Shown here: piece after piece, positions 1 to 47,932 of the stretch | Layout: the number at the start of each line of letters is the position of its first letter | Position numbering within the stretch: the stretch's first letter is position 1 | Origin: a virus | Direction: 5' to 3' (one strand) | Length of the DNA stretch: 47,932 nucleotides | Virus record (IMG/VR): IMGVR_UViG_3300046820_000833 | Span: 1-47,932 of that record | Notes under the pieces: model-generated | The model's input: the letters and a program-made list of their open reading frames with translations, nothing else | What the model was told of the DNA's origin: nothing | The model's database searches: none | Position numbers and translations under genes: made by a program

Positions 1-472
1 TTGCAATACGAGCTTCTAAATCATTTAACTTTTGTAAAAGCATTTCTGAATTTTGGCTAGCGTTATCAGCAGCAACTTTTGCTTCTTCAGAACCTTTAAC
101 AATAGAAGTAACATCTACTTCAACTTCATCACTTGCTGGTTCTTCAATTGCTGGTTCTTCAATTGCTGGTTCTGGTTCTGACATGTCACCTTCTGGTGCT
201 ACGTCAGCAGCATCACCTGTGTCTTCACCACCTTCAGCATTTGGGTCTACACCCAAATCAGCTGCAATATTATTTGCGGCAGCTTCTGAATCAGCTGGTT
301 CTAAATCACTAGGTACTTCATCAGCTTCTTCTAATTCTCTACCTAACAATAATGGTTTTTCGTATTCTGGAGCTTCTTTTTCCTCGTGGTAAAAGTCGTA
401 TCTTTCCAAAAGTTTAAATCTGTTAAGTTCTTCTTTTAGTAATTCTGGGTTTAATTTAGTTTTCTTTCTCAT
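1..472 (-). CDS. Acidic virion-type protein, N-terminal part only (runs off the window)
   Basis: An open frame begins with ATG at 472 and runs without a stop to the window edge, so only about 157 N-terminal residues are seen. It starts MRKKTKLNPELLKEELNRF and continues into a Tyr/Glu-rich stretch, then a long acidic, Ala/Glu/Pro-rich linker with repeated EEPAI units. A possible coiled coil (NSEMLLQKLNDLEARIA) reaches the edge. The start lies 9 nt after the stop of the upstream 66-aa gene, so the two are probably co-transcribed. The basic start followed by an acidic low-complexity linker resembles scaffold-type or other phage structural proteins, but no family is recognised. The frame is convincing; the function is unknown. 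Confidence 0.7.
   Translation of the reverse strand, partial: MRKKTKLNPELLKEELNRFKLLERYDFYHEEKEAPEYEKPLLLGRELEEADEVPSDLEPADSEAAANNIAADLGVDPNAEGGEDTGDAADVAPEGDMSEPEPAIEEPAIEEPASDEVEVDVTSIVKGSEEAKVAADNASQNSEMLLQKLNDLEARIA
134..175 (-). repeat. 15-bp tandem repeat in acidic linker
   Basis: The unit tgctggttcttcaat occurs twice exactly (134-148, 149-163) and a third time in part. It encodes the repeated residues IEEPA in the acidic linker of the partial gene. Copy number in such linkers can change by slippage. Confidence 0.75.
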
Positions 473-481
473 TGTATGTGT

Positions 482-682
482 TTAGAATAATAACTGTCTA
501 CCGTCTTCGGTAATTATTTTTTTATTGATTCTTTCAATAAGGCTTTTATCGCCTTTGATTACACAAACACCAGAACTACAATCTAAGTTTGGGTCTTGGT
601 TCTCAGTATTTAAAAAACTATCTAGAGCATTCCCTAGTTTATCCGTTTTTTTCAAATCAGTATTGTTTTTTTGATTTTCCAT
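482..682 (-). CDS. Small conserved-type hypothetical protein (66 aa)
   Basis: A 66-residue protein, polar and Asn/Lys-rich at the N-terminus, with a compact C-terminal half: DCSSGVCVIKG (two Cys four residues apart), then SLIERINKKIITEDGRQLL. It has no membrane segment or signal peptide. It starts at the ATG at 682, behind a GATATTTATA element at 716-725, and ends 9 nt before the next gene, so it probably heads the late unit that includes the acidic protein. I do not recognise the family. Reality as a gene is supported by promoter placement, tight spacing and the non-random C-terminal half. Confidence 0.65.
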   Translation of the reverse strand: MENQKNNTDLKKTDKLGNALDSFLNTENQDPNLDCSSGVCVIKGDKSLIERINKKIITEDGRQLLF

Positions 683-715
683 GGTCTATTTTTTAATTTG
701 TAATTTATCTTTTTA

Positions 716-725
716 TATAAATATC
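716..725 (-). promoter_or_regulatory. Putative late promoter element for the 66-aa gene
   Basis: Reads GATATTTATA on the minus strand and ends 33 nt before the ATG at 682. It is one of 15 copies or near copies in this window, nearly all just upstream of start codons. Confidence 0.55.
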
Positions 726-734
726 ACAAAATCA

Positions 735-1136
735 TTAAAAAACCCTAGTTATACTGAAAATCGAGAGTTCGTCACCGTTTGTTAGTATCATTTTATTTTG
801 ATACTCATCCCAATCAATCTTTACTGATTTATTGTTGATGTTTCCTACTGATTCTGGGTACTTTTCTTCAATCAATTTATTAAGTGCGTTGATTGTGTAT
901 AATGCGTTACCCTTTTTATGGATTGGCACAGCACTTGGGAATAAGTCTTTAAGGTTTAAAGGTTTATCCTCTGGTATAGATAATTTAAAAGTCATGATAA
1001 CCTTAGATTCATCATCTAGGTTTTTGTAGCAAAACACTTTGTCTTTTGAAATCTTAAATTTAGCATCTAAATAGCTAATAAACCATTCAACCCTCTCTGG
1101 GAATATGAATGACGCTAATAGTATTGTTTTGTTCAT
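735..1136 (-). CDS. Conserved-type hypothetical protein (133 aa)
   Basis: A soluble 133-residue protein starting MNKTILLASFIFPERVEWF, with a central IPIHKKGNALYTINALNKLI-like stretch (seen as VPIHKKGNALYTINALNKLI) and a C-terminal IDWDEYQNKMILTNGDEL segment. Its ATG at 1136 lies inside the end of the upstream 212-aa gene (50-nt overlap, different frame), which suggests translational coupling and a shared function or timing. No catalytic motif is evident. I do not recognise the family. The frame has normal codon use and no competing long frame, so it is very likely a real gene. Confidence 0.75.
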   Translation of the reverse strand: MNKTILLASFIFPERVEWFISYLDAKFKISKDKVFCYKNLDDESKVIMTFKLSIPEDKPLNLKDLFPSAVPIHKKGNALYTINALNKLIEEKYPESVGNINNKSVKIDWDEYQNKMILTNGDELSIFSITRVF

Positions 1137-1725
1137 GTCTTATAGAAAATAAATACGGAATGTATCGAACTGGATATTCTAGTTCAATTACAGTTTTTTT
1201 ATATTCTATAAGTATCTCTTCATCACCCAAAAAGACTGAACTTTTTGTCTTAATTTTCTCTTTTATTTTTTCGATGTTCAGACCCATGTATTTCAAAAGT
1301 TTAAAATCAATCCCGAATACGAATTTTTCACCATAAATATAGGCCATATCTTTATGAAAAAACGTAATTTTTTTTTCTATACTATTTATTTTACGAATAA
1401 TTTTACGAATTGTCCTTTTGTTGTATTGGATTGGGTCTACAAATATGTAGGTAACTTCTTTTGTTAAATCTGAATATACTTTAGAAACAAACCATGATAA
1501 CCCTTCTTGGTATTCATCTCTTTTTTCAGTTTTTTTGAAGGTCCAATATAAATTATCTTCTAAACACCTTTCCATAATATCAAAATCTGGGTAGTGTTTA
1601 TTAACGTAATCAAAACCAACTATTAACGTAGGTAGCCCTTGGATTATTTCACCCAAGGACTCCACTACATTAAATTCGTCTGAAACATTTATCTTGTTAT
1701 TTGAAACTATATTTGCAATCTTCAT
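1087..1725 (-). CDS. Hypothetical protein (212 aa) with its own host-type promoter
   Basis: A 212-residue soluble protein with alternating hydrophobic and charged segments, such as EVTYIFVDPIQYNKRTIRKI and KITFFHKDMAYIYGEKFVFGI. It has no recognised domain. The ATG at 1725 lies only 4 nt after a perfect Bacteroidota -7 element (TACCTTTG) that is 20 nt from a TTG box. The message would therefore start at or next to the initiation codon, i.e. leaderless, unless translation really begins further in. The gene overlaps the 133-aa gene by 50 nt. Host-type rather than late promoter use suggests early or middle expression and a non-structural role; this is inference. Confidence 0.75.
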   Translation of the reverse strand: MKIANIVSNNKINVSDEFNVVESLGEIIQGLPTLIVGFDYVNKHYPDFDIMERCLEDNLYWTFKKTEKRDEYQEGLSWFVSKVYSDLTKEVTYIFVDPIQYNKRTIRKIIRKINSIEKKITFFHKDMAYIYGEKFVFGIDFKLLKYMGLNIEKIKEKIKTKSSVFLGDEEILIEYKKTVIELEYPVRYIPYLFSIRHEQNNTISVIHIPREG

Positions 1726-1729
1726 ACTG

Positions 1730-1760
1730 CAAAGGTACTAAATCTTTTTTAATAAAACAA
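1730..1760 (-). promoter_or_regulatory. Host-type promoter (TTG-N20-TACCTTTG)
   Basis: On the minus strand TTG (1760-1758), a 20-nt spacer and TACCTTTG (1737-1730) match the Bacteroidota housekeeping promoter. It faces the 212-aa gene, whose ATG is 4 nt beyond the -7 element. Confidence 0.75.
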
Positions 1761-1764
1761 ATTT

Positions 1765-4700
1765 TTATGCACTAGCACTAAATGTTGCTGGACCTGGTGA
1801 TGTATTACCATAGGCAATTGAACCTGGTCCTACGAACCAACCAAATGTTTGGCCTTCTCTTGATTTTATTCCAATACCATTTGAAGGTATTTGGTCTTTA
1901 ATTGTATCTGAATAAAAATCGGTTCTACCTCCAACCCAAGCTGCTGAATTTTGAATCAAAGCTGGGTCTTTAAGTGCGTTAATAGTGTTATCTATCGCTG
2001 TTGTTGCTTGTTCTAAAGTATAACTTTTTGACTTTTGTACGGCTTTAATTGCCGTATTTTTAGAGTTTATAGCGTTAAACTCCGCTACAGCTCTTTCAAC
2101 TGGTTCGTATTGGTTTTTGGCCACAATCAATGCTTTAATACTGTCTCCGTTGTATTTTTTAGAAGCCAACCTATTATATATTGATTGAGCAACGTCACAT
2201 CTACCTTGTGCTGTACCGTTTTCCATTGAACAGATAGCAACCAAGGCCCAATAATCAGCTGCACCACCTTCAATAACAGTACCACCGTCCATATTTGCAT
2301 AATCACTAGCTTTTACTGTTAAGTAATCACAACCTGTGTAAACAGCCTCTTTGTTGTCTTTACCTTTAGGGTTTTTAACAAAGCTTTTGATTTTAGACTC
2401 TTTAATTTCACTAACTGGGTTATCACTAGCTGAGTTATTACCCAATGCTGGGATTGGTCTTTTTCTTAACATACATATTGCTGATTTTCCGTGATATTCC
2501 CAATGCCAGTGTTCTTCACCAGCTTTTTTACCTACTTTTTCACCGTTGTTAGCCCAATAAGGTTGTACGTAACCATATTCATATGAATGTTGGTATAACC
2601 ATTGTAAGGCTGGGTTTGTTTTAAAGCTGAAATATTCTGCCTTACTACCTGTTTCATTAGTATTAGGGAATATTTTACCAGCTTTATCAAACATTTGTAA
2701 ATCGACAGCAATACCCCATCCGTGTGGTGAGTTGTATGTGTTTACTCTGAACAAAGATGTAACATAAGCATATACATTAGTACCAGCAATTACTTTAAAT
2801 CCATTTTCACTCATCCATTTTGCCCAATCTTTTAACATTTCCTCTAAAGGTTTGGCAGCTTCAGATAATAATCTTCTATCTGGATTCAATACAAAGCTAA
2901 TTCCAGGGATATCACCAATATTAGCCATTGCAATGTTACCGTTTGGTGATTCGATATTACTATTCAAACTTCCGTTTTCAATAAGTGTTTTAACGATAGG
3001 TGCGTAACTACCACTCTTAAGTGCTGAACCACCACCTTTGGCTTGTGATGTATCTAACGTATCTAATAAATCCATATAAACATCCATCGCTTCAACCAAT
3101 GGTGTTTTACTATATTTAATCCTAACACCCGTAAAATTTGTTGACATGGTGTTAGGTTTGATTGAATGTTTTACACGGGTAACCATATAGGCACCATGGA
3201 ACATAGGTATATTATCTAACTGAAAGTACATCATTGGTTGAATCATGGCGTTACCCATCATTTCGACCTGTGCGGTATAACTTCTTAACGAATATACGTT
3301 ATATAAGTTTTGACCAGCTAAACTTCTGTTAGTTTCGGAGCCTTTTTGTGATATATCATCAATGATTTGTAACGATTCTTCAGTTTCTGTAAATTCACTT
3401 TGGTCTAATACAATGTCTTTGAATACATTTTGATTCTGTTGACTATATTTAACTGTGAAAACACCAACTGGGTCTTCATAGAATTGTCCATTAATTGCCT
3501 CACTATTTTTCATAAAATCTTCTGGTACATTACCAACAAGACTATTGTTAATACATCTAAGGTCAAAACTATCATTAGGGTAATCAGCATTTGCGATTGC
3601 TAAGTGTTTTGATTTTTCACCAACATACACACAAACAAATGATGGCCCACATGAACCTTCAGCCACAGCTTTTTCGTAACTATCATATGGTTTAAAAATA
3701 GATTTTAACTCTTCATCATCGTGGAAGTTAACAAATGTTGGTAAGGCTATGAAATCGAATTTATTATCATTCAATAAGGTAGAAACAGAGTCGTAAAGAC
3801 ATGTGTTTTGATTTTCTACCAAATAATTATTAATCGGTAATGGGTTAATGTATAATAAATCACCAATATCTTCAAACGACCTACTAACAAATCTAAAAGT
3901 ATCGATAAATCTAGGTGTTAAGTTACCATATTTCTCAGCTAAACCTTTATCTGTCGAATTTCGTTTGTTACCGCATTGGAACATTAATTTATCTGGGTCT
4001 GTTGCACCAGCTAACCACTTATCGTGTATGTTTTTACAGTGTTTATATAATAATAATTTAATTGTGTCTTCATTTGCTGTACCAAAAAGTTCATTTAATA
4101 TTTGATTGTTAACTTCTCTTTCACTAAATTCATCACCAACTGCTTTAAGTTTTTCCGTTAAACCTTTAAAATATGTATCAAAAGCAGTTTTACTACATGA
4201 TATTTCTTCACGAGCATTTTCTACAGGTTCATCATTAACATACTCACTACCCCATATATTCCAACCAGTGTTTACAATCACAACTTCTTCTTTCATTGCA
4301 TTGATAAGAGTCTGTTGTGCGATGTTGTCTTTATAGGTTCCAGCCATTTCTAAGAATAAATAATCCTCATGATATTCTTGGTGGTCCCACGTTACCGTAC
4401 AATCACTAATATACAAAGGTGATATAATTACATAACTTTTACCATCTTTACCATTTTGGAATAATGAGTTAGCAAAAACCCAATTTGGCGTATAAAAATC
4501 ATAACAATTAGAACTAGCAATTGCAGCATTTCTAACTGTATCAAAAAAAACATTAAACTGTGTTGAGTTTCCTTTGAAGATTTCCATTTGTTCTTTTATT
4601 GTCTCCCATTTAGAATATTCGCCATCACCATTAACAAATTCAAAGAACATTCTTTTAAATTCTTTCTTAACTTGTATTGGTAATCTCCATAAAATATCGT

Positions 4701-7700
4701 CTGGCGTATCTATTTCTTTATAATTTGACAAATCAGCTTCACCCCAATCTAACCAAGTTAAATATTGGTCTCTATTTGGGGCATCTAAGTAAGTAAGAAT
4801 ATCAACACCGTTTTTAGTCCATACGATTGGGTCACCATCATTTGTGCCTTCATAAGGTCCAGCACCACCACCAGTTATTTTACCATTGGTTATTTCTGGT
4901 GGTAAAGAACTCAATCTCCAAAGAATACTTCCAACATATGCACAAAATAATCTAGGAGCATGAATAAATCCACCTCTAGTGTCAAATAAATGTTTAATTT
5001 CGTTATTATTAAATGGGCACGCATCGAACCCTTTGTTAAACGGAAGGTTATTTAAAAATAAAAAAGCTTTAGCGTATTCAGAAGAATCATATAAATTTCC
5101 ATCGCTTTGTTTTATCCTAGATTTGCTTTGTGCATAGTAAAATTTACTACCAAATAAACTAAACGAGTTTTCATCATCTACGTTTCTATAAGATACATCA
5201 TTCGTATATGTACATGTAAGACATGTGTCAAATGCTGGTTGTTCGAAGTATGGGTAACTAACGTCATCAGTATTTGGGCTACTTAAAAAATCTCTGTTTT
5301 TACCAATATTTTCACGTAAAGTAGTTCCATCAAATTCCCAAATATCATTTTTATTATCAGCTAGCATTTGCTTACCTTTAAAATCGTAATCGGTTTTTTC
5401 TAACATTCTTTTACCACTTAAACCATTTGGTATGTTCACAGAGTCGTTTGAATAAAACAAATAAGGCATTGGCATTCCGTTAGGTCCATCATCACCACCA
5501 CCACAGTCGATTAAACTAAAATCTTGTATACCAAATGGTCCACCAAATACATTAAAGCCGCTAGTTGGTGCATCGGCCACAATATCTTCTTTTAACCCTT
5601 CTAGTATTAATTTACTATCACTGGTCATGCCGTTTGGTAATGTATATAAAGTTGCTTTTACATCACTGTATTCAGCCTTTGTCAATATTTTGACATAAAT
5701 TCCTCCGTCTTCCCATTTGTTAAAAAATTCATCACTAGAATTTGAATATCCACAACTCCAATTTGTTAAAAACAAATACTCACCGTTCTCAGCTCTTTGA
5801 TTTAATTCAGTTATACCAGATGGGGCTTGGTCTGGGTCTGCGAATGGCCAAAAACCTTCAAAACCATTATTTATAGGGATAATCATAAAAGTATCTGGGT
5901 TACCACCATCAAAAATATATTGATAATAGTATCCGTCACCCAAAGCTTTTATTACGGGTGTATCAGTATTAAACGCTCCCTTACCTTCAACTTTTACATA
6001 TCCATCTAAAGCTGTTTCTGACTTTGCTTGTTCTACTAACGCTTGTTTTATTTTAGCGTCTTTAACACCTCTTAAAATAGCGTCAGCTTCAGCCTCACCC
6101 ATTGCTTTCATTTCAGCTGGTGATAAACTTTGGTAATCATTTGTATAACCTAAAAAAGTCATACCTCTAATAACCGCTAGTCTCATCACATCTAAATGGT
6201 TTTTAAATTCTACCCTAGTATAAGGGTCGGTGCTATTGTATATAATTGAATCGATAGGGTTTACTGGGAACCATGATTTTTCTTCATTTTCCAATTCCTT
6301 ACCAATTTCATCTTCAGCCTTTTTAGCTTTAATAAATGCAGCTAAAAGGTCGTCAATGAATAATAATTCATCTACTTTATCTGGATGTGTCAAAACACCT
6401 TTTGCACCTAAATATTTTTGTACGTAACCTATTTTTTCTACTTTTTCTTTATAATCTGGCCATGCATAGAATGTATCTTGGCTTGGTAAGTCATAACTTT
6501 TGTCGGTTGAGAATACGCTTTTTAATTCAGCTATTCTATCTACATTGTCTTTCTTTTCGGCACTTGTTGACACATCATAGATTGTCTCCATGAAAACTTC
6601 AGCCGCTGCTGTGAAGATTTCAACAATATTTCTAACTGTTGGTTCAAAACCTAATATTTCGGCAACTTTTTCTTTTAATTCGTTAGCTAACCCTTTTTTA
6701 GCGTCTTCACCATTTTTTTCAACAATAACCCTAGCTTCATCTATTTTGTCAAATAGTGAATTCATATTATAAATTACCAACTTTACGTCACCAACAACAT
6801 CATAATATTTTTCCAAATAATTATAAGTTTTTGTTTTAAAATTAGTTAAATCCTTTTGGGGTCCAGTTTTTGTTGTTATTTCGCTATCACGTGTTGAGTC
6901 AGTCGGCAAAAACAAATCTTTGCTTACTTCTGTGTATTTACCACCGTTATCTACTTTTTGTTCAAAATTTTTAAAATCTTCAGCATTAAGAACTGCACCC
7001 ATTTGATAATCATTAAATGTTTTTACATTGTTTTCAGTGTCAGTCTTAAATGTATCTATACCTAAAACTTTTTGGTTAGTATTAAGGTCTGACATATCCC
7101 TAACGATTAACAAGCTTTTATCTATATTTTCAGATTTTGTTGATATGTTTTGTAATACCGAACTCAATGAATTTATATTTTGTTCAAGTCTGTCAAGTGT
7201 GTCTAAAGCTTCTTTTGCGTTATCCCATTTTTTAGCGTTGTCGGAATCTATTGTTGTTTTTTTGATATCACCGTTTATTACACTAATTTTTTGCATTAGT
7301 TCAACAAGCGTCAATATCGGTTCTTTGTTTGGTCTATTTTCGTCATACTTAGCGTATTTAGCTTCACCAATTGTAGTAAATGGAATCGCTTTCAAATAAC
7401 CCATTAATAAATCTGATAACATCGCATACGTATATCCGATGAAATCACATTGAATTTCAAAATTACCAGTTTGTGAGTTAAATTTTGAATTAAATTTAAG
7501 CATATGTAGACAGTAAGTAACTGGCTTACCGTAATAACCTTTTACCTCTAATTCAAAGATTGGGTAAGGGATTTGGAAGAATGTAGCGTATTTATTACCA
7601 CCACCACTACCAGCAATACCCTCATCGTTTTGGAAGATAGAACTACCTCTAACATCAATGAAGTTAATTGTAACCATTGGTGCATAAGATGAGTTAAAGT

Positions 7701-8046
7701 CAATATCAATATTCGTAATACCTAATGTTTCACTATTGATTGTTCCTTTTTCAAAAACTGTTGTTAAATCTGTGTATTTTGTTGTTAAAACTTTATTACC
7801 GTTTATGTCACTACCTTCAATAAAGTTGATTGCGACTTCTTTTGTGCTTTCGTAGCTACCAGTGCTACCTTCTTTCATTAAAACGGTTCTAGCCTTTTTA
7901 TATGTTTTTAAAACAACAGAAATATTCAAATCCTCTAAAGGGACTGACATATTGCTTTCTGAATTAAAACCACTGAAATCATTTGGGTCAACTATTTTTG
8001 TTCTACCCGCTTGACATCCTATTCCGTTATTTAAGTTATTCGCCAT
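1765..8046 (-). CDS. Giant baseplate hub protein with M15 peptidase-like and SleB-like hydrolase domains
   Basis: A 2093-residue protein. Residues about 1-230 look like a phage hub domain: Gly-rich turn, YPIFELEVKGYYGKPVTYC, then EIQCDFIGYTYAMLSDL. A long middle region (about 250-1700) is not recognised. Residues about 1730-1860 carry an M15/VanY-type peptidase signature: SPHGWGIAVDL (SxHxxGxAxD zinc motif) near 1770 and EEHWHWEYHG near 1840, so the metal ligands appear intact. Residues about 1930-2093 resemble the SleB/Hydrolase_2 cell-wall hydrolase: a Glu in SMENGTAQGR followed by DVAQSIYNRL and NQYEPVERA. I infer a tail-tip protein that cuts both peptide and glycan bonds of peptidoglycan during entry. 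It overlaps the gp53-like gene by 11 nt, and both belong to the baseplate block. The two hydrolase folds are fairly sure; the hub role is inferred from the N-terminus and context. Confidence 0.8.
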   Translation of the reverse strand: MANNLNNGIGCQAGRTKIVDPNDFSGFNSESNMSVPLEDLNISVVLKTYKKARTVLMKEGSTGSYESTKEVAINFIEGSDINGNKVLTTKYTDLTTVFEKGTINSETLGITNIDIDFNSSYAPMVTINFIDVRGSSIFQNDEGIAGSGGGNKYATFFQIPYPIFELEVKGYYGKPVTYCLHMLKFNSKFNSQTGNFEIQCDFIGYTYAMLSDLLMGYLKAIPFTTIGEAKYAKYDENRPNKEPILTLVELMQKISVINGDIKKTTIDSDNAKKWDNAKEALDTLDRLEQNINSLSSVLQNISTKSENIDKSLLIVRDMSDLNTNQKVLGIDTFKTDTENNVKTFNDYQMGAVLNAEDFKNFEQKVDNGGKYTEVSKDLFLPTDSTRDSEITTKTGPQKDLTNFKTKTYNYLEKYYDVVGDVKLVIYNMNSLFDKIDEARVIVEKNGEDAKKGLANELKEKVAEILGFEPTVRNIVEIFTAAAEVFMETIYDVSTSAEKKDNVDRIAELKSVFSTDKSYDLPSQDTFYAWPDYKEKVEKIGYVQKYLGAKGVLTHPDKVDELLFIDDLLAAFIKAKKAEDEIGKELENEEKSWFPVNPIDSIIYNSTDPYTRVEFKNHLDVMRLAVIRGMTFLGYTNDYQSLSPAEMKAMGEAEADAILRGVKDAKIKQALVEQAKSETALDGYVKVEGKGAFNTDTPVIKALGDGYYYQYIFDGGNPDTFMIIPINNGFEGFWPFADPDQAPSGITELNQRAENGEYLFLTNWSCGYSNSSDEFFNKWEDGGIYVKILTKAEYSDVKATLYTLPNGMTSDSKLILEGLKEDIVADAPTSGFNVFGGPFGIQDFSLIDCGGGDDGPNGMPMPYLFYSNDSVNIPNGLSGKRMLEKTDYDFKGKQMLADNKNDIWEFDGTTLRENIGKNRDFLSSPNTDDVSYPYFEQPAFDTCLTCTYTNDVSYRNVDDENSFSLFGSKFYYAQSKSRIKQSDGNLYDSSEYAKAFLFLNNLPFNKGFDACPFNNNEIKHLFDTRGGFIHAPRLFCAYVGSILWRLSSLPPEITNGKITGGGAGPYEGTNDGDPIVWTKNGVDILTYLDAPNRDQYLTWLDWGEADLSNYKEIDTPDDILWRLPIQVKKEFKRMFFEFVNGDGEYSKWETIKEQMEIFKGNSTQFNVFFDTVRNAAIASSNCYDFYTPNWVFANSLFQNGKDGKSYVIISPLYISDCTVTWDHQEYHEDYLFLEMAGTYKDNIAQQTLINAMKEEVVIVNTGWNIWGSEYVNDEPVENAREEISCSKTAFDTYFKGLTEKLKAVGDEFSEREVNNQILNELFGTANEDTIKLLLYKHCKNIHDKWLAGATDPDKLMFQCGNKRNSTDKGLAEKYGNLTPRFIDTFRFVSRSFEDIGDLLYINPLPINNYLVENQNTCLYDSVSTLLNDNKFDFIALPTFVNFHDDEELKSIFKPYDSYEKAVAEGSCGPSFVCVYVGEKSKHLAIANADYPNDSFDLRCINNSLVGNVPEDFMKNSEAINGQFYEDPVGVFTVKYSQQNQNVFKDIVLDQSEFTETEESLQIIDDISQKGSETNRSLAGQNLYNVYSLRSYTAQVEMMGNAMIQPMMYFQLDNIPMFHGAYMVTRVKHSIKPNTMSTNFTGVRIKYSKTPLVEAMDVYMDLLDTLDTSQAKGGGSALKSGSYAPIVKTLIENGSLNSNIESPNGNIAMANIGDIPGISFVLNPDRRLLSEAAKPLEEMLKDWAKWMSENGFKVIAGTNVYAYVTSLFRVNTYNSPHGWGIAVDLQMFDKAGKIFPNTNETGSKAEYFSFKTNPALQWLYQHSYEYGYVQPYWANNGEKVGKKAGEEHWHWEYHGKSAICMLRKRPIPALGNNSASDNPVSEIKESKIKSFVKNPKGKDNKEAVYTGCDYLTVKASDYANMDGGTVIEGGAADYWALVAICSMENGTAQGRCDVAQSIYNRLASKKYNGDSIKALIVAKNQYEPVERAVAEFNAINSKNTAIKAVQKSKSYTLEQATTAIDNTINALKDPALIQNSAAWVGGRTDFYSDTIKDQIPSNGIGIKSREGQTFGWFVGPGSIAYGNTSPGPATFSASA

Positions 8047-8356
8047 ATAATGTTTTATGATTTGTTACTTGTGTTATATACCTACCAACAGCACTATCAA
8101 AAGGAAAAGGTATCCTAATAAGCGTCATATCTGGTATATTGAATTCTAATCCACCAAATTCTGGATTGGCTAACATAATTAACCAACCACTGTATGGGTT
8201 ATTATAATACATCTGACTCAATTTGTCAAGTCTTGTTAACCCTTGTTTATAAACCATATTTTTATCTGAGCTAGAAACGGGTATGTCAATTCCTGGAATT
8301 GGTTTCATACTTCCGTTAGTTCTGAAGCTTCCGTATCTATCGTAATAATTTGCCAT
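8036..8356 (-). CDS. Baseplate wedge protein, gp53/LysM-like
   Basis: A 106-residue protein with a central LysM-like segment, GLTRLDKLSQMYYNNPYSGW followed by LIMLANPEFGG, and a Pro-rich end (IPDMTLIRIPFP). This is the pattern of T4 gp53-type and tail protein X-type baseplate proteins: a short LysM fold that reads as 'start slow, moves through a stay-or-go helix, then an inserted Asn-Pro turn'. The stop overlaps the start of the giant hub gene by 11 nt, so the two are translationally coupled, and the 1426-aa baseplate gene ends 22 nt upstream. I infer a role joining hub or wedge subunits. The family call rests on motif and context. Confidence 0.6.
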   Translation of the reverse strand: MANYYDRYGSFRTNGSMKPIPGIDIPVSSSDKNMVYKQGLTRLDKLSQMYYNNPYSGWLIMLANPEFGGLEFNIPDMTLIRIPFPFDSAVGRYITQVTNHKTLYGE

Positions 8357-8378
8357 GTCTTTTTAATTTATTTTTTTT

Positions 8379-11300
8379 TTACGGATTAGAAGGTCTTAAA
8401 AAATTTCTTTGTATTTTATTATCATAATCCTTCCACTCGCAAAGAAATTTTCCTTGTTTACTGTATCTTCCAACCCACGTGTCGATAACAAATTGTCCTT
8501 TATCAACATCACCTTCAATACCGAATTCTACAGGTATATTTATTTTACTTTTATTTTGTGTACCAGCAAAAGATACAGTTTGTTCACCACGCTGTGTTGG
8601 TGTTCCGTCAACATATTCGTAATAATACAAAGTTACACTGGTTGATGTATTTGGAGTTACTTTAATTTTCCCAATTACTCTCTTATTGTTTCCTTCGACT
8701 ATATAAATGTTAGCCTCGTGACTGTTATTTAATACTGGGTCTGGAATATCCTTTTTAGAACTCCAGTTAAACTGTGCACTTACTGTAAAGTCATCTGGTT
8801 TCCCTGTATCGGTAGTTGTGAACTCGTCAATACCAAAACAACCAATAACTAATTCGTCATCAATAGTTGGTGTTGGTGTAACTGGAGCTTCTGGTGCTGC
8901 TGCTGCCACTTCAGCGTTTTTAATATCGTCTAATGGTGGCGTGTTATCTTTCACCATTTCGGATGTTATCTCAGTCACTTCTGGGTTAGCAATATTTTTC
9001 TGACCATCATGGATATAGTATCCAGTTGGGCTTAATGGTGCGTCAGTTGTAACTTCTTCACCAGCATCATTTTTAGTTGTTATTTTAGGTACTTCCTTAG
9101 AGATGTAATCAGCCCTAGGGTCATAAACTTGTGTGTTTGCAAAATAATTAAATGATAATGCGTTTTGTAATTTATTCAATGGACCCATAAGTGTAGAAGC
9201 ACCTATGAACTTGAACGAAATACTAACATTTGCAATCATTGGTTGAACACCTACACCTTCTGGGTTAAGGTCCCAAACTAATGGTTCGTAATCAATGTTA
9301 ACACTATCCATAACAATCTTAGTGTTATAAAAATCACCAATTCTAAGGATACAAACTGGCGGCCTACCGAAGGCTAAATTGTTTGCACCTTGTGACTCAA
9401 GAGTTTTACCTTGTCTAGTACATTGTAATAAGAATGTTAGCCTAGCGTTTAACCCCTCTGGTGTTGTAGAGTGGAACGCTGGGTGGAAATATCTTATTTT
9501 TTCTCTGAATCTATCAAAAACAAACGGGTCAGCATCAGTAAGTTGGTCGAAATAACCACATTCACCGTAATATCTATTTGTTATTTTATTTGTAACTTTT
9601 CTTTGTGTTGTTGTTGTAACTGAAGCTGGCGTTGGTGTTTCAGCATCCTGTAACTCTGGGCTAAACTTCATATCAATATTAACATATCTATCTTTTTTAC
9701 AATCAAAAGCGTCTGTTGGTGGGTCTGGGTATTTTTTACTTTGTTTTGGACACCCTGGACTTTCTGGGTTTTCTTTTCCTGGATTAATTTTAAACCTTTT
9801 TTCTATTTGTTCTTTTGTCAAACCAGCTGCCTCATATATTGGTGTTAATTCTTTTTTTAATAGGGCTAATACCTTATCACCTCTTTTGTTGGCCAAGGTG
9901 AAATTCGAAGTACTAAAACCTTGTTTACTAGCATATCCAGTTACCTCAACAACACAATGAGGACATATTTTTGTTAAATATTCACCCATTACTTGTACTC
10001 TATTTGGGTCGTAAAAACCATCTATTGTACCAATAGGTGAACAAACGATAGATTTTGTTTTTAAACTACCTTGTTTTGGTTCGGCATTCCAATTAGAATA
10101 ATTTAACCCGTAGTTATATCTATCAGTCCATCTAAGTACATTACCTTTAATCGCTTTTTGTGTTGTATCAGCGACACTACCCCCGACCAAACCGAAGCCA
10201 GCACCGTCAAGGTTTACACCATAATCAATAGAGTTAGTAATCCCAGCACCACTAAGACCATCTTCATATTCTAAATTAATATCTGAGTTATCATTTGGAA
10301 AATAAACTTTTAACCCAAGCACATCTGGTTCTGGTGTTAAAACTCTTTGTGGTGTTGTTGTTATAGTATCAGTTACAATATCGCTTCTTTCACTAACAGT
10401 CAACCTTTCTGCCCATTTGCTGTTAGGGTCAATACAACCAGCAAAGAAAGACGCAACAAAGTGGTCATCTGGACCGTTTGCACCTCTAAATGCGTTTACA
10501 TAACTTGGGTGGTCGACAATAACTTGAAACGATAAACTACCGCTTCTTTCAGTGTTGTTGTAAGTATAAATTGATTCACCTCTACCGATAAAGTTATTTG
10601 TTTCCCAGTTAATACTGTTACTTTCACTAAATTGGATATTGTATGGTGGGAACCACATGATTCTACCCTTTTTACCTGTTACTAAATCTCCTGGACCTTG
10701 TTCACACGTTGGTAAATTTGCAACATCATCATTCCATGCAAGGTTTTCAATAGAGAACATGAATTTTTTAGGGTCTGCTGGTGAGTCGTTTGTATATGGT
10801 GCTATTTTAGCAAAACCATATTCATCCAACACAGAGTTTTGTAGGTTAAACCTATAAGGAAGGTGGTCACTATCCCATAACCCATGACTTCTAACCATTT
10901 TACCTACTTTGTCGTATCTATCAAGTGTTGTCCAGCTTCTACAATATGTTTCATCAGCGGTTTTATTTTCCTCACCCTTATATCTTCCAGTTTCTAAATC
11001 AAACATACCAGCTTTCATTACAGCATTACCTTTTGAAAAACCTTTTCCGTTTGCTGATTCTAACTGAGATGAATGTTTATTCATATCACCTTTTTTAGTG
11101 ACAATATTTAACATTCCTTTGCTGTTGAATAACTTTTGTGTTTTAACCAATAAAGATTTTTTATCACCAAGTAATTCATCATATTCTTCAATATTATTAA
11201 CTGCACCACCAGTACCAGTAGTCCATGAAAACCCAATATCACTTAATTTTCTTTCGTCATACCCTGTATTTCCTCTTGGGCCAGTAAACGTTTCTTCTGG

Positions 11301-12659
11301 ACTCTTAAATCCAGATTCGCTAACTTTTTGTTCTCTTGTATAACTTAAATTTGGGATGATTTTATCGTCACTACCAAACAGGTTAATAATAGTACCAGTA
11401 CCACCAGTTTGAGAGAAGGCATATAATATACCGTCAGTGATTTGAACTTCCCCTTTGTTGTTTTTATATGCTGGTGCATAACCAACCCTAAATGGTGAAT
11501 TAGAAGGACTATCATACCCCTGTGGACTAATTCCTAACTGATTCGCTCTAATGTTCGTTAAAAGGGCTTGTATTTGACCTTTACCAGTATGTACAATCAT
11601 TGCGTTGGCTCTATCTATGTTTTCCACTTCACCGCTTTCTGATTGAAAAAGAGAACCATCGTCTTCTAGATAACTTCTAGGTATGGTAAAACCTAATATA
11701 CTAGCGGCAGCGTTGAATATCTTACCACCAGTGCTTTTTGGTATTGTAATTTTGTAGTTTGGTCTAAACCCAGCAAAACCATTTCCTTTAACCAAACTAA
11801 GAATATTGTCTTGAACGTTTAATGTCCCTAATATTTCTTGCTGAACGTTGAATGCAGCGTTGTTTGCTAATGCTAATGCTAATTGTTGTCCACCAATCTT
11901 ACCTAACTTTGTATCGTTGATAAGTCCAGCAGCACCTAATACTCTACCAGCCAATGAAGACCTAATGTCGAAGTTTGTAACAACACCACCTTTAGCAAAA
12001 CCTAAACCTTGTCCATTTAAAACGCTTCCGATTACATTCGCAGCTTGAACAGCACCACTACCACCTAGATTCAACGCACCATATTGGTCTAAATAACCAC
12101 CTATTTGTGTTGAGATGTTTAAAGGTTGTAAACTAATAAATGCTGACATATCAATTTGTTTGCTAGCATCTAAATAAAGGTTTTTGATTGTATTATCTTT
12201 TAAATATTGAGCGTTGGTAGTTTTACCTAATAAACCATATTGACTTACTTGGTCTGTTGCTGAAGTTGGGTATGATTGAATACCTTGTGGCCAATACGCT
12301 GTACCAAAATCAGTATTTGGTACCACATTAATCATATCTATGTCTTTTAATTCATTTGCAATTGGTGAATCATTTTGAAACGTATTCATAATCACATTCA
12401 AATCTTTCCAAAGAATTCCGTTGGTCTCTAAAGGTAACCCAATTGGAACAACAACACTACCAGTACCAACCATAGTGTCTAACACAGGTTCACCAATTCT
12501 CGGACTACCATTTAATGAAGTTGATAAGAAAGGATAAACTGGTAATAAATTTAGATTCAATAAAAAATCTCGAATACCACCACCTGTACCCACAGTAACA
12601 CTATTGATAGTATTCTTTGTAGTTGGTGTTGGTGCTGATGTATTATAAAATATTGGCAT
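8379..12659 (-). CDS. Large baseplate/tail structural protein with OmpA-like domain
   Basis: A 1426-residue protein. Residues about 685-725 contain NFIGRGESIYTYNNTERSGS plus LSFQVI, and residues about 1100-1160 contain DFYNTKIVMDSVNIDYEPL, then WDLNPEGVGVQPMIANVSIS and FKFIGASTL. Both resemble tail-tube-cap or baseplate proteins of contractile-tailed phages. Between them, at about 870-1000, is an OmpA-like fold: VEVTGYASKQG, then NFTLANKRGDKVLALLKKEL and a closing RYVNIDMKF strand. The Arg that contacts peptidoglycan in OmpA domains is present (NKRGDKV), while the usual HTD aspartate is replaced (YAS). The end (about 1250-1426) looks like beta-rich decoration. It has its own upstream region with a late element and a host-type promoter. 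Structural role likely; exact T4 counterpart unknown. Confidence 0.7.
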   Translation of the reverse strand: MPIFYNTSAPTPTTKNTINSVTVGTGGGIRDFLLNLNLLPVYPFLSTSLNGSPRIGEPVLDTMVGTGSVVVPIGLPLETNGILWKDLNVIMNTFQNDSPIANELKDIDMINVVPNTDFGTAYWPQGIQSYPTSATDQVSQYGLLGKTTNAQYLKDNTIKNLYLDASKQIDMSAFISLQPLNISTQIGGYLDQYGALNLGGSGAVQAANVIGSVLNGQGLGFAKGGVVTNFDIRSSLAGRVLGAAGLINDTKLGKIGGQQLALALANNAAFNVQQEILGTLNVQDNILSLVKGNGFAGFRPNYKITIPKSTGGKIFNAAASILGFTIPRSYLEDDGSLFQSESGEVENIDRANAMIVHTGKGQIQALLTNIRANQLGISPQGYDSPSNSPFRVGYAPAYKNNKGEVQITDGILYAFSQTGGTGTIINLFGSDDKIIPNLSYTREQKVSESGFKSPEETFTGPRGNTGYDERKLSDIGFSWTTGTGGAVNNIEEYDELLGDKKSLLVKTQKLFNSKGMLNIVTKKGDMNKHSSQLESANGKGFSKGNAVMKAGMFDLETGRYKGEENKTADETYCRSWTTLDRYDKVGKMVRSHGLWDSDHLPYRFNLQNSVLDEYGFAKIAPYTNDSPADPKKFMFSIENLAWNDDVANLPTCEQGPGDLVTGKKGRIMWFPPYNIQFSESNSINWETNNFIGRGESIYTYNNTERSGSLSFQVIVDHPSYVNAFRGANGPDDHFVASFFAGCIDPNSKWAERLTVSERSDIVTDTITTTPQRVLTPEPDVLGLKVYFPNDNSDINLEYEDGLSGAGITNSIDYGVNLDGAGFGLVGGSVADTTQKAIKGNVLRWTDRYNYGLNYSNWNAEPKQGSLKTKSIVCSPIGTIDGFYDPNRVQVMGEYLTKICPHCVVEVTGYASKQGFSTSNFTLANKRGDKVLALLKKELTPIYEAAGLTKEQIEKRFKINPGKENPESPGCPKQSKKYPDPPTDAFDCKKDRYVNIDMKFSPELQDAETPTPASVTTTTQRKVTNKITNRYYGECGYFDQLTDADPFVFDRFREKIRYFHPAFHSTTPEGLNARLTFLLQCTRQGKTLESQGANNLAFGRPPVCILRIGDFYNTKIVMDSVNIDYEPLVWDLNPEGVGVQPMIANVSISFKFIGASTLMGPLNKLQNALSFNYFANTQVYDPRADYISKEVPKITTKNDAGEEVTTDAPLSPTGYYIHDGQKNIANPEVTEITSEMVKDNTPPLDDIKNAEVAAAAPEAPVTPTPTIDDELVIGCFGIDEFTTTDTGKPDDFTVSAQFNWSSKKDIPDPVLNNSHEANIYIVEGNNKRVIGKIKVTPNTSTSVTLYYYEYVDGTPTQRGEQTVSFAGTQNKSKINIPVEFGIEGDVDKGQFVIDTWVGRYSKQGKFLCEWKDYDNKIQRNFLRPSNP

Positions 12660-12678
12660 AGTACTTACATTGTTTCTA

Positions 12679-12687
12679 TATAAATAC
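12679..12687 (-). promoter_or_regulatory. Putative late promoter element for the 1426-aa baseplate gene
   Basis: Reads GTATTTATA on the minus strand, ending 19 nt before the ATG at 12659; a one-base variant of the recurrent element. Confidence 0.5.
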
Positions 12688-12740
12688 TATAGTACTGAAA
12701 TTTTTGAGAAAATAAATGATTGTTGAAGATTAAAAGTATA

Positions 12741-12772
12741 TAAAACAAAAAAAGGCACAAGTTGTGCCTTAA
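12741..12772 (-). terminator. Intrinsic terminator
   Basis: Perfect 9-bp stem AAGGCACAA/TTGTGCCTT (12752-12760 with 12762-12770), followed on the minus strand by TTTTTTTGTTTTAT. It lies between the tape-measure gene and the 1426-aa gene, about 75 nt downstream of a host-type promoter. Confidence 0.85.
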
Positions 12773-12850
12773 TTTTAAAATATTATATATTAATATTTAT
12801 TATTTATATTATTATTAATTTATATTATATATGTATACTTTTTATATGTA
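12773..12850 (-). ncRNA. Possible short AU-rich transcript between promoter and terminator
   Basis: A perfect host-type promoter (12851-12881) and a strong terminator (12741-12772) bracket this almost pure A/T stretch on the minus strand. I see no ATG in it. If the promoter is active, an RNA of about 90-100 nt would be made. It may only be a leader that partly reads through to the baseplate gene. Confidence 0.3.
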
Positions 12851-12881
12851 CAAAAATACGGTTTTTTCACCACAAAGTCAA
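12851..12881 (-). promoter_or_regulatory. Host-type promoter (TTG-N20-TATTTTTG)
   Basis: On the minus strand TTG (12881-12879), a 20-nt spacer and TATTTTTG (12858-12851). It sits after the tape-measure stop codon and before a strong terminator. The rest of the 274-nt gap is A/T-rich without further features. Confidence 0.65.
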
Positions 12882-12933
12882 GCAATATGTAAAAGTTTTT
12901 AAAAGTATTTCTCAACTAATTGATTATCAAGCA

Positions 12934-15582
12934 TTATTGACCTTTATTTTTACCACCAGCTTTTTGTTTTTCTAACTCAGAAGTAATAACTCTTGTAATT
13001 TCACGTTTGAATTCACCATTCTTCATCAAGTCAACACTCGCTCCAGGATTTCCTGGACTTTGTACTGTAATAGAACCATTGATTGTCATTTCACCAAATG
13101 TGTGGTGAACATTGCTACTAGAATTTTGAGTTGCTTTATCAATAGCACCACCTTTTTTCATCGCTAATAAGTCGTCTTTATTATCAATTGGTGTTATTTT
13201 ACCGCCTTGTATAACACCTCTACCTTCAGAGAAGTCACTACCAAAATAACCACCAGCCAAAGCACCTAACGGGCCACCTAAAGCACCACCAATAGCACTA
13301 CCAACCATTCCAAATGTAGCATCATGAACTGGACTAGAAAATAAACCATCGTGAAGTCCTTTTTTGGCCGAACCACCAAACAACGCATCACCACCAATAT
13401 CACCAACTTTATCACCAGCTAAACCACCGATAATACCACCTAATAAACCACCAATAGCTGTACCAACACCAGGAAAAATCATAGTACCAATAGCAGCACC
13501 ACCAGCAGCACCACCCCACGCTCCTAATCCAGAAGTCGTAGCCCTTGTCGCTGTTCTACCAACATTTTCACCAGTATCCATTCCAGCTTCACTATTTGAG
13601 GTGTATTCATCATAACCAGATAGTCCAGCTGAAAGCAAACCAGCACCAGCACCACCCCAACCCTTGGCAAACTTACCAATTTTTGAAGCACTTCTAAGTC
13701 TTCCGAATTTACCTTTACCAAACATTTTACTAAATCTACCACCTTTCTTACCATTACCAAGCATATCGGTAATATCACCACCATCACCACCACCACCAGC
13801 ACTAGCAACACTATTAAAACCTAAACCTAATTGAATACCATTACCGAACCATTTTGCTCTTTCCCAAAAGAAACCAATTACCTTACCGATAGTAGGTGCC
13901 GCTTTAGCGAATAGATAAAGACCAGCGGTTAACTTTGGCCACTCAATCATAAATCCAGCTATTGAGCTAACCCATTCACCAACCATCGTTGCAAATTTTT
14001 CTATTTTTTCACCCCAACCACCTTTCATTGTAAACTTATCACTTAACCCTTGTAATTTAGGTATTAAGTTTTTGTTCATAGTTTCAACCAATGGTAATAA
14101 GAACACCTTCAACTGATTAATTAAATATGTAATTTGCTCATCAAATGTAGACGCTTGTTTCGCTCTTTCTTCCATTGTAGCAGTTTCAGCCATTTGAGCT
14201 TTCAAGATTTGTTTATCTTGCTCGTTCATCTGCTTAAGTAGTTTAGGTTGACCGTTAATCATGATACTAGCCTCACCATTTTTATTCAACACAGATTTGT
14301 TTGTGATAAATTCTTTTAGCTCTTCAGCATCTTTTCCACCACCAAGACTAAAGTTAAGTTGTGATTTAATTTTTGTATATTTTGCAGCGTTTTTACCAGC
14401 TGTAACCAAATCATCATAAGCAACACCTGTTTGTTCCGCAATGATTCTCAATTTATGCATTTCCATAGCACCTAAATCAAACTCACCAGTTTTAGAATTA
14501 AATTTAGCTGAAGCAGCAGCTGCATTACCCAACTCTTCAGTTAATCCAGCCATATCGTTACGAGCCATATACATCAAATGGAACGGGTCAGCCATTTTAG
14601 CCCATTCACCACCCATTACTTGTAATTGTGCAGACATATCAACAGCACCTTCAACACTAAAAAGTTTATCAGCCATACCAGCCGCAAAATCCATACTAAC
14701 ACCTAATTTAGAAACAAGTCCAGCCATTTTAGCCAATCCTTTAACACCGTCCTTAAAATTATAACGGTTAAGCATTTTAATGTTGCTTTGAATGTTCTTA
14801 ACAACCTTCGTTGCATTTAACCCCATTTTATGGGTGTCGTTCATGGTCTGTTCAATGAATTGACCAGTTCTTTCAGCTGATAAACCTTGGTTTTCAAACT
14901 CGGCAGCCATTTGAGCAGCACCTTCAGCACCTAACCCAGTAGCAGCAGCCATTTGACCCAAGTAAGTTAAACCTTGTTGACTCATCTCAACCGTTCTACC
15001 TAACTGCTCACTATATGTTGATTGTAATACTGATAATTCTTTGATACCAATACCAATCATATTGGTTTGAAGTGCGGCACCTTTTATTGTAGCTCTAAAA
15101 CCTTCAGTACCCTTAGAAAGAATACCCATAGACAAAGCAGATTGTTTCATGGATTTATCCAATTCAAACAATCCTAACCCTTTAATTTTACCGTAAGCCG
15201 ATTGTATTAATCCAGGTAAACCAACAAACGCCTTACCAAGACCTTTAGCCGCCTCACCCATAAGTTTAGCACCAGCCAAAGACTTTTTATTAACAGAAGC
15301 CAAAGCACCTTGTAATGCTTTACCTTGTTTTTCCATCTCAGCTGTTTGCTCTTTTAAAATCTTAAGTTTGATTTCAGCGGCAACCTTTTCATCACCAGTT
15401 AAGCTAGCAATTTCTCTTTCGATTTGCAGCTCTATTTGTTTGTTCTTATTAATAGTTTTTTGGATTGTTTTAAGGTCTTCAACACCTTTCATATAATCCT
15501 CAATACTACGACTAACCTCTTGTTGTAGTCTAGCTTGTTCTTTTAATAATTCCGTTAATTCTCTTTGTTCTTTTAAGGTCAT
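12934..15582 (-). CDS. Tail tape measure protein
   Basis: An 882-residue protein with the usual tape-measure build: a charged coiled-coil N-terminus (about 1-100), a long alanine-rich helical body with repeated MAAEF/AGLVSKLG-like heptads, a hydrophobic stretch around 540-580 (IAGFMIEWPKLTAGLYLFAK), and a glycine-zipper segment at about 690-760 (GGLLGGIIGGLAGDKVGDIG). Such proteins fill the tail tube and set its length; at about 0.15 nm per residue this would give a tail near 130 nm. It starts 6 nt after the 492-aa gene and lies downstream of the tail chaperone pair, the standard order tube-chaperones-tape measure-baseplate. The glycine zipper probably inserts in the host membrane on DNA ejection (inference). 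Confidence 0.85.
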   Translation of the reverse strand: MTLKEQRELTELLKEQARLQQEVSRSIEDYMKGVEDLKTIQKTINKNKQIELQIEREIASLTGDEKVAAEIKLKILKEQTAEMEKQGKALQGALASVNKKSLAGAKLMGEAAKGLGKAFVGLPGLIQSAYGKIKGLGLFELDKSMKQSALSMGILSKGTEGFRATIKGAALQTNMIGIGIKELSVLQSTYSEQLGRTVEMSQQGLTYLGQMAAATGLGAEGAAQMAAEFENQGLSAERTGQFIEQTMNDTHKMGLNATKVVKNIQSNIKMLNRYNFKDGVKGLAKMAGLVSKLGVSMDFAAGMADKLFSVEGAVDMSAQLQVMGGEWAKMADPFHLMYMARNDMAGLTEELGNAAAASAKFNSKTGEFDLGAMEMHKLRIIAEQTGVAYDDLVTAGKNAAKYTKIKSQLNFSLGGGKDAEELKEFITNKSVLNKNGEASIMINGQPKLLKQMNEQDKQILKAQMAETATMEERAKQASTFDEQITYLINQLKVFLLPLVETMNKNLIPKLQGLSDKFTMKGGWGEKIEKFATMVGEWVSSIAGFMIEWPKLTAGLYLFAKAAPTIGKVIGFFWERAKWFGNGIQLGLGFNSVASAGGGGDGGDITDMLGNGKKGGRFSKMFGKGKFGRLRSASKIGKFAKGWGGAGAGLLSAGLSGYDEYTSNSEAGMDTGENVGRTATRATTSGLGAWGGAAGGAAIGTMIFPGVGTAIGGLLGGIIGGLAGDKVGDIGGDALFGGSAKKGLHDGLFSSPVHDATFGMVGSAIGGALGGPLGALAGGYFGSDFSEGRGVIQGGKITPIDNKDDLLAMKKGGAIDKATQNSSSNVHHTFGEMTINGSITVQSPGNPGASVDLMKNGEFKREITRVITSELEKQKAGGKNKGQ

Positions 15583-15588
15583 AATCTA

Positions 15589-17067
15589 TTACTTTTTTTC
15601 TTCTTCTTTTTGTGGTATATAACCTTCAGATTTTAAAAACTCAATCTTAACATTCTTACCTTCATCACCAATACTTTTTACGATAAAATTATCGTTAGAT
15701 TTTTTTTGAACGATTTCAACGTCACAAATTTTTACATTAGGATTTTCGGTTTTTTCTTTTACTAGAATTCTTAATTTGTAGTTATCTGGATTATCGAAAT
15801 TAGTCATTAAAACCTTACCAACTTGATTAATCTCAAATCTTCTTATATCTATTTTGTAGGTCCTATCTGTACCAATAGAATAAGTCTCAATATTCCCTTG
15901 TTTTGCTTTATAATTAATTTGAACTGGAGTTATTGGACGATATAAAACCTCACCTTTAAATTGAAAACCTTCACCAATCTTTTCATTTACTTTTCTGCTA
16001 GTATATTTACTAACTATATCTAATACAGGTACAATACCAGTTGGAGATGGTGGTTTTTTACCCATTAATTCAGCCACAAATGCTTGCCAAAATGTTGGTT
16101 GCTTATAAAACGCAGCTTTCATACTTGGGTCATTTAAAACCATTTGGTAAACCTTTTCAGCGTCATATTTTAATTCCTCTGGTGTTTTATCTTTTAAATC
16201 TTTTTCCCCATCTTCTTCATCACCTTCACATGAAGACATTGGTGAAACACCTTTGATACCTTTAATATTTATTTTTTGTTTTTTTTCGCCAGAGATAACA
16301 TTAAATAATAAATTAAATGTCTCACCATTATCAATAGTAGAAACAACATCTTTATTTAACGCATATAAACTTTGGGTTTCATCGTTAGGGTCACCCTTTA
16401 ATTCTAAAATAAAAGTATCCCACGAATTTAAGTCTGGAAGAATTTTATTTGTACCCTGGTTTATTTCAAAAGTAAAAGTATAGTTTGTTTTATTAATACA
16501 ACAAAAGACCAATTCACCTTGATTAAACATTAATTTTAGCCCTTTATTCTCAGAAATAGAATCCATAATTATAGCCAAATCGTCATCAATTTTTTTAGCC
16601 AATTTTTCATCAACCTCAGCGTTTGGTTTAATACCTTTTTTTTGTTGTTTTTCAGCACTAGGTGAAACTGGGTCTACAGTATCAATTACTTTACCATCTC
16701 TGATAATTTGAATATTTGTAACATCTCTAGCAGTATATGGTGCCCACGCTGACTTATCTCCATCTAGTTTATCTTTTTCATTTGTCTTATGAACTCGCCT
16801 TAATTGTAAATCATCACCATTTAAAGAAGTAAAAACCAAGAAATATCTAAAATCTGAGTTTGTTGAACCTTCATCGATATTATCCATAATTATTTGACCT
16901 CCAATATTATCAACAACTTTAAATTTGTTCATACTACCCTTCCAAGTAATAGCAATTACATCACCAACTTTGACGTTAGATTTAATCATTTTGTCAAACG
17001 GTGTTTCATTTATTGAAGCCAATAATCTTTGGTATTGGGATTCAGTGATTTTAAGTTTCTTAATCAT
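15589..17067 (-). CDS. Virion-type protein with KITESQY N-terminal tag (492 aa)
   Basis: A 492-residue protein starting MIKKLKITESQYQRLLASIN. The same short tag opens the 129-aa protein at 20806-21195 (AKLKITQKQYDAIILNE). The rest is soluble and beta-rich, with a charged linker near 285-300 (EGDEEDGEKDLKDK) and a Pro-rich stretch PPSPTGIVPVLDIV. It sits between the tail chaperones and the tape measure, 6 nt before the latter, and has a terminator/late-element cassette just upstream, so it probably starts the tape-measure transcript. No family is recognised. Position and tag suggest a tail or ejected protein; this is inference. Confidence 0.7.
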   Translation of the reverse strand: MIKKLKITESQYQRLLASINETPFDKMIKSNVKVGDVIAITWKGSMNKFKVVDNIGGQIIMDNIDEGSTNSDFRYFLVFTSLNGDDLQLRRVHKTNEKDKLDGDKSAWAPYTARDVTNIQIIRDGKVIDTVDPVSPSAEKQQKKGIKPNAEVDEKLAKKIDDDLAIIMDSISENKGLKLMFNQGELVFCCINKTNYTFTFEINQGTNKILPDLNSWDTFILELKGDPNDETQSLYALNKDVVSTIDNGETFNLLFNVISGEKKQKINIKGIKGVSPMSSCEGDEEDGEKDLKDKTPEELKYDAEKVYQMVLNDPSMKAAFYKQPTFWQAFVAELMGKKPPSPTGIVPVLDIVSKYTSRKVNEKIGEGFQFKGEVLYRPITPVQINYKAKQGNIETYSIGTDRTYKIDIRRFEINQVGKVLMTNFDNPDNYKLRILVKEKTENPNVKICDVEIVQKKSNDNFIVKSIGDEGKNVKIEFLKSEGYIPQKEEEKK

Positions 17068-17084
17068 CGTTCTTATTCTTTGTT

Positions 17085-17094
17085 AATAAATATC
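17085..17094 (-). promoter_or_regulatory. Putative late promoter element for the 492-aa gene/tape measure unit
   Basis: Reads GATATTTATT on the minus strand, 17 nt before the ATG at 17067 and 4-5 nt after the T-tract of the preceding terminator. Confidence 0.55.
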
Positions 17095-17098
17095 ATAT

Positions 17099-17130
17099 AA
17101 AACAAAAATACCCACTTTTATGTGGGCATT
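17099..17130 (-). terminator. Intrinsic terminator after the tail chaperone genes
   Basis: Stem CCCAC/GTGGG (17111-17115 with 17122-17126, plus flanking A-T pairs) followed on the minus strand by ATTTTTGTTTTAT. It lies directly after the stop of the frameshifted chaperone frame. Confidence 0.75.
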
Positions 17131-17133
17131 TTA

Positions 17134-17418
17134 TTAGGTTGTTGGTATATCACCCGATTTTATTTTATTTTTTAATGCATCCCCAGTTACCCTAGTTGTT
17201 CTAGAACCTTTTGAGTTTTTGGTTTGAGTTTTATTTCTAAGTTCCTCAGCCCTTTCTTCTCTTTCTCTAGCTTCTTTATTAAGTAACCCTAAAAAGAATC
17301 TTCTTTCGTATGTCGGCATAACCAAAACATCTGAGTAGTTAAAACCTTTAAGGTACTGTGTGCAAATATATATTTCTTCTAGTAACGGTACTTTATATTC
17401 GGATGTTAGGCCAAAAAA
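17134..17418 (-). CDS. Downstream frame of the tail chaperone, expressed by +1/-2 frameshift
   Basis: This frame is open from a TGA at 17470-17472 to the stop at 17134, overlapping the end of the 436-aa chaperone. From the T7 run it reads FFGLTSEYKVPLLEEIYICT, QYLKGFNYSDVLVMPTYERR, FFLGLLNKEAREREE and ends in a basic tail. The first part resembles the C-terminal extension of tail assembly chaperone fusions. A start inside the frame (TTG at 17325 or ATG at 17319) would lose this conserved-looking segment, so fusion is more likely than separate translation. With a +1 slip on AAC TTT TTT TGG the product has about 522 residues: 428 from the first frame and 94 from this one. Known chaperone pairs upstream of tape measures use such shifts; +1 or -2 is less common than -1. 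Confidence 0.7.
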   Translation of the reverse strand, partial: FFGLTSEYKVPLLEEIYICTQYLKGFNYSDVLVMPTYERRFFLGLLNKEAREREERAEELRNKTQTKNSKGSRTTRVTGDALKNKIKSGDIPTT

Positions 17419-18703
17419 AGTTGAGGTTAAGTGGAAGAAAGGTGGCGATAGACCCTCCTCCAGGGGTCGTCACCTCTATGTTTAAGTCGATGCCACTCTC
17501 TATTTCGTCAATGTAATTATCAAAAGCTTTTGCGTCTGCAATTCTCATTGAATTAGCAAAATCTCTAATGTAGTTTCTATCAGTCGACCCATTCACCTCA
17601 ACAATCATCATCTCAAATTTATATGTTGTTAAGTTGTTAACTAATAAACCTTTCTCTTTATCGTTCTCTACCATTTTTTCCAATCTATCGATATCACCGC
17701 ATGTTAAGAACCTAAAACGAATAGTTATTTTACTCAAAGGTAACGTGAAACTAAACAACCCATCACTATCTGGTTCAGCACCAAATTCTTTAGTTTTTAA
17801 GTCATTCAAGTTAATATCAGTATCAAACACCTCTTCTTTTTCATCTAACAATGAAACTGGATACATTTCACCATACCCCGTAGCTCTTAACCAAATCATG
17901 ATAGCGTTTCTATCACCAGGTAAAAGGTCCTTATATCTCAATTCTGGTTCAAGAATTTTTCTATTGATAAGAATTTCCAAGAACTCACCACTTTGTAACA
18001 AGTTTGGACTGGTAAGTATGTTCTCATCAGCTGTAGTCATATAACCAACTTTAATATTAGCTTTCTTGTTTTTATAAGTCTTACCTTGTGATGGTAAAGG
18101 AATTACGTCAAAAGGTGAGTTGTAGTTTGGTTGACTAATCTCTAAAATATAAGGGTTTATATTTGACGGATTTTCACCAAAGCTTTGACCATAGTTATTG
18201 TTCACTGGTGGAACACTAGGTGGTGTTGGTGGGTTAACAGGTTGCTGATATCCACCTTGATAGTTATTAGATTGCATATTTTGTGGTTGATTTTGTTGTT
18301 GTTGTTGTTGAATATGTCTATTTGTAGCTTCTTCAGTTTGTCTTTGAAAATTCTGTGTGTTTTCTAAGTTTTTCTTAAGTTGCTCATCTCTAAGACGCAT
18401 TTGTTCTTCATTCTTTTGTCTAGCTGCTTCATCATAAGCTCTGGTAGCGTTTTTTTCAGCTAAAGACGGGTCTTGAACAGCATACCCTTGTTGTACTTGG
18501 TGTAATTGGTTTTCAGTACGTTGCCTCATCATTTCAACAGCACTCATATGACCTTGCGGAGTATCCTCTGGTGCAACTGCTGTGCTATAAATACTATTAG
18601 TCACTAAAGCCTTTTCCATTTCATAAGCCTCTATTTTGGCTTTTTCTTCAGCGGCAGCATTGATTTGGTCCCTAGTCGGGATAACGTTTGGTTTTTTGTC
18701 CAT
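17393..18703 (-). CDS. Tail assembly chaperone/baseplate hub assembly protein, T4 gp26-like
   Basis: A 436-residue protein from the ATG at 18703 (MDKKPNVIPT); a longer frame to 18793 would start inside the preceding terminator. Residues about 1-200 are low complexity: charged helix, polyglutamine, then Pro/Asn-rich. The C-terminal half has the gp26-type pattern: PLPSQGKTYKNKKANIKVGY, DENILTSPNLLQSGEFLEIL, LLPGDRNAIMIWLRATGYGE, FSFTLPLSKITIRFRFLTCG, ending in LPLNLNFFWPNIRI. It lies after the tube gene and before the tape measure, where tail chaperones normally sit. The run of seven T at residues 429-431 is the likely slip site giving the longer fusion. I infer it coats or guides the tape measure during assembly. 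Family call moderate, role by position stronger. Confidence 0.7.
   Translation of the reverse strand: MDKKPNVIPTRDQINAAAEEKAKIEAYEMEKALVTNSIYSTAVAPEDTPQGHMSAVEMMRQRTENQLHQVQQGYAVQDPSLAEKNATRAYDEAARQKNEEQMRLRDEQLKKNLENTQNFQRQTEEATNRHIQQQQQQNQPQNMQSNNYQGGYQQPVNPPTPPSVPPVNNNYGQSFGENPSNINPYILEISQPNYNSPFDVIPLPSQGKTYKNKKANIKVGYMTTADENILTSPNLLQSGEFLEILINRKILEPELRYKDLLPGDRNAIMIWLRATGYGEMYPVSLLDEKEEVFDTDINLNDLKTKEFGAEPDSDGLFSFTLPLSKITIRFRFLTCGDIDRLEKMVENDKEKGLLVNNLTTYKFEMMIVEVNGSTDRNYIRDFANSMRIADAKAFDNYIDEIESGIDLNIEVTTPGGGSIATFLPLNLNFFWPNIRI
17411..17422 (-). promoter_or_regulatory. Candidate ribosomal frameshift site (U7 slip)
   Basis: On the minus strand AAC TTT TTT TGG CC in the first frame. A +1 move (or -2) enters the frame TTT TTT GGC CTA, which stays open for 94 residues. 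The first frame ends 8 codons later. Confidence 0.65.
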
Positions 18704-18739
18704 TTTTAAAACTTTTTTATTGTTGTTATAACATTTAAC

Positions 18740-18749
18740 AATAAATATA
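18740..18749 (-). promoter_or_regulatory. Putative late promoter element for the chaperone gene
   Basis: Reads TATATTTATT on the minus strand, 37 nt before the ATG at 18703. Confidence 0.45.
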
Positions 18750-18775
18750 GGAAATCCGTTTTTTTTGTAAATAGG

Positions 18776-18805
18776 ATAAAATAAAAAAACCACCTATAGG
18801 TGGTT
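18776..18805 (-). terminator. Intrinsic terminator after the 292-aa gene
   Basis: Palindrome AACCACCTA/TAGGTGGTT (18788-18805) followed on the minus strand by TTTTTTTATTTTAT. It lies 6 nt after the stop of the 292-aa gene. Confidence 0.85.
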
Positions 18806-18811
18806 CTTTCA

Positions 18812-19690
18812 TTATTTGTTATATTCTAACATATTAATTACTTTATCTACCGAATCTTTATCCATTAATTCAATATCGTCATTTGAATCAACATAATAAC
18901 CATTTGAAGGGTCAAATTTAATCCAAAGCATTTTATCACTAAAATCACCTTCAGATTTAGGTTTCATAAATATTAAATCGTATTTACCAAAATTGTTGGT
19001 ATATTTCAATGTTTCAAAAAAGTATCTACCATTTGTTGTTTCAATGGCCTCACCTTTAAACGCATTATTAAACTCAGCTTTAAATTTCTCACTAGCCTGT
19101 TGGTTTCTTTTGTTTTCATCCTCACCTTTCTCTTTGCTTCCTAAAAAAGTTGTCCATGGGTAATTACCAGTACTTCTTAATTCACTAGAATAGTCACCTA
19201 AACCATCTTCGTTTAATTCAGAATCATCACCAGCAGTTGTATAAGGTCTATTATTAGAATCGATAAGAACAAAGTTACTCATACCATACTTGGTCAAATA
19301 ATTAGCCATTTCTTTTGGGTTGTTTGTATAAACCTCACTACCGTTCTCACCATTGTTAAGACTTGAAGCTGGTGACATTTGCATCAACCTGTTCATTAAC
19401 TCATTATAAAGAATTACCTTGTTATCATTTGCAATTGCTGCGTTATTTGTTTTTTCTTTACCTAAATAACTAAGAATCATGGAAATCAACGCATCCATAT
19501 TTTCTTCTTGTCTCAAATCAAATTTATTTGATTGACCATATTCTGTGATAGTCATATGATTCGAATCGACACCGATTGGTGTACCATCTGCTTGATGAAA
19601 TGATTCAACAATCCCTTTAGTTTCCAAATATCTTTGCTCGGCCAATAAATTAACCTTTTTAAAATTTAATTTTTTGTCTGTTTTTCTCAT
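18812..19690 (-). CDS. Hypothetical virion-type protein (292 aa)
   Basis: A 292-residue soluble, acidic protein starting with a basic stretch (MRKTDKKLNFKKVNLLAEQR). It contains an Asn/Ser/Gly-rich middle and a C-terminal part rich in aromatic residues (GRYFFETLKYTNNFGKYDLI, LWIKFDPSNGYYVDSNDD). No family is recognised. It forms a single-gene unit: a late element 13 nt upstream of its ATG, immediately behind the terminator of the tube/38-aa unit, and a strong terminator directly after its stop. Location between tube and chaperone genes suggests a tail assembly or minor virion protein; this is inference. Confidence 0.65.
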   Translation of the reverse strand: MRKTDKKLNFKKVNLLAEQRYLETKGIVESFHQADGTPIGVDSNHMTITEYGQSNKFDLRQEENMDALISMILSYLGKEKTNNAAIANDNKVILYNELMNRLMQMSPASSLNNGENGSEVYTNNPKEMANYLTKYGMSNFVLIDSNNRPYTTAGDDSELNEDGLGDYSSELRSTGNYPWTTFLGSKEKGEDENKRNQQASEKFKAEFNNAFKGEAIETTNGRYFFETLKYTNNFGKYDLIFMKPKSEGDFSDKMLWIKFDPSNGYYVDSNDDIELMDKDSVDKVINMLEYNK

Positions 19691-19703
19691 AATAAGTTTT
19701 TAA

Positions 19704-19713
19704 TATAAATATC
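19704..19713 (-). promoter_or_regulatory. Putative late promoter element for the 292-aa gene
   Basis: Reads GATATTTATA on the minus strand, 13 nt before the ATG at 19690, directly behind the T-tract of the preceding terminator. Confidence 0.6.
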
Positions 19714-19718
19714 TCAAT

Positions 19719-19748
19719 AAAACAAAAAACCTCTATTACTAGAGGTTT
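19719..19748 (-). terminator. Intrinsic terminator after the tail tube/38-aa genes
   Basis: Stem AAACCTCTA/TAGAGGTTT (19727-19735 with 19740-19748, 4-nt loop), then TTTTTTGTTTTAT on the minus strand. The stop codon of the 38-aa gene lies within the hairpin. Confidence 0.85.
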
Positions 19749-19855
19749 GATGTGTATTGTTTAAGTATTTCTTCGTTTTTCTTAATCATGTTAAGACGTT
19801 TAACTAGGTTACCTCTATTTTTCTTAGGTTTACCTTCTTTCTTAGCCTTTGACAT
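19739..19855 (-). CDS. Small basic protein (38 aa) downstream of tail tube
   Basis: An ATG at 19855, 6 nt after the tail tube stop, opens 38 codons ending TAG at 19739. The product is very basic, MSKAKKEGKPKKNRGNLVKR, then LNMIKKNEEILKQYTSNL: a Lys/Arg-rich start and a short amphipathic helix. It is placed between the tube stop and the unit's terminator, with its stop codon in the terminator stem. This tight fit supports a real gene sharing the tube transcript. No family is recognised. It could bind nucleic acid or an acidic virion surface, but that is speculation. Confidence 0.55.
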   Translation of the reverse strand: MSKAKKEGKPKKNRGNLVKRLNMIKKNEEILKQYTSNL

Positions 19856-19861
19856 TATTTC

Positions 19862-20350
19862 TTAGAATAATAAGATAGCTCTATCGAATCTAAGTGTCGC
19901 AGTAATTTCAGCGATACCGTCATCATCCATAGATAAATCACCGAATCCAACGTTTGTTAACATAGTCCCATCAAGTAACCATTTTTCGATAACAACACCC
20001 GTTGGGTCAAGCATTTCAAGTTCAACTGGACGTTTGTAACCAGCCGCATAACCTTGACGACCTGTGATTGATTCAGAGTGAAGACGAACCCACTCCATAA
20101 TTGCTTGAGTAGCAGACGGACCGATTGGGTCACGGAATGTTACATCAATAGCTTCCCACGTAAATCTACCGATTACCCATGTAGATGTGTTAAGGAATGG
20201 AATTTCAACCTCATTTTGTGTGATTGAAGGTCTAGAAGCAGATGCTAACCACCATTGTTGGATACCAAGGTCTGCTGGGAATGTAATTAACCAACGATTC
20301 TTTTTCTTAGGCTCGTAAGGTAGGGGCATTTTCATCAATAAATCAGCCAT
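19862..20350 (-). CDS. Tail tube protein (gp19-like)
   Basis: A 162-residue protein, the usual size of T4 gp19-type tail tube subunits. It starts MADLLMKMPLPYEPKKKNRW and has the beta-rich pattern of tube proteins: FPADLGIQQWWLASASRPSI, an IPFLNTSTWVIGRFTWEAID strand pair, DVTFRDPIG, a helix with IMEWVRLHSESITG, and a C-terminal LSMDDDGIAEITATLRFDRA strand pair. The subunits stack as hexamers inside the contractile sheath around the tape measure. It lies downstream of the sheath gene, as in T4 (18-19), though separated by two small genes. Two or three late elements sit upstream, in keeping with high late expression. Confidence 0.85.
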   Translation of the reverse strand: MADLLMKMPLPYEPKKKNRWLITFPADLGIQQWWLASASRPSITQNEVEIPFLNTSTWVIGRFTWEAIDVTFRDPIGPSATQAIMEWVRLHSESITGRQGYAAGYKRPVELEMLDPTGVVIEKWLLDGTMLTNVGFGDLSMDDDGIAEITATLRFDRAILLF

Positions 20351-20389
20351 GTTGTATTTGTTTTAAATTTTTGTTTGTTCTTATTTATT

Positions 20390-20399
20390 AATAAATATC
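20390..20399 (-). promoter_or_regulatory. Putative late promoter element nearest the tail tube gene
   Basis: Reads GATATTTATT on the minus strand, 39 nt before the ATG at 20350. Confidence 0.5.
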
Positions 20400-20443
20400 A
20401 TAAGAATTATTTTTTTGAAAATTATTTTTCTTTCTGTCTTACC

Positions 20444-20453
20444 TATAAATATG
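20444..20453 (-). promoter_or_regulatory. Second late element upstream of the tail tube gene
   Basis: Reads CATATTTATA on the minus strand, about 93 nt before the tail tube ATG. Confidence 0.4.
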
Positions 20454-20471
20454 ACGAATTTTAAAAATAAC

Positions 20472-20502
20472 TTGAAATAGTCAAAATTTTTTAGTATCTT
20501 TG
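20472..20502 (+). promoter_or_regulatory. Host-type promoter (TTG-N20-TATCTTTG)
   Basis: TTG (20472-20474), a 20-nt spacer and TATCTTTG (20495-20502), 18 nt before the ATG at 20521 on the plus strand. Confidence 0.75.
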
Positions 20503-20510
20503 TCTTTAAC

Positions 20511-20520
20511 TATAAATATC
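20511..20520 (-). promoter_or_regulatory. Third late element, touching the start of the plus-strand gene
   Basis: Reads GATATTTATA on the minus strand. It abuts the ATG of the divergent plus-strand gene, so late transcription toward the tail tube would run against that gene's promoter. Confidence 0.4.
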
Positions 20521-20820
20521 ATGAAAGAAATAAAAATTACTAAAGAAGAATTAGTTAACCAATACGACAAAGCACTTGATGAACATTTGGATATTTGTGA
20601 TTGGGTAACATATATTGACGGTAAAACTGTTTGTGGGTTTGTTTATGGTATTTTAAGCAAAAATGACATAGATAAACCATTACCAATCGAAGAATTTCAT
20701 GAAATATATTTGATTAAATACAATGAAAAATTAGCAACAAAGGAAGACACCTCAAATTTAAACACCCAAGAAGTATTAGATGTTGTTTATGATTTACTGT
20801 GTGAATTACTCACCACCTAA
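20521..20820 (+). CDS. Small acidic hypothetical protein (99 aa), plus strand
   Basis: I take the ATG at 20521 (MKEIKITKEELVNQYDKALD) because it follows a host-type promoter by 18 nt; a TTG at 20500 lies inside the -7 element. The 99-residue product is acidic and helical, with a central DWVTYIDGKTVCGFVYGILS segment. No family is recognised. It is a lone plus-strand gene between minus-strand virion genes; its stop overlaps the end of the convergent 129-aa gene by 15 nt, so the two messages would be antisense at their 3' ends. Host-type promoter use suggests early expression, unlike its neighbours. Confidence 0.65.
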   Translation: MKEIKITKEELVNQYDKALDEHLDICDWVTYIDGKTVCGFVYGILSKNDIDKPLPIEEFHEIYLIKYNEKLATKEDTSNLNTQEVLDVVYDLLCELLTT

Positions 20821-21195
20821 TTTCTTTAGGTTTGTAACTGATATAAAATCAAGTTTTTTACCCCCAGAAATATCATTAAATTTTTTAACTATACTGTCAG
20901 CGTTTTTAGATAAAAACGAATTCGGGTCTTTCATACCCTTTTCAGTCATACTATCGGCCAACTCTTTTAACTTATCCTCACTCTCAAGCGTTGACTTAAT
21001 CAAATCTATCGTTTTTCCATCTTTTAAGGCTTCCTTAGCAATGTAATCATTCTGACCAGACAATTTAACACCAGCTAATGACGCAACGCTTAAAAGCACC
21101 TCCTTTGTGTTTTCAGTAATGATATTTAAACGACTTTTTTGTTCGTTTAAAATAATTGCATCATATTGTTTTTGTGTAATTTTTAGCTTCGCCAT
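20806..21195 (-). CDS. Virion-type protein with KIT-QY tag (129 aa)
   Basis: A 129-residue helical protein beginning MAKLKITQKQYDAIILNEQK, an N-terminal pattern shared with the 492-aa protein near the tape measure (KKLKITESQYQRLLASINE). The rest is Lys/Glu/Ser-rich helices (STLESEDKLKELADSMTEKG, ADSIVKKFNDI) and a short C-terminal tail. A late element lies 11 nt before its ATG, and the sheath terminator precedes that. No family is recognised. The tag may mark proteins packed in or attached to the virion; this is inference. The 3' end overlaps the convergent 99-aa gene by 15 nt. Confidence 0.65.
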   Translation of the reverse strand: MAKLKITQKQYDAIILNEQKSRLNIITENTKEVLLSVASLAGVKLSGQNDYIAKEALKDGKTIDLIKSTLESEDKLKELADSMTEKGMKDPNSFLSKNADSIVKKFNDISGGKKLDFISVTNLKKLGGE

Positions 21196-21206
21196 ATTCT
21201 TTTTAC

Positions 21207-21216
21207 TATAAATATC
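21207..21216 (-). promoter_or_regulatory. Putative late promoter element for the 129-aa gene
   Basis: Reads GATATTTATA on the minus strand, 11 nt before the ATG at 21195 and 2 nt after the GTTTTAT end of the sheath terminator. Confidence 0.6.
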
Positions 21217-21220
21217 ACAT

Positions 21221-21250
21221 AAAACAAAAAAGCCTCCAAATCGGAGGCTT
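21221..21250 (-). terminator. Intrinsic terminator after the tail sheath gene
   Basis: Stem AAGCCTCC/GGAGGCTT (21230-21237 with 21243-21250, 5-nt loop), followed on the minus strand by TTTTTTGTTTTAT. The sheath stop codon is about 25 nt upstream. Confidence 0.88.
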
Positions 21251-21275
21251 TGATGTTTTAAATATGTTTTTATGA

Positions 21276-24131
21276 TTAGATGTTGTCGAAAGACGCACCA
21301 GTGTTCATAATTACGAATTCTAATTGGATGAACTCTAAAGCTCTGGTCGGTTTCAAGAAGATTTGACCAGTCAATTGGTTTCTGTCGATATCCTCTGGGT
21401 CGTTTGAAAGAACCACACGGAAGTCTGTTAAACCTCTTTCACTTCTGATGTTATCCAAGATTGGGTTCACAAGAGCTAAGAATTGGTTTCTTACCACGTT
21501 ATCGTTTTGTTCGAACAACAATCTGATAGCAACAGCAGAAATAAGTTTTCTTGCTTGTAATAACAATCTTCTAACGTTGATTCTGTTAAGAGCAGATTCT
21601 TTAACTTGAAGAGTTTTGTTACCCCAAATTTTGATACCGTCAGATGTGAAAGTAGCGATTGGGTTAATTCTGTTTTCGTAAAGAACATCTCTTTCAGAAA
21701 GAGTAAGTTTTTTTCTAGCTTGGATTGCATCAACATCACCACGTTGGATACCAGCAACTGCGAACCATGGGAAAGCAATGTTGTCAGTAAGTGCAATGTT
21801 TCTTACAACGTCTCTAGTTGGTGGCATGAAAATGTAAACGTTGTTTTCAGTATCGTTTACTTGAATCCAAGGCCAGTAAGTACAAGAGTAGTTACTATCA
21901 TACATTCCATCTAAAGAGTCTGTGATATCCTCAACTGTCATTACATCACCAGCACCATCAGTATCTGGAGTTGTCATGATATACAATGAGTCAGCTCTAT
22001 CAGTTTCAACCATATCGATTGTAGCTTCAATCAAGTTAGAGTTATCCAAGTTATCAATACCAGGAGTTGCAAATACGTTGATATTAACAGCTTCTGGGTT
22101 TTTGAATGTCCAAATAGCTTCTAAGTAAGCATAGTAATCAGAGTTGATTCCTAAGTCACCGTTAGTAAGCGTTCTGTTGGTAAATGCACCAGAATTTAAA
22201 CCAGCTTGTCCGTAAGTTCCATTGATGATGTATCTGTCCATATTACTTCTTCTAGTTCTATAAACATCCCATCCATCAAAACCACCAAATGGTGCAAATG
22301 TAAATTTACGAGCGTAAATTTTTTCGTATGGTCCGTTAACTAAACCAGCGTCAGTTCTAAATTGCCAGTCACCTGTATCGAACAAGAAGATTGGACTATA
22401 AGTACCACCTGTGTTATTGATTACGATAGTAACGTTGTCAATTGTCGCAGCACTAGCATCGATATCCATGTGGAAACCATTAGTCATACCAGTCCATAAA
22501 TTCGGGTCAGTAGTTTGAGGAACACCTTTGTAATCAAAGAAGTCAGAATCAATACCTACTGTCTCAGAAAGACCTAAGTAGAATTTACGCTTGTTTTCAA
22601 ACGCACTATATTCAGTTTTGTATGTTAATTTAGGGTCAACAACTGTTGGGTTGTTTAATTGGTAATCACGAATTGGGTAACCCATGAAACCAGCTGGGAA
22701 TGCATCGTTAGTATCAGATGTATCGTCCATTTCAATAAGAACATAAGAAGATTTAGAAGGGTACAATCCATCAAGAGTACCAATTCTTCTTGCAATGTAA
22801 TTATTTGATGTTGGGTCCATAGTACAACGACTGAATGATTCCAATACCGTTGGTTGAGCATCAGTATCGTAATAAGCTCTAATAACTACGTCAAACTCTT
22901 TTGTATCTGGTTTAATGTTTCTAATAGACATTTTGAATTGCTCATTAGCTGCATTACCATCAGAAATAGTCCAGAATCTGAACAATCTTAATAATTTCGT
23001 ACCACGTAACTCAGATACCACATAAGGTGTAACAGCTGGGCTGTATTCTTGTTGGTAATCTCTAAATTCAACACCATAGTTAGTTACAACTTGTTTTACA
23101 CCTCTAATTTTATCGGCAGTGTTTAATGATTCAAACATTTTGTTATAGAATTCTTCAACGAACAATGGAGTATTACCATTTTGAACGCTTCTTCCTAATA
23201 CTCTAGGTAAGTAGTTTTTCTTAGTCTTATCCAAAGACATCAAGTTAGCAAAAGCACCTTGAGTTGTAGACACACCAGTTAAAGAGAAATCGCCTAATGG
23301 GTCAGAAACAGCACCAGTGATATTTGGGTCAAATACAACACCAGTCGCACCAGTCACTTCAAATGAAGGTAATTGAGTGTCGATGTTAATACCACCTCTA
23401 GAACGTAATAAAGCAACTAATTTGTTTTCTACGTCAGCGTATCCTGTACCAGAATATGTGATACTTACACCACTAGTAGTACCAGTAATGAAAGCTCCAG
23501 ATGGGTCAGCACCTTTTGCGTCAACATAAAGATTAAATTCTACACCATCAAAAACATTACCTGTTTTTGTATAGAAAGGACCAACGTTAGCAGTGTTACC
23601 AACAGAAGCGTATCCTAAGAAAGATAAACTACCGATTAAGGTACCATCATTTATAAGAGTTTGAATTAAAGGTTCTGGTGAAACCAAAGTCACCATAGTT
23701 CCAGCAGATGTTGCTGTAAATGAAATTATAGCATCTGTAGTACCACCAGTATAAGTTGTACCACCGTTAACTACTTTTGTTGCTGGGTCTAAAGCCGCAT
23801 CTAATGTGATACCCCATGATAAACCAGCATCATATCCAGAAAAACCTAATACTCTTGTTACGAATAATTGGTTAGATTGTGATAAATAAGATTTTGCAAT
23901 GTAAGGTAGCTCATATTGTGGAGCTCCGTTGTCTTTAATCTTCGTAGCGTTAAGACCACCGAAGAAAGACTGGAATTCGCCATAGTTACCAATGAAAATT
24001 GGTTGGAAAGCTGGACCGATTGTAGTCTCACCAACTAAACCAAGTGTAGTAACACCAACTTGACGTGTAATAAAAGTTAAGTCTTTTTCTGATGTATATA
24101 CCCCAGGACTTACGAATACTTTTGTTGACAT
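21276..24131 (-). CDS. Contractile tail sheath protein (gp18-like)
   Basis: A 951-residue protein with the sheath N-terminus VFVSPGVYTSEKDLTFITRQ and the conserved C-terminal domain: GIKIWGNKTLQVKESALNRI, NVRRLLLQARKLISAVAIRL, FEQNDNVVRNQFLALVNPIL, and a closing segment ending in ALEFIQLEFVIMNTGASFDN. The C-terminal helix and strand mediate links between sheath rings in this family. It is about 290 residues longer than T4 gp18; the extra sequence is in the middle (about 110-700), rich in Thr/Gly/Asp and probably surface-exposed decoration domains. It has a late element 49 nt upstream of the ATG and its own strong terminator, so it forms a one-gene unit suited to high expression. Confidence 0.92.
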   Translation of the reverse strand: MSTKVFVSPGVYTSEKDLTFITRQVGVTTLGLVGETTIGPAFQPIFIGNYGEFQSFFGGLNATKIKDNGAPQYELPYIAKSYLSQSNQLFVTRVLGFSGYDAGLSWGITLDAALDPATKVVNGGTTYTGGTTDAIISFTATSAGTMVTLVSPEPLIQTLINDGTLIGSLSFLGYASVGNTANVGPFYTKTGNVFDGVEFNLYVDAKGADPSGAFITGTTSGVSITYSGTGYADVENKLVALLRSRGGINIDTQLPSFEVTGATGVVFDPNITGAVSDPLGDFSLTGVSTTQGAFANLMSLDKTKKNYLPRVLGRSVQNGNTPLFVEEFYNKMFESLNTADKIRGVKQVVTNYGVEFRDYQQEYSPAVTPYVVSELRGTKLLRLFRFWTISDGNAANEQFKMSIRNIKPDTKEFDVVIRAYYDTDAQPTVLESFSRCTMDPTSNNYIARRIGTLDGLYPSKSSYVLIEMDDTSDTNDAFPAGFMGYPIRDYQLNNPTVVDPKLTYKTEYSAFENKRKFYLGLSETVGIDSDFFDYKGVPQTTDPNLWTGMTNGFHMDIDASAATIDNVTIVINNTGGTYSPIFLFDTGDWQFRTDAGLVNGPYEKIYARKFTFAPFGGFDGWDVYRTRRSNMDRYIINGTYGQAGLNSGAFTNRTLTNGDLGINSDYYAYLEAIWTFKNPEAVNINVFATPGIDNLDNSNLIEATIDMVETDRADSLYIMTTPDTDGAGDVMTVEDITDSLDGMYDSNYSCTYWPWIQVNDTENNVYIFMPPTRDVVRNIALTDNIAFPWFAVAGIQRGDVDAIQARKKLTLSERDVLYENRINPIATFTSDGIKIWGNKTLQVKESALNRINVRRLLLQARKLISAVAIRLLFEQNDNVVRNQFLALVNPILDNIRSERGLTDFRVVLSNDPEDIDRNQLTGQIFLKPTRALEFIQLEFVIMNTGASFDNI

Positions 24132-24180
24132 AATTTTGTTTTTTGTTTTATGTTATTGTTTACTTTATAGTTTTCTTTAT

Positions 24181-24190
24181 TATAAATATT
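24181..24190 (-). promoter_or_regulatory. Putative late promoter element for the tail sheath gene
   Basis: Reads AATATTTATA on the minus strand, 49 nt before the ATG at 24131. Confidence 0.55.
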
Positions 24191-24249
24191 CGGTTTTTTT
24201 CAAAAGTAAGACACATTAAAAAGATATATTCGTTTTAGTGTGTTTTTTA

Positions 24250-24268
24250 TCATACTTTTGTCATACTT
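24250..24268 (+). promoter_or_regulatory. Promoter/operator of the RHH-like gene
   Basis: TACTTTTG (24253-24260) fits the host -7 element, but there is no clear TTG 20 nt upstream. TCATACTT occurs twice (24250-24257, 24261-24268), 11 bp apart, over the same site: about one helical turn, as expected for an operator bound by RHH dimers. Autoregulation is an inference. Confidence 0.45.
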
Positions 24269-24283
24269 ATAGTAAAAAACATC

Positions 24284-24433
24284 ATGAAAAGGGATAAAAA
24301 CTTGAAAATAACACCAACAACTCACGAGATATTAAAAAAGTATTGTGAAGAAAATGGTTTGAAAATGTTTTCCTTTGTGGAAAAATTGATTAGAGAAAAG
24401 TGTTCTCCAAAGAAAGATTTATATGGGGAGTAA
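24284..24433 (+). CDS. Small RHH-like DNA-binding protein (49 aa), plus strand
   Basis: An ATG at 24284 opens 49 codons to TAA at 24433. The product MKRDKNLKITPTTHEILKKY, CEENGLKMFSFVEKLIREKC and a short tail has the ribbon-helix-helix outline: a basic beta strand (NLKITP), helix A (THEILKKYCEENG) and helix B (MFSFVEKLIREK). Such proteins are small dimeric repressors or antitoxins. A -7 element and a pair of TCATACTT direct repeats lie just upstream, and a hairpin with a T-run (24456-24492) follows, giving a complete tiny transcription unit opposite to the sheath gene and the structured RNA. I infer autoregulation or control of the neighbouring RNA or sheath. Confidence 0.6.
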   Translation: MKRDKNLKITPTTHEILKKYCEENGLKMFSFVEKLIREKCSPKKDLYGE

Positions 24434-24455
24434 GGATTGTCATTTAGACCAAGAA

Positions 24456-24492
24456 GACACCCCATTGAACTAGTTAGGGGTGTCTGGTTTTT
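24456..24492 (+). terminator. Terminator of the RHH-like gene (overlaps 3' hairpin of the structured RNA)
   Basis: Stem GACACCCC/GGGGTGTC (24456-24463 with 24477-24484, 13-nt loop), then TGGTTTTTATC on the plus strand, 22 nt after the RHH stop. On the minus strand the same stem is the last clear hairpin of the large RNA but is not followed by a T-run. Confidence 0.65.
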
Positions 24493-25200
24493 ATCGAAAA
24501 GAGTTCTAGAGTTCTTTTCGCTTAACCTCTCTTAATCCGAGAGGTAATAGTTTGAATTCATTCATCGCTCCAAATAAGCCAGTGATGCGGAGCATAATCT
24601 AGGCAAGCCCATCTTATACTACCTCACTGACTGAACCGAAGCTCAGCCAGCAAAGCTCATCTCATTATCGGGCCGAAGCCCTCCAACAAAACTAACCAAT
24701 TGAGCCGAAGCCCAATCAACAGATGTGCACTTATTAAGCCGAAGCCTAGATGGTTCGTGCACACCCCACACCACTGGTTCTCGTTCGCCATTCTCGAACT
24801 AAAACAATGCGACTACTTGAATCTAAATCGGTATAAAAGCTACTAGTGGATAGGTACCTTACTACCAAAACATGGGTATCCCATCCTACTTATCGACACT
24901 ACTTACCGATTATTTACTGACTATTACCTCAGTTCAGATTGAGTTTCGATAGGATTTAACTCATTATATTTAATCTCTTATACTAAACCCGAAGATTTAG
25001 TCAGTTAGATTAAATGGCTTGAGTTAAATCTTCTCTAGATACATTGTTGTCAATTTGGGTTTAACGACTCCCTCACGTTCGCCCGTCAAGCGAACCTCTT
25101 TAATCCTGTATCTTTAGTCATTCGAACAAGGAATGGTACTCCATCCCATTATGGCACATGTTAAATCACAGCCATGTCTCCTAACTAAGTTTCTCAATCC
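24456..25200 (-). ncRNA. Large structured non-coding RNA (about 740 nt, ornate-RNA type)
   Basis: This stretch has no credible gene, higher G+C than its surroundings and dense base pairing. On the minus strand it has five hairpins closed by C(UUCG)G: loops at 24990-24993, 24740-24743, 24706-24709, 24674-24677 and 24637-24640. One is a nested element with stems of 10 bp (25021-25030 with 24953-24962), 9 bp (25007-25015 with 24968-24976) and 8 bp. Four of these hairpins and a fifth (25130-25147) each contain a G-U pair that becomes an A-C mismatch on the plus strand, which fixes the strand. The loop of the last hairpin (24464-24476) is complementary to the 5' end (25180-25198). A host-type promoter lies at 25273-25303. 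Size, phage location and build recall GOLLD and ROOL RNAs, but I cannot assign a class. The 3' end is uncertain. Confidence 0.8.
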
Positions 25201-25219
25201 TATTTTATTTTTAATATTT

Positions 25220-26269
25220 TTAAGCGTTATCAGTTTTAGGTGCTGCTGCCGCTGCTTCTCTTCTTTTAGGAACAAAATTAATGTTCTCCAACTTACCTTT
25301 CAACACGATAAGGTTATCAGTTGCAGCTTTCAATGATTCGTAAACACCAACTCTATAAGGTGATAAATTAGCTAAACCTGTTTTTTGATAAGCTTTTACA
25401 AGGTTTAACAATTCATTATATAAATCCTCATCTCTAAAATAAGTTAGTATATTAGTTTCTTCTTTTGTAGCGAACAAAGCACCTAACGATTGTTTTTTCT
25501 TTAATTCAATTTGTTTTTGTAATGCTTTTACTTGGGTTTCCAAATAATTAACATTGTCAACAACATCATTTAACACTATTGGTAATTTACCATTGTTAAA
25601 ACTTCTTGCTATAAACCTATCAATAACAGATTGTGCGACAACATAGAAAGGTACATCAATATAACCACCAGCTTCGTACTCAGCTTCAGCTGTTGCTAAT
25701 TCTACTTGTCTTTCAGATAAACGATATTGTTGATAAGCTTGTTCGATTGCGTCATTTTCTGCTTGTTCAATAATCGCTAAGTCTTCTGGGCTACTTTGTT
25801 CTGGGTAATCAGCGTTATCTCTGTAATTATCTATAAAGTTTAAAAATTCTTGAGTCGTCTGATATTCTTCCATAGTCAAGTTTCTCTCTTCTGGCTCTTG
25901 AATACTAATACTAGTAGAATATTGGAATTCCTTACCAGTTCTATCTTCTATCATACTTACCACGTCATTAAACGGAGAGTTTGGTAAAAATGGGTATCTT
26001 TTACCGTTGATAATAACAGTCAAATCTAAGGTTACATCGTAATCATAACCTAATAAAGCATCAAACACTAAAGTTTGGTCTAATTTTTCTTTTGTTGTTT
26101 TACCTTTTTTCTCAAGTACTGTTCCATATTTATCACTCCAAACAAGAATATCATATTCTATTATGGCATCTTTTGTTTCTAACACACCTGTGTTATTTTT
26201 ACCGTCTTCTAATAAAAGTAATGACACTTTCTTAACGATTCCTTTTTTTATTGGTTCTTTTATTGGCAT
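25220..26269 (-). CDS. Virion-type hypothetical protein (349 aa) at the end of the fibre cluster
   Basis: A 349-residue protein. Residues about 1-120 are beta-rich (VSLLLLEDGKNNTGVLETKD, DVTLDLTVIINGKRYPFLPN); the rest is largely helical and charged, with probable coiled coils at about 145-200 (DLAIIEQAENDAIEQAYQQY) and 240-265 (VNYLETQVKALQKQIELKKK), ending in an Ala-rich tail. No family is recognised. It lies last in the fibre-gene series and has a late element 38 nt upstream of its ATG, so it is probably a structural or fibre-associated protein. The end of its coding region contains a perfect host-type promoter pointing into the structured RNA. Confidence 0.65.
   Translation of the reverse strand: MPIKEPIKKGIVKKVSLLLLEDGKNNTGVLETKDAIIEYDILVWSDKYGTVLEKKGKTTKEKLDQTLVFDALLGYDYDVTLDLTVIINGKRYPFLPNSPFNDVVSMIEDRTGKEFQYSTSISIQEPEERNLTMEEYQTTQEFLNFIDNYRDNADYPEQSSPEDLAIIEQAENDAIEQAYQQYRLSERQVELATAEAEYEAGGYIDVPFYVVAQSVIDRFIARSFNNGKLPIVLNDVVDNVNYLETQVKALQKQIELKKKQSLGALFATKEETNILTYFRDEDLYNELLNLVKAYQKTGLANLSPYRVGVYESLKAATDNLIVLKGKLENINFVPKRREAAAAAPKTDNA
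25273..25303 (-). promoter_or_regulatory. Host-type promoter inside the gene end, facing the structured RNA
   Basis: On the minus strand TTG (25303-25301), a 20-nt spacer and TAATTTTG (25280-25273). The predicted start near 25266 is about 65 nt upstream of the first paired segment of the RNA. Confidence 0.55.
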
Positions 26270-26307
26270 AGTTTTTTGTTTTTATTTTTTTTTATTTATT
26301 GTCTTTA

Positions 26308-26317
26308 TATAAATATA
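26308..26317 (-). promoter_or_regulatory. Putative late promoter element for the 349-aa gene
   Basis: Reads TATATTTATA on the minus strand, 38 nt before the ATG at 26269, between the stop of the 309-aa fibre gene and this gene. Confidence 0.5.
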
Positions 26318-26322
26318 TGGAT

Positions 26323-27252
26323 TTATTTAATTGATACAACCAATCCGTTTTTTATTGTAACAATTAACCCATCAATAGTTTTAAATGTTGCTGTTATACC
26401 CACAGAACCATCACTAGATAAATATCCGTCAGATTTAAGAACACCATGGATTATTGTTTTTTCTGTTTTTTCATTACCAATTGTTGTTGTATTCGAACCA
26501 TTTCCAATAGCGTCAACACCAATAACAATTTCATTTTTACTACTATCTTCTAAAGGTCTTGTATTGGCACCAATAAAAACAGAGCCAAATGATTGATTAT
26601 TGTTTTGACCTTTTTTTGTTACCTTACCAGCGTTCGAACCAACCGCAACATTATCAGTGCCTCTAGCCAATCCAGCCAAAGAGTGTCTACCGACAGCAGT
26701 ATTGTTAGCGGCTTCTCTACTAGTTGCTAACGAACCTTTACCAACACCAACATTTCCACTACTAATATTTTGATTAAGAGCGTTAAAACCAACCGCAACA
26801 TTATCAATACCCTTTTTATTTTTAATCAAGGTATTCTTACCAATTTTTATATTCTTATCATCATTAGCATCAATTGTATCAATAATTTGAGGTAATTGCT
26901 CAATGTTAGGTACTGCTGATTCTATTACTGTTTGTACTGTACTAACCATAGTACTACTAATAGGTTGACCTTCTGGTGTTACCAATTGCGTTGTTGGAAC
27001 TACAGGGTCTATATTGACTACATTTGTAACAGCTTGTGTATTGTTCTCGCCATTCAAATCGACAACATTAGGTAGTATAACATATAAAAGTTCTGTATCG
27101 GCACTAGTTTGCTCATCAGTTTGTACTACAGTACCACCATCTCTTAGATATTGAACATATTCCTCGTGAAGTGTTGTACCTTCAATCATAGGAATAGCAA
27201 CACCATTCTTAATGATTGTTCCGTTATTATTTATTCTATATAGTACTTCCAT
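26323..27252 (-). CDS. Tail fibre protein with YadA-head-like repeats (309 aa)
   Basis: A 309-residue protein. Residues about 130-270 carry repeats of the kind found in trimeric adhesin heads: GIDNVAVGFNAL, SGNVGVGKGSL, NNTAVGRHSLAGL, GTDNVAVGSNAG, FGSVFIGANT, NEIVIGVDAIG. Such repeats form a left-handed beta roll as a trimer, in keeping with a receptor-binding fibre. The end (GLIVTIKNGLVVSIK) looks like a short trimer-tip strand pair. The start codon overlaps the stop of the 1068-aa fibre gene (TAATG), so the two are translationally coupled and may assemble together. Fibre role is well supported; receptor unknown. Confidence 0.75.
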   Translation of the reverse strand: MEVLYRINNNGTIIKNGVAIPMIEGTTLHEEYVQYLRDGGTVVQTDEQTSADTELLYVILPNVVDLNGENNTQAVTNVVNIDPVVPTTQLVTPEGQPISSTMVSTVQTVIESAVPNIEQLPQIIDTIDANDDKNIKIGKNTLIKNKKGIDNVAVGFNALNQNISSGNVGVGKGSLATSREAANNTAVGRHSLAGLARGTDNVAVGSNAGKVTKKGQNNNQSFGSVFIGANTRPLEDSSKNEIVIGVDAIGNGSNTTTIGNEKTEKTIIHGVLKSDGYLSSDGSVGITATFKTIDGLIVTIKNGLVVSIK

Positions 27253-30200
27253 TATGAACTAATTGCGTTTCGTTTGAATAACTGACAACCATAATCTTTA
27301 AAAGATACGGCACCAGAAACCCCTGTGTTATTTCCCATCCAAGCCACTGGGTAATACGATACACCAGTATTATAATCACTATTTATTGTCGTTCCAGTTG
27401 TCAACACAGCACCCGTAGTGTTATTAACCTGTGTTAATTCTAAATTTATAGCAGCAACACCAAATGTTTTAGATATTTTAAGTTTATATGTTACTGAAGT
27501 TGCCGTACCTAAGAAGTTTGAACCTAAATCCAAATAACTAGCAGTACCAGTACTATCATTCCAAACAAAGTTAAGCGTACCACCACTTTGTAATTTAGCA
27601 ACACCAATACTATTAATCAAAGTCAACGGGTCAACATTTGTTGGTGCAGCACTAGAATATAACGATGAAATCCCAACAAAAAGTCTTTGGTTACCGTTGT
27701 TTGTGTTTATTCTGAATTTTCTAATCATTTCAAATTGGAAGTTAGTACTTAATAATGAACCACCAATTACAGTACCGTATTGACCAGCCACTGAACCAAC
27801 AGCAGCTGCCGTTGTAAATAATATACCCATAGGGTTTTCAACCAATGATGAAACAGTACCAACAGATAAAATAGTACCACCAACAGTTCTAAGACCACTA
27901 TACGTTGCTGTAGCATCTGAAGGTAAGAAATACGCATATTGGTTCGTCATGAACTTATCGTACAAGAAATCATCTAGTGTTGGACTATAAATAGTCGTAG
28001 CACTAAACGTGTTAGCAGTTAACCCACTAGTAAATCTTGTGGCACCAGTTACGGTTCCCCCAGATATTGGTAAATAATCCGAACTATTAAATGGTAAATT
28101 CTGATATGTTGTAGCCGAAACAGTTGTTCCAAGAATAGTGCTAGCACTCATACCAACACTATTAGCTGAAAAGCTAGGTGTTGCTAAGCTAGAACCAGAA
28201 ATCAAACCATCAGCTCTAATAAATGAAGTTAAGTTATTTGTAGCACCTTCACCCTCAAATAAGTTAGTAACTTTATCAGCATTACCTGTTCCATTAATTA
28301 CACTTAAAGCACCTAATGCAGAATTTATAGAAATTTCTGGTGTTGTTGAATTATCATAGGCTTGTTGAAGCGTAGTTGTTGACAACCCACCTGTACCACC
28401 AAAACTTTCACCAAATTTTGAAACCAGTGTAAATTTAGCATAATTTGGATTTGTTAGATACTCACCGTCATCAACAATATCATTCCTAACTGAAAGAACA
28501 CCAATTAAAATACCAGTACTTTCTGCATTAGGGTATGGTGTAAATGATTCTGACTGTACACCAGCAACTGCTGCTGTTAAATTTGCATAATATTGTTGAC
28601 CGTATAGTACATTTATAACACCTGTTGGGTATAAATATATTCTTTGATTAGTCGCACGGGCACTAGCAGCACCACCAACTGATGTTATAACACCACCTAC
28701 ATCGTATTTTGTAGGGTCAATTACCGTAACCAACCCACTAGTACCACCAGTTTGTGTTCTATAAAAAAATGAAGCTGGTGTCTTAGCAGAAATACTAACA
28801 CTATTAGGACTTAATTGGTTATTATGCCAATTGATTCCATTACCCCAAACGGTACCAGCCGAAGTGTTAAAACTTAAATTAGAACCATTTGGAGATGGTG
28901 ATATATTTTGATTTATTAACCTAATTGGTGACCATAAATCACGTAAAGCCGACATAGGTGATACATCATAATCGGCTTGATTATTTATATTCAATATAGA
29001 TGTTCTATTTGGGTGATTAACCTTTCCCAAATATATGTTTTCTCTTCTTTGTTGCGGTGTAGGAAATGTTGTTTGCTGCGTAATTGTGTTAGCACTATTA
29101 ATTAATACATATGTTGAATCAGCTGTTAAAATGTTAGTAATGGAAACGTTAGTACCACCAGAATAATATGTACTAATAACATCTGGCAAAGTAGCGTACC
29201 CATATGTGTTCCTAACTATCCAACCCTTCATAGGAGCTATATTAATAGTTGTAGGTGAGTTTATTGTAATACCAGTAAATTCATAAGTACCAGTAGATAT
29301 TAGATTACTTTCTAGGGTATTTCTTTCAATATCTGTAAGGCTTAAATTACTATCTTCATTATTTATATTAACATAAATTTTACCAGTTGTTACACCTGTT
29401 TGAATAACATAACCTATTTCATTTGTTCTAGCACTAAACGGAAAACCACTAGTAGTAGCAACATACGTACCAGCACTATAAGGTGATAAGTATAATACAT
29501 CGCCATTATTAAACGCATTAAGTGTAATACCGCTAAGAATTCCATTATTTAACACCAAACCAACTGAATTATTTGGTATATTCTCAGCCGCTAAACCTAC
29601 TGGTCTAGCACTAATAACGTTATGGTTATTAATTGCTTTAATAACGCTTGGAAGATTATTTACAGTTCCAGTAACACTTAAAACAGTTCCTTTATCTAAT
29701 TGACTACCACTAGAATTATAAACTCTAGTATATAATTGTTGGCCCATATTTACGGTCACCAACTCATTTATTGATGCATTATAGGCTAAGGAATGTTCTG
29801 TATTATTAAAAAATGTAGTACCAGCATTAGTTACAGGTATGGTAGTTCCAGTATTAAACACCACATAATCAACTCTATTTATACTAGTAGCTGAAATAGT
29901 ATCAGCAGTTACACCGCTACTAAAAATTGTTGGACCAAAAACACTACCACCAGACAATGGTAAATAATCACTACTATTAAACGGTAAACCTAAATATGTC
30001 GTTGCAGATATAGTATTTGCTGTTAATCCATTGGTAAAAATAGTGGCACCAGTAACAGTACCACCAGTAAAGGCTGTTGCGTTGCTAGTACTAAATCCAG
30101 TAATGCTAAACGTTCCACCAGTTGTATTTGTAAAACTTGCGGTTCCAGCAGAAAACGTACCACCACTAACAAAAACATCAGTAGGTAAGCCCAAGTAAGT

Positions 30201-30458
30201 TGTTGCGGATATTGTGGTAGCACTAATACCACCACTGAAAAATGTAGCACCAGATACCGTACCACCCGTAAAACTACCACCCGTTGTTGAATCGATAAAC
30301 ATAGCCCATGTAGCGATACCATCTTTATTGATGTACTCGATACCAGTGCTCATGTCGATATAAACAGACCCTTTCGTTGCGATATGATTTGGAGTACCAT
30401 TACCGCTTTGTATTGTTACCTCTCCTACAGATATTGACCTTATATTAATTGATGCCAT
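27252..30458 (-). CDS. Large tail fibre protein with repeated Thr/Gly-rich modules (1068 aa)
   Basis: A 1068-residue protein. The N-terminus (MASINIRSISVGEVTIQSGN) is followed by repeated modules of the form GGTVTGATIFTNGLTANTIS-ATTYLGLPFNSSDYLPLSGG at about 60-200 and again near 780-830. The middle (about 210-760) is beta-rich and looks like several small fibre domains. The last 220 residues (DDFLYDKFMTNQYAYFLPSD, then beta-rich with GGTLNFVWNDSTGTASYLDL) resemble a globular lectin-like head. The same module is found in the 607-aa and 1041-aa fibres. A late element is 19 nt upstream of the ATG; the stop overlaps the start of the 309-aa fibre gene. Probable receptor-binding fibre. Confidence 0.75.
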   Translation of the reverse strand: MASINIRSISVGEVTIQSGNGTPNHIATKGSVYIDMSTGIEYINKDGIATWAMFIDSTTGGSFTGGTVSGATFFSGGISATTISATTYLGLPTDVFVSGGTFSAGTASFTNTTGGTFSITGFSTSNATAFTGGTVTGATIFTNGLTANTISATTYLGLPFNSSDYLPLSGGSVFGPTIFSSGVTADTISATSINRVDYVVFNTGTTIPVTNAGTTFFNNTEHSLAYNASINELVTVNMGQQLYTRVYNSSGSQLDKGTVLSVTGTVNNLPSVIKAINNHNVISARPVGLAAENIPNNSVGLVLNNGILSGITLNAFNNGDVLYLSPYSAGTYVATTSGFPFSARTNEIGYVIQTGVTTGKIYVNINNEDSNLSLTDIERNTLESNLISTGTYEFTGITINSPTTINIAPMKGWIVRNTYGYATLPDVISTYYSGGTNVSITNILTADSTYVLINSANTITQQTTFPTPQQRRENIYLGKVNHPNRTSILNINNQADYDVSPMSALRDLWSPIRLINQNISPSPNGSNLSFNTSAGTVWGNGINWHNNQLSPNSVSISAKTPASFFYRTQTGGTSGLVTVIDPTKYDVGGVITSVGGAASARATNQRIYLYPTGVINVLYGQQYYANLTAAVAGVQSESFTPYPNAESTGILIGVLSVRNDIVDDGEYLTNPNYAKFTLVSKFGESFGGTGGLSTTTLQQAYDNSTTPEISINSALGALSVINGTGNADKVTNLFEGEGATNNLTSFIRADGLISGSSLATPSFSANSVGMSASTILGTTVSATTYQNLPFNSSDYLPISGGTVTGATRFTSGLTANTFSATTIYSPTLDDFLYDKFMTNQYAYFLPSDATATYSGLRTVGGTILSVGTVSSLVENPMGILFTTAAAVGSVAGQYGTVIGGSLLSTNFQFEMIRKFRINTNNGNQRLFVGISSLYSSAAPTNVDPLTLINSIGVAKLQSGGTLNFVWNDSTGTASYLDLGSNFLGTATSVTYKLKISKTFGVAAINLELTQVNNTTGAVLTTGTTINSDYNTGVSYYPVAWMGNNTGVSGAVSFKDYGCQLFKRNAISS
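27990..30300 (-). repeat. Fibre module repeats in the 1068-aa gene
   Basis: Copies of the module encoding 'GGTVTGATIFTNGLTA' and 'SATTYLGLP' occur near 27990-28115, 29890-30010 and 30010-30260. They are similar to units in the two other large fibre genes. The outer coordinates are approximate. Confidence 0.6.
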
Positions 30459-30477
30459 TCGTTTTTAGTTTATTATT

Positions 30478-30487
30478 TATAAATATC
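30478..30487 (-). promoter_or_regulatory. Putative late promoter element for the 1068-aa fibre gene
   Basis: Reads GATATTTATA on the minus strand, 19 nt before the ATG at 30458, between two fibre genes. Confidence 0.6.
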
Positions 30488-30493
30488 AATTTA

Positions 30494-32317
30494 TTATTTT
30501 ATTATCTCCCAATTTGATTTCCATGTGTAACTTTTAGCCGTTTCACCACTAACCCTTATCGATATATTTCCGCTGTTGGCTGAATATATCACTGAGTTAG
30601 CTGTCATACCACTAGAAATCCTATCAAAATCAGAATTCTCACCAATAACACTCACCAATCCAGACACTTTATTTATCGCAAGAGTTCTTTTCCAAAAACC
30701 ATAATCGATTGTATCTTTGTAAGCATTTATGTAGCTAATTATAAATACATTTGAATTGTCGGTAATTCCAGTTATTGTGTCAATTGTTTGTAATGTATTG
30801 TTTGTTGTTGTCGTAGCAGCGGTTAAAAACGTTCTAACTGGCAAAACTACATCTATGTTTGTATTGTCGTTTCTAGTATTTCTTAATGTTTTAGAACTAG
30901 TATTAAAACTACTCCCAGTGACATAAACATCTTGTGGTAAATTATAATATGTTGTTGCACTAAATGTGTTGGCAGTTAAACCGTTTGTAAAAACAGTTGC
31001 ACCAGTTACGGTGCCACCAGAAACATTAAATTTATTAACCAGTATAGGTGATAAACTTACACTATAGAAATCTGGGCCCTGTAGATTATTATTGAATTGA
31101 ATTGTTTCACCACTTAAATTAGCACTAATAGTAAAAGAATCCGTCATACCACTACTAAAACCAGAAACACTAAATGTACCACCTGTATTATTGGTAAAAG
31201 TGACAACACCAGTGTTGATATTGTACGTACCACCAGTAATAGTCATATCAGTAGCTAGAATACCTAAGTTTTGTGTGTAATCTACACCATCGTTACCTTT
31301 GATTGTAATATCATACGTTGCTGGGTTAAACGTAAAACCAGTCGTATGAATATCAAGAGGTAGTCCATAATAAGTTGTCGCACTAAACGTATTGGCCGTT
31401 AAACCATCCGTAAATAACGTACCGCCACTGACAGTACCACCAGACAAAGCTAGATAACCATCGATATCCATCGGTAACCCCAAGTAAGTAGTCGCACTAA
31501 TAGTTGTCGCTGTAAGACCGTTTGTAAAAATAGTGTCACCAGTTACTGTACCACCAGTAAAAGGTGTTGTGTAACCACTAACTGTGAACGTACCTCCAGT
31601 ATTATTAACAAAACTACTAACACCATTTGAATAAGTACCACCAGTAACATATACATCAATAGGTAAGCCTATGTATTTTGTTGCAGTTACGATATTGGCC
31701 GTTATAGTGTTAGCGGATATTGAATTTGATTTTAACAAACCATTAATCGTCAATCCAGTAAACGTATTGATAAACGTTCCAACACTAGTTCCGTCATTTT
31801 TAACGATAAGTAATTGGTTATTTGTGAACGTAACACCCGTAACAAACGTATCCGCTGTAAATGACGATAAATCCAACGTGTAAGCACTTAATTTATCGTT
31901 TCTGTTAAAGTATGCGGTAGTTCCAATTAAAGTTGTCCCAGTCGTGTAATAATCAGTGAATCCAGTGACATTAACAACCGAACCGTTTGTTTTATAAAGA
32001 GTTAAAGTGTCAGAATTATTATTGAATGTTCCACCAGTGATATTTTGACTGTTAATTATATTCAATAGATTTGTTCCACCACTATAGTACGTTGAAGCGT
32101 TAATCACATCAGCTGTCAAATCATTATTCGTATATAAATTACCGTCAAATGTTATGACACCAGTACCCATAAAAATTTGCGTGTCACCATCACAAGAAAT
32201 AACAGCATTGGTATACAATGCCGTACACGCTGTAAGTGTTGGTGAACCACCCGTAATCGATAAAGGTTCGATTATAAATGTTTGGTTAATATCTGATGTG
32301 TTAAAAAAGTATCCCAT
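30494..32317 (-). CDS. Tail fibre protein with repeated Thr/Gly-rich modules (607 aa)
   Basis: A 607-residue protein starting MGYFFNTSDINQTFIIEPLS. It contains at least four copies of the module seen in the 1068-aa fibre: GLTATTISATTYLGLPMDID, GLTANTFSATTYYGLPLDIH, GLTANTFSATTYYNLPQDVY and related NGLLKSNSISANTITA. Between them are TGGTF-SVSGF strand repeats. The last 100 residues form a different, probably globular tip (NVFIISYINAYKDTIDYGFW to YTWKSNWEIIK). The start overlaps the stop of the gp15-like gene (TAATG), linking neck and fibre genes in one transcript. I infer a trimeric fibre with interchangeable modules. Confidence 0.75.
   Translation of the reverse strand: MGYFFNTSDINQTFIIEPLSITGGSPTLTACTALYTNAVISCDGDTQIFMGTGVITFDGNLYTNNDLTADVINASTYYSGGTNLLNIINSQNITGGTFNNNSDTLTLYKTNGSVVNVTGFTDYYTTGTTLIGTTAYFNRNDKLSAYTLDLSSFTADTFVTGVTFTNNQLLIVKNDGTSVGTFINTFTGLTINGLLKSNSISANTITANIVTATKYIGLPIDVYVTGGTYSNGVSSFVNNTGGTFTVSGYTTPFTGGTVTGDTIFTNGLTATTISATTYLGLPMDIDGYLALSGGTVSGGTLFTDGLTANTFSATTYYGLPLDIHTTGFTFNPATYDITIKGNDGVDYTQNLGILATDMTITGGTYNINTGVVTFTNNTGGTFSVSGFSSGMTDSFTISANLSGETIQFNNNLQGPDFYSVSLSPILVNKFNVSGGTVTGATVFTNGLTANTFSATTYYNLPQDVYVTGSSFNTSSKTLRNTRNDNTNIDVVLPVRTFLTAATTTTNNTLQTIDTITGITDNSNVFIISYINAYKDTIDYGFWKRTLAINKVSGLVSVIGENSDFDRISSGMTANSVIYSANSGNISIRVSGETAKSYTWKSNWEIIK
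30940..31570 (-). repeat. Fibre module repeats in the 607-aa gene
   Basis: Near 30940-31020, 31350-31440 and 31470-31570 the sequence repeats the motif that encodes GLTANTFSATTYYGLP, with close DNA similarity to the module of the adjacent 1068-aa gene. Boundaries approximate. Confidence 0.6.
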
Positions 32318-33375
32318 TAAATTGTGCTTCCTATTAATTTAAACGACCCTATTGAGAAGAAGTTTTTATATACTCTTATTGTCACAATATCATTTGCAAA
32401 GATTATCAAAGGACTAGATAAAACAGTCCCATCAAATACTCCGATACCGTTTACCGAAATAACAATTCTAGTCAAATCTTGTATTTCGACCAATTGCGTG
32501 AAATTAACATCGTATAACGCTGTAAATGAGAATTGTGGTTCTGATTTTGGCTTCCAAACAAAACTGTACGTTGCTGTTTCACCTCTTTTAAGTGGTTCAA
32601 AAATAACATCTGTGTTAATCTTTGTTTCATCCACTTCCATTGTTAACACACTTCTATTTATCGTAGGCACAACTTCATAATCGTCCTCATCTAATATGTA
32701 ACCCAAAAGTTTCATTTCAAACATTTGAACATAAAATCTTCTGTTTTCGAAATCTTCGATATTACTTTCATCACCAATACTTTCTAAATGTAAAGGCATT
32801 GGGTGACCGTTTACGTTAATGTAACATTGTCTAGATTGAAAAGCTCTTTGAACAGTTCTATTGAACTTATTAAGGTCTTTCATTTTATTTGTGAAAAGTC
32901 TAACCTCGTAAGTTAAATCAACACTAGTCGGTTGAGGCACCTTGTATAAATCAACACCTCTTCTAACACCATCCCAAGTAGGGACTTTCATGTATGTGTA
33001 GGTACGATTTCCTGGTATGTTCCATAAACCAGCTTGGTTTTGACCTTGTTGGATATCTGGTTTTCTAACTACTGTTACAAAAGGTAATTCGATGTTTTTG
33101 TATTTGTCAGAAAATTGCCACGTCTTACTAAACTCAGTCCATCTTTGAATTGTCAAAAATATAACTGGGATTTTGGCACCATCAACACTAATAGAAAGAC
33201 CTTCATCCGAATTCATGAAATCGATGAAACTTTGGTCCATATCCTCTTCCAGAACACCTCTTGGTAAAAATGTTCCTTGGTCGGCTATACCGTCTAGTAT
33301 TTCCTGTCTTCTTTCTGGACCTACTTTACCATTCTTGATGTTTATGTCGGTCAAATATCCTTTAGGCATTGCCAT
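32317..33375 (-). CDS. Tail terminator/sheath stabiliser protein, gp15-like
   Basis: A 352-residue protein. Its middle matches the gp15 pattern of contractile phages: IPVIFLTIQRWTEFSKTWQF, a Pro/Gln-rich loop, PTSVDLTYEVRLFTNKMKDL, NKFNRTVQRAFQSRQCYINV, HPMPLHLESIGDESNIEDFE, and RRFYVQMFEMKLLGYILDED, comparable to the T4 segments 'YELSIFTRYEDDMFQIVEQI' and 'RRIEWSLTFEVNGWMYP'. This protein caps the tail tube and holds the last sheath ring where the tail meets the head. The C-terminal 100 residues are an extra beta domain not in T4 gp15. It lies 18 nt after the gp14-like gene, as expected for a neck operon, and overlaps the 607-aa fibre start (TAATG). Confidence 0.6.
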   Translation of the reverse strand: MAMPKGYLTDINIKNGKVGPERRQEILDGIADQGTFLPRGVLEEDMDQSFIDFMNSDEGLSISVDGAKIPVIFLTIQRWTEFSKTWQFSDKYKNIELPFVTVVRKPDIQQGQNQAGLWNIPGNRTYTYMKVPTWDGVRRGVDLYKVPQPTSVDLTYEVRLFTNKMKDLNKFNRTVQRAFQSRQCYINVNGHPMPLHLESIGDESNIEDFENRRFYVQMFEMKLLGYILDEDDYEVVPTINRSVLTMEVDETKINTDVIFEPLKRGETATYSFVWKPKSEPQFSFTALYDVNFTQLVEIQDLTRIVISVNGIGVFDGTVLSSPLIIFANDIVTIRVYKNFFSIGSFKLIGSTI

Positions 33376-33393
33376 AATCTAATTGTTTTTTAA

Positions 33394-33915
33394 TTACATG
33401 CCTCTGAACTCATTAGCGTCAACACTAGCACAGACAACTGTTCTAAATGCACCCTTGTAGCCCATAATGGTATGTTTATTGTCATAGTTTTTAACCCCAT
33501 CGTTAACAACACTAAAATATCTAATTTCAGTTTCAGTTACTGGGTAACCTATGTAATCACCGTAACTAATTTCAGTGTCCAATTCACTCAATTGAGCATC
33601 ATAAATACCGAATGTTAACTGACCGTCTTGCATGTATCTTAAACCACCATCTTTGTTGTAAGCTTTGTTTTCTGGTGTGTCCATGATTGGAATCACTTTT
33701 AACTCAACTGGTGGAAAATATCTGATACCATCCTTAGAGGCCTCACCGTAAAGGTCATCGTGTTCAGTCATCTCTCTATTAACTCTATACAGAATCAAAG
33801 TAAAGTTTCCATCACCTTCAATAGCCTCTCTACCCATAGAAATCTCCAAGTCAAAATCCTCCTCAGAGAAAAACTTGTTAATACGTGTAATTGGTGTTAT
33901 TTTCTTGTTATCCAT
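33394..33915 (-). CDS. Neck protein, gp14-like
   Basis: A 173-residue beta-rich protein starting MDNKKITPITRINKFFSEED. The features fit gp14-type neck proteins of T4-like phages: LYRVNREMTEHDDLYGEASK, then RYFPPVELKVIPIMDTPENK, QDGQLTFGIYDAQLSELDTE, ISYGDYIGYPVTETEIRYFS, and a closing TIMGYKGAFRTVVCASVDAN. The family joins the head portal to the tail. It is directly followed by the gp15-like gene, which supports the call, and preceded by a late element 9 nt from its ATG. Alternatives are another small head-closure protein; the general neck role is likelier than the exact homology. Confidence 0.55.
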   Translation of the reverse strand: MDNKKITPITRINKFFSEEDFDLEISMGREAIEGDGNFTLILYRVNREMTEHDDLYGEASKDGIRYFPPVELKVIPIMDTPENKAYNKDGGLRYMQDGQLTFGIYDAQLSELDTEISYGDYIGYPVTETEIRYFSVVNDGVKNYDNKHTIMGYKGAFRTVVCASVDANEFRGM

Positions 33916-33924
33916 AGTTTTTAT

Positions 33925-33934
33925 TATAAATATT
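33925..33934 (-). promoter_or_regulatory. Putative late promoter element for the neck/fibre unit
   Basis: Reads AATATTTATA on the minus strand, 9 nt before the ATG at 33915, in the divergent gap with the SNF2 helicase gene. Confidence 0.5.
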
Positions 33935-33962
33935 TATCTTTTCATTAATATCCGATAAACCC

Positions 33963-33993
33963 TTGATTTTTATTTGGGAAATTACTATATTTA
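33963..33993 (+). promoter_or_regulatory. Host-type promoter for the SNF2 helicase gene (TTG-N20-TATATTTA)
   Basis: TTG (33963-33965), a 20-nt spacer and TATATTTA (33986-33993), one base off TAnnTTTG, about 30 nt before the TTG start at 34024 on the plus strand. Confidence 0.55.
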
Positions 33994-34023
33994 CATATAA
34001 TTACCAGGATAAATAAAAACAAT

Positions 34024-35865
34024 TTGATAAACTTAGACGACATACGTGGACATTCGGCAATTTCATTACTAGAAGGTTATGAGGGTATCAACCCGTACCT
34101 AATAAAATTGAAGCTGGAATTCCTAAAGAATAAAAAATTGGCACTCACAGAGAATCAATCAAAATACATCATGGACAACCATGATAGAGAACCAGTATAT
34201 GTTAATCGTGTAGTCGGTATAACGACATACTTAGGCGATGAATTACAAAAACAAGAAGCTTTATCTTTTGTTCCAGAAAAAATACTCATTGAGTTTATTT
34301 TAGCTGAAACAGAAAAAACCTTCCACATATACGGCAAACTTAAACAAAACCAAAAAGAATCAAAGATGTATTGGTTACCAAAAACACAGGTAACCGATGA
34401 CCCATACTTTGAACCAATCAAAATAGATGTTGATTTCACAAAATATAACGATGTATTGGCTAAAAGCGGAAAGAAACTCTACCAACACCAAGAAGAAGGT
34501 ATTAAGTTCCTATTATCTAGGAACGGGTGTATATTGGCCGATGACATGGGATTAGGTAAATCTATCCAATCAATTATTGCGGCATTGGAAAGTGGGGCAA
34601 AGAAAATTTTAATAGTTTGCCCATCATCAACCAAAATTAACTGGGAAAGAGAAATTAACGTATTCTGTGAGGATACCGCAATTATTGACGGTAAAAAATG
34701 GAATGACGCTAAATTTACAATCATTAATTTTGATATTCTTAAAAATTTCCACACACTTCATAATGGTAAAAAACCTAAAGAAGGTGAACCAGAAGTTGTA
34801 TTGAATAGAGAATTAGCCGAAGCTGGATTTGATTTGGCAATTATTGACGAAGCTCACTACCTAAAGAACAACGAAAGTATTCGTGGTAAAATTATGGTAG
34901 AGTTATCGACAAAACACAACATTGATAAAGTATGGTTACTTACAGGTACACCAGTCGCAAACAGACCAATGGATTTCTTTAATCTTCTAAAGATTATTAA
35001 GTCCCCTATAGCGAACAATTGGAAATACTTTGCAGTTAGATACTGTGACGGTAGACAGTTCTTTAGAACGCTTAAAAATGGCCAAAGAAAGCAAATCTGG
35101 CTTACTGATGGTGCAAGCAATTTAGAAGAATTGGCAAACAAAACAAAAAACACCATTATCAGACGTTTAAAGACTGAAGTGTTAGATATGCCAGATAAAG
35201 TAATGACACCTATGCACCATATCTTAGATAAAAAAGGTCTTAGAGATTACGACTTGCTTTGGGAACAATATATGGAGAAAAGAAAATTAGAAGGAAAGAA
35301 AACCAATGAGTTACAAAAAGATTTGGTTGAACTTATCCTTTTGAGACAGTTTATTGCCAATCAAGCAATCCCATACACTATTGAAATGGTTGAAAACGCT
35401 ATCGAAATGGGTCGTAAGGTTATTGTATTCACTAGCTTTACTGATGAATTAGAAATAATCGCTAATCACTTTGGTAAAATAGCTGTTAGACATAATGGAC
35501 CGATGACAAGTACTCAAAAACAAAAATCAGTGGATGCGTTCCAAAACAATCCAAAGGTTAAGGTATTTGTTGGAAATATTAAATCAGCTGGTGTTGGTAT
35601 TACACTTACCGAAGCAACCGTTGTTATCTTTAACTCATTCGATTGGGTACCAGGAAATAACGAACAAGCTGAAGACCGTGCTTTCCGTATTGGTCAAAAA
35701 AATGACGTTAATGTTTACTATCAATTATTTGACGATACAATATCATCTAGAATGTGGTCAATGTTAAATAACAAGAAAGATGTGATATCAACTATTATGG
35801 GTGATAAAAAACTAACAGACGATGAAATAACTGCCTTATTGGTAGATGATTTAATAATACAATAA
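34024..35865 (+). CDS. SNF2-family helicase/ATPase
   Basis: A 613-residue protein with all main SNF2 motifs: GCILADDMGLGKSIQSIIAA (Walker A, about 170), ILIVCPSSTKINWEREI (Ia), LAIIDEAHYLKNNES (DEAH, about 272), WLLTGTPVANRPMDF (III), VIVFTSFTDELEIIANHFGK (IV), VGNIKSAGVGITLTEATVVI (V) and NNEQAEDRAFRIGQKNDVNV (VI). It resembles the SMARCAL1-like branch, which anneals strands and remodels forks, so I infer a role in phage replication or recombination. The start is unusual: no ATG precedes the conserved part until 34171, so TTG at 34024 is used here. It has its own host-type promoter and is followed after 3 nt by the glutaredoxin gene. Confidence 0.88.
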   Translation: MINLDDIRGHSAISLLEGYEGINPYLIKLKLEFLKNKKLALTENQSKYIMDNHDREPVYVNRVVGITTYLGDELQKQEALSFVPEKILIEFILAETEKTFHIYGKLKQNQKESKMYWLPKTQVTDDPYFEPIKIDVDFTKYNDVLAKSGKKLYQHQEEGIKFLLSRNGCILADDMGLGKSIQSIIAALESGAKKILIVCPSSTKINWEREINVFCEDTAIIDGKKWNDAKFTIINFDILKNFHTLHNGKKPKEGEPEVVLNRELAEAGFDLAIIDEAHYLKNNESIRGKIMVELSTKHNIDKVWLLTGTPVANRPMDFFNLLKIIKSPIANNWKYFAVRYCDGRQFFRTLKNGQRKQIWLTDGASNLEELANKTKNTIIRRLKTEVLDMPDKVMTPMHHILDKKGLRDYDLLWEQYMEKRKLEGKKTNELQKDLVELILLRQFIANQAIPYTIEMVENAIEMGRKVIVFTSFTDELEIIANHFGKIAVRHNGPMTSTQKQKSVDAFQNNPKVKVFVGNIKSAGVGITLTEATVVIFNSFDWVPGNNEQAEDRAFRIGQKNDVNVYYQLFDDTISSRMWSMLNNKKDVISTIMGDKKLTDDEITALLVDDLIIQ

Positions 35866-35868
35866 AAT

Positions 35869-36123
35869 ATGGTTACAATTTATGGTTTCCCAGAATGTCC
35901 TTACTGTACTGAACTAAAAACCCTCTTAACAGAAAAAGGAATTGAATTTATCGACATCAATGTTGATTTAGAAGAAAATAAAGAAGAGTTTGAAAAGATT
36001 ATGGAAATTTCAAAAGCTGAAGAAGTACCAGTGATTAAAGTTGGTAAACAATTGTTAGTTCCAAATGTTTCATTCAAAACAATTAAGGAAGCAGCTGATT
36101 TAACTGAGAAGTTTTTGGCTTAA
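35869..36123 (+). CDS. Glutaredoxin
   Basis: An 84-residue protein with the full glutaredoxin fold: MVTIYGFPECPYCTELKTLL has the CPYC active site, EEVPVIKVGKQLLVP supplies the cis-proline and substrate strand, and the last helix is FKTIKEAADLTEKF. It reduces disulfides with glutathione or thioredoxin-type donors. In phages it often serves ribonucleotide reductase to supply deoxynucleotides. It begins 3 nt after the SNF2 stop and is surely co-transcribed with it. Length and motifs are typical. Confidence 0.92.
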   Translation: MVTIYGFPECPYCTELKTLLTEKGIEFIDINVDLEENKEEFEKIMEISKAEEVPVIKVGKQLLVPNVSFKTIKEAADLTEKFLA

Positions 36124-36130
36124 TTTAAAG

Positions 36131-36152
36131 TTTTCTTATATTTATAAGAAAA
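36131..36152 (+). promoter_or_regulatory. Palindrome with late element before the gp13-like gene
   Basis: TTTTCTTATA/TATAAGAAAA forms a perfect 10-bp inverted repeat with a 2-nt centre, and the middle reads TATATTTATA (36137-36146) on the plus strand, 15 nt before the ATG at 36162. It may act as promoter, operator, or weak terminator of the glutaredoxin gene. Confidence 0.5.
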
Positions 36153-36161
36153 GAAATAATT

Positions 36162-37304
36162 ATGTCAGTAAGCACAGATGAAAAAGAAAAATTGTTCCGT
36201 CAATTCAGACACTCGGTGGGAGCACCTATTCGTCAAATCGAATTATTAGATGAACAACTTTGCACACTTCTAGAAATAGCAGTAGAGGACTATGCTCAAT
36301 ATGTCCAAGAATGGTTAATTGAACACCAATGGCAATCTTTGTTGGGTCACAACATAGACACAACAGATATGGCATTTGCTCTAAGTGTTAGAAGCTTTGA
36401 CTTTATGACACAATATACCTACGCATACTCAAAACAAGTTGGTTTACAAACCAACGGCCCATGGGAACTTAAAAAAGATTACGTTGAGATTGAAGCGGGA
36501 AGACAAGTTTATGTTATTCCAGCTGGTCGTGAGGTTAACGAAGTTCTTTGGATTACACCTCCAGCAACAAGCCAAGCATTGTTAGCAAACTACGGTGGTA
36601 TTGACTACGGATTCGGTGGTGGTTTTGCACAAACAGGTGGTGGAGTAGGAACGGGTGGACCTGGATTTTCTCGAATGGGTTACTATATCGCACCAGCATT
36701 TGATATATTATTAACTGCTGCTGATATGAATCTTAAAAACAGAATTGTCAGAAGTGAATTGGTACATAAAATTACAGCTGGACCTAATGGAACTAAATTA
36801 TTACATTTATTGTCGGTTCCTGGTTCTAAACTATCATTCGGTCAAGGTATCGGTGGTGTAGGTAGTTCAATCAATATGACTGGTTGTCAAGTGTGGTATC
36901 ACTATTACGATACAACACCAGAAAATTTAGACGCTTGTAAAAACGATAACCCAGATATTATTAAGATGCCAAACCAAGTTCCACTGGCTAAATTAGATTA
37001 CGCTGACTTTAACGAACCAACAAAAACTCTTATCCGTCAGTTATTTATTGCTGAAGCTAAAAGAGCGTTGGGTAGAACAAGAGGTAAATTCGGTGGAATT
37101 GTAGGACCGCCAGAAGCTGAAAGAACCATGGACTACGAAACACTTATCTCTGAAGGTAATGAAGAAAAGAAAGCAGTTCTAGAAAGATTAGAAGCTAGAC
37201 TACTTAGACTATCATCTACCTCACAATTAGAAAGAGGTGCCAAAGAGGCAACAGATTTAAACACATCATTAAAATTCAGACCTTTAGGGTTCTGGGTTTA
37301 CTAA
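36162..37304 (+). CDS. Neck/virion structural protein, possibly gp13-like
   Basis: A 380-residue protein. The N-terminus has the head-completion pattern: RQFRHSVGAPIRQIELLDEQ, LCTLLEIAVEDYAQYVQEWL, as in gp13-type neck proteins where a 'lG-P...v.l...ql...i..Al..y..Y' helix pair opens the protein. The middle is Gly-rich (GGIDYGFGGGFAQTGGGVGT), and the end reads RTMDYETLISEGNEEKKAVL, LERLEARLLRLSS and LKFRPLGFWVY. It lies on the plus strand behind a late-type element, unlike the two genes before it, and before a bidirectional terminator. gp13-like and gp14/15-like genes on opposite strands a few kb apart suggest a rearranged neck operon. The virion role is likely; the exact homology less sure. 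Confidence 0.55.
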   Translation: MSVSTDEKEKLFRQFRHSVGAPIRQIELLDEQLCTLLEIAVEDYAQYVQEWLIEHQWQSLLGHNIDTTDMAFALSVRSFDFMTQYTYAYSKQVGLQTNGPWELKKDYVEIEAGRQVYVIPAGREVNEVLWITPPATSQALLANYGGIDYGFGGGFAQTGGGVGTGGPGFSRMGYYIAPAFDILLTAADMNLKNRIVRSELVHKITAGPNGTKLLHLLSVPGSKLSFGQGIGGVGSSINMTGCQVWYHYYDTTPENLDACKNDNPDIIKMPNQVPLAKLDYADFNEPTKTLIRQLFIAEAKRALGRTRGKFGGIVGPPEAERTMDYETLISEGNEEKKAVLERLEARLLRLSSTSQLERGAKEATDLNTSLKFRPLGFWVY

Positions 37305-37308
37305 AAAT

Positions 37309-37336
37309 AATAAAGGGGCTCACGCCCCTTTTTTTA
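37309..37336. terminator. Bidirectional intrinsic terminator
   Basis: Stem AAAGGGGC/GCCCCTTT (37312-37319 with 37324-37331, loop TCAC) is followed by TTTTTTT on the plus strand and, on the minus strand, by TTATTATTTTTAG. It separates the convergent gp13-like and DNA polymerase genes. Confidence 0.88.
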
Positions 37337-37337
37337 T

Positions 37338-40300
37338 TTAAAAACCCCAATCATCTTCTTCGACTTTTTCGATAGGTTCTTCAGCTTCGGTTACTTCTGG
37401 TGTGTCTACAACATAACCATCTGGTATCTCACCAAACGTATCGTCAAACTCATCGTCTAGCTTTAATTCTTCATCGTCACCGTCTTCATCATCATCATCA
37501 TCACTGTCTTCTGAGGTTGTTTTTTTCTTTTTAACCTCTTTGGTTTCTTCGATAACAACTTTACTAGCTTGTTCAATCAAGTTCTTAGTTATCTCATCAG
37601 CATCTTTATTTTCTAGCGTCTCTATTTCTTCAAATTCTTCTGAAATGGTTTCACCAGTCAATACTTTACATTCAGCTAAATAATCTAACCATTGTTCGTA
37701 TCTATTATCATCGTTCTCGTTACCAACCATTTTATAGTATTTGTAACGCTCAACAGCTTGTACTTCGTATTTGAATATGTCGTTGAAATTACAAAGAACT
37801 TCACCCCATTTTCTAGAAACCAAATTACCAGAACCATCATTTAGAATATCCGACATGATAAAAACTTCCGCTGGTAAAACACCTTTCATGGCAGCATTAA
37901 GCTCTTTAACTTCTAAGTGTTTAAAGATTTCATCTAACGATTCTTTCTCATATGCGATACCTTCTAACTTAGCGATACGCATACGCTCGTGGTAATCAGC
38001 TCTAATCTCATCCCATTCTGATTGCTCCATGTTATTTGGAAGTTTATTAACTTTATCCCAGAATTTGATTTCTTTATCTTCCATACGCATAAGGTCTTCG
38101 TATGAATCTTGGTCACCATCTTTAAACGGAATACCAGAAACCAATTCACACTCAGCTTTTGTAAAGATAACTCTATCTTTTAATTTTTCAGTCACTTTCT
38201 TAGTTTCTTTATCCTTAACCTTAACGATATCTAAAAGAATTCTATCACGAATATCTTTATCGAAACAAACCAATAACGGTTTAACTTTTTTGTTGAAGTT
38301 ATCTAAATAACGAGCAACGTTATACTCATCAGTTGATAAAGAATTTTCTATATCTAAAATACGCTCACCGATACTAGCAAATGCATTCATATCCAGTTCT
38401 TCTTCTGACTCCATAGCAACCAAAGATTTTTTAAGCATTTCTAACTCTTTGATTAATTCAAAATCACGTTCTACAGTATCTGGATTGATTGATTTACAAT
38501 TAAGTGTAACAGTCGTTAGACCAGTTTCTTTATTTTTCTCACTCTTCAAATCACCGTGTGATTTCGCAGTACCCGTATTAACATAGTACAATGTATCACC
38601 TAAAGTAACATCCACAGCATCTCTCATCGCCAACTCCATGTGTGCTTGTTTAGGCATTGGGTTACCAGCCTTGTTTTTCATAGTGGCTTTCTTTTTATAA
38701 TCAGCGATACTAATCTTAACTCTAGCTTTAGATGCTATCTTAACTAGCGGGATTTGATAGTTGTAAATCTTATCTACGTACTCATGATAATAGTTGATAA
38801 ATGAGTGACCATCACCATCCAATAACATACGGATTGCTTTACCCAAGAAATCTTCAATGTAAACTGACATCTTTTTAGACTTCACCGAGTTACCAACCAA
38901 TTTAATCTTACCACCAATATCATTAGCGTAGTTCTTTCTAGCGAAGTTGATTGTAGAATTACAAATATCATCGATATCTAACCCCATACGACCTTCCATG
39001 TAGTTTTCGTTGAACTCAGCCAATACAGCATCCAAACCAGAAAGCTCTTTACCAGCATCATCAGTTGTTTTCCAATGCGTACCTTTAGCAACATACTTAA
39101 TGTCGTTAACGTTGTCTGGGAACGAGAAGTTGAAACCATCGGTATCACCAACAAGAGCACGGAACCCGTGAGTTTCTGTAAAGTGTTTTACCATTAGTCT
39201 TAAATACTGACGACCACGACATGTTGTCTCTTCAGCTGAATCGGTATCACCCCAGTTAAAGATATAAGGTGCACCATACGAACCAAACCAAGAGTTAGCT
39301 AGAATCTTAAGCGGTAACTGTTTCTTATCGTATAAGTTAGCCATTGCTTTATGGTCATAGATTTGTTTTGTTAAAACTTCTTTCTCACTAGGTGTAAGTG
39401 TTTCTTCCTTTAAACGTTTCTCCAAAGCCTTTACTGTCTTCTTTTCTTTTCCGTTTAAAAACTTAAACTTATCACGTGTATCAACCACATAGGTAAGCAT
39501 TCCTTCCATTACACCACTGATATCTAAGTCTGGGAAGATATTGTGAGTAAGCTGTGTTTTAGGGTAAAGAGCAGCGTAATCCAGCTTCACAACATTTCTA
39601 GCGTAACCAACTTCTAATAGACGAGAAAGACCACCAGTAAATTCACGTTTAGATTGTGTTTCTGGGATAGCTAATCCATTCTCGTATGACCATGCGGCCA
39701 TGATAAGTTTCCACTGACCAGCAGTACCCATGGTTGAACTACGCATAAATGTAGTCGGAAGCATTTTAGCGATAAGGAAACTAGCTTGGTTGAATATATT
39801 ATCAATTTGTTCAGTTTCCCAAAGGTCATCACAAAGATATCTCTGTACGATATAATCACCTTTTACTGTTTTGTACCCTTCCTTTAATTCGTTTGTTTCA
39901 GTTATTTTATACCAATCACCATTATCATCATTGAAAGCGTATTTATTAACCTTGTCAGCCCATGTTGAGTTAATCTTATCGCCAGGAACATAAACCCTGT
40001 TAGGTTTAGCGATTTCAGAATATTGTGTAATGTACTTCAAACCCCAAGATTTAATCTCAGAGTTAATTGCCATTGCTCTACGTACAGCATGTGAAATATC
40101 CATGATGTTGTAACCATACATGTGTGTTTGATTATAAACCTCTGTTTCACCACCTAATTTAAGTGATGCTGGTTTACGTTTAATCTTAGAGATTCTATTT
40201 AATGTAATCGCCAATTCCGTGATTGGAATAGATAACCTAGCAGCACGTTCAAATAAGAAAGGCCAGTCAAAGTTTTCTGAGTTGTAACCAGTTATAATGT

Positions 40301-41003
40301 CTGGTTGGATTGCATCAATTACTTGAAAGAATTTAGCGATGTTTTCTCTTTCACTATCACGTCTTGCGTAACCATCCTCACCTTTGGTTTCCATCACACC
40401 CTCAAACCCTCGATTATCTCTAACACCGATTTGGAAGATTGCATGTTTGCTAGCAAATAAACCTTCCGTCTCCAAGTCAAATTGAAATCTATGGACATCA
40501 TCGTAATCATCCATACCTTTAAACAAACGCTTACCACTTTGGATAAGGTATTGTTCGGTTGGACTGAACATCACGAAATTTTTTGAATACTCTTTGTTGA
40601 ATACATCAACACCACCATGTTTAAAAAAGTTAACCAAGTCATTATATGACCTTGAACAGGTAGCCATGAACTTATAACCGTTCTCTAATCTTAAAGGTGA
40701 ATTACCTTCATCATCACTGGTTCTAAGTTTAGTTATTTTAACACCATAGTTAGCACATTCCTCTATGATTTTAAGGCGTTTACCACCATAAATCATAGAT
40801 GACACATCCTCTTTAAACCATAAAAATGGTTTATAGGTGTGTTCCTCTAATCTTTTTGTGTTGGTTTCTTTATCGTTGATAACCAACGTAACGATTGGTT
40901 TATCATAAGTAGCTTCGATAGCAACGATGTATTTTTGAGGGTCTGTCCCTTGCAAAAATTGTTCGATAATCTCATTATCGACTTTTGTCTTTGTTTGACT
41001 CAT
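37338..41003 (-). CDS. Family B DNA polymerase with 3'-5' exonuclease
   Basis: A 1221-residue replicative polymerase. Exonuclease motifs: FQFDLETEGL (Exo I, about 171) and GYNSENFDWPFLF (Exo II, about 244). Polymerase motifs: VVKLDYAALYPKTQL (motif A, about 474), KILANSWFGSYGAPY (motif B, about 573) and ALVGDTDGFNFSFP (motif C, about 621; YGDTDS is changed to VGDTDG but both Asp are kept). It is about 320 residues longer than T4 gp43. The last 120 residues are acidic with a DDDDDEDGDDEE run and end in EEDDWGF; T4-type polymerases bind the sliding clamp through their C-terminal tip, so this tip may do so as well. Two host-type promoters lie upstream, and a bidirectional terminator follows. It was probably expressed before the late genes. 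Confidence 0.93.
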   Translation of the reverse strand: MSQTKTKVDNEIIEQFLQGTDPQKYIVAIEATYDKPIVTLVINDKETNTKRLEEHTYKPFLWFKEDVSSMIYGGKRLKIIEECANYGVKITKLRTSDDEGNSPLRLENGYKFMATCSRSYNDLVNFFKHGGVDVFNKEYSKNFVMFSPTEQYLIQSGKRLFKGMDDYDDVHRFQFDLETEGLFASKHAIFQIGVRDNRGFEGVMETKGEDGYARRDSERENIAKFFQVIDAIQPDIITGYNSENFDWPFLFERAARLSIPITELAITLNRISKIKRKPASLKLGGETEVYNQTHMYGYNIMDISHAVRRAMAINSEIKSWGLKYITQYSEIAKPNRVYVPGDKINSTWADKVNKYAFNDDNGDWYKITETNELKEGYKTVKGDYIVQRYLCDDLWETEQIDNIFNQASFLIAKMLPTTFMRSSTMGTAGQWKLIMAAWSYENGLAIPETQSKREFTGGLSRLLEVGYARNVVKLDYAALYPKTQLTHNIFPDLDISGVMEGMLTYVVDTRDKFKFLNGKEKKTVKALEKRLKEETLTPSEKEVLTKQIYDHKAMANLYDKKQLPLKILANSWFGSYGAPYIFNWGDTDSAEETTCRGRQYLRLMVKHFTETHGFRALVGDTDGFNFSFPDNVNDIKYVAKGTHWKTTDDAGKELSGLDAVLAEFNENYMEGRMGLDIDDICNSTINFARKNYANDIGGKIKLVGNSVKSKKMSVYIEDFLGKAIRMLLDGDGHSFINYYHEYVDKIYNYQIPLVKIASKARVKISIADYKKKATMKNKAGNPMPKQAHMELAMRDAVDVTLGDTLYYVNTGTAKSHGDLKSEKNKETGLTTVTLNCKSINPDTVERDFELIKELEMLKKSLVAMESEEELDMNAFASIGERILDIENSLSTDEYNVARYLDNFNKKVKPLLVCFDKDIRDRILLDIVKVKDKETKKVTEKLKDRVIFTKAECELVSGIPFKDGDQDSYEDLMRMEDKEIKFWDKVNKLPNNMEQSEWDEIRADYHERMRIAKLEGIAYEKESLDEIFKHLEVKELNAAMKGVLPAEVFIMSDILNDGSGNLVSRKWGEVLCNFNDIFKYEVQAVERYKYYKMVGNENDDNRYEQWLDYLAECKVLTGETISEEFEEIETLENKDADEITKNLIEQASKVVIEETKEVKKKKTTSEDSDDDDDEDGDDEELKLDDEFDDTFGEIPDGYVVDTPEVTEAEEPIEKVEEDDWGF

Positions 41004-41019
41004 TGTACTTTATTTTTTA

Positions 41020-41050
41020 CAAAGGTACTATATTAAATCAATTTAGACAA
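41020..41050 (-). promoter_or_regulatory. Host-type promoter 1 of the DNA polymerase gene (TTG-N20-TACCTTTG)
   Basis: On the minus strand TTG (41050-41048), a 20-nt spacer and TACCTTTG (41027-41020), 16 nt before the ATG at 41003. Confidence 0.75.
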
Positions 41051-41071
41051 GTAATTTTGAATAAAAATTTT

Positions 41072-41094
41072 TAACTTTGTATGTTACAAAGTTA
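41072..41094. promoter_or_regulatory. Perfect 10-bp inverted repeat within the polymerase promoter region
   Basis: TAACTTTGTA/TACAAAGTTA with a 3-nt centre. The left end on each strand contains TAACTTTG, a -7 element; on the minus strand it belongs to promoter 2. It may be an operator or simply a symmetric promoter core. Confidence 0.5.
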
Positions 41095-41117
41095 CTATTA
41101 TTTTATTGAAGATGCAA
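41087..41117 (-). promoter_or_regulatory. Host-type promoter 2 of the DNA polymerase gene (TTG-N20-TAACTTTG)
   Basis: On the minus strand TTG (41117-41115), a 20-nt spacer and TAACTTTG (41094-41087), about 65 nt upstream of promoter 1's -7 element. Confidence 0.6.
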
Positions 41118-41125
41118 GTAAACGG

Positions 41126-41500
41126 TTACTTTTTTATCGAACCGTCTAAAACATTTACGAATAACTCTTCTCTAATTGGGACAATAAGTGTTCCAGACCC
41201 GTCCAAGAAGTCTATCTCGAATTGGGCAACATATCTAGCAGCAACACCAGTTTCTTTTTCGTTAAATTGGTAAACCAAATAAAATTCATCACCAACACAA
41301 TCACTAACAGGTACAACTTGTTCGATACCAGCTGGTCTCTTTGCTATTTTCTTAACACCAGTGATAACATCAGTCATAGTAAATGTGATGTTTGCGTTTT
41401 GAACCTTATCGTGAAACTTTTGAAAATCATTTCTACCATCTCTGATTAGTTCAAGTTTTAGTTTTGGTAACGTTGAGTTTTTATTTATGTGAAATTCCAT
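41126..41500 (-). CDS. Small beta-rich virion-type protein (124 aa), possibly baseplate/fibre accessory
   Basis: A 124-residue beta-rich protein: MEFHINKNSTLPKLKLELIR, NITFTMTDVITGVKKIAKRP, DEFYLVYQFNEKETGVAARY, VAQFEIDFLDGSGTLIVPIR, and a short tail. The layout (fixed N-terminal strand, 'TFTMTD..TG', then 'G.Y.A.F.I.F.DG') resembles the N-terminal Ig-like domain of BppU-type proteins, which link fibres to the baseplate; this is tentative. It starts 15 nt after the 628-aa fibre stop and ends 9 nt before the promoter region of the DNA polymerase. It is therefore the last gene of the fibre unit. Confidence 0.55.
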   Translation of the reverse strand: MEFHINKNSTLPKLKLELIRDGRNDFQKFHDKVQNANITFTMTDVITGVKKIAKRPAGIEQVVPVSDCVGDEFYLVYQFNEKETGVAARYVAQFEIDFLDGSGTLIVPIREELFVNVLDGSIKK

Positions 41501-41515
41501 GTGTTTAGTTATTTA

Positions 41516-43402
41516 TTAATCTGTAATTGCAACATATTTTAAAGTATCCAAAGGGTCTGTGTAACGTAATCTATTATCACCAATTGAATTTGCTATAATT
41601 TCACAGGTAAATGGTTGGTAAACATAACCACTAGTTGAAAAATCGATACTAAAAACTTGTGAATAAACAATATTTGATTGAAAATCTTTTTTCATTTTAT
41701 TACCATAAAAAACATTTAATATTTGATTTTTTGTGAAACCATTATCGATTATATTCTCATGAAAATACCTAGAAGTAATGTTACTAGTAAAATCATCACC
41801 AATAGTGTTTAAATAAAATGAATTACCAATTGTATTATTGGAAAATTTATAACCAATAGAATTTTCATAAAATGAATCACCAATTGTATTTCCATATGAA
41901 TCATGAGCAATAATATTATCGTGAAAAGCATCACCAATATTATTACCATAAAATTTATATCCAATAGTGTTGTTATAACATGAATTACCAATAGTGTTGT
42001 TTGTAAAACTATCTTCTATTATATTATTAGTAAATCTACGCCCTATAATATTTTCACGAAAGGAAGGGCCAATAATGTTTTGAATACACTCCGAACCGAT
42101 TTTATTTTCAGAAAATTCATCTCCAAAAATATTACCATAACACTTATTTTTTATTTCATTTAATCTAAAAGAAGAACCAATTATATTACCTTCAAAACCT
42201 TCCCAAATAATATTGTTAGTAAAATTAGTACCAACTATGTTATTAACAAACCCACCAATAATGATGTTTGAAACAACACTAGTATTAAACGTGTTTCCTA
42301 CCATATATCTACCGCATTTATTATTGTTAAAATCATCACCAAATGTGTTATTAAATGTAATATCCCCTAAAATATTTGAACTACAATTATAACTAAAAAC
42401 ATTGTTTGATAATAAAAAAGTCTGACCATAATCTTGCCAAAATTTAACAAAATCACCCACATATGTATTTTTACAACCGCTTTGAAATGTTGCTACTTGA
42501 GTATAATTCCCGTCAGATTTTTGACCGATATAAAATTCTTTGTATCTATCAAAAATTCCAGTATGTACCGATAAATAAGCCTCAAATGATACACCATTAA
42601 TAAGTATTTGATAATCTGGTGTAGTATCAAATAACAAAGTGTTATCATCAATTATTGCTATCACATTTACTGATAAATCAAATCCTAGGTAATACTTTGT
42701 GTTTAATATTATTGGTTCGTTAACAATAATTTCACTATTAAAAGAACATCCATCACCACTAAGAACACCATTAACACCATCAATATCTCTGATAACACCA
42801 GTTAATAAAATTCCTTTATCATACGATTCATATCTAATAAAATAAACCGACTCATGGTCGTAATCAGTTCTATTTCCATTAGAATCAATTCTTTCACTTA
42901 TTCGACCAAAAGCTGGTGTTCCAGTATTTTCAGTTTCAGTAAACGACCAATCATAAGTTATTTTATCATTAGGGAATTCTGGTTGGTAAGCGTATGAATC
43001 AATAGTACTATCACTAGTAGCATAAACAATTATCGGACTTACATCACCATAACCAACCGAAACCTCAAGTTTAGGACCTCCATCTACATTAAAATCTGGA
43101 ACATCAAGAACCGTTTGAAAATCAGTAATTTGATAAAATTCATGTGGGACCAATTTTTCTTCTTGAATTAAATCATAAAACTCTGAATAAGTAATAAAAA
43201 CACAATCAGTACCAATTGAAAATGTAAATGACTCACCATTGTATTTTGTAAATGTAACCAAATCATTATTTGTTGTGCTAGTATAGATTACTTCACCTTT
43301 TAATGAAACAAAGTTCCCGTCAAGCTCAGATTGAGCTAAAACACTGCCTTTGTTTATATCACCATACGGACTGTTTGTTGTTCTAAGTATTAAATTATTC
43401 AT
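41516..43402 (-). CDS. Tail fibre protein with 26 nine-residue beta-helix repeats (628 aa)
   Basis: A 628-residue protein. Residues about 1-340 are beta-rich (MNNLILRTTNSPYGDINKGS; SPYGD and QSELDGNF are common at the base of phage fibres). From about 343 to 576 come 26 consecutive units of exactly nine residues with the form N-[TI]-I-G-x-x-F-x-x, for example NTIGDSFYE, NSIGYKFSN, NTIGNSFYL and NTIGDDFTS, with Asn at position 1 in every unit. Such a regular Asn/Ile ladder fits a parallel beta-helix or beta-roll shaft. The last 50 residues form a short cap. The gene sits between the 1041-aa fibre and the 124-aa gene. Fibre role likely; receptor unknown. Confidence 0.75.
   Translation of the reverse strand: MNNLILRTTNSPYGDINKGSVLAQSELDGNFVSLKGEVIYTSTTNNDLVTFTKYNGESFTFSIGTDCVFITYSEFYDLIQEEKLVPHEFYQITDFQTVLDVPDFNVDGGPKLEVSVGYGDVSPIIVYATSDSTIDSYAYQPEFPNDKITYDWSFTETENTGTPAFGRISERIDSNGNRTDYDHESVYFIRYESYDKGILLTGVIRDIDGVNGVLSGDGCSFNSEIIVNEPIILNTKYYLGFDLSVNVIAIIDDNTLLFDTTPDYQILINGVSFEAYLSVHTGIFDRYKEFYIGQKSDGNYTQVATFQSGCKNTYVGDFVKFWQDYGQTFLLSNNVFSYNCSSNILGDITFNNTFGDDFNNNKCGRYMVGNTFNTSVVSNIIIGGFVNNIVGTNFTNNIIWEGFEGNIIGSSFRLNEIKNKCYGNIFGDEFSENKIGSECIQNIIGPSFRENIIGRRFTNNIIEDSFTNNTIGNSCYNNTIGYKFYGNNIGDAFHDNIIAHDSYGNTIGDSFYENSIGYKFSNNTIGNSFYLNTIGDDFTSNITSRYFHENIIDNGFTKNQILNVFYGNKMKKDFQSNIVYSQVFSIDFSTSGYVYQPFTCEIIANSIGDNRLRYTDPLDTLKYVAITD
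41675..42376 (-). repeat. 26 tandem 27-nt repeats coding N-x-I-G-x-x-F-x-x
   Basis: The repeat block spans 702 nt, exactly 26 x 27, with no insertion or deletion, from NILGDITFN to NKMKKDFQS. The Asn codon is invariant; other positions vary, so copies are old or under drift. Confidence 0.8.
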
Positions 43403-43452
43403 AGTTTTTTAAAAATTTTTTTTATTATGTTTGCAACCTTTAGTTTTAATTA

Positions 43453-46400
43453 TTAACTATTTACTGCAACAATTTGTTGTACGTTACCTCCATCGATAAA
43501 TATCAATGCTGGTACATCACTAGCATTATTCATTAATGTTTTACCAGCAACCGAATAAACATTTGTTGCACTAGTTAAATCACCACTTAAACTACCACTA
43601 TTTGCATCGATAAATCTAATTGTCTGTGTAATATTCGGTGTATCGGCTAAATTAAAAACTGAATTATTTGAAAGTTTACAATACTCAACTCTAGCGTTTA
43701 AATCAAAAGTACCATTAATAATAACAGAACTATTATCTAAAGTGTTATTCTTGATGTATCCTTGCGTTGGTAAATTATTATTATCGATAACCGATGTCGT
43801 TGACAACTCATTTTTAAAAATACCACTACCCGAACCCAAATCGTTATTAACAATTGATGATTCAGAACTTAAATTATTAAAAGAAATAGTATTACCACCA
43901 CCAATTAATATATTACTATTAATTGATGATAAACCCATTACGTTACTATTCATGCTAGCATTATTACCAAAATTAATAGCATTAATTATATTAAAATTAA
44001 TATAACTATTTGATAAAATGTTATTACTAACACTGCACCCGCTAAAGTTATTGTCATTAATTCTAGAATTAATTATTAAATTATTAAGAGAAAGGTTGAC
44101 ATTAAACATTGAATTACCAACAATCGAACTATCTTGACTAATAGAATTATAGTTAAAATTAGCATCAGTACAATTATTATATCCAAAACTCCCAGAAGAA
44201 CTTAAAATAAAGCTACTAACAGTAGAGTTAATCATCGTATTATCATAAACACCACTACTTAAAGTCAACTGAGTTTTTCGAATGTCATTGTTAGAATAAA
44301 AACGATTATTCGAAATGTAAGAGTTACTATCTAACTGACACTCTTCGATATCACAATTAGCATTAAATCTATTATTTTCAATATATGAAAAATGGTTTAA
44401 ATGGTTATTGTAAATTGATGAACTATTTGACATGAAGTTACCAATAATATAAGACTGACCAGTTAAATCATTATTTGCTATACGACTAACACCGTAAAAA
44501 TCACGACTAAAAGTGTTAAACGCTATATAACTTTTTTGTGTTAAATTATTATTCCAAATATAACCACCGTTAAAATTTAAACAACCCAAATAACTATCAT
44601 TAACATGGTTACCATTAATACCACGATATTCTGTAGTGCTAGCAACGGGTAACAAATTTGTTATTGTTTCGTAATTATCATTTAACGCAGTTAACACATC
44701 CGCAATTGTCGGACGACCATCAACAATTGTAAGGAACGTGGTTACTATTTCATCTATTTTTATTTTTGTGATGTAACCAAGGCCTGGATATGTTGATGTT
44801 AACAAATAATAAACTTTTGTGACACCACTTAAATTAGATATTCTATCATAATCATCTCCAGTTGATGTATCATAATCATGCACAATATTAGCATCATCCG
44901 TATCAACAATCATTATGTGATTGATGGACGGGTCGCCAGAATCATAAACTTTCTTAACAAACACTTTATAGTTTGTTGAAAACCCAGTCAAAACGTACTC
45001 ATCTACTTCATATGAACCATCACCATCCGCACCAATGTTCCCATCAATTGTGAATTCACTAATGTCCACAGCATTTGCGTGTAACACAAATAAACCAGGA
45101 TAAAGATTCGTAAAATATTCAGAACCAGTACCAAAATAAGTATCACCAGAAACCACAACACCATCTTTGTTAAACAAATAAGCTGGCGAACCACCATCTG
45201 GTTCCACGGTTAATCTAGTGTGTGTGTAAGGTACATTACCTAAATCGGTATATATTTCATTAGCACCATCATACATATCATCACCACCATCGTTAATACC
45301 GTTATTCGAATCAATAGCATCAGAAAAAAAGTATAAACCAGAGGTATAACCCCAATTATCTATAGAATTACCCCATTGAAAATCTTTGATAGGGTTACCC
45401 AAATCATCTGCTAACTCCAAAATACTTTGGTAACTACATGTAACATCATTATTAAATCTATCTTTTCTAGATGTAATCATATCATGTACCACATCGTATT
45501 TTATCTCATCCAAGACAACATTATAATCCACATCATTAAATGGAATTGGTTCCCAAATACTGCTAAGAGTGTAATCATTAATAGCTTCTCCGATATTATT
45601 ACTAATATATGAAGCTGTTATTTGTGAACCACTTATGACTGGACTATTAAAATTAACCGCTAAATCACCGTTTAAATACATTATCGTACCACTACCACCT
45701 AAATCACCAGTCATGTTACCAAGAGTATCAGCTGTAAAAGTTTCCACCCCATCAGTTAATGTAAATGAACCAACGGTTACTGGTTTATTTGCTAAAGTAA
45801 AATTAAAAGATAAACTAGCACTATTACCAGTGCCCAAAACTTCGTCAGTTACAACAATAGTATTACCGCTAACGTTAACCCATTTTTTACCACCCCAAAT
45901 AACTGTGTCACCCAATGAGTAAAAAGAAAACATAATGTCCTCGATAGCTGCTTGAGCCGTACTGGAAACACCAGTAATTGTTGTAGCACTAGTCCAATCA
46001 CCAGACAACCATTCAACCATACCATAAGTTCTTAATATACCAAATGCGTTTGTGTTTGAAATAACGATTTCATCATACTGAAACTTACCAACTATGTCAA
46101 ATATATCAAAACTAATCATGTTTGACCAAACAGTGTCATCATTATATTTCGGGTTAAAGAAAAGACCATTTCCAGTGTCGGCTAACTCATTTGTTGTTAT
46201 TGCTTGTAAAAAAATAGTGTTTCCACTATATAAATTAATGTCAACACCAGTTATCTCATAAGTTGAACCAGCAACTAAAGTATTACCAGAAATCAAAGAG
46301 TTTAACTCCGAAACACTTACCGTTATGATACTATTAGTACCACCAGAAATTCCTGTAAGTTGTGAACCATCACCATAAAATGTTGTTGCTGAAACCGTAG

Positions 46401-46578
46401 TAGCGTTTAACCCACTAGTAAAGTCTGAAAATCCATCAACAGTTCCACCTGTAAAGTTTGCGGCTGGGATATTTTCATATGTAGTTGCCGATAATACACC
46501 ATTTGTTATTATTACTCCATTTATGTTTACTGTATCCCCAGTAACTGGCATCACATTGTTTACGTTAATTGTACTCAT
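43453..46578 (-). CDS. Large tail fibre/adhesin with beta-helix repeats (1041 aa)
   Basis: A 1041-residue protein starting MSTINVNNVMPVTGDTVNIN, with one copy of the fibre module GLNATTVSATTFYGDGSQLTG near residues 60-80 that is shared with the fibres at 27252-32317. A large beta-rich domain follows (about 90-660), including a WSGDW.. lectin-like stretch and an Asp/Gly-rich segment. From about 700 to 950 there are roughly 23 units of 10-11 residues of the form S-x-I-x-N-N-x-L-x-x, for example SYIENNRF, SSIVNNDL and GYIKNNTL, pointing to a right-handed beta-helix. Such helices in phages often bind or cut surface glycans; I see no catalytic motif. It lies 50 nt upstream of the 628-aa fibre in the second fibre cluster. 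Confidence 0.75.
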   Translation of the reverse strand: MSTINVNNVMPVTGDTVNINGVIITNGVLSATTYENIPAANFTGGTVDGFSDFTSGLNATTVSATTFYGDGSQLTGISGGTNSIITVSVSELNSLISGNTLVAGSTYEITGVDINLYSGNTIFLQAITTNELADTGNGLFFNPKYNDDTVWSNMISFDIFDIVGKFQYDEIVISNTNAFGILRTYGMVEWLSGDWTSATTITGVSSTAQAAIEDIMFSFYSLGDTVIWGGKKWVNVSGNTIVVTDEVLGTGNSASLSFNFTLANKPVTVGSFTLTDGVETFTADTLGNMTGDLGGSGTIMYLNGDLAVNFNSPVISGSQITASYISNNIGEAINDYTLSSIWEPIPFNDVDYNVVLDEIKYDVVHDMITSRKDRFNNDVTCSYQSILELADDLGNPIKDFQWGNSIDNWGYTSGLYFFSDAIDSNNGINDGGDDMYDGANEIYTDLGNVPYTHTRLTVEPDGGSPAYLFNKDGVVVSGDTYFGTGSEYFTNLYPGLFVLHANAVDISEFTIDGNIGADGDGSYEVDEYVLTGFSTNYKVFVKKVYDSGDPSINHIMIVDTDDANIVHDYDTSTGDDYDRISNLSGVTKVYYLLTSTYPGLGYITKIKIDEIVTTFLTIVDGRPTIADVLTALNDNYETITNLLPVASTTEYRGINGNHVNDSYLGCLNFNGGYIWNNNLTQKSYIAFNTFSRDFYGVSRIANNDLTGQSYIIGNFMSNSSSIYNNHLNHFSYIENNRFNANCDIEECQLDSNSYISNNRFYSNNDIRKTQLTLSSGVYDNTMINSTVSSFILSSSGSFGYNNCTDANFNYNSISQDSSIVGNSMFNVNLSLNNLIINSRINDNNFSGCSVSNNILSNSYINFNIINAINFGNNASMNSNVMGLSSINSNILIGGGNTISFNNLSSESSIVNNDLGSGSGIFKNELSTTSVIDNNNLPTQGYIKNNTLDNSSVIINGTFDLNARVEYCKLSNNSVFNLADTPNITQTIRFIDANSGSLSGDLTSATNVYSVAGKTLMNNASDVPALIFIDGGNVQQIVAVNS
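43736..44490 (-). repeat. 10-11-residue beta-helix repeats in the 1041-aa fibre
   Basis: About 23 imperfect units of 30-33 nt encode S-x-I-x-N-N-x-L-type rungs. Unlike the neighbouring 9-residue array, spacing varies by one residue. Confidence 0.65.
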
Positions 46579-46600
46579 AGTTTATATTTTTGTTTTTTGT

Positions 46601-46903
46601 TTATAATATTATTAGTGTTGTTGTCAATGGAACATTCAAATTATAACCAGAACCCATTGTTAATGGACCGAAATATCTTACAGTCGATTCTTCTGGCAAG
46701 TTAACATCTTGATTTATTGAATTTGGTGACACGATAAAACCAATTACTGGTAAAACACTAAATTCTTCAATGTAAGGTGCGATAAAATCAGTAAGACCAC
46801 TAAGTGATAACTTTTTGGTTTCTCCGTTATTTACAACTGGAAACACATCATCCATAGTAGGATTAGTGTTAACATTTAATGCACTTATCTTTTTATTTGC
46901 CAT
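46601..46903 (-). CDS. Small fibre-base-like protein (100 aa)
   Basis: A 100-residue protein starting MANKKISALNVNTNPTMDDV, then FPVVNNGETKKLSLSGLTDF. The opening 'A-x-K-K-I-S-A-L ... D-x-F-P-V-V-x-x-G-x-T-K-K-x-S' is typical of the N-terminal attachment region of phage tail fibres, here present as a very short protein. The rest is beta-rich (STVRYFGPLTMGSGYNLNVP). It could be an adaptor linking a longer fibre to the baseplate. It has a late element 17 nt upstream of its ATG and is 22 nt from the next gene, so it may lead the second fibre unit. Confidence 0.6.
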   Translation of the reverse strand: MANKKISALNVNTNPTMDDVFPVVNNGETKKLSLSGLTDFIAPYIEEFSVLPVIGFIVSPNSINQDVNLPEESTVRYFGPLTMGSGYNLNVPLTTTLIIL

Positions 46904-46920
46904 CTTTTTACTTGCTTTTA

Positions 46921-46930
46921 TATAAATATC
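46921..46930 (-). promoter_or_regulatory. Putative late promoter element for the second fibre unit
   Basis: Reads GATATTTATA on the minus strand, 17 nt before the ATG at 46903. Confidence 0.6.
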
Positions 46931-46976
46931 GTAGCCAACACTAAAATAGTTTAAAACTAGATATTTTTATTTTATT

Positions 46977-47932
46977 TTATCTCATACCTTCACCGTCTTC
47001 CAACAACATCAAAAACCCATCCTCTAACAATAGTAAGTCATCGTCTATTAAACCATATCTTACAGCGTCAGCCATAAAGTTATTTTGTATGTCGCAATAA
47101 GTTAAATTACAGATATTAAATTTGAATTGAGAAATACCACCGATAAATGTACCAGCAAAATTTTGCTCGATATATAATCCAGCGTCATTAGGGTCCCTAC
47201 CATCAAATGTTTGTGATTCAATCAAACCTTGGCTACCACCACCTAAACTAATATTAAATGGCACACCAACTTGCTTGTCTTTAAATTCATTCAAACGTCT
47301 AGCAACAAATTCATCAAATTCGTCAACAATATATTTTAATTTACCATTGATATAGAACATCAACCTACCCTTTCTAGGTTTAGCAACCTCTAAATCACAA
47401 TCATCTTTGTAATCAGTTGCAAATTTAATAACCACATATGACCAAACATCTGGATTAACCATTCCAGCGTCAGAGTAACCCTCTTCAACCGTAACACCAC
47501 TAACATAAACTTCCTCACCAAAGCTGTTCATCTCACAACGACCAGTAAATGACAATAATCTATACCCGATTCTGCCATCATCAGTAATTCTAAAACCTAA
47601 TGCGTTATCGAATACATCTAATTTATAATTAACTTCTGTTTGCGGGCTAGTTCTACCACTAAAGCTACAAACAGTTTCATTACCTAGGTTATCACCTGGC
47701 CCAGCACATCCTCTACAATTACACGGTGCTTCCTTTTTAGCTGCTCTACCATATATAAGGAATGGGTTTGTATGATTAGTTAAGACACTAGCAGTTTTAA
47801 CCACTGCAATACCTTTTCCATCATATTCACACACTGTTTTGGTACCTAACCCATCATGGTTACCACCACAAACTAAGCAATGATGACATGTTTCACCACT
47901 GTTTGGTTGAGTTGCTGCTGATGTATATATTA
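46977..47932 (-). CDS. C-terminal part of a large virion/adhesin protein with LamG-like region (starts beyond the window)
   Basis: The frame continues upstream of a GTG at 47834 to the window edge without a stop, so this is the last 317 residues of a longer protein. The visible part has Cys clusters near its start (CHHCLVCGG, later PCNCRGCAGPG) of the kind that bind a metal or form disulfides. A beta-sandwich-like region follows: VNYKLDVFDNALGFRITDDG, VWSYVVIKFATDYKDDCDLE, RLMFYINGKLKYIVDEFDEF, VPFNISLGGGSQGLIESQTF, FAGTFIGGISQFKFNICNL. The 'G.l.fYiNGkl' and 'G.is.f.f.....s' strands recall LamG/concanavalin lectins. It is the first gene seen of the second fibre cluster. Role as a receptor-binding or large tail protein is inferred from context. 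Confidence 0.65.
   Translation of the reverse strand, partial: IYTSAATQPNSGETCHHCLVCGGNHDGLGTKTVCEYDGKGIAVVKTASVLTNHTNPFLIYGRAAKKEAPCNCRGCAGPGDNLGNETVCSFSGRTSPQTEVNYKLDVFDNALGFRITDDGRIGYRLLSFTGRCEMNSFGEEVYVSGVTVEEGYSDAGMVNPDVWSYVVIKFATDYKDDCDLEVAKPRKGRLMFYINGKLKYIVDEFDEFVARRLNEFKDKQVGVPFNISLGGGSQGLIESQTFDGRDPNDAGLYIEQNFAGTFIGGISQFKFNICNLTYCDIQNNFMADAVRYGLIDDDLLLLEDGFLMLLEDGEGMR

Follow-up and report, generated by a model that had tools for sequence, protein, structure and literature searches.

What does an uncultured myovirus encode in several hundred nucleotides of its tail gene cluster that hold no credible gene? The question is raised by a 47.9-kb IMG/VR virus record, the whole of which (47,932 nt) is referred to here as the window. 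Its tail sheath gene lies at 21276-24131 on the minus strand (phrog_23, E 1.5e-57), and the window also encodes a tail tube (19862-20350), a tape measure (12934-15582), a family B DNA polymerase and a phage helicase. A preliminary description placed a large structured RNA between the fibre and sheath genes. The sheath gene does lie downstream, but the gene immediately upstream (25220-26269, minus strand) codes for a 349-aa protein of unknown function, and the fibre-like genes are found beyond it. To our knowledge, only a handful of RNAs this large and complex have been recognised, and what phages use them for remains open.

As delimited by fold z-scores and by its homologues in two other phages (L008 and L052), the element occupies 24440-25212 on the minus strand (~755-773 nt), with the 5′ strand of helix P0 starting at 25200 and the 3′ strand of helix P7 ending at 24446. 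No ORF of more than 44 codons was found on either strand of the RNA (25212 to 24440), in keeping with the ~740 nt without a credible gene first reported, except that the 3′ end lies further on, at ~24446-24440. For a 791-nt stretch of the minus strand the folding energy is −266 kcal/mol, where 20 shuffles average −199 (z −12.4), and a second set of 24 shuffles gave z −8.8. The plus strand is weaker in both sets (z −6.6 and −4.6), which supports the original assignment of the structure to the minus strand, and z was −3.3 to +1.0 in eleven 760-nt segments taken elsewhere on the contig. The G-U pairs noted earlier are real, the minus-strand fold holding 38 in all. All five of the C(UUCG)G-capped hairpins that had been proposed were recovered, at RNA positions 219, 469, 503, 535 and 572 of 25212 to 24440, each site capping a predicted hairpin, where composition alone predicts 0.1 sites. 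These caps are private to the window phage, L008 and L052 having no such site, and hence are not a defining feature of the RNA. We regard it as close to certain that a genuine structured RNA is specified by the minus strand, on the basis of three sequences, all metagenomic and one of them incomplete (L052), and without RNA data.

Homologues and their distribution

Relatives were gathered by a sheath protein search of IMG/VR, which yielded 80 loci. BLASTN of the RNA against these loci gave clear matches in L008 and L052 only. The L008 element is 784 nt long (2907-3690) and matches at both ends, while the L052 match (1-495) represents the 3′ part, the contig beginning inside the element; each sits immediately 5′ of the sheath gene, the same genomic place as in the window. 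Sheath identity among the three RNA-carrying phages is 67-78%, whereas the closest sheath relatives (L002-L004, ~80% identical) lack the RNA, so that its presence is patchy with respect to sheath similarity. The remaining relatives with upstream sequence, these three included, have at most ~520 nt there, most of it a conserved stretch that carries a small repressor gene on the opposite strand. In the window this gene (24284-24433, plus strand) encodes a 49-aa Arc-like repressor (phrog_582, E 3e-4) and converges on the RNA; conservation of the stretch extends to most relatives, including those without the RNA. Longer gaps before the sheath gene in four loci (L019, L039, L033 and L026) were judged by eye to be short ORFs or gene ends and not the RNA.

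When L004 (3390-3692) is set against the window (25220-27252), the 349-aa gene and the RNA are both missing from L004, and its fibre-tip gene is a 100-aa version, the first 70 aa of which are common to a 309-aa protein of the window. Judged from this comparison, the interval from fibre to sheath is a variable cassette. The sheath itself is unusually long (951 aa), with similarity to PHROG sheaths confined to the C-terminal part (from ~residue 660), and no close sheath was present in the annotated phage collection, the best matches being 28-31% identical and covering part of the protein.

Wider searches for the RNA added no member. BLASTN against phages and plasmids gave no match, and pattern scans of IMG/VR (P5 loop, P5 junction and 5′ motif) recovered L008 and L052 as the only genuine members, L083 and L082 being the same contigs. 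The other IMG/VR pattern matches (L084, L086-L097) were unrelated chance matches, as was L085, the sole match of a genome scan. Two covariance models together with the pattern scans found no further family member. A hairpin in the first model, R1 (CACUUCU...AGGAGUG), was discarded, as its strand pairs with the distant 5′ strand of helix P4 in all three RNAs, and weak R1 matches in L022 and L101 fall in fibre or other coding frames and were attributed to chance.

Domain architecture and compensatory change

The RNAs were aligned by sequence alone, over the 5′ part for the window and L008 and over the last 130 nt for all three. Read from these sequences, the RNA is a row of three closed domains, with P0, P4 and P7 as their closing helices, all on the minus strand. 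The 5′ domain (24936-25200) is conserved, as is the 3′ domain, and is closed by P0 (25200-25193 with 24943-24936). Within it lie P1 (25188-25183/25119-25114), which bears the hairpins P1a and P1b, P2 (25112-25107/25043-25038), which carries hairpin P2a (25095-25077), and the arm P3 (24953-25030). The stacked arm reported earlier is P3; it is present at 25030-24953 under a C(UUCG)G cap, but its stems are of 11, 9 and 8 bp and not 10, 9 and 8. Its expansion is private to the window, ~66 nt being absent from L008. Both P0 and P2a have been re-paired: in the window P0 joins GGAUUGAG to CUCAAUCU, and in L008 GGGUUGAG to CUCAACCC, with A-U in the former standing against G-C in the latter in columns aligned by sequence alone, and P2a is wholly re-sequenced yet paired (GUUCGC/GCGAAC in the window vs AUCUAC/GUGGAU in L008).

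The middle domain (24541-24930) is variable and multi-branched, holds all but one of the five C(UUCG)G hairpins, and has arms that differ in number and sequence among the phages. It is closed by P4 (24930-24920 with 24551-24541), for which there are three different, perfectly paired sequences (GAGGUAAUAGU/ACUAUUACCUC, GAAGUGAUA/UAUCACUUC and GAAGUGUAAAU/AUUUACACUUC). In its 9-bp core four pairs are changed on both sides, with 100% of cells paired. The partner was chosen by looking everywhere upstream of the aligned 3′ strand for the best duplex, and 3, 0 and 1 of 300 shuffles did equally well in the three sequences; the pair count leans towards the helix because the alignment was made from the chosen strands. 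As far as the aligned strands can tell, P4 is kept by compensatory change while the arms that it encloses are rebuilt from phage to phage.

The 3′ domain (24446-24538) is conserved, and forms a tight three-way junction of P7 (24538-24530 with 24454-24446), P5 and P6. Its alignment was made without reference to structure, and 98.8% of the cells of its 29 pairs are paired, with six pairs changed on both sides; when the partners were slid out of register, 38-58% were paired and at most one double-sided change remained. P5 (24486-24527) is a 43-nt element, GGUUAAGCGAAAAGAACUCUAGAACUCUUUUCGAUAAAAACC, that is near-invariant in the three phages, with one A-A mismatch in L008. Its 10-nt loop, ACUCUAGAAC, is centred on the palindrome UCUAGA (24510-24505). 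In the hairpin P6 (24455-24485), both bases have been exchanged in five of nine pairs, the flanks and part of the loop remaining fixed. Permutation controls are coarse with three sequences. Absence of covariation in homologues had been named at the outset as grounds for refutation, and the test was passed in P4, P6, P7, P0 and P2a.

Comparison with known RNA families

ROOL and GOLLD RNAs are often encoded near tRNAs or within tRNA islands; ROOL assembles into an octameric nanocage, and GOLLD into a homo-oligomer through kissing loops and A-minor contacts. HEARO is linked to an IscB/IsrB-type protein, and the pRNA of phi29 is a phage RNA that self-associates by loop pairing. The suspicion that the present RNA belongs to no known class was borne out. 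A scan of 4227 Rfam families, at gathering and permissive thresholds, returned chance-level matches only for the window RNA and for L008 and L052. The GOLLD model (RF02032) gave nothing at E ≤ 10 in the window or in L008 and L052, and only sub-cutoff signals in control genomes, so that its sensitivity remains unshown. The ROOL model (RF03087) likewise gave nothing at E ≤ 10 and nothing in cmscan, and the OLE model (RF01071) no match; neither gave a signal in the control genomes, which leaves their sensitivity unshown as well. No match was found with the HEARO model (RF02033), for which the control genomes gave sub-cutoff signals only, or with the group II intron model RF01998. No nuclease is encoded among the neighbouring proteins, so the linkage expected of HEARO is not met, and no tRNA was found in the 48-kb window or in the L008 and L052 loci.

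The element does meet the description of the large ornate structured RNAs of phages, in being hundreds of nucleotides long, non-coding and supported by covarying helices in homologues, and it appears to be a new family of this kind and not a member of GOLLD or ROOL. It resembles GOLLD as a phage RNA of several hundred nucleotides and unknown function, with a conserved 3′ region and a less conserved remainder, and its self-complementary loops recall the self-kissing loops described for GOLLD and ROOL, both large phage RNAs (PMC12286853). It differs from GOLLD in its closing helices and P5 element, in the absence of tRNA neighbours and in its place in a tail gene cluster. With ROOL it shares a phage origin, a similar length, many helices and a variable region (ROOL env-120 has 659 nt, many helices and a variable linker region; PMC12286853), but there is no model match, and the architecture and genomic place differ. 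OLE is a large RNA that dimerises through a symmetric palindromic kissing loop (PMC12286853), to which the palindromic loop here may be likened; again there is no model match, and OLE is found in a bacterial operon, unlike this RNA of a phage tail gene cluster. Although phi29 has been mentioned as a case of RNA homomers (PMC12286853), its pRNA is far smaller and the present phage has T4-like tail genes, and the analogy is functional only.

Expression, proposed self-association and competing explanations

A late-promoter-like motif of the GATATTTATA / TATTTATAATAAA type precedes many late genes of the window; GATATTTATA followed by A-rich sequence is seen before many structural genes, e.g. at 24188-24176, 33932-33920, 21214-21202 and 19711-19699. 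The sheath gene has its own late-type motif (TATTTATAATAAA, 24188-24176), and the 349-aa gene upstream also carries one. At the 5′ end of the RNA there is no clear late promoter, only a poor version (TATTAAAAATAAA) that departs from the sheath motif at two positions, and P7 is not followed by a U-tract terminator. Lacking an independent promoter and such a terminator, the RNA may be processed from the fibre-operon transcript. Its separate domain boundaries, and the promoter motif that the sheath gene itself possesses, show that it is not the leader of the sheath mRNA.

Each of the two complete RNAs has exactly two copies of the palindrome UCUAGA (RNA positions 174 and 703 in the window, 176 and 713 in L008). 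The second copy (25034-25039) falls within the conserved AAUGUAUCUAGA, at the same place in L008, and might be what the P5 loop pairs with. That loop could hence bind either the P5 loop of a second molecule or the other UCUAGA copy, although the latter would be a competing pairing because that copy overlaps P2. By our own estimate, the chance of a 6-nt palindrome in a 10-nt loop is roughly 8%, and self-pairing of the P5 loop cannot be tested by covariation because the loop never varies. The P6 loop is also self-complementary, perfectly so in the window (AACUAGUU) and with one A-A mismatch in L008 and L052 (AACUAAGUU).

We consider it about an even call that this is a late, trans-acting RNA that associates with itself; expression and oligomerisation are inferred, there being no transcript data, and so is function. 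The RNA would be made late, either by read-through from fibre-operon promoters, with the transcript then processed, or from a weak promoter located at the 5′ end, and would act in trans as a free-standing folded molecule. Self-association would proceed through the UCUAGA of the P5 loop and the self-complementary P6 loop, as in GOLLD and ROOL; the contacts would be made by the near-invariant P5 element, and the variable arms would lie at the periphery. Any gain to the phage, the nature of which is not known, might then be placed at virion assembly or lysis. More tentatively still, the RNA could be a new phage class, an RNA-only homo-oligomer held by its palindromic P5 (and P6) loops, made alongside the tail proteins of a lytic-looking myovirus and of an origin independent of GOLLD and ROOL. 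If this is true, a T4-like tail cluster distant from tRNA islands encodes a class unrelated to the known ones, which would mean that large ornate RNAs arose in phages on more than one occasion. The compact conserved 3′ domain (~93 nt) is directly testable for self-association, protein binding and catalysis.

An invariant P5 loop and internal loop would be as compatible with the binding of a protein as with a kissing loop, and the RNA may instead be the scaffold of a ribonucleoprotein, bound at P5 by the 349-aa product or by a host protein. In a protein search, the only homologue of that product (55%) was in L008, where its gene adjoins the RNA too, so that among all loci examined the gene is found only beside the RNA. 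No RNA-binding domain is recognisable in it in Pfam or PHROGs, however, and an AlphaFold model was too poor to use and was set aside (mean pLDDT 42.5). The gene lies in the variable fibre-tip region, so its linkage to the RNA may reflect fibre biology, and L052, with its contig beginning inside the element, cannot contribute to that linkage. We think a scaffold unlikely, and give the same weight to an element acting in cis, either as a structured 3′ UTR of the fibre operon or as an antisense or terminating structure opposite the Arc-like repressor gene, which would stabilise or end transcripts. The RNA starts ~20 nt past the stop codon of the 349-aa gene without a strong promoter of its own, and leaves ~13 nt between its 3′ end and the convergent repressor gene, as such an element might; its length and its covariation across three domains go far beyond what a terminator or stabiliser needs, and in most relatives the same repressor gene and sheath occur without it.

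The patchy presence described above, in relatives with 67-78% sheath identity and not in those with ~80%, would fit a mobile or catalytic RNA, resembling an intron or a guide RNA, that has degenerated or gone unrecognised. This we hold to be very improbable, as the RNA matches no group I intron, group II intron or HEARO model of Rfam, is intergenic and not within a gene, occupies the same site in all three phages and has no linked nuclease or reverse transcriptase gene. Slighter still is the case for chance structure in an untranslated remnant with no functional RNA. Only three sequences are available, and the L008 RNA folds just moderately better than its shuffles (z −1.9 and −2.9), but compensatory changes in P4, P6, P7 and P0 with the register preserved already contradict this explanation.

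Two further features of the interval were noted. The RNAs of the window and L008 are nearly equal in length (773 and 784 nt) though arms have been gained or lost in different domains, and their UCUAGA copies are nearly equally spaced (529 and 537 nt), which may reflect chance or a constraint on size. Repeated TCATACTT / GTATGA motifs lie upstream of the Arc-like repressor gene (24225-24275), between that gene and the sheath promoter, and look like an operator by which the repressor would regulate itself.
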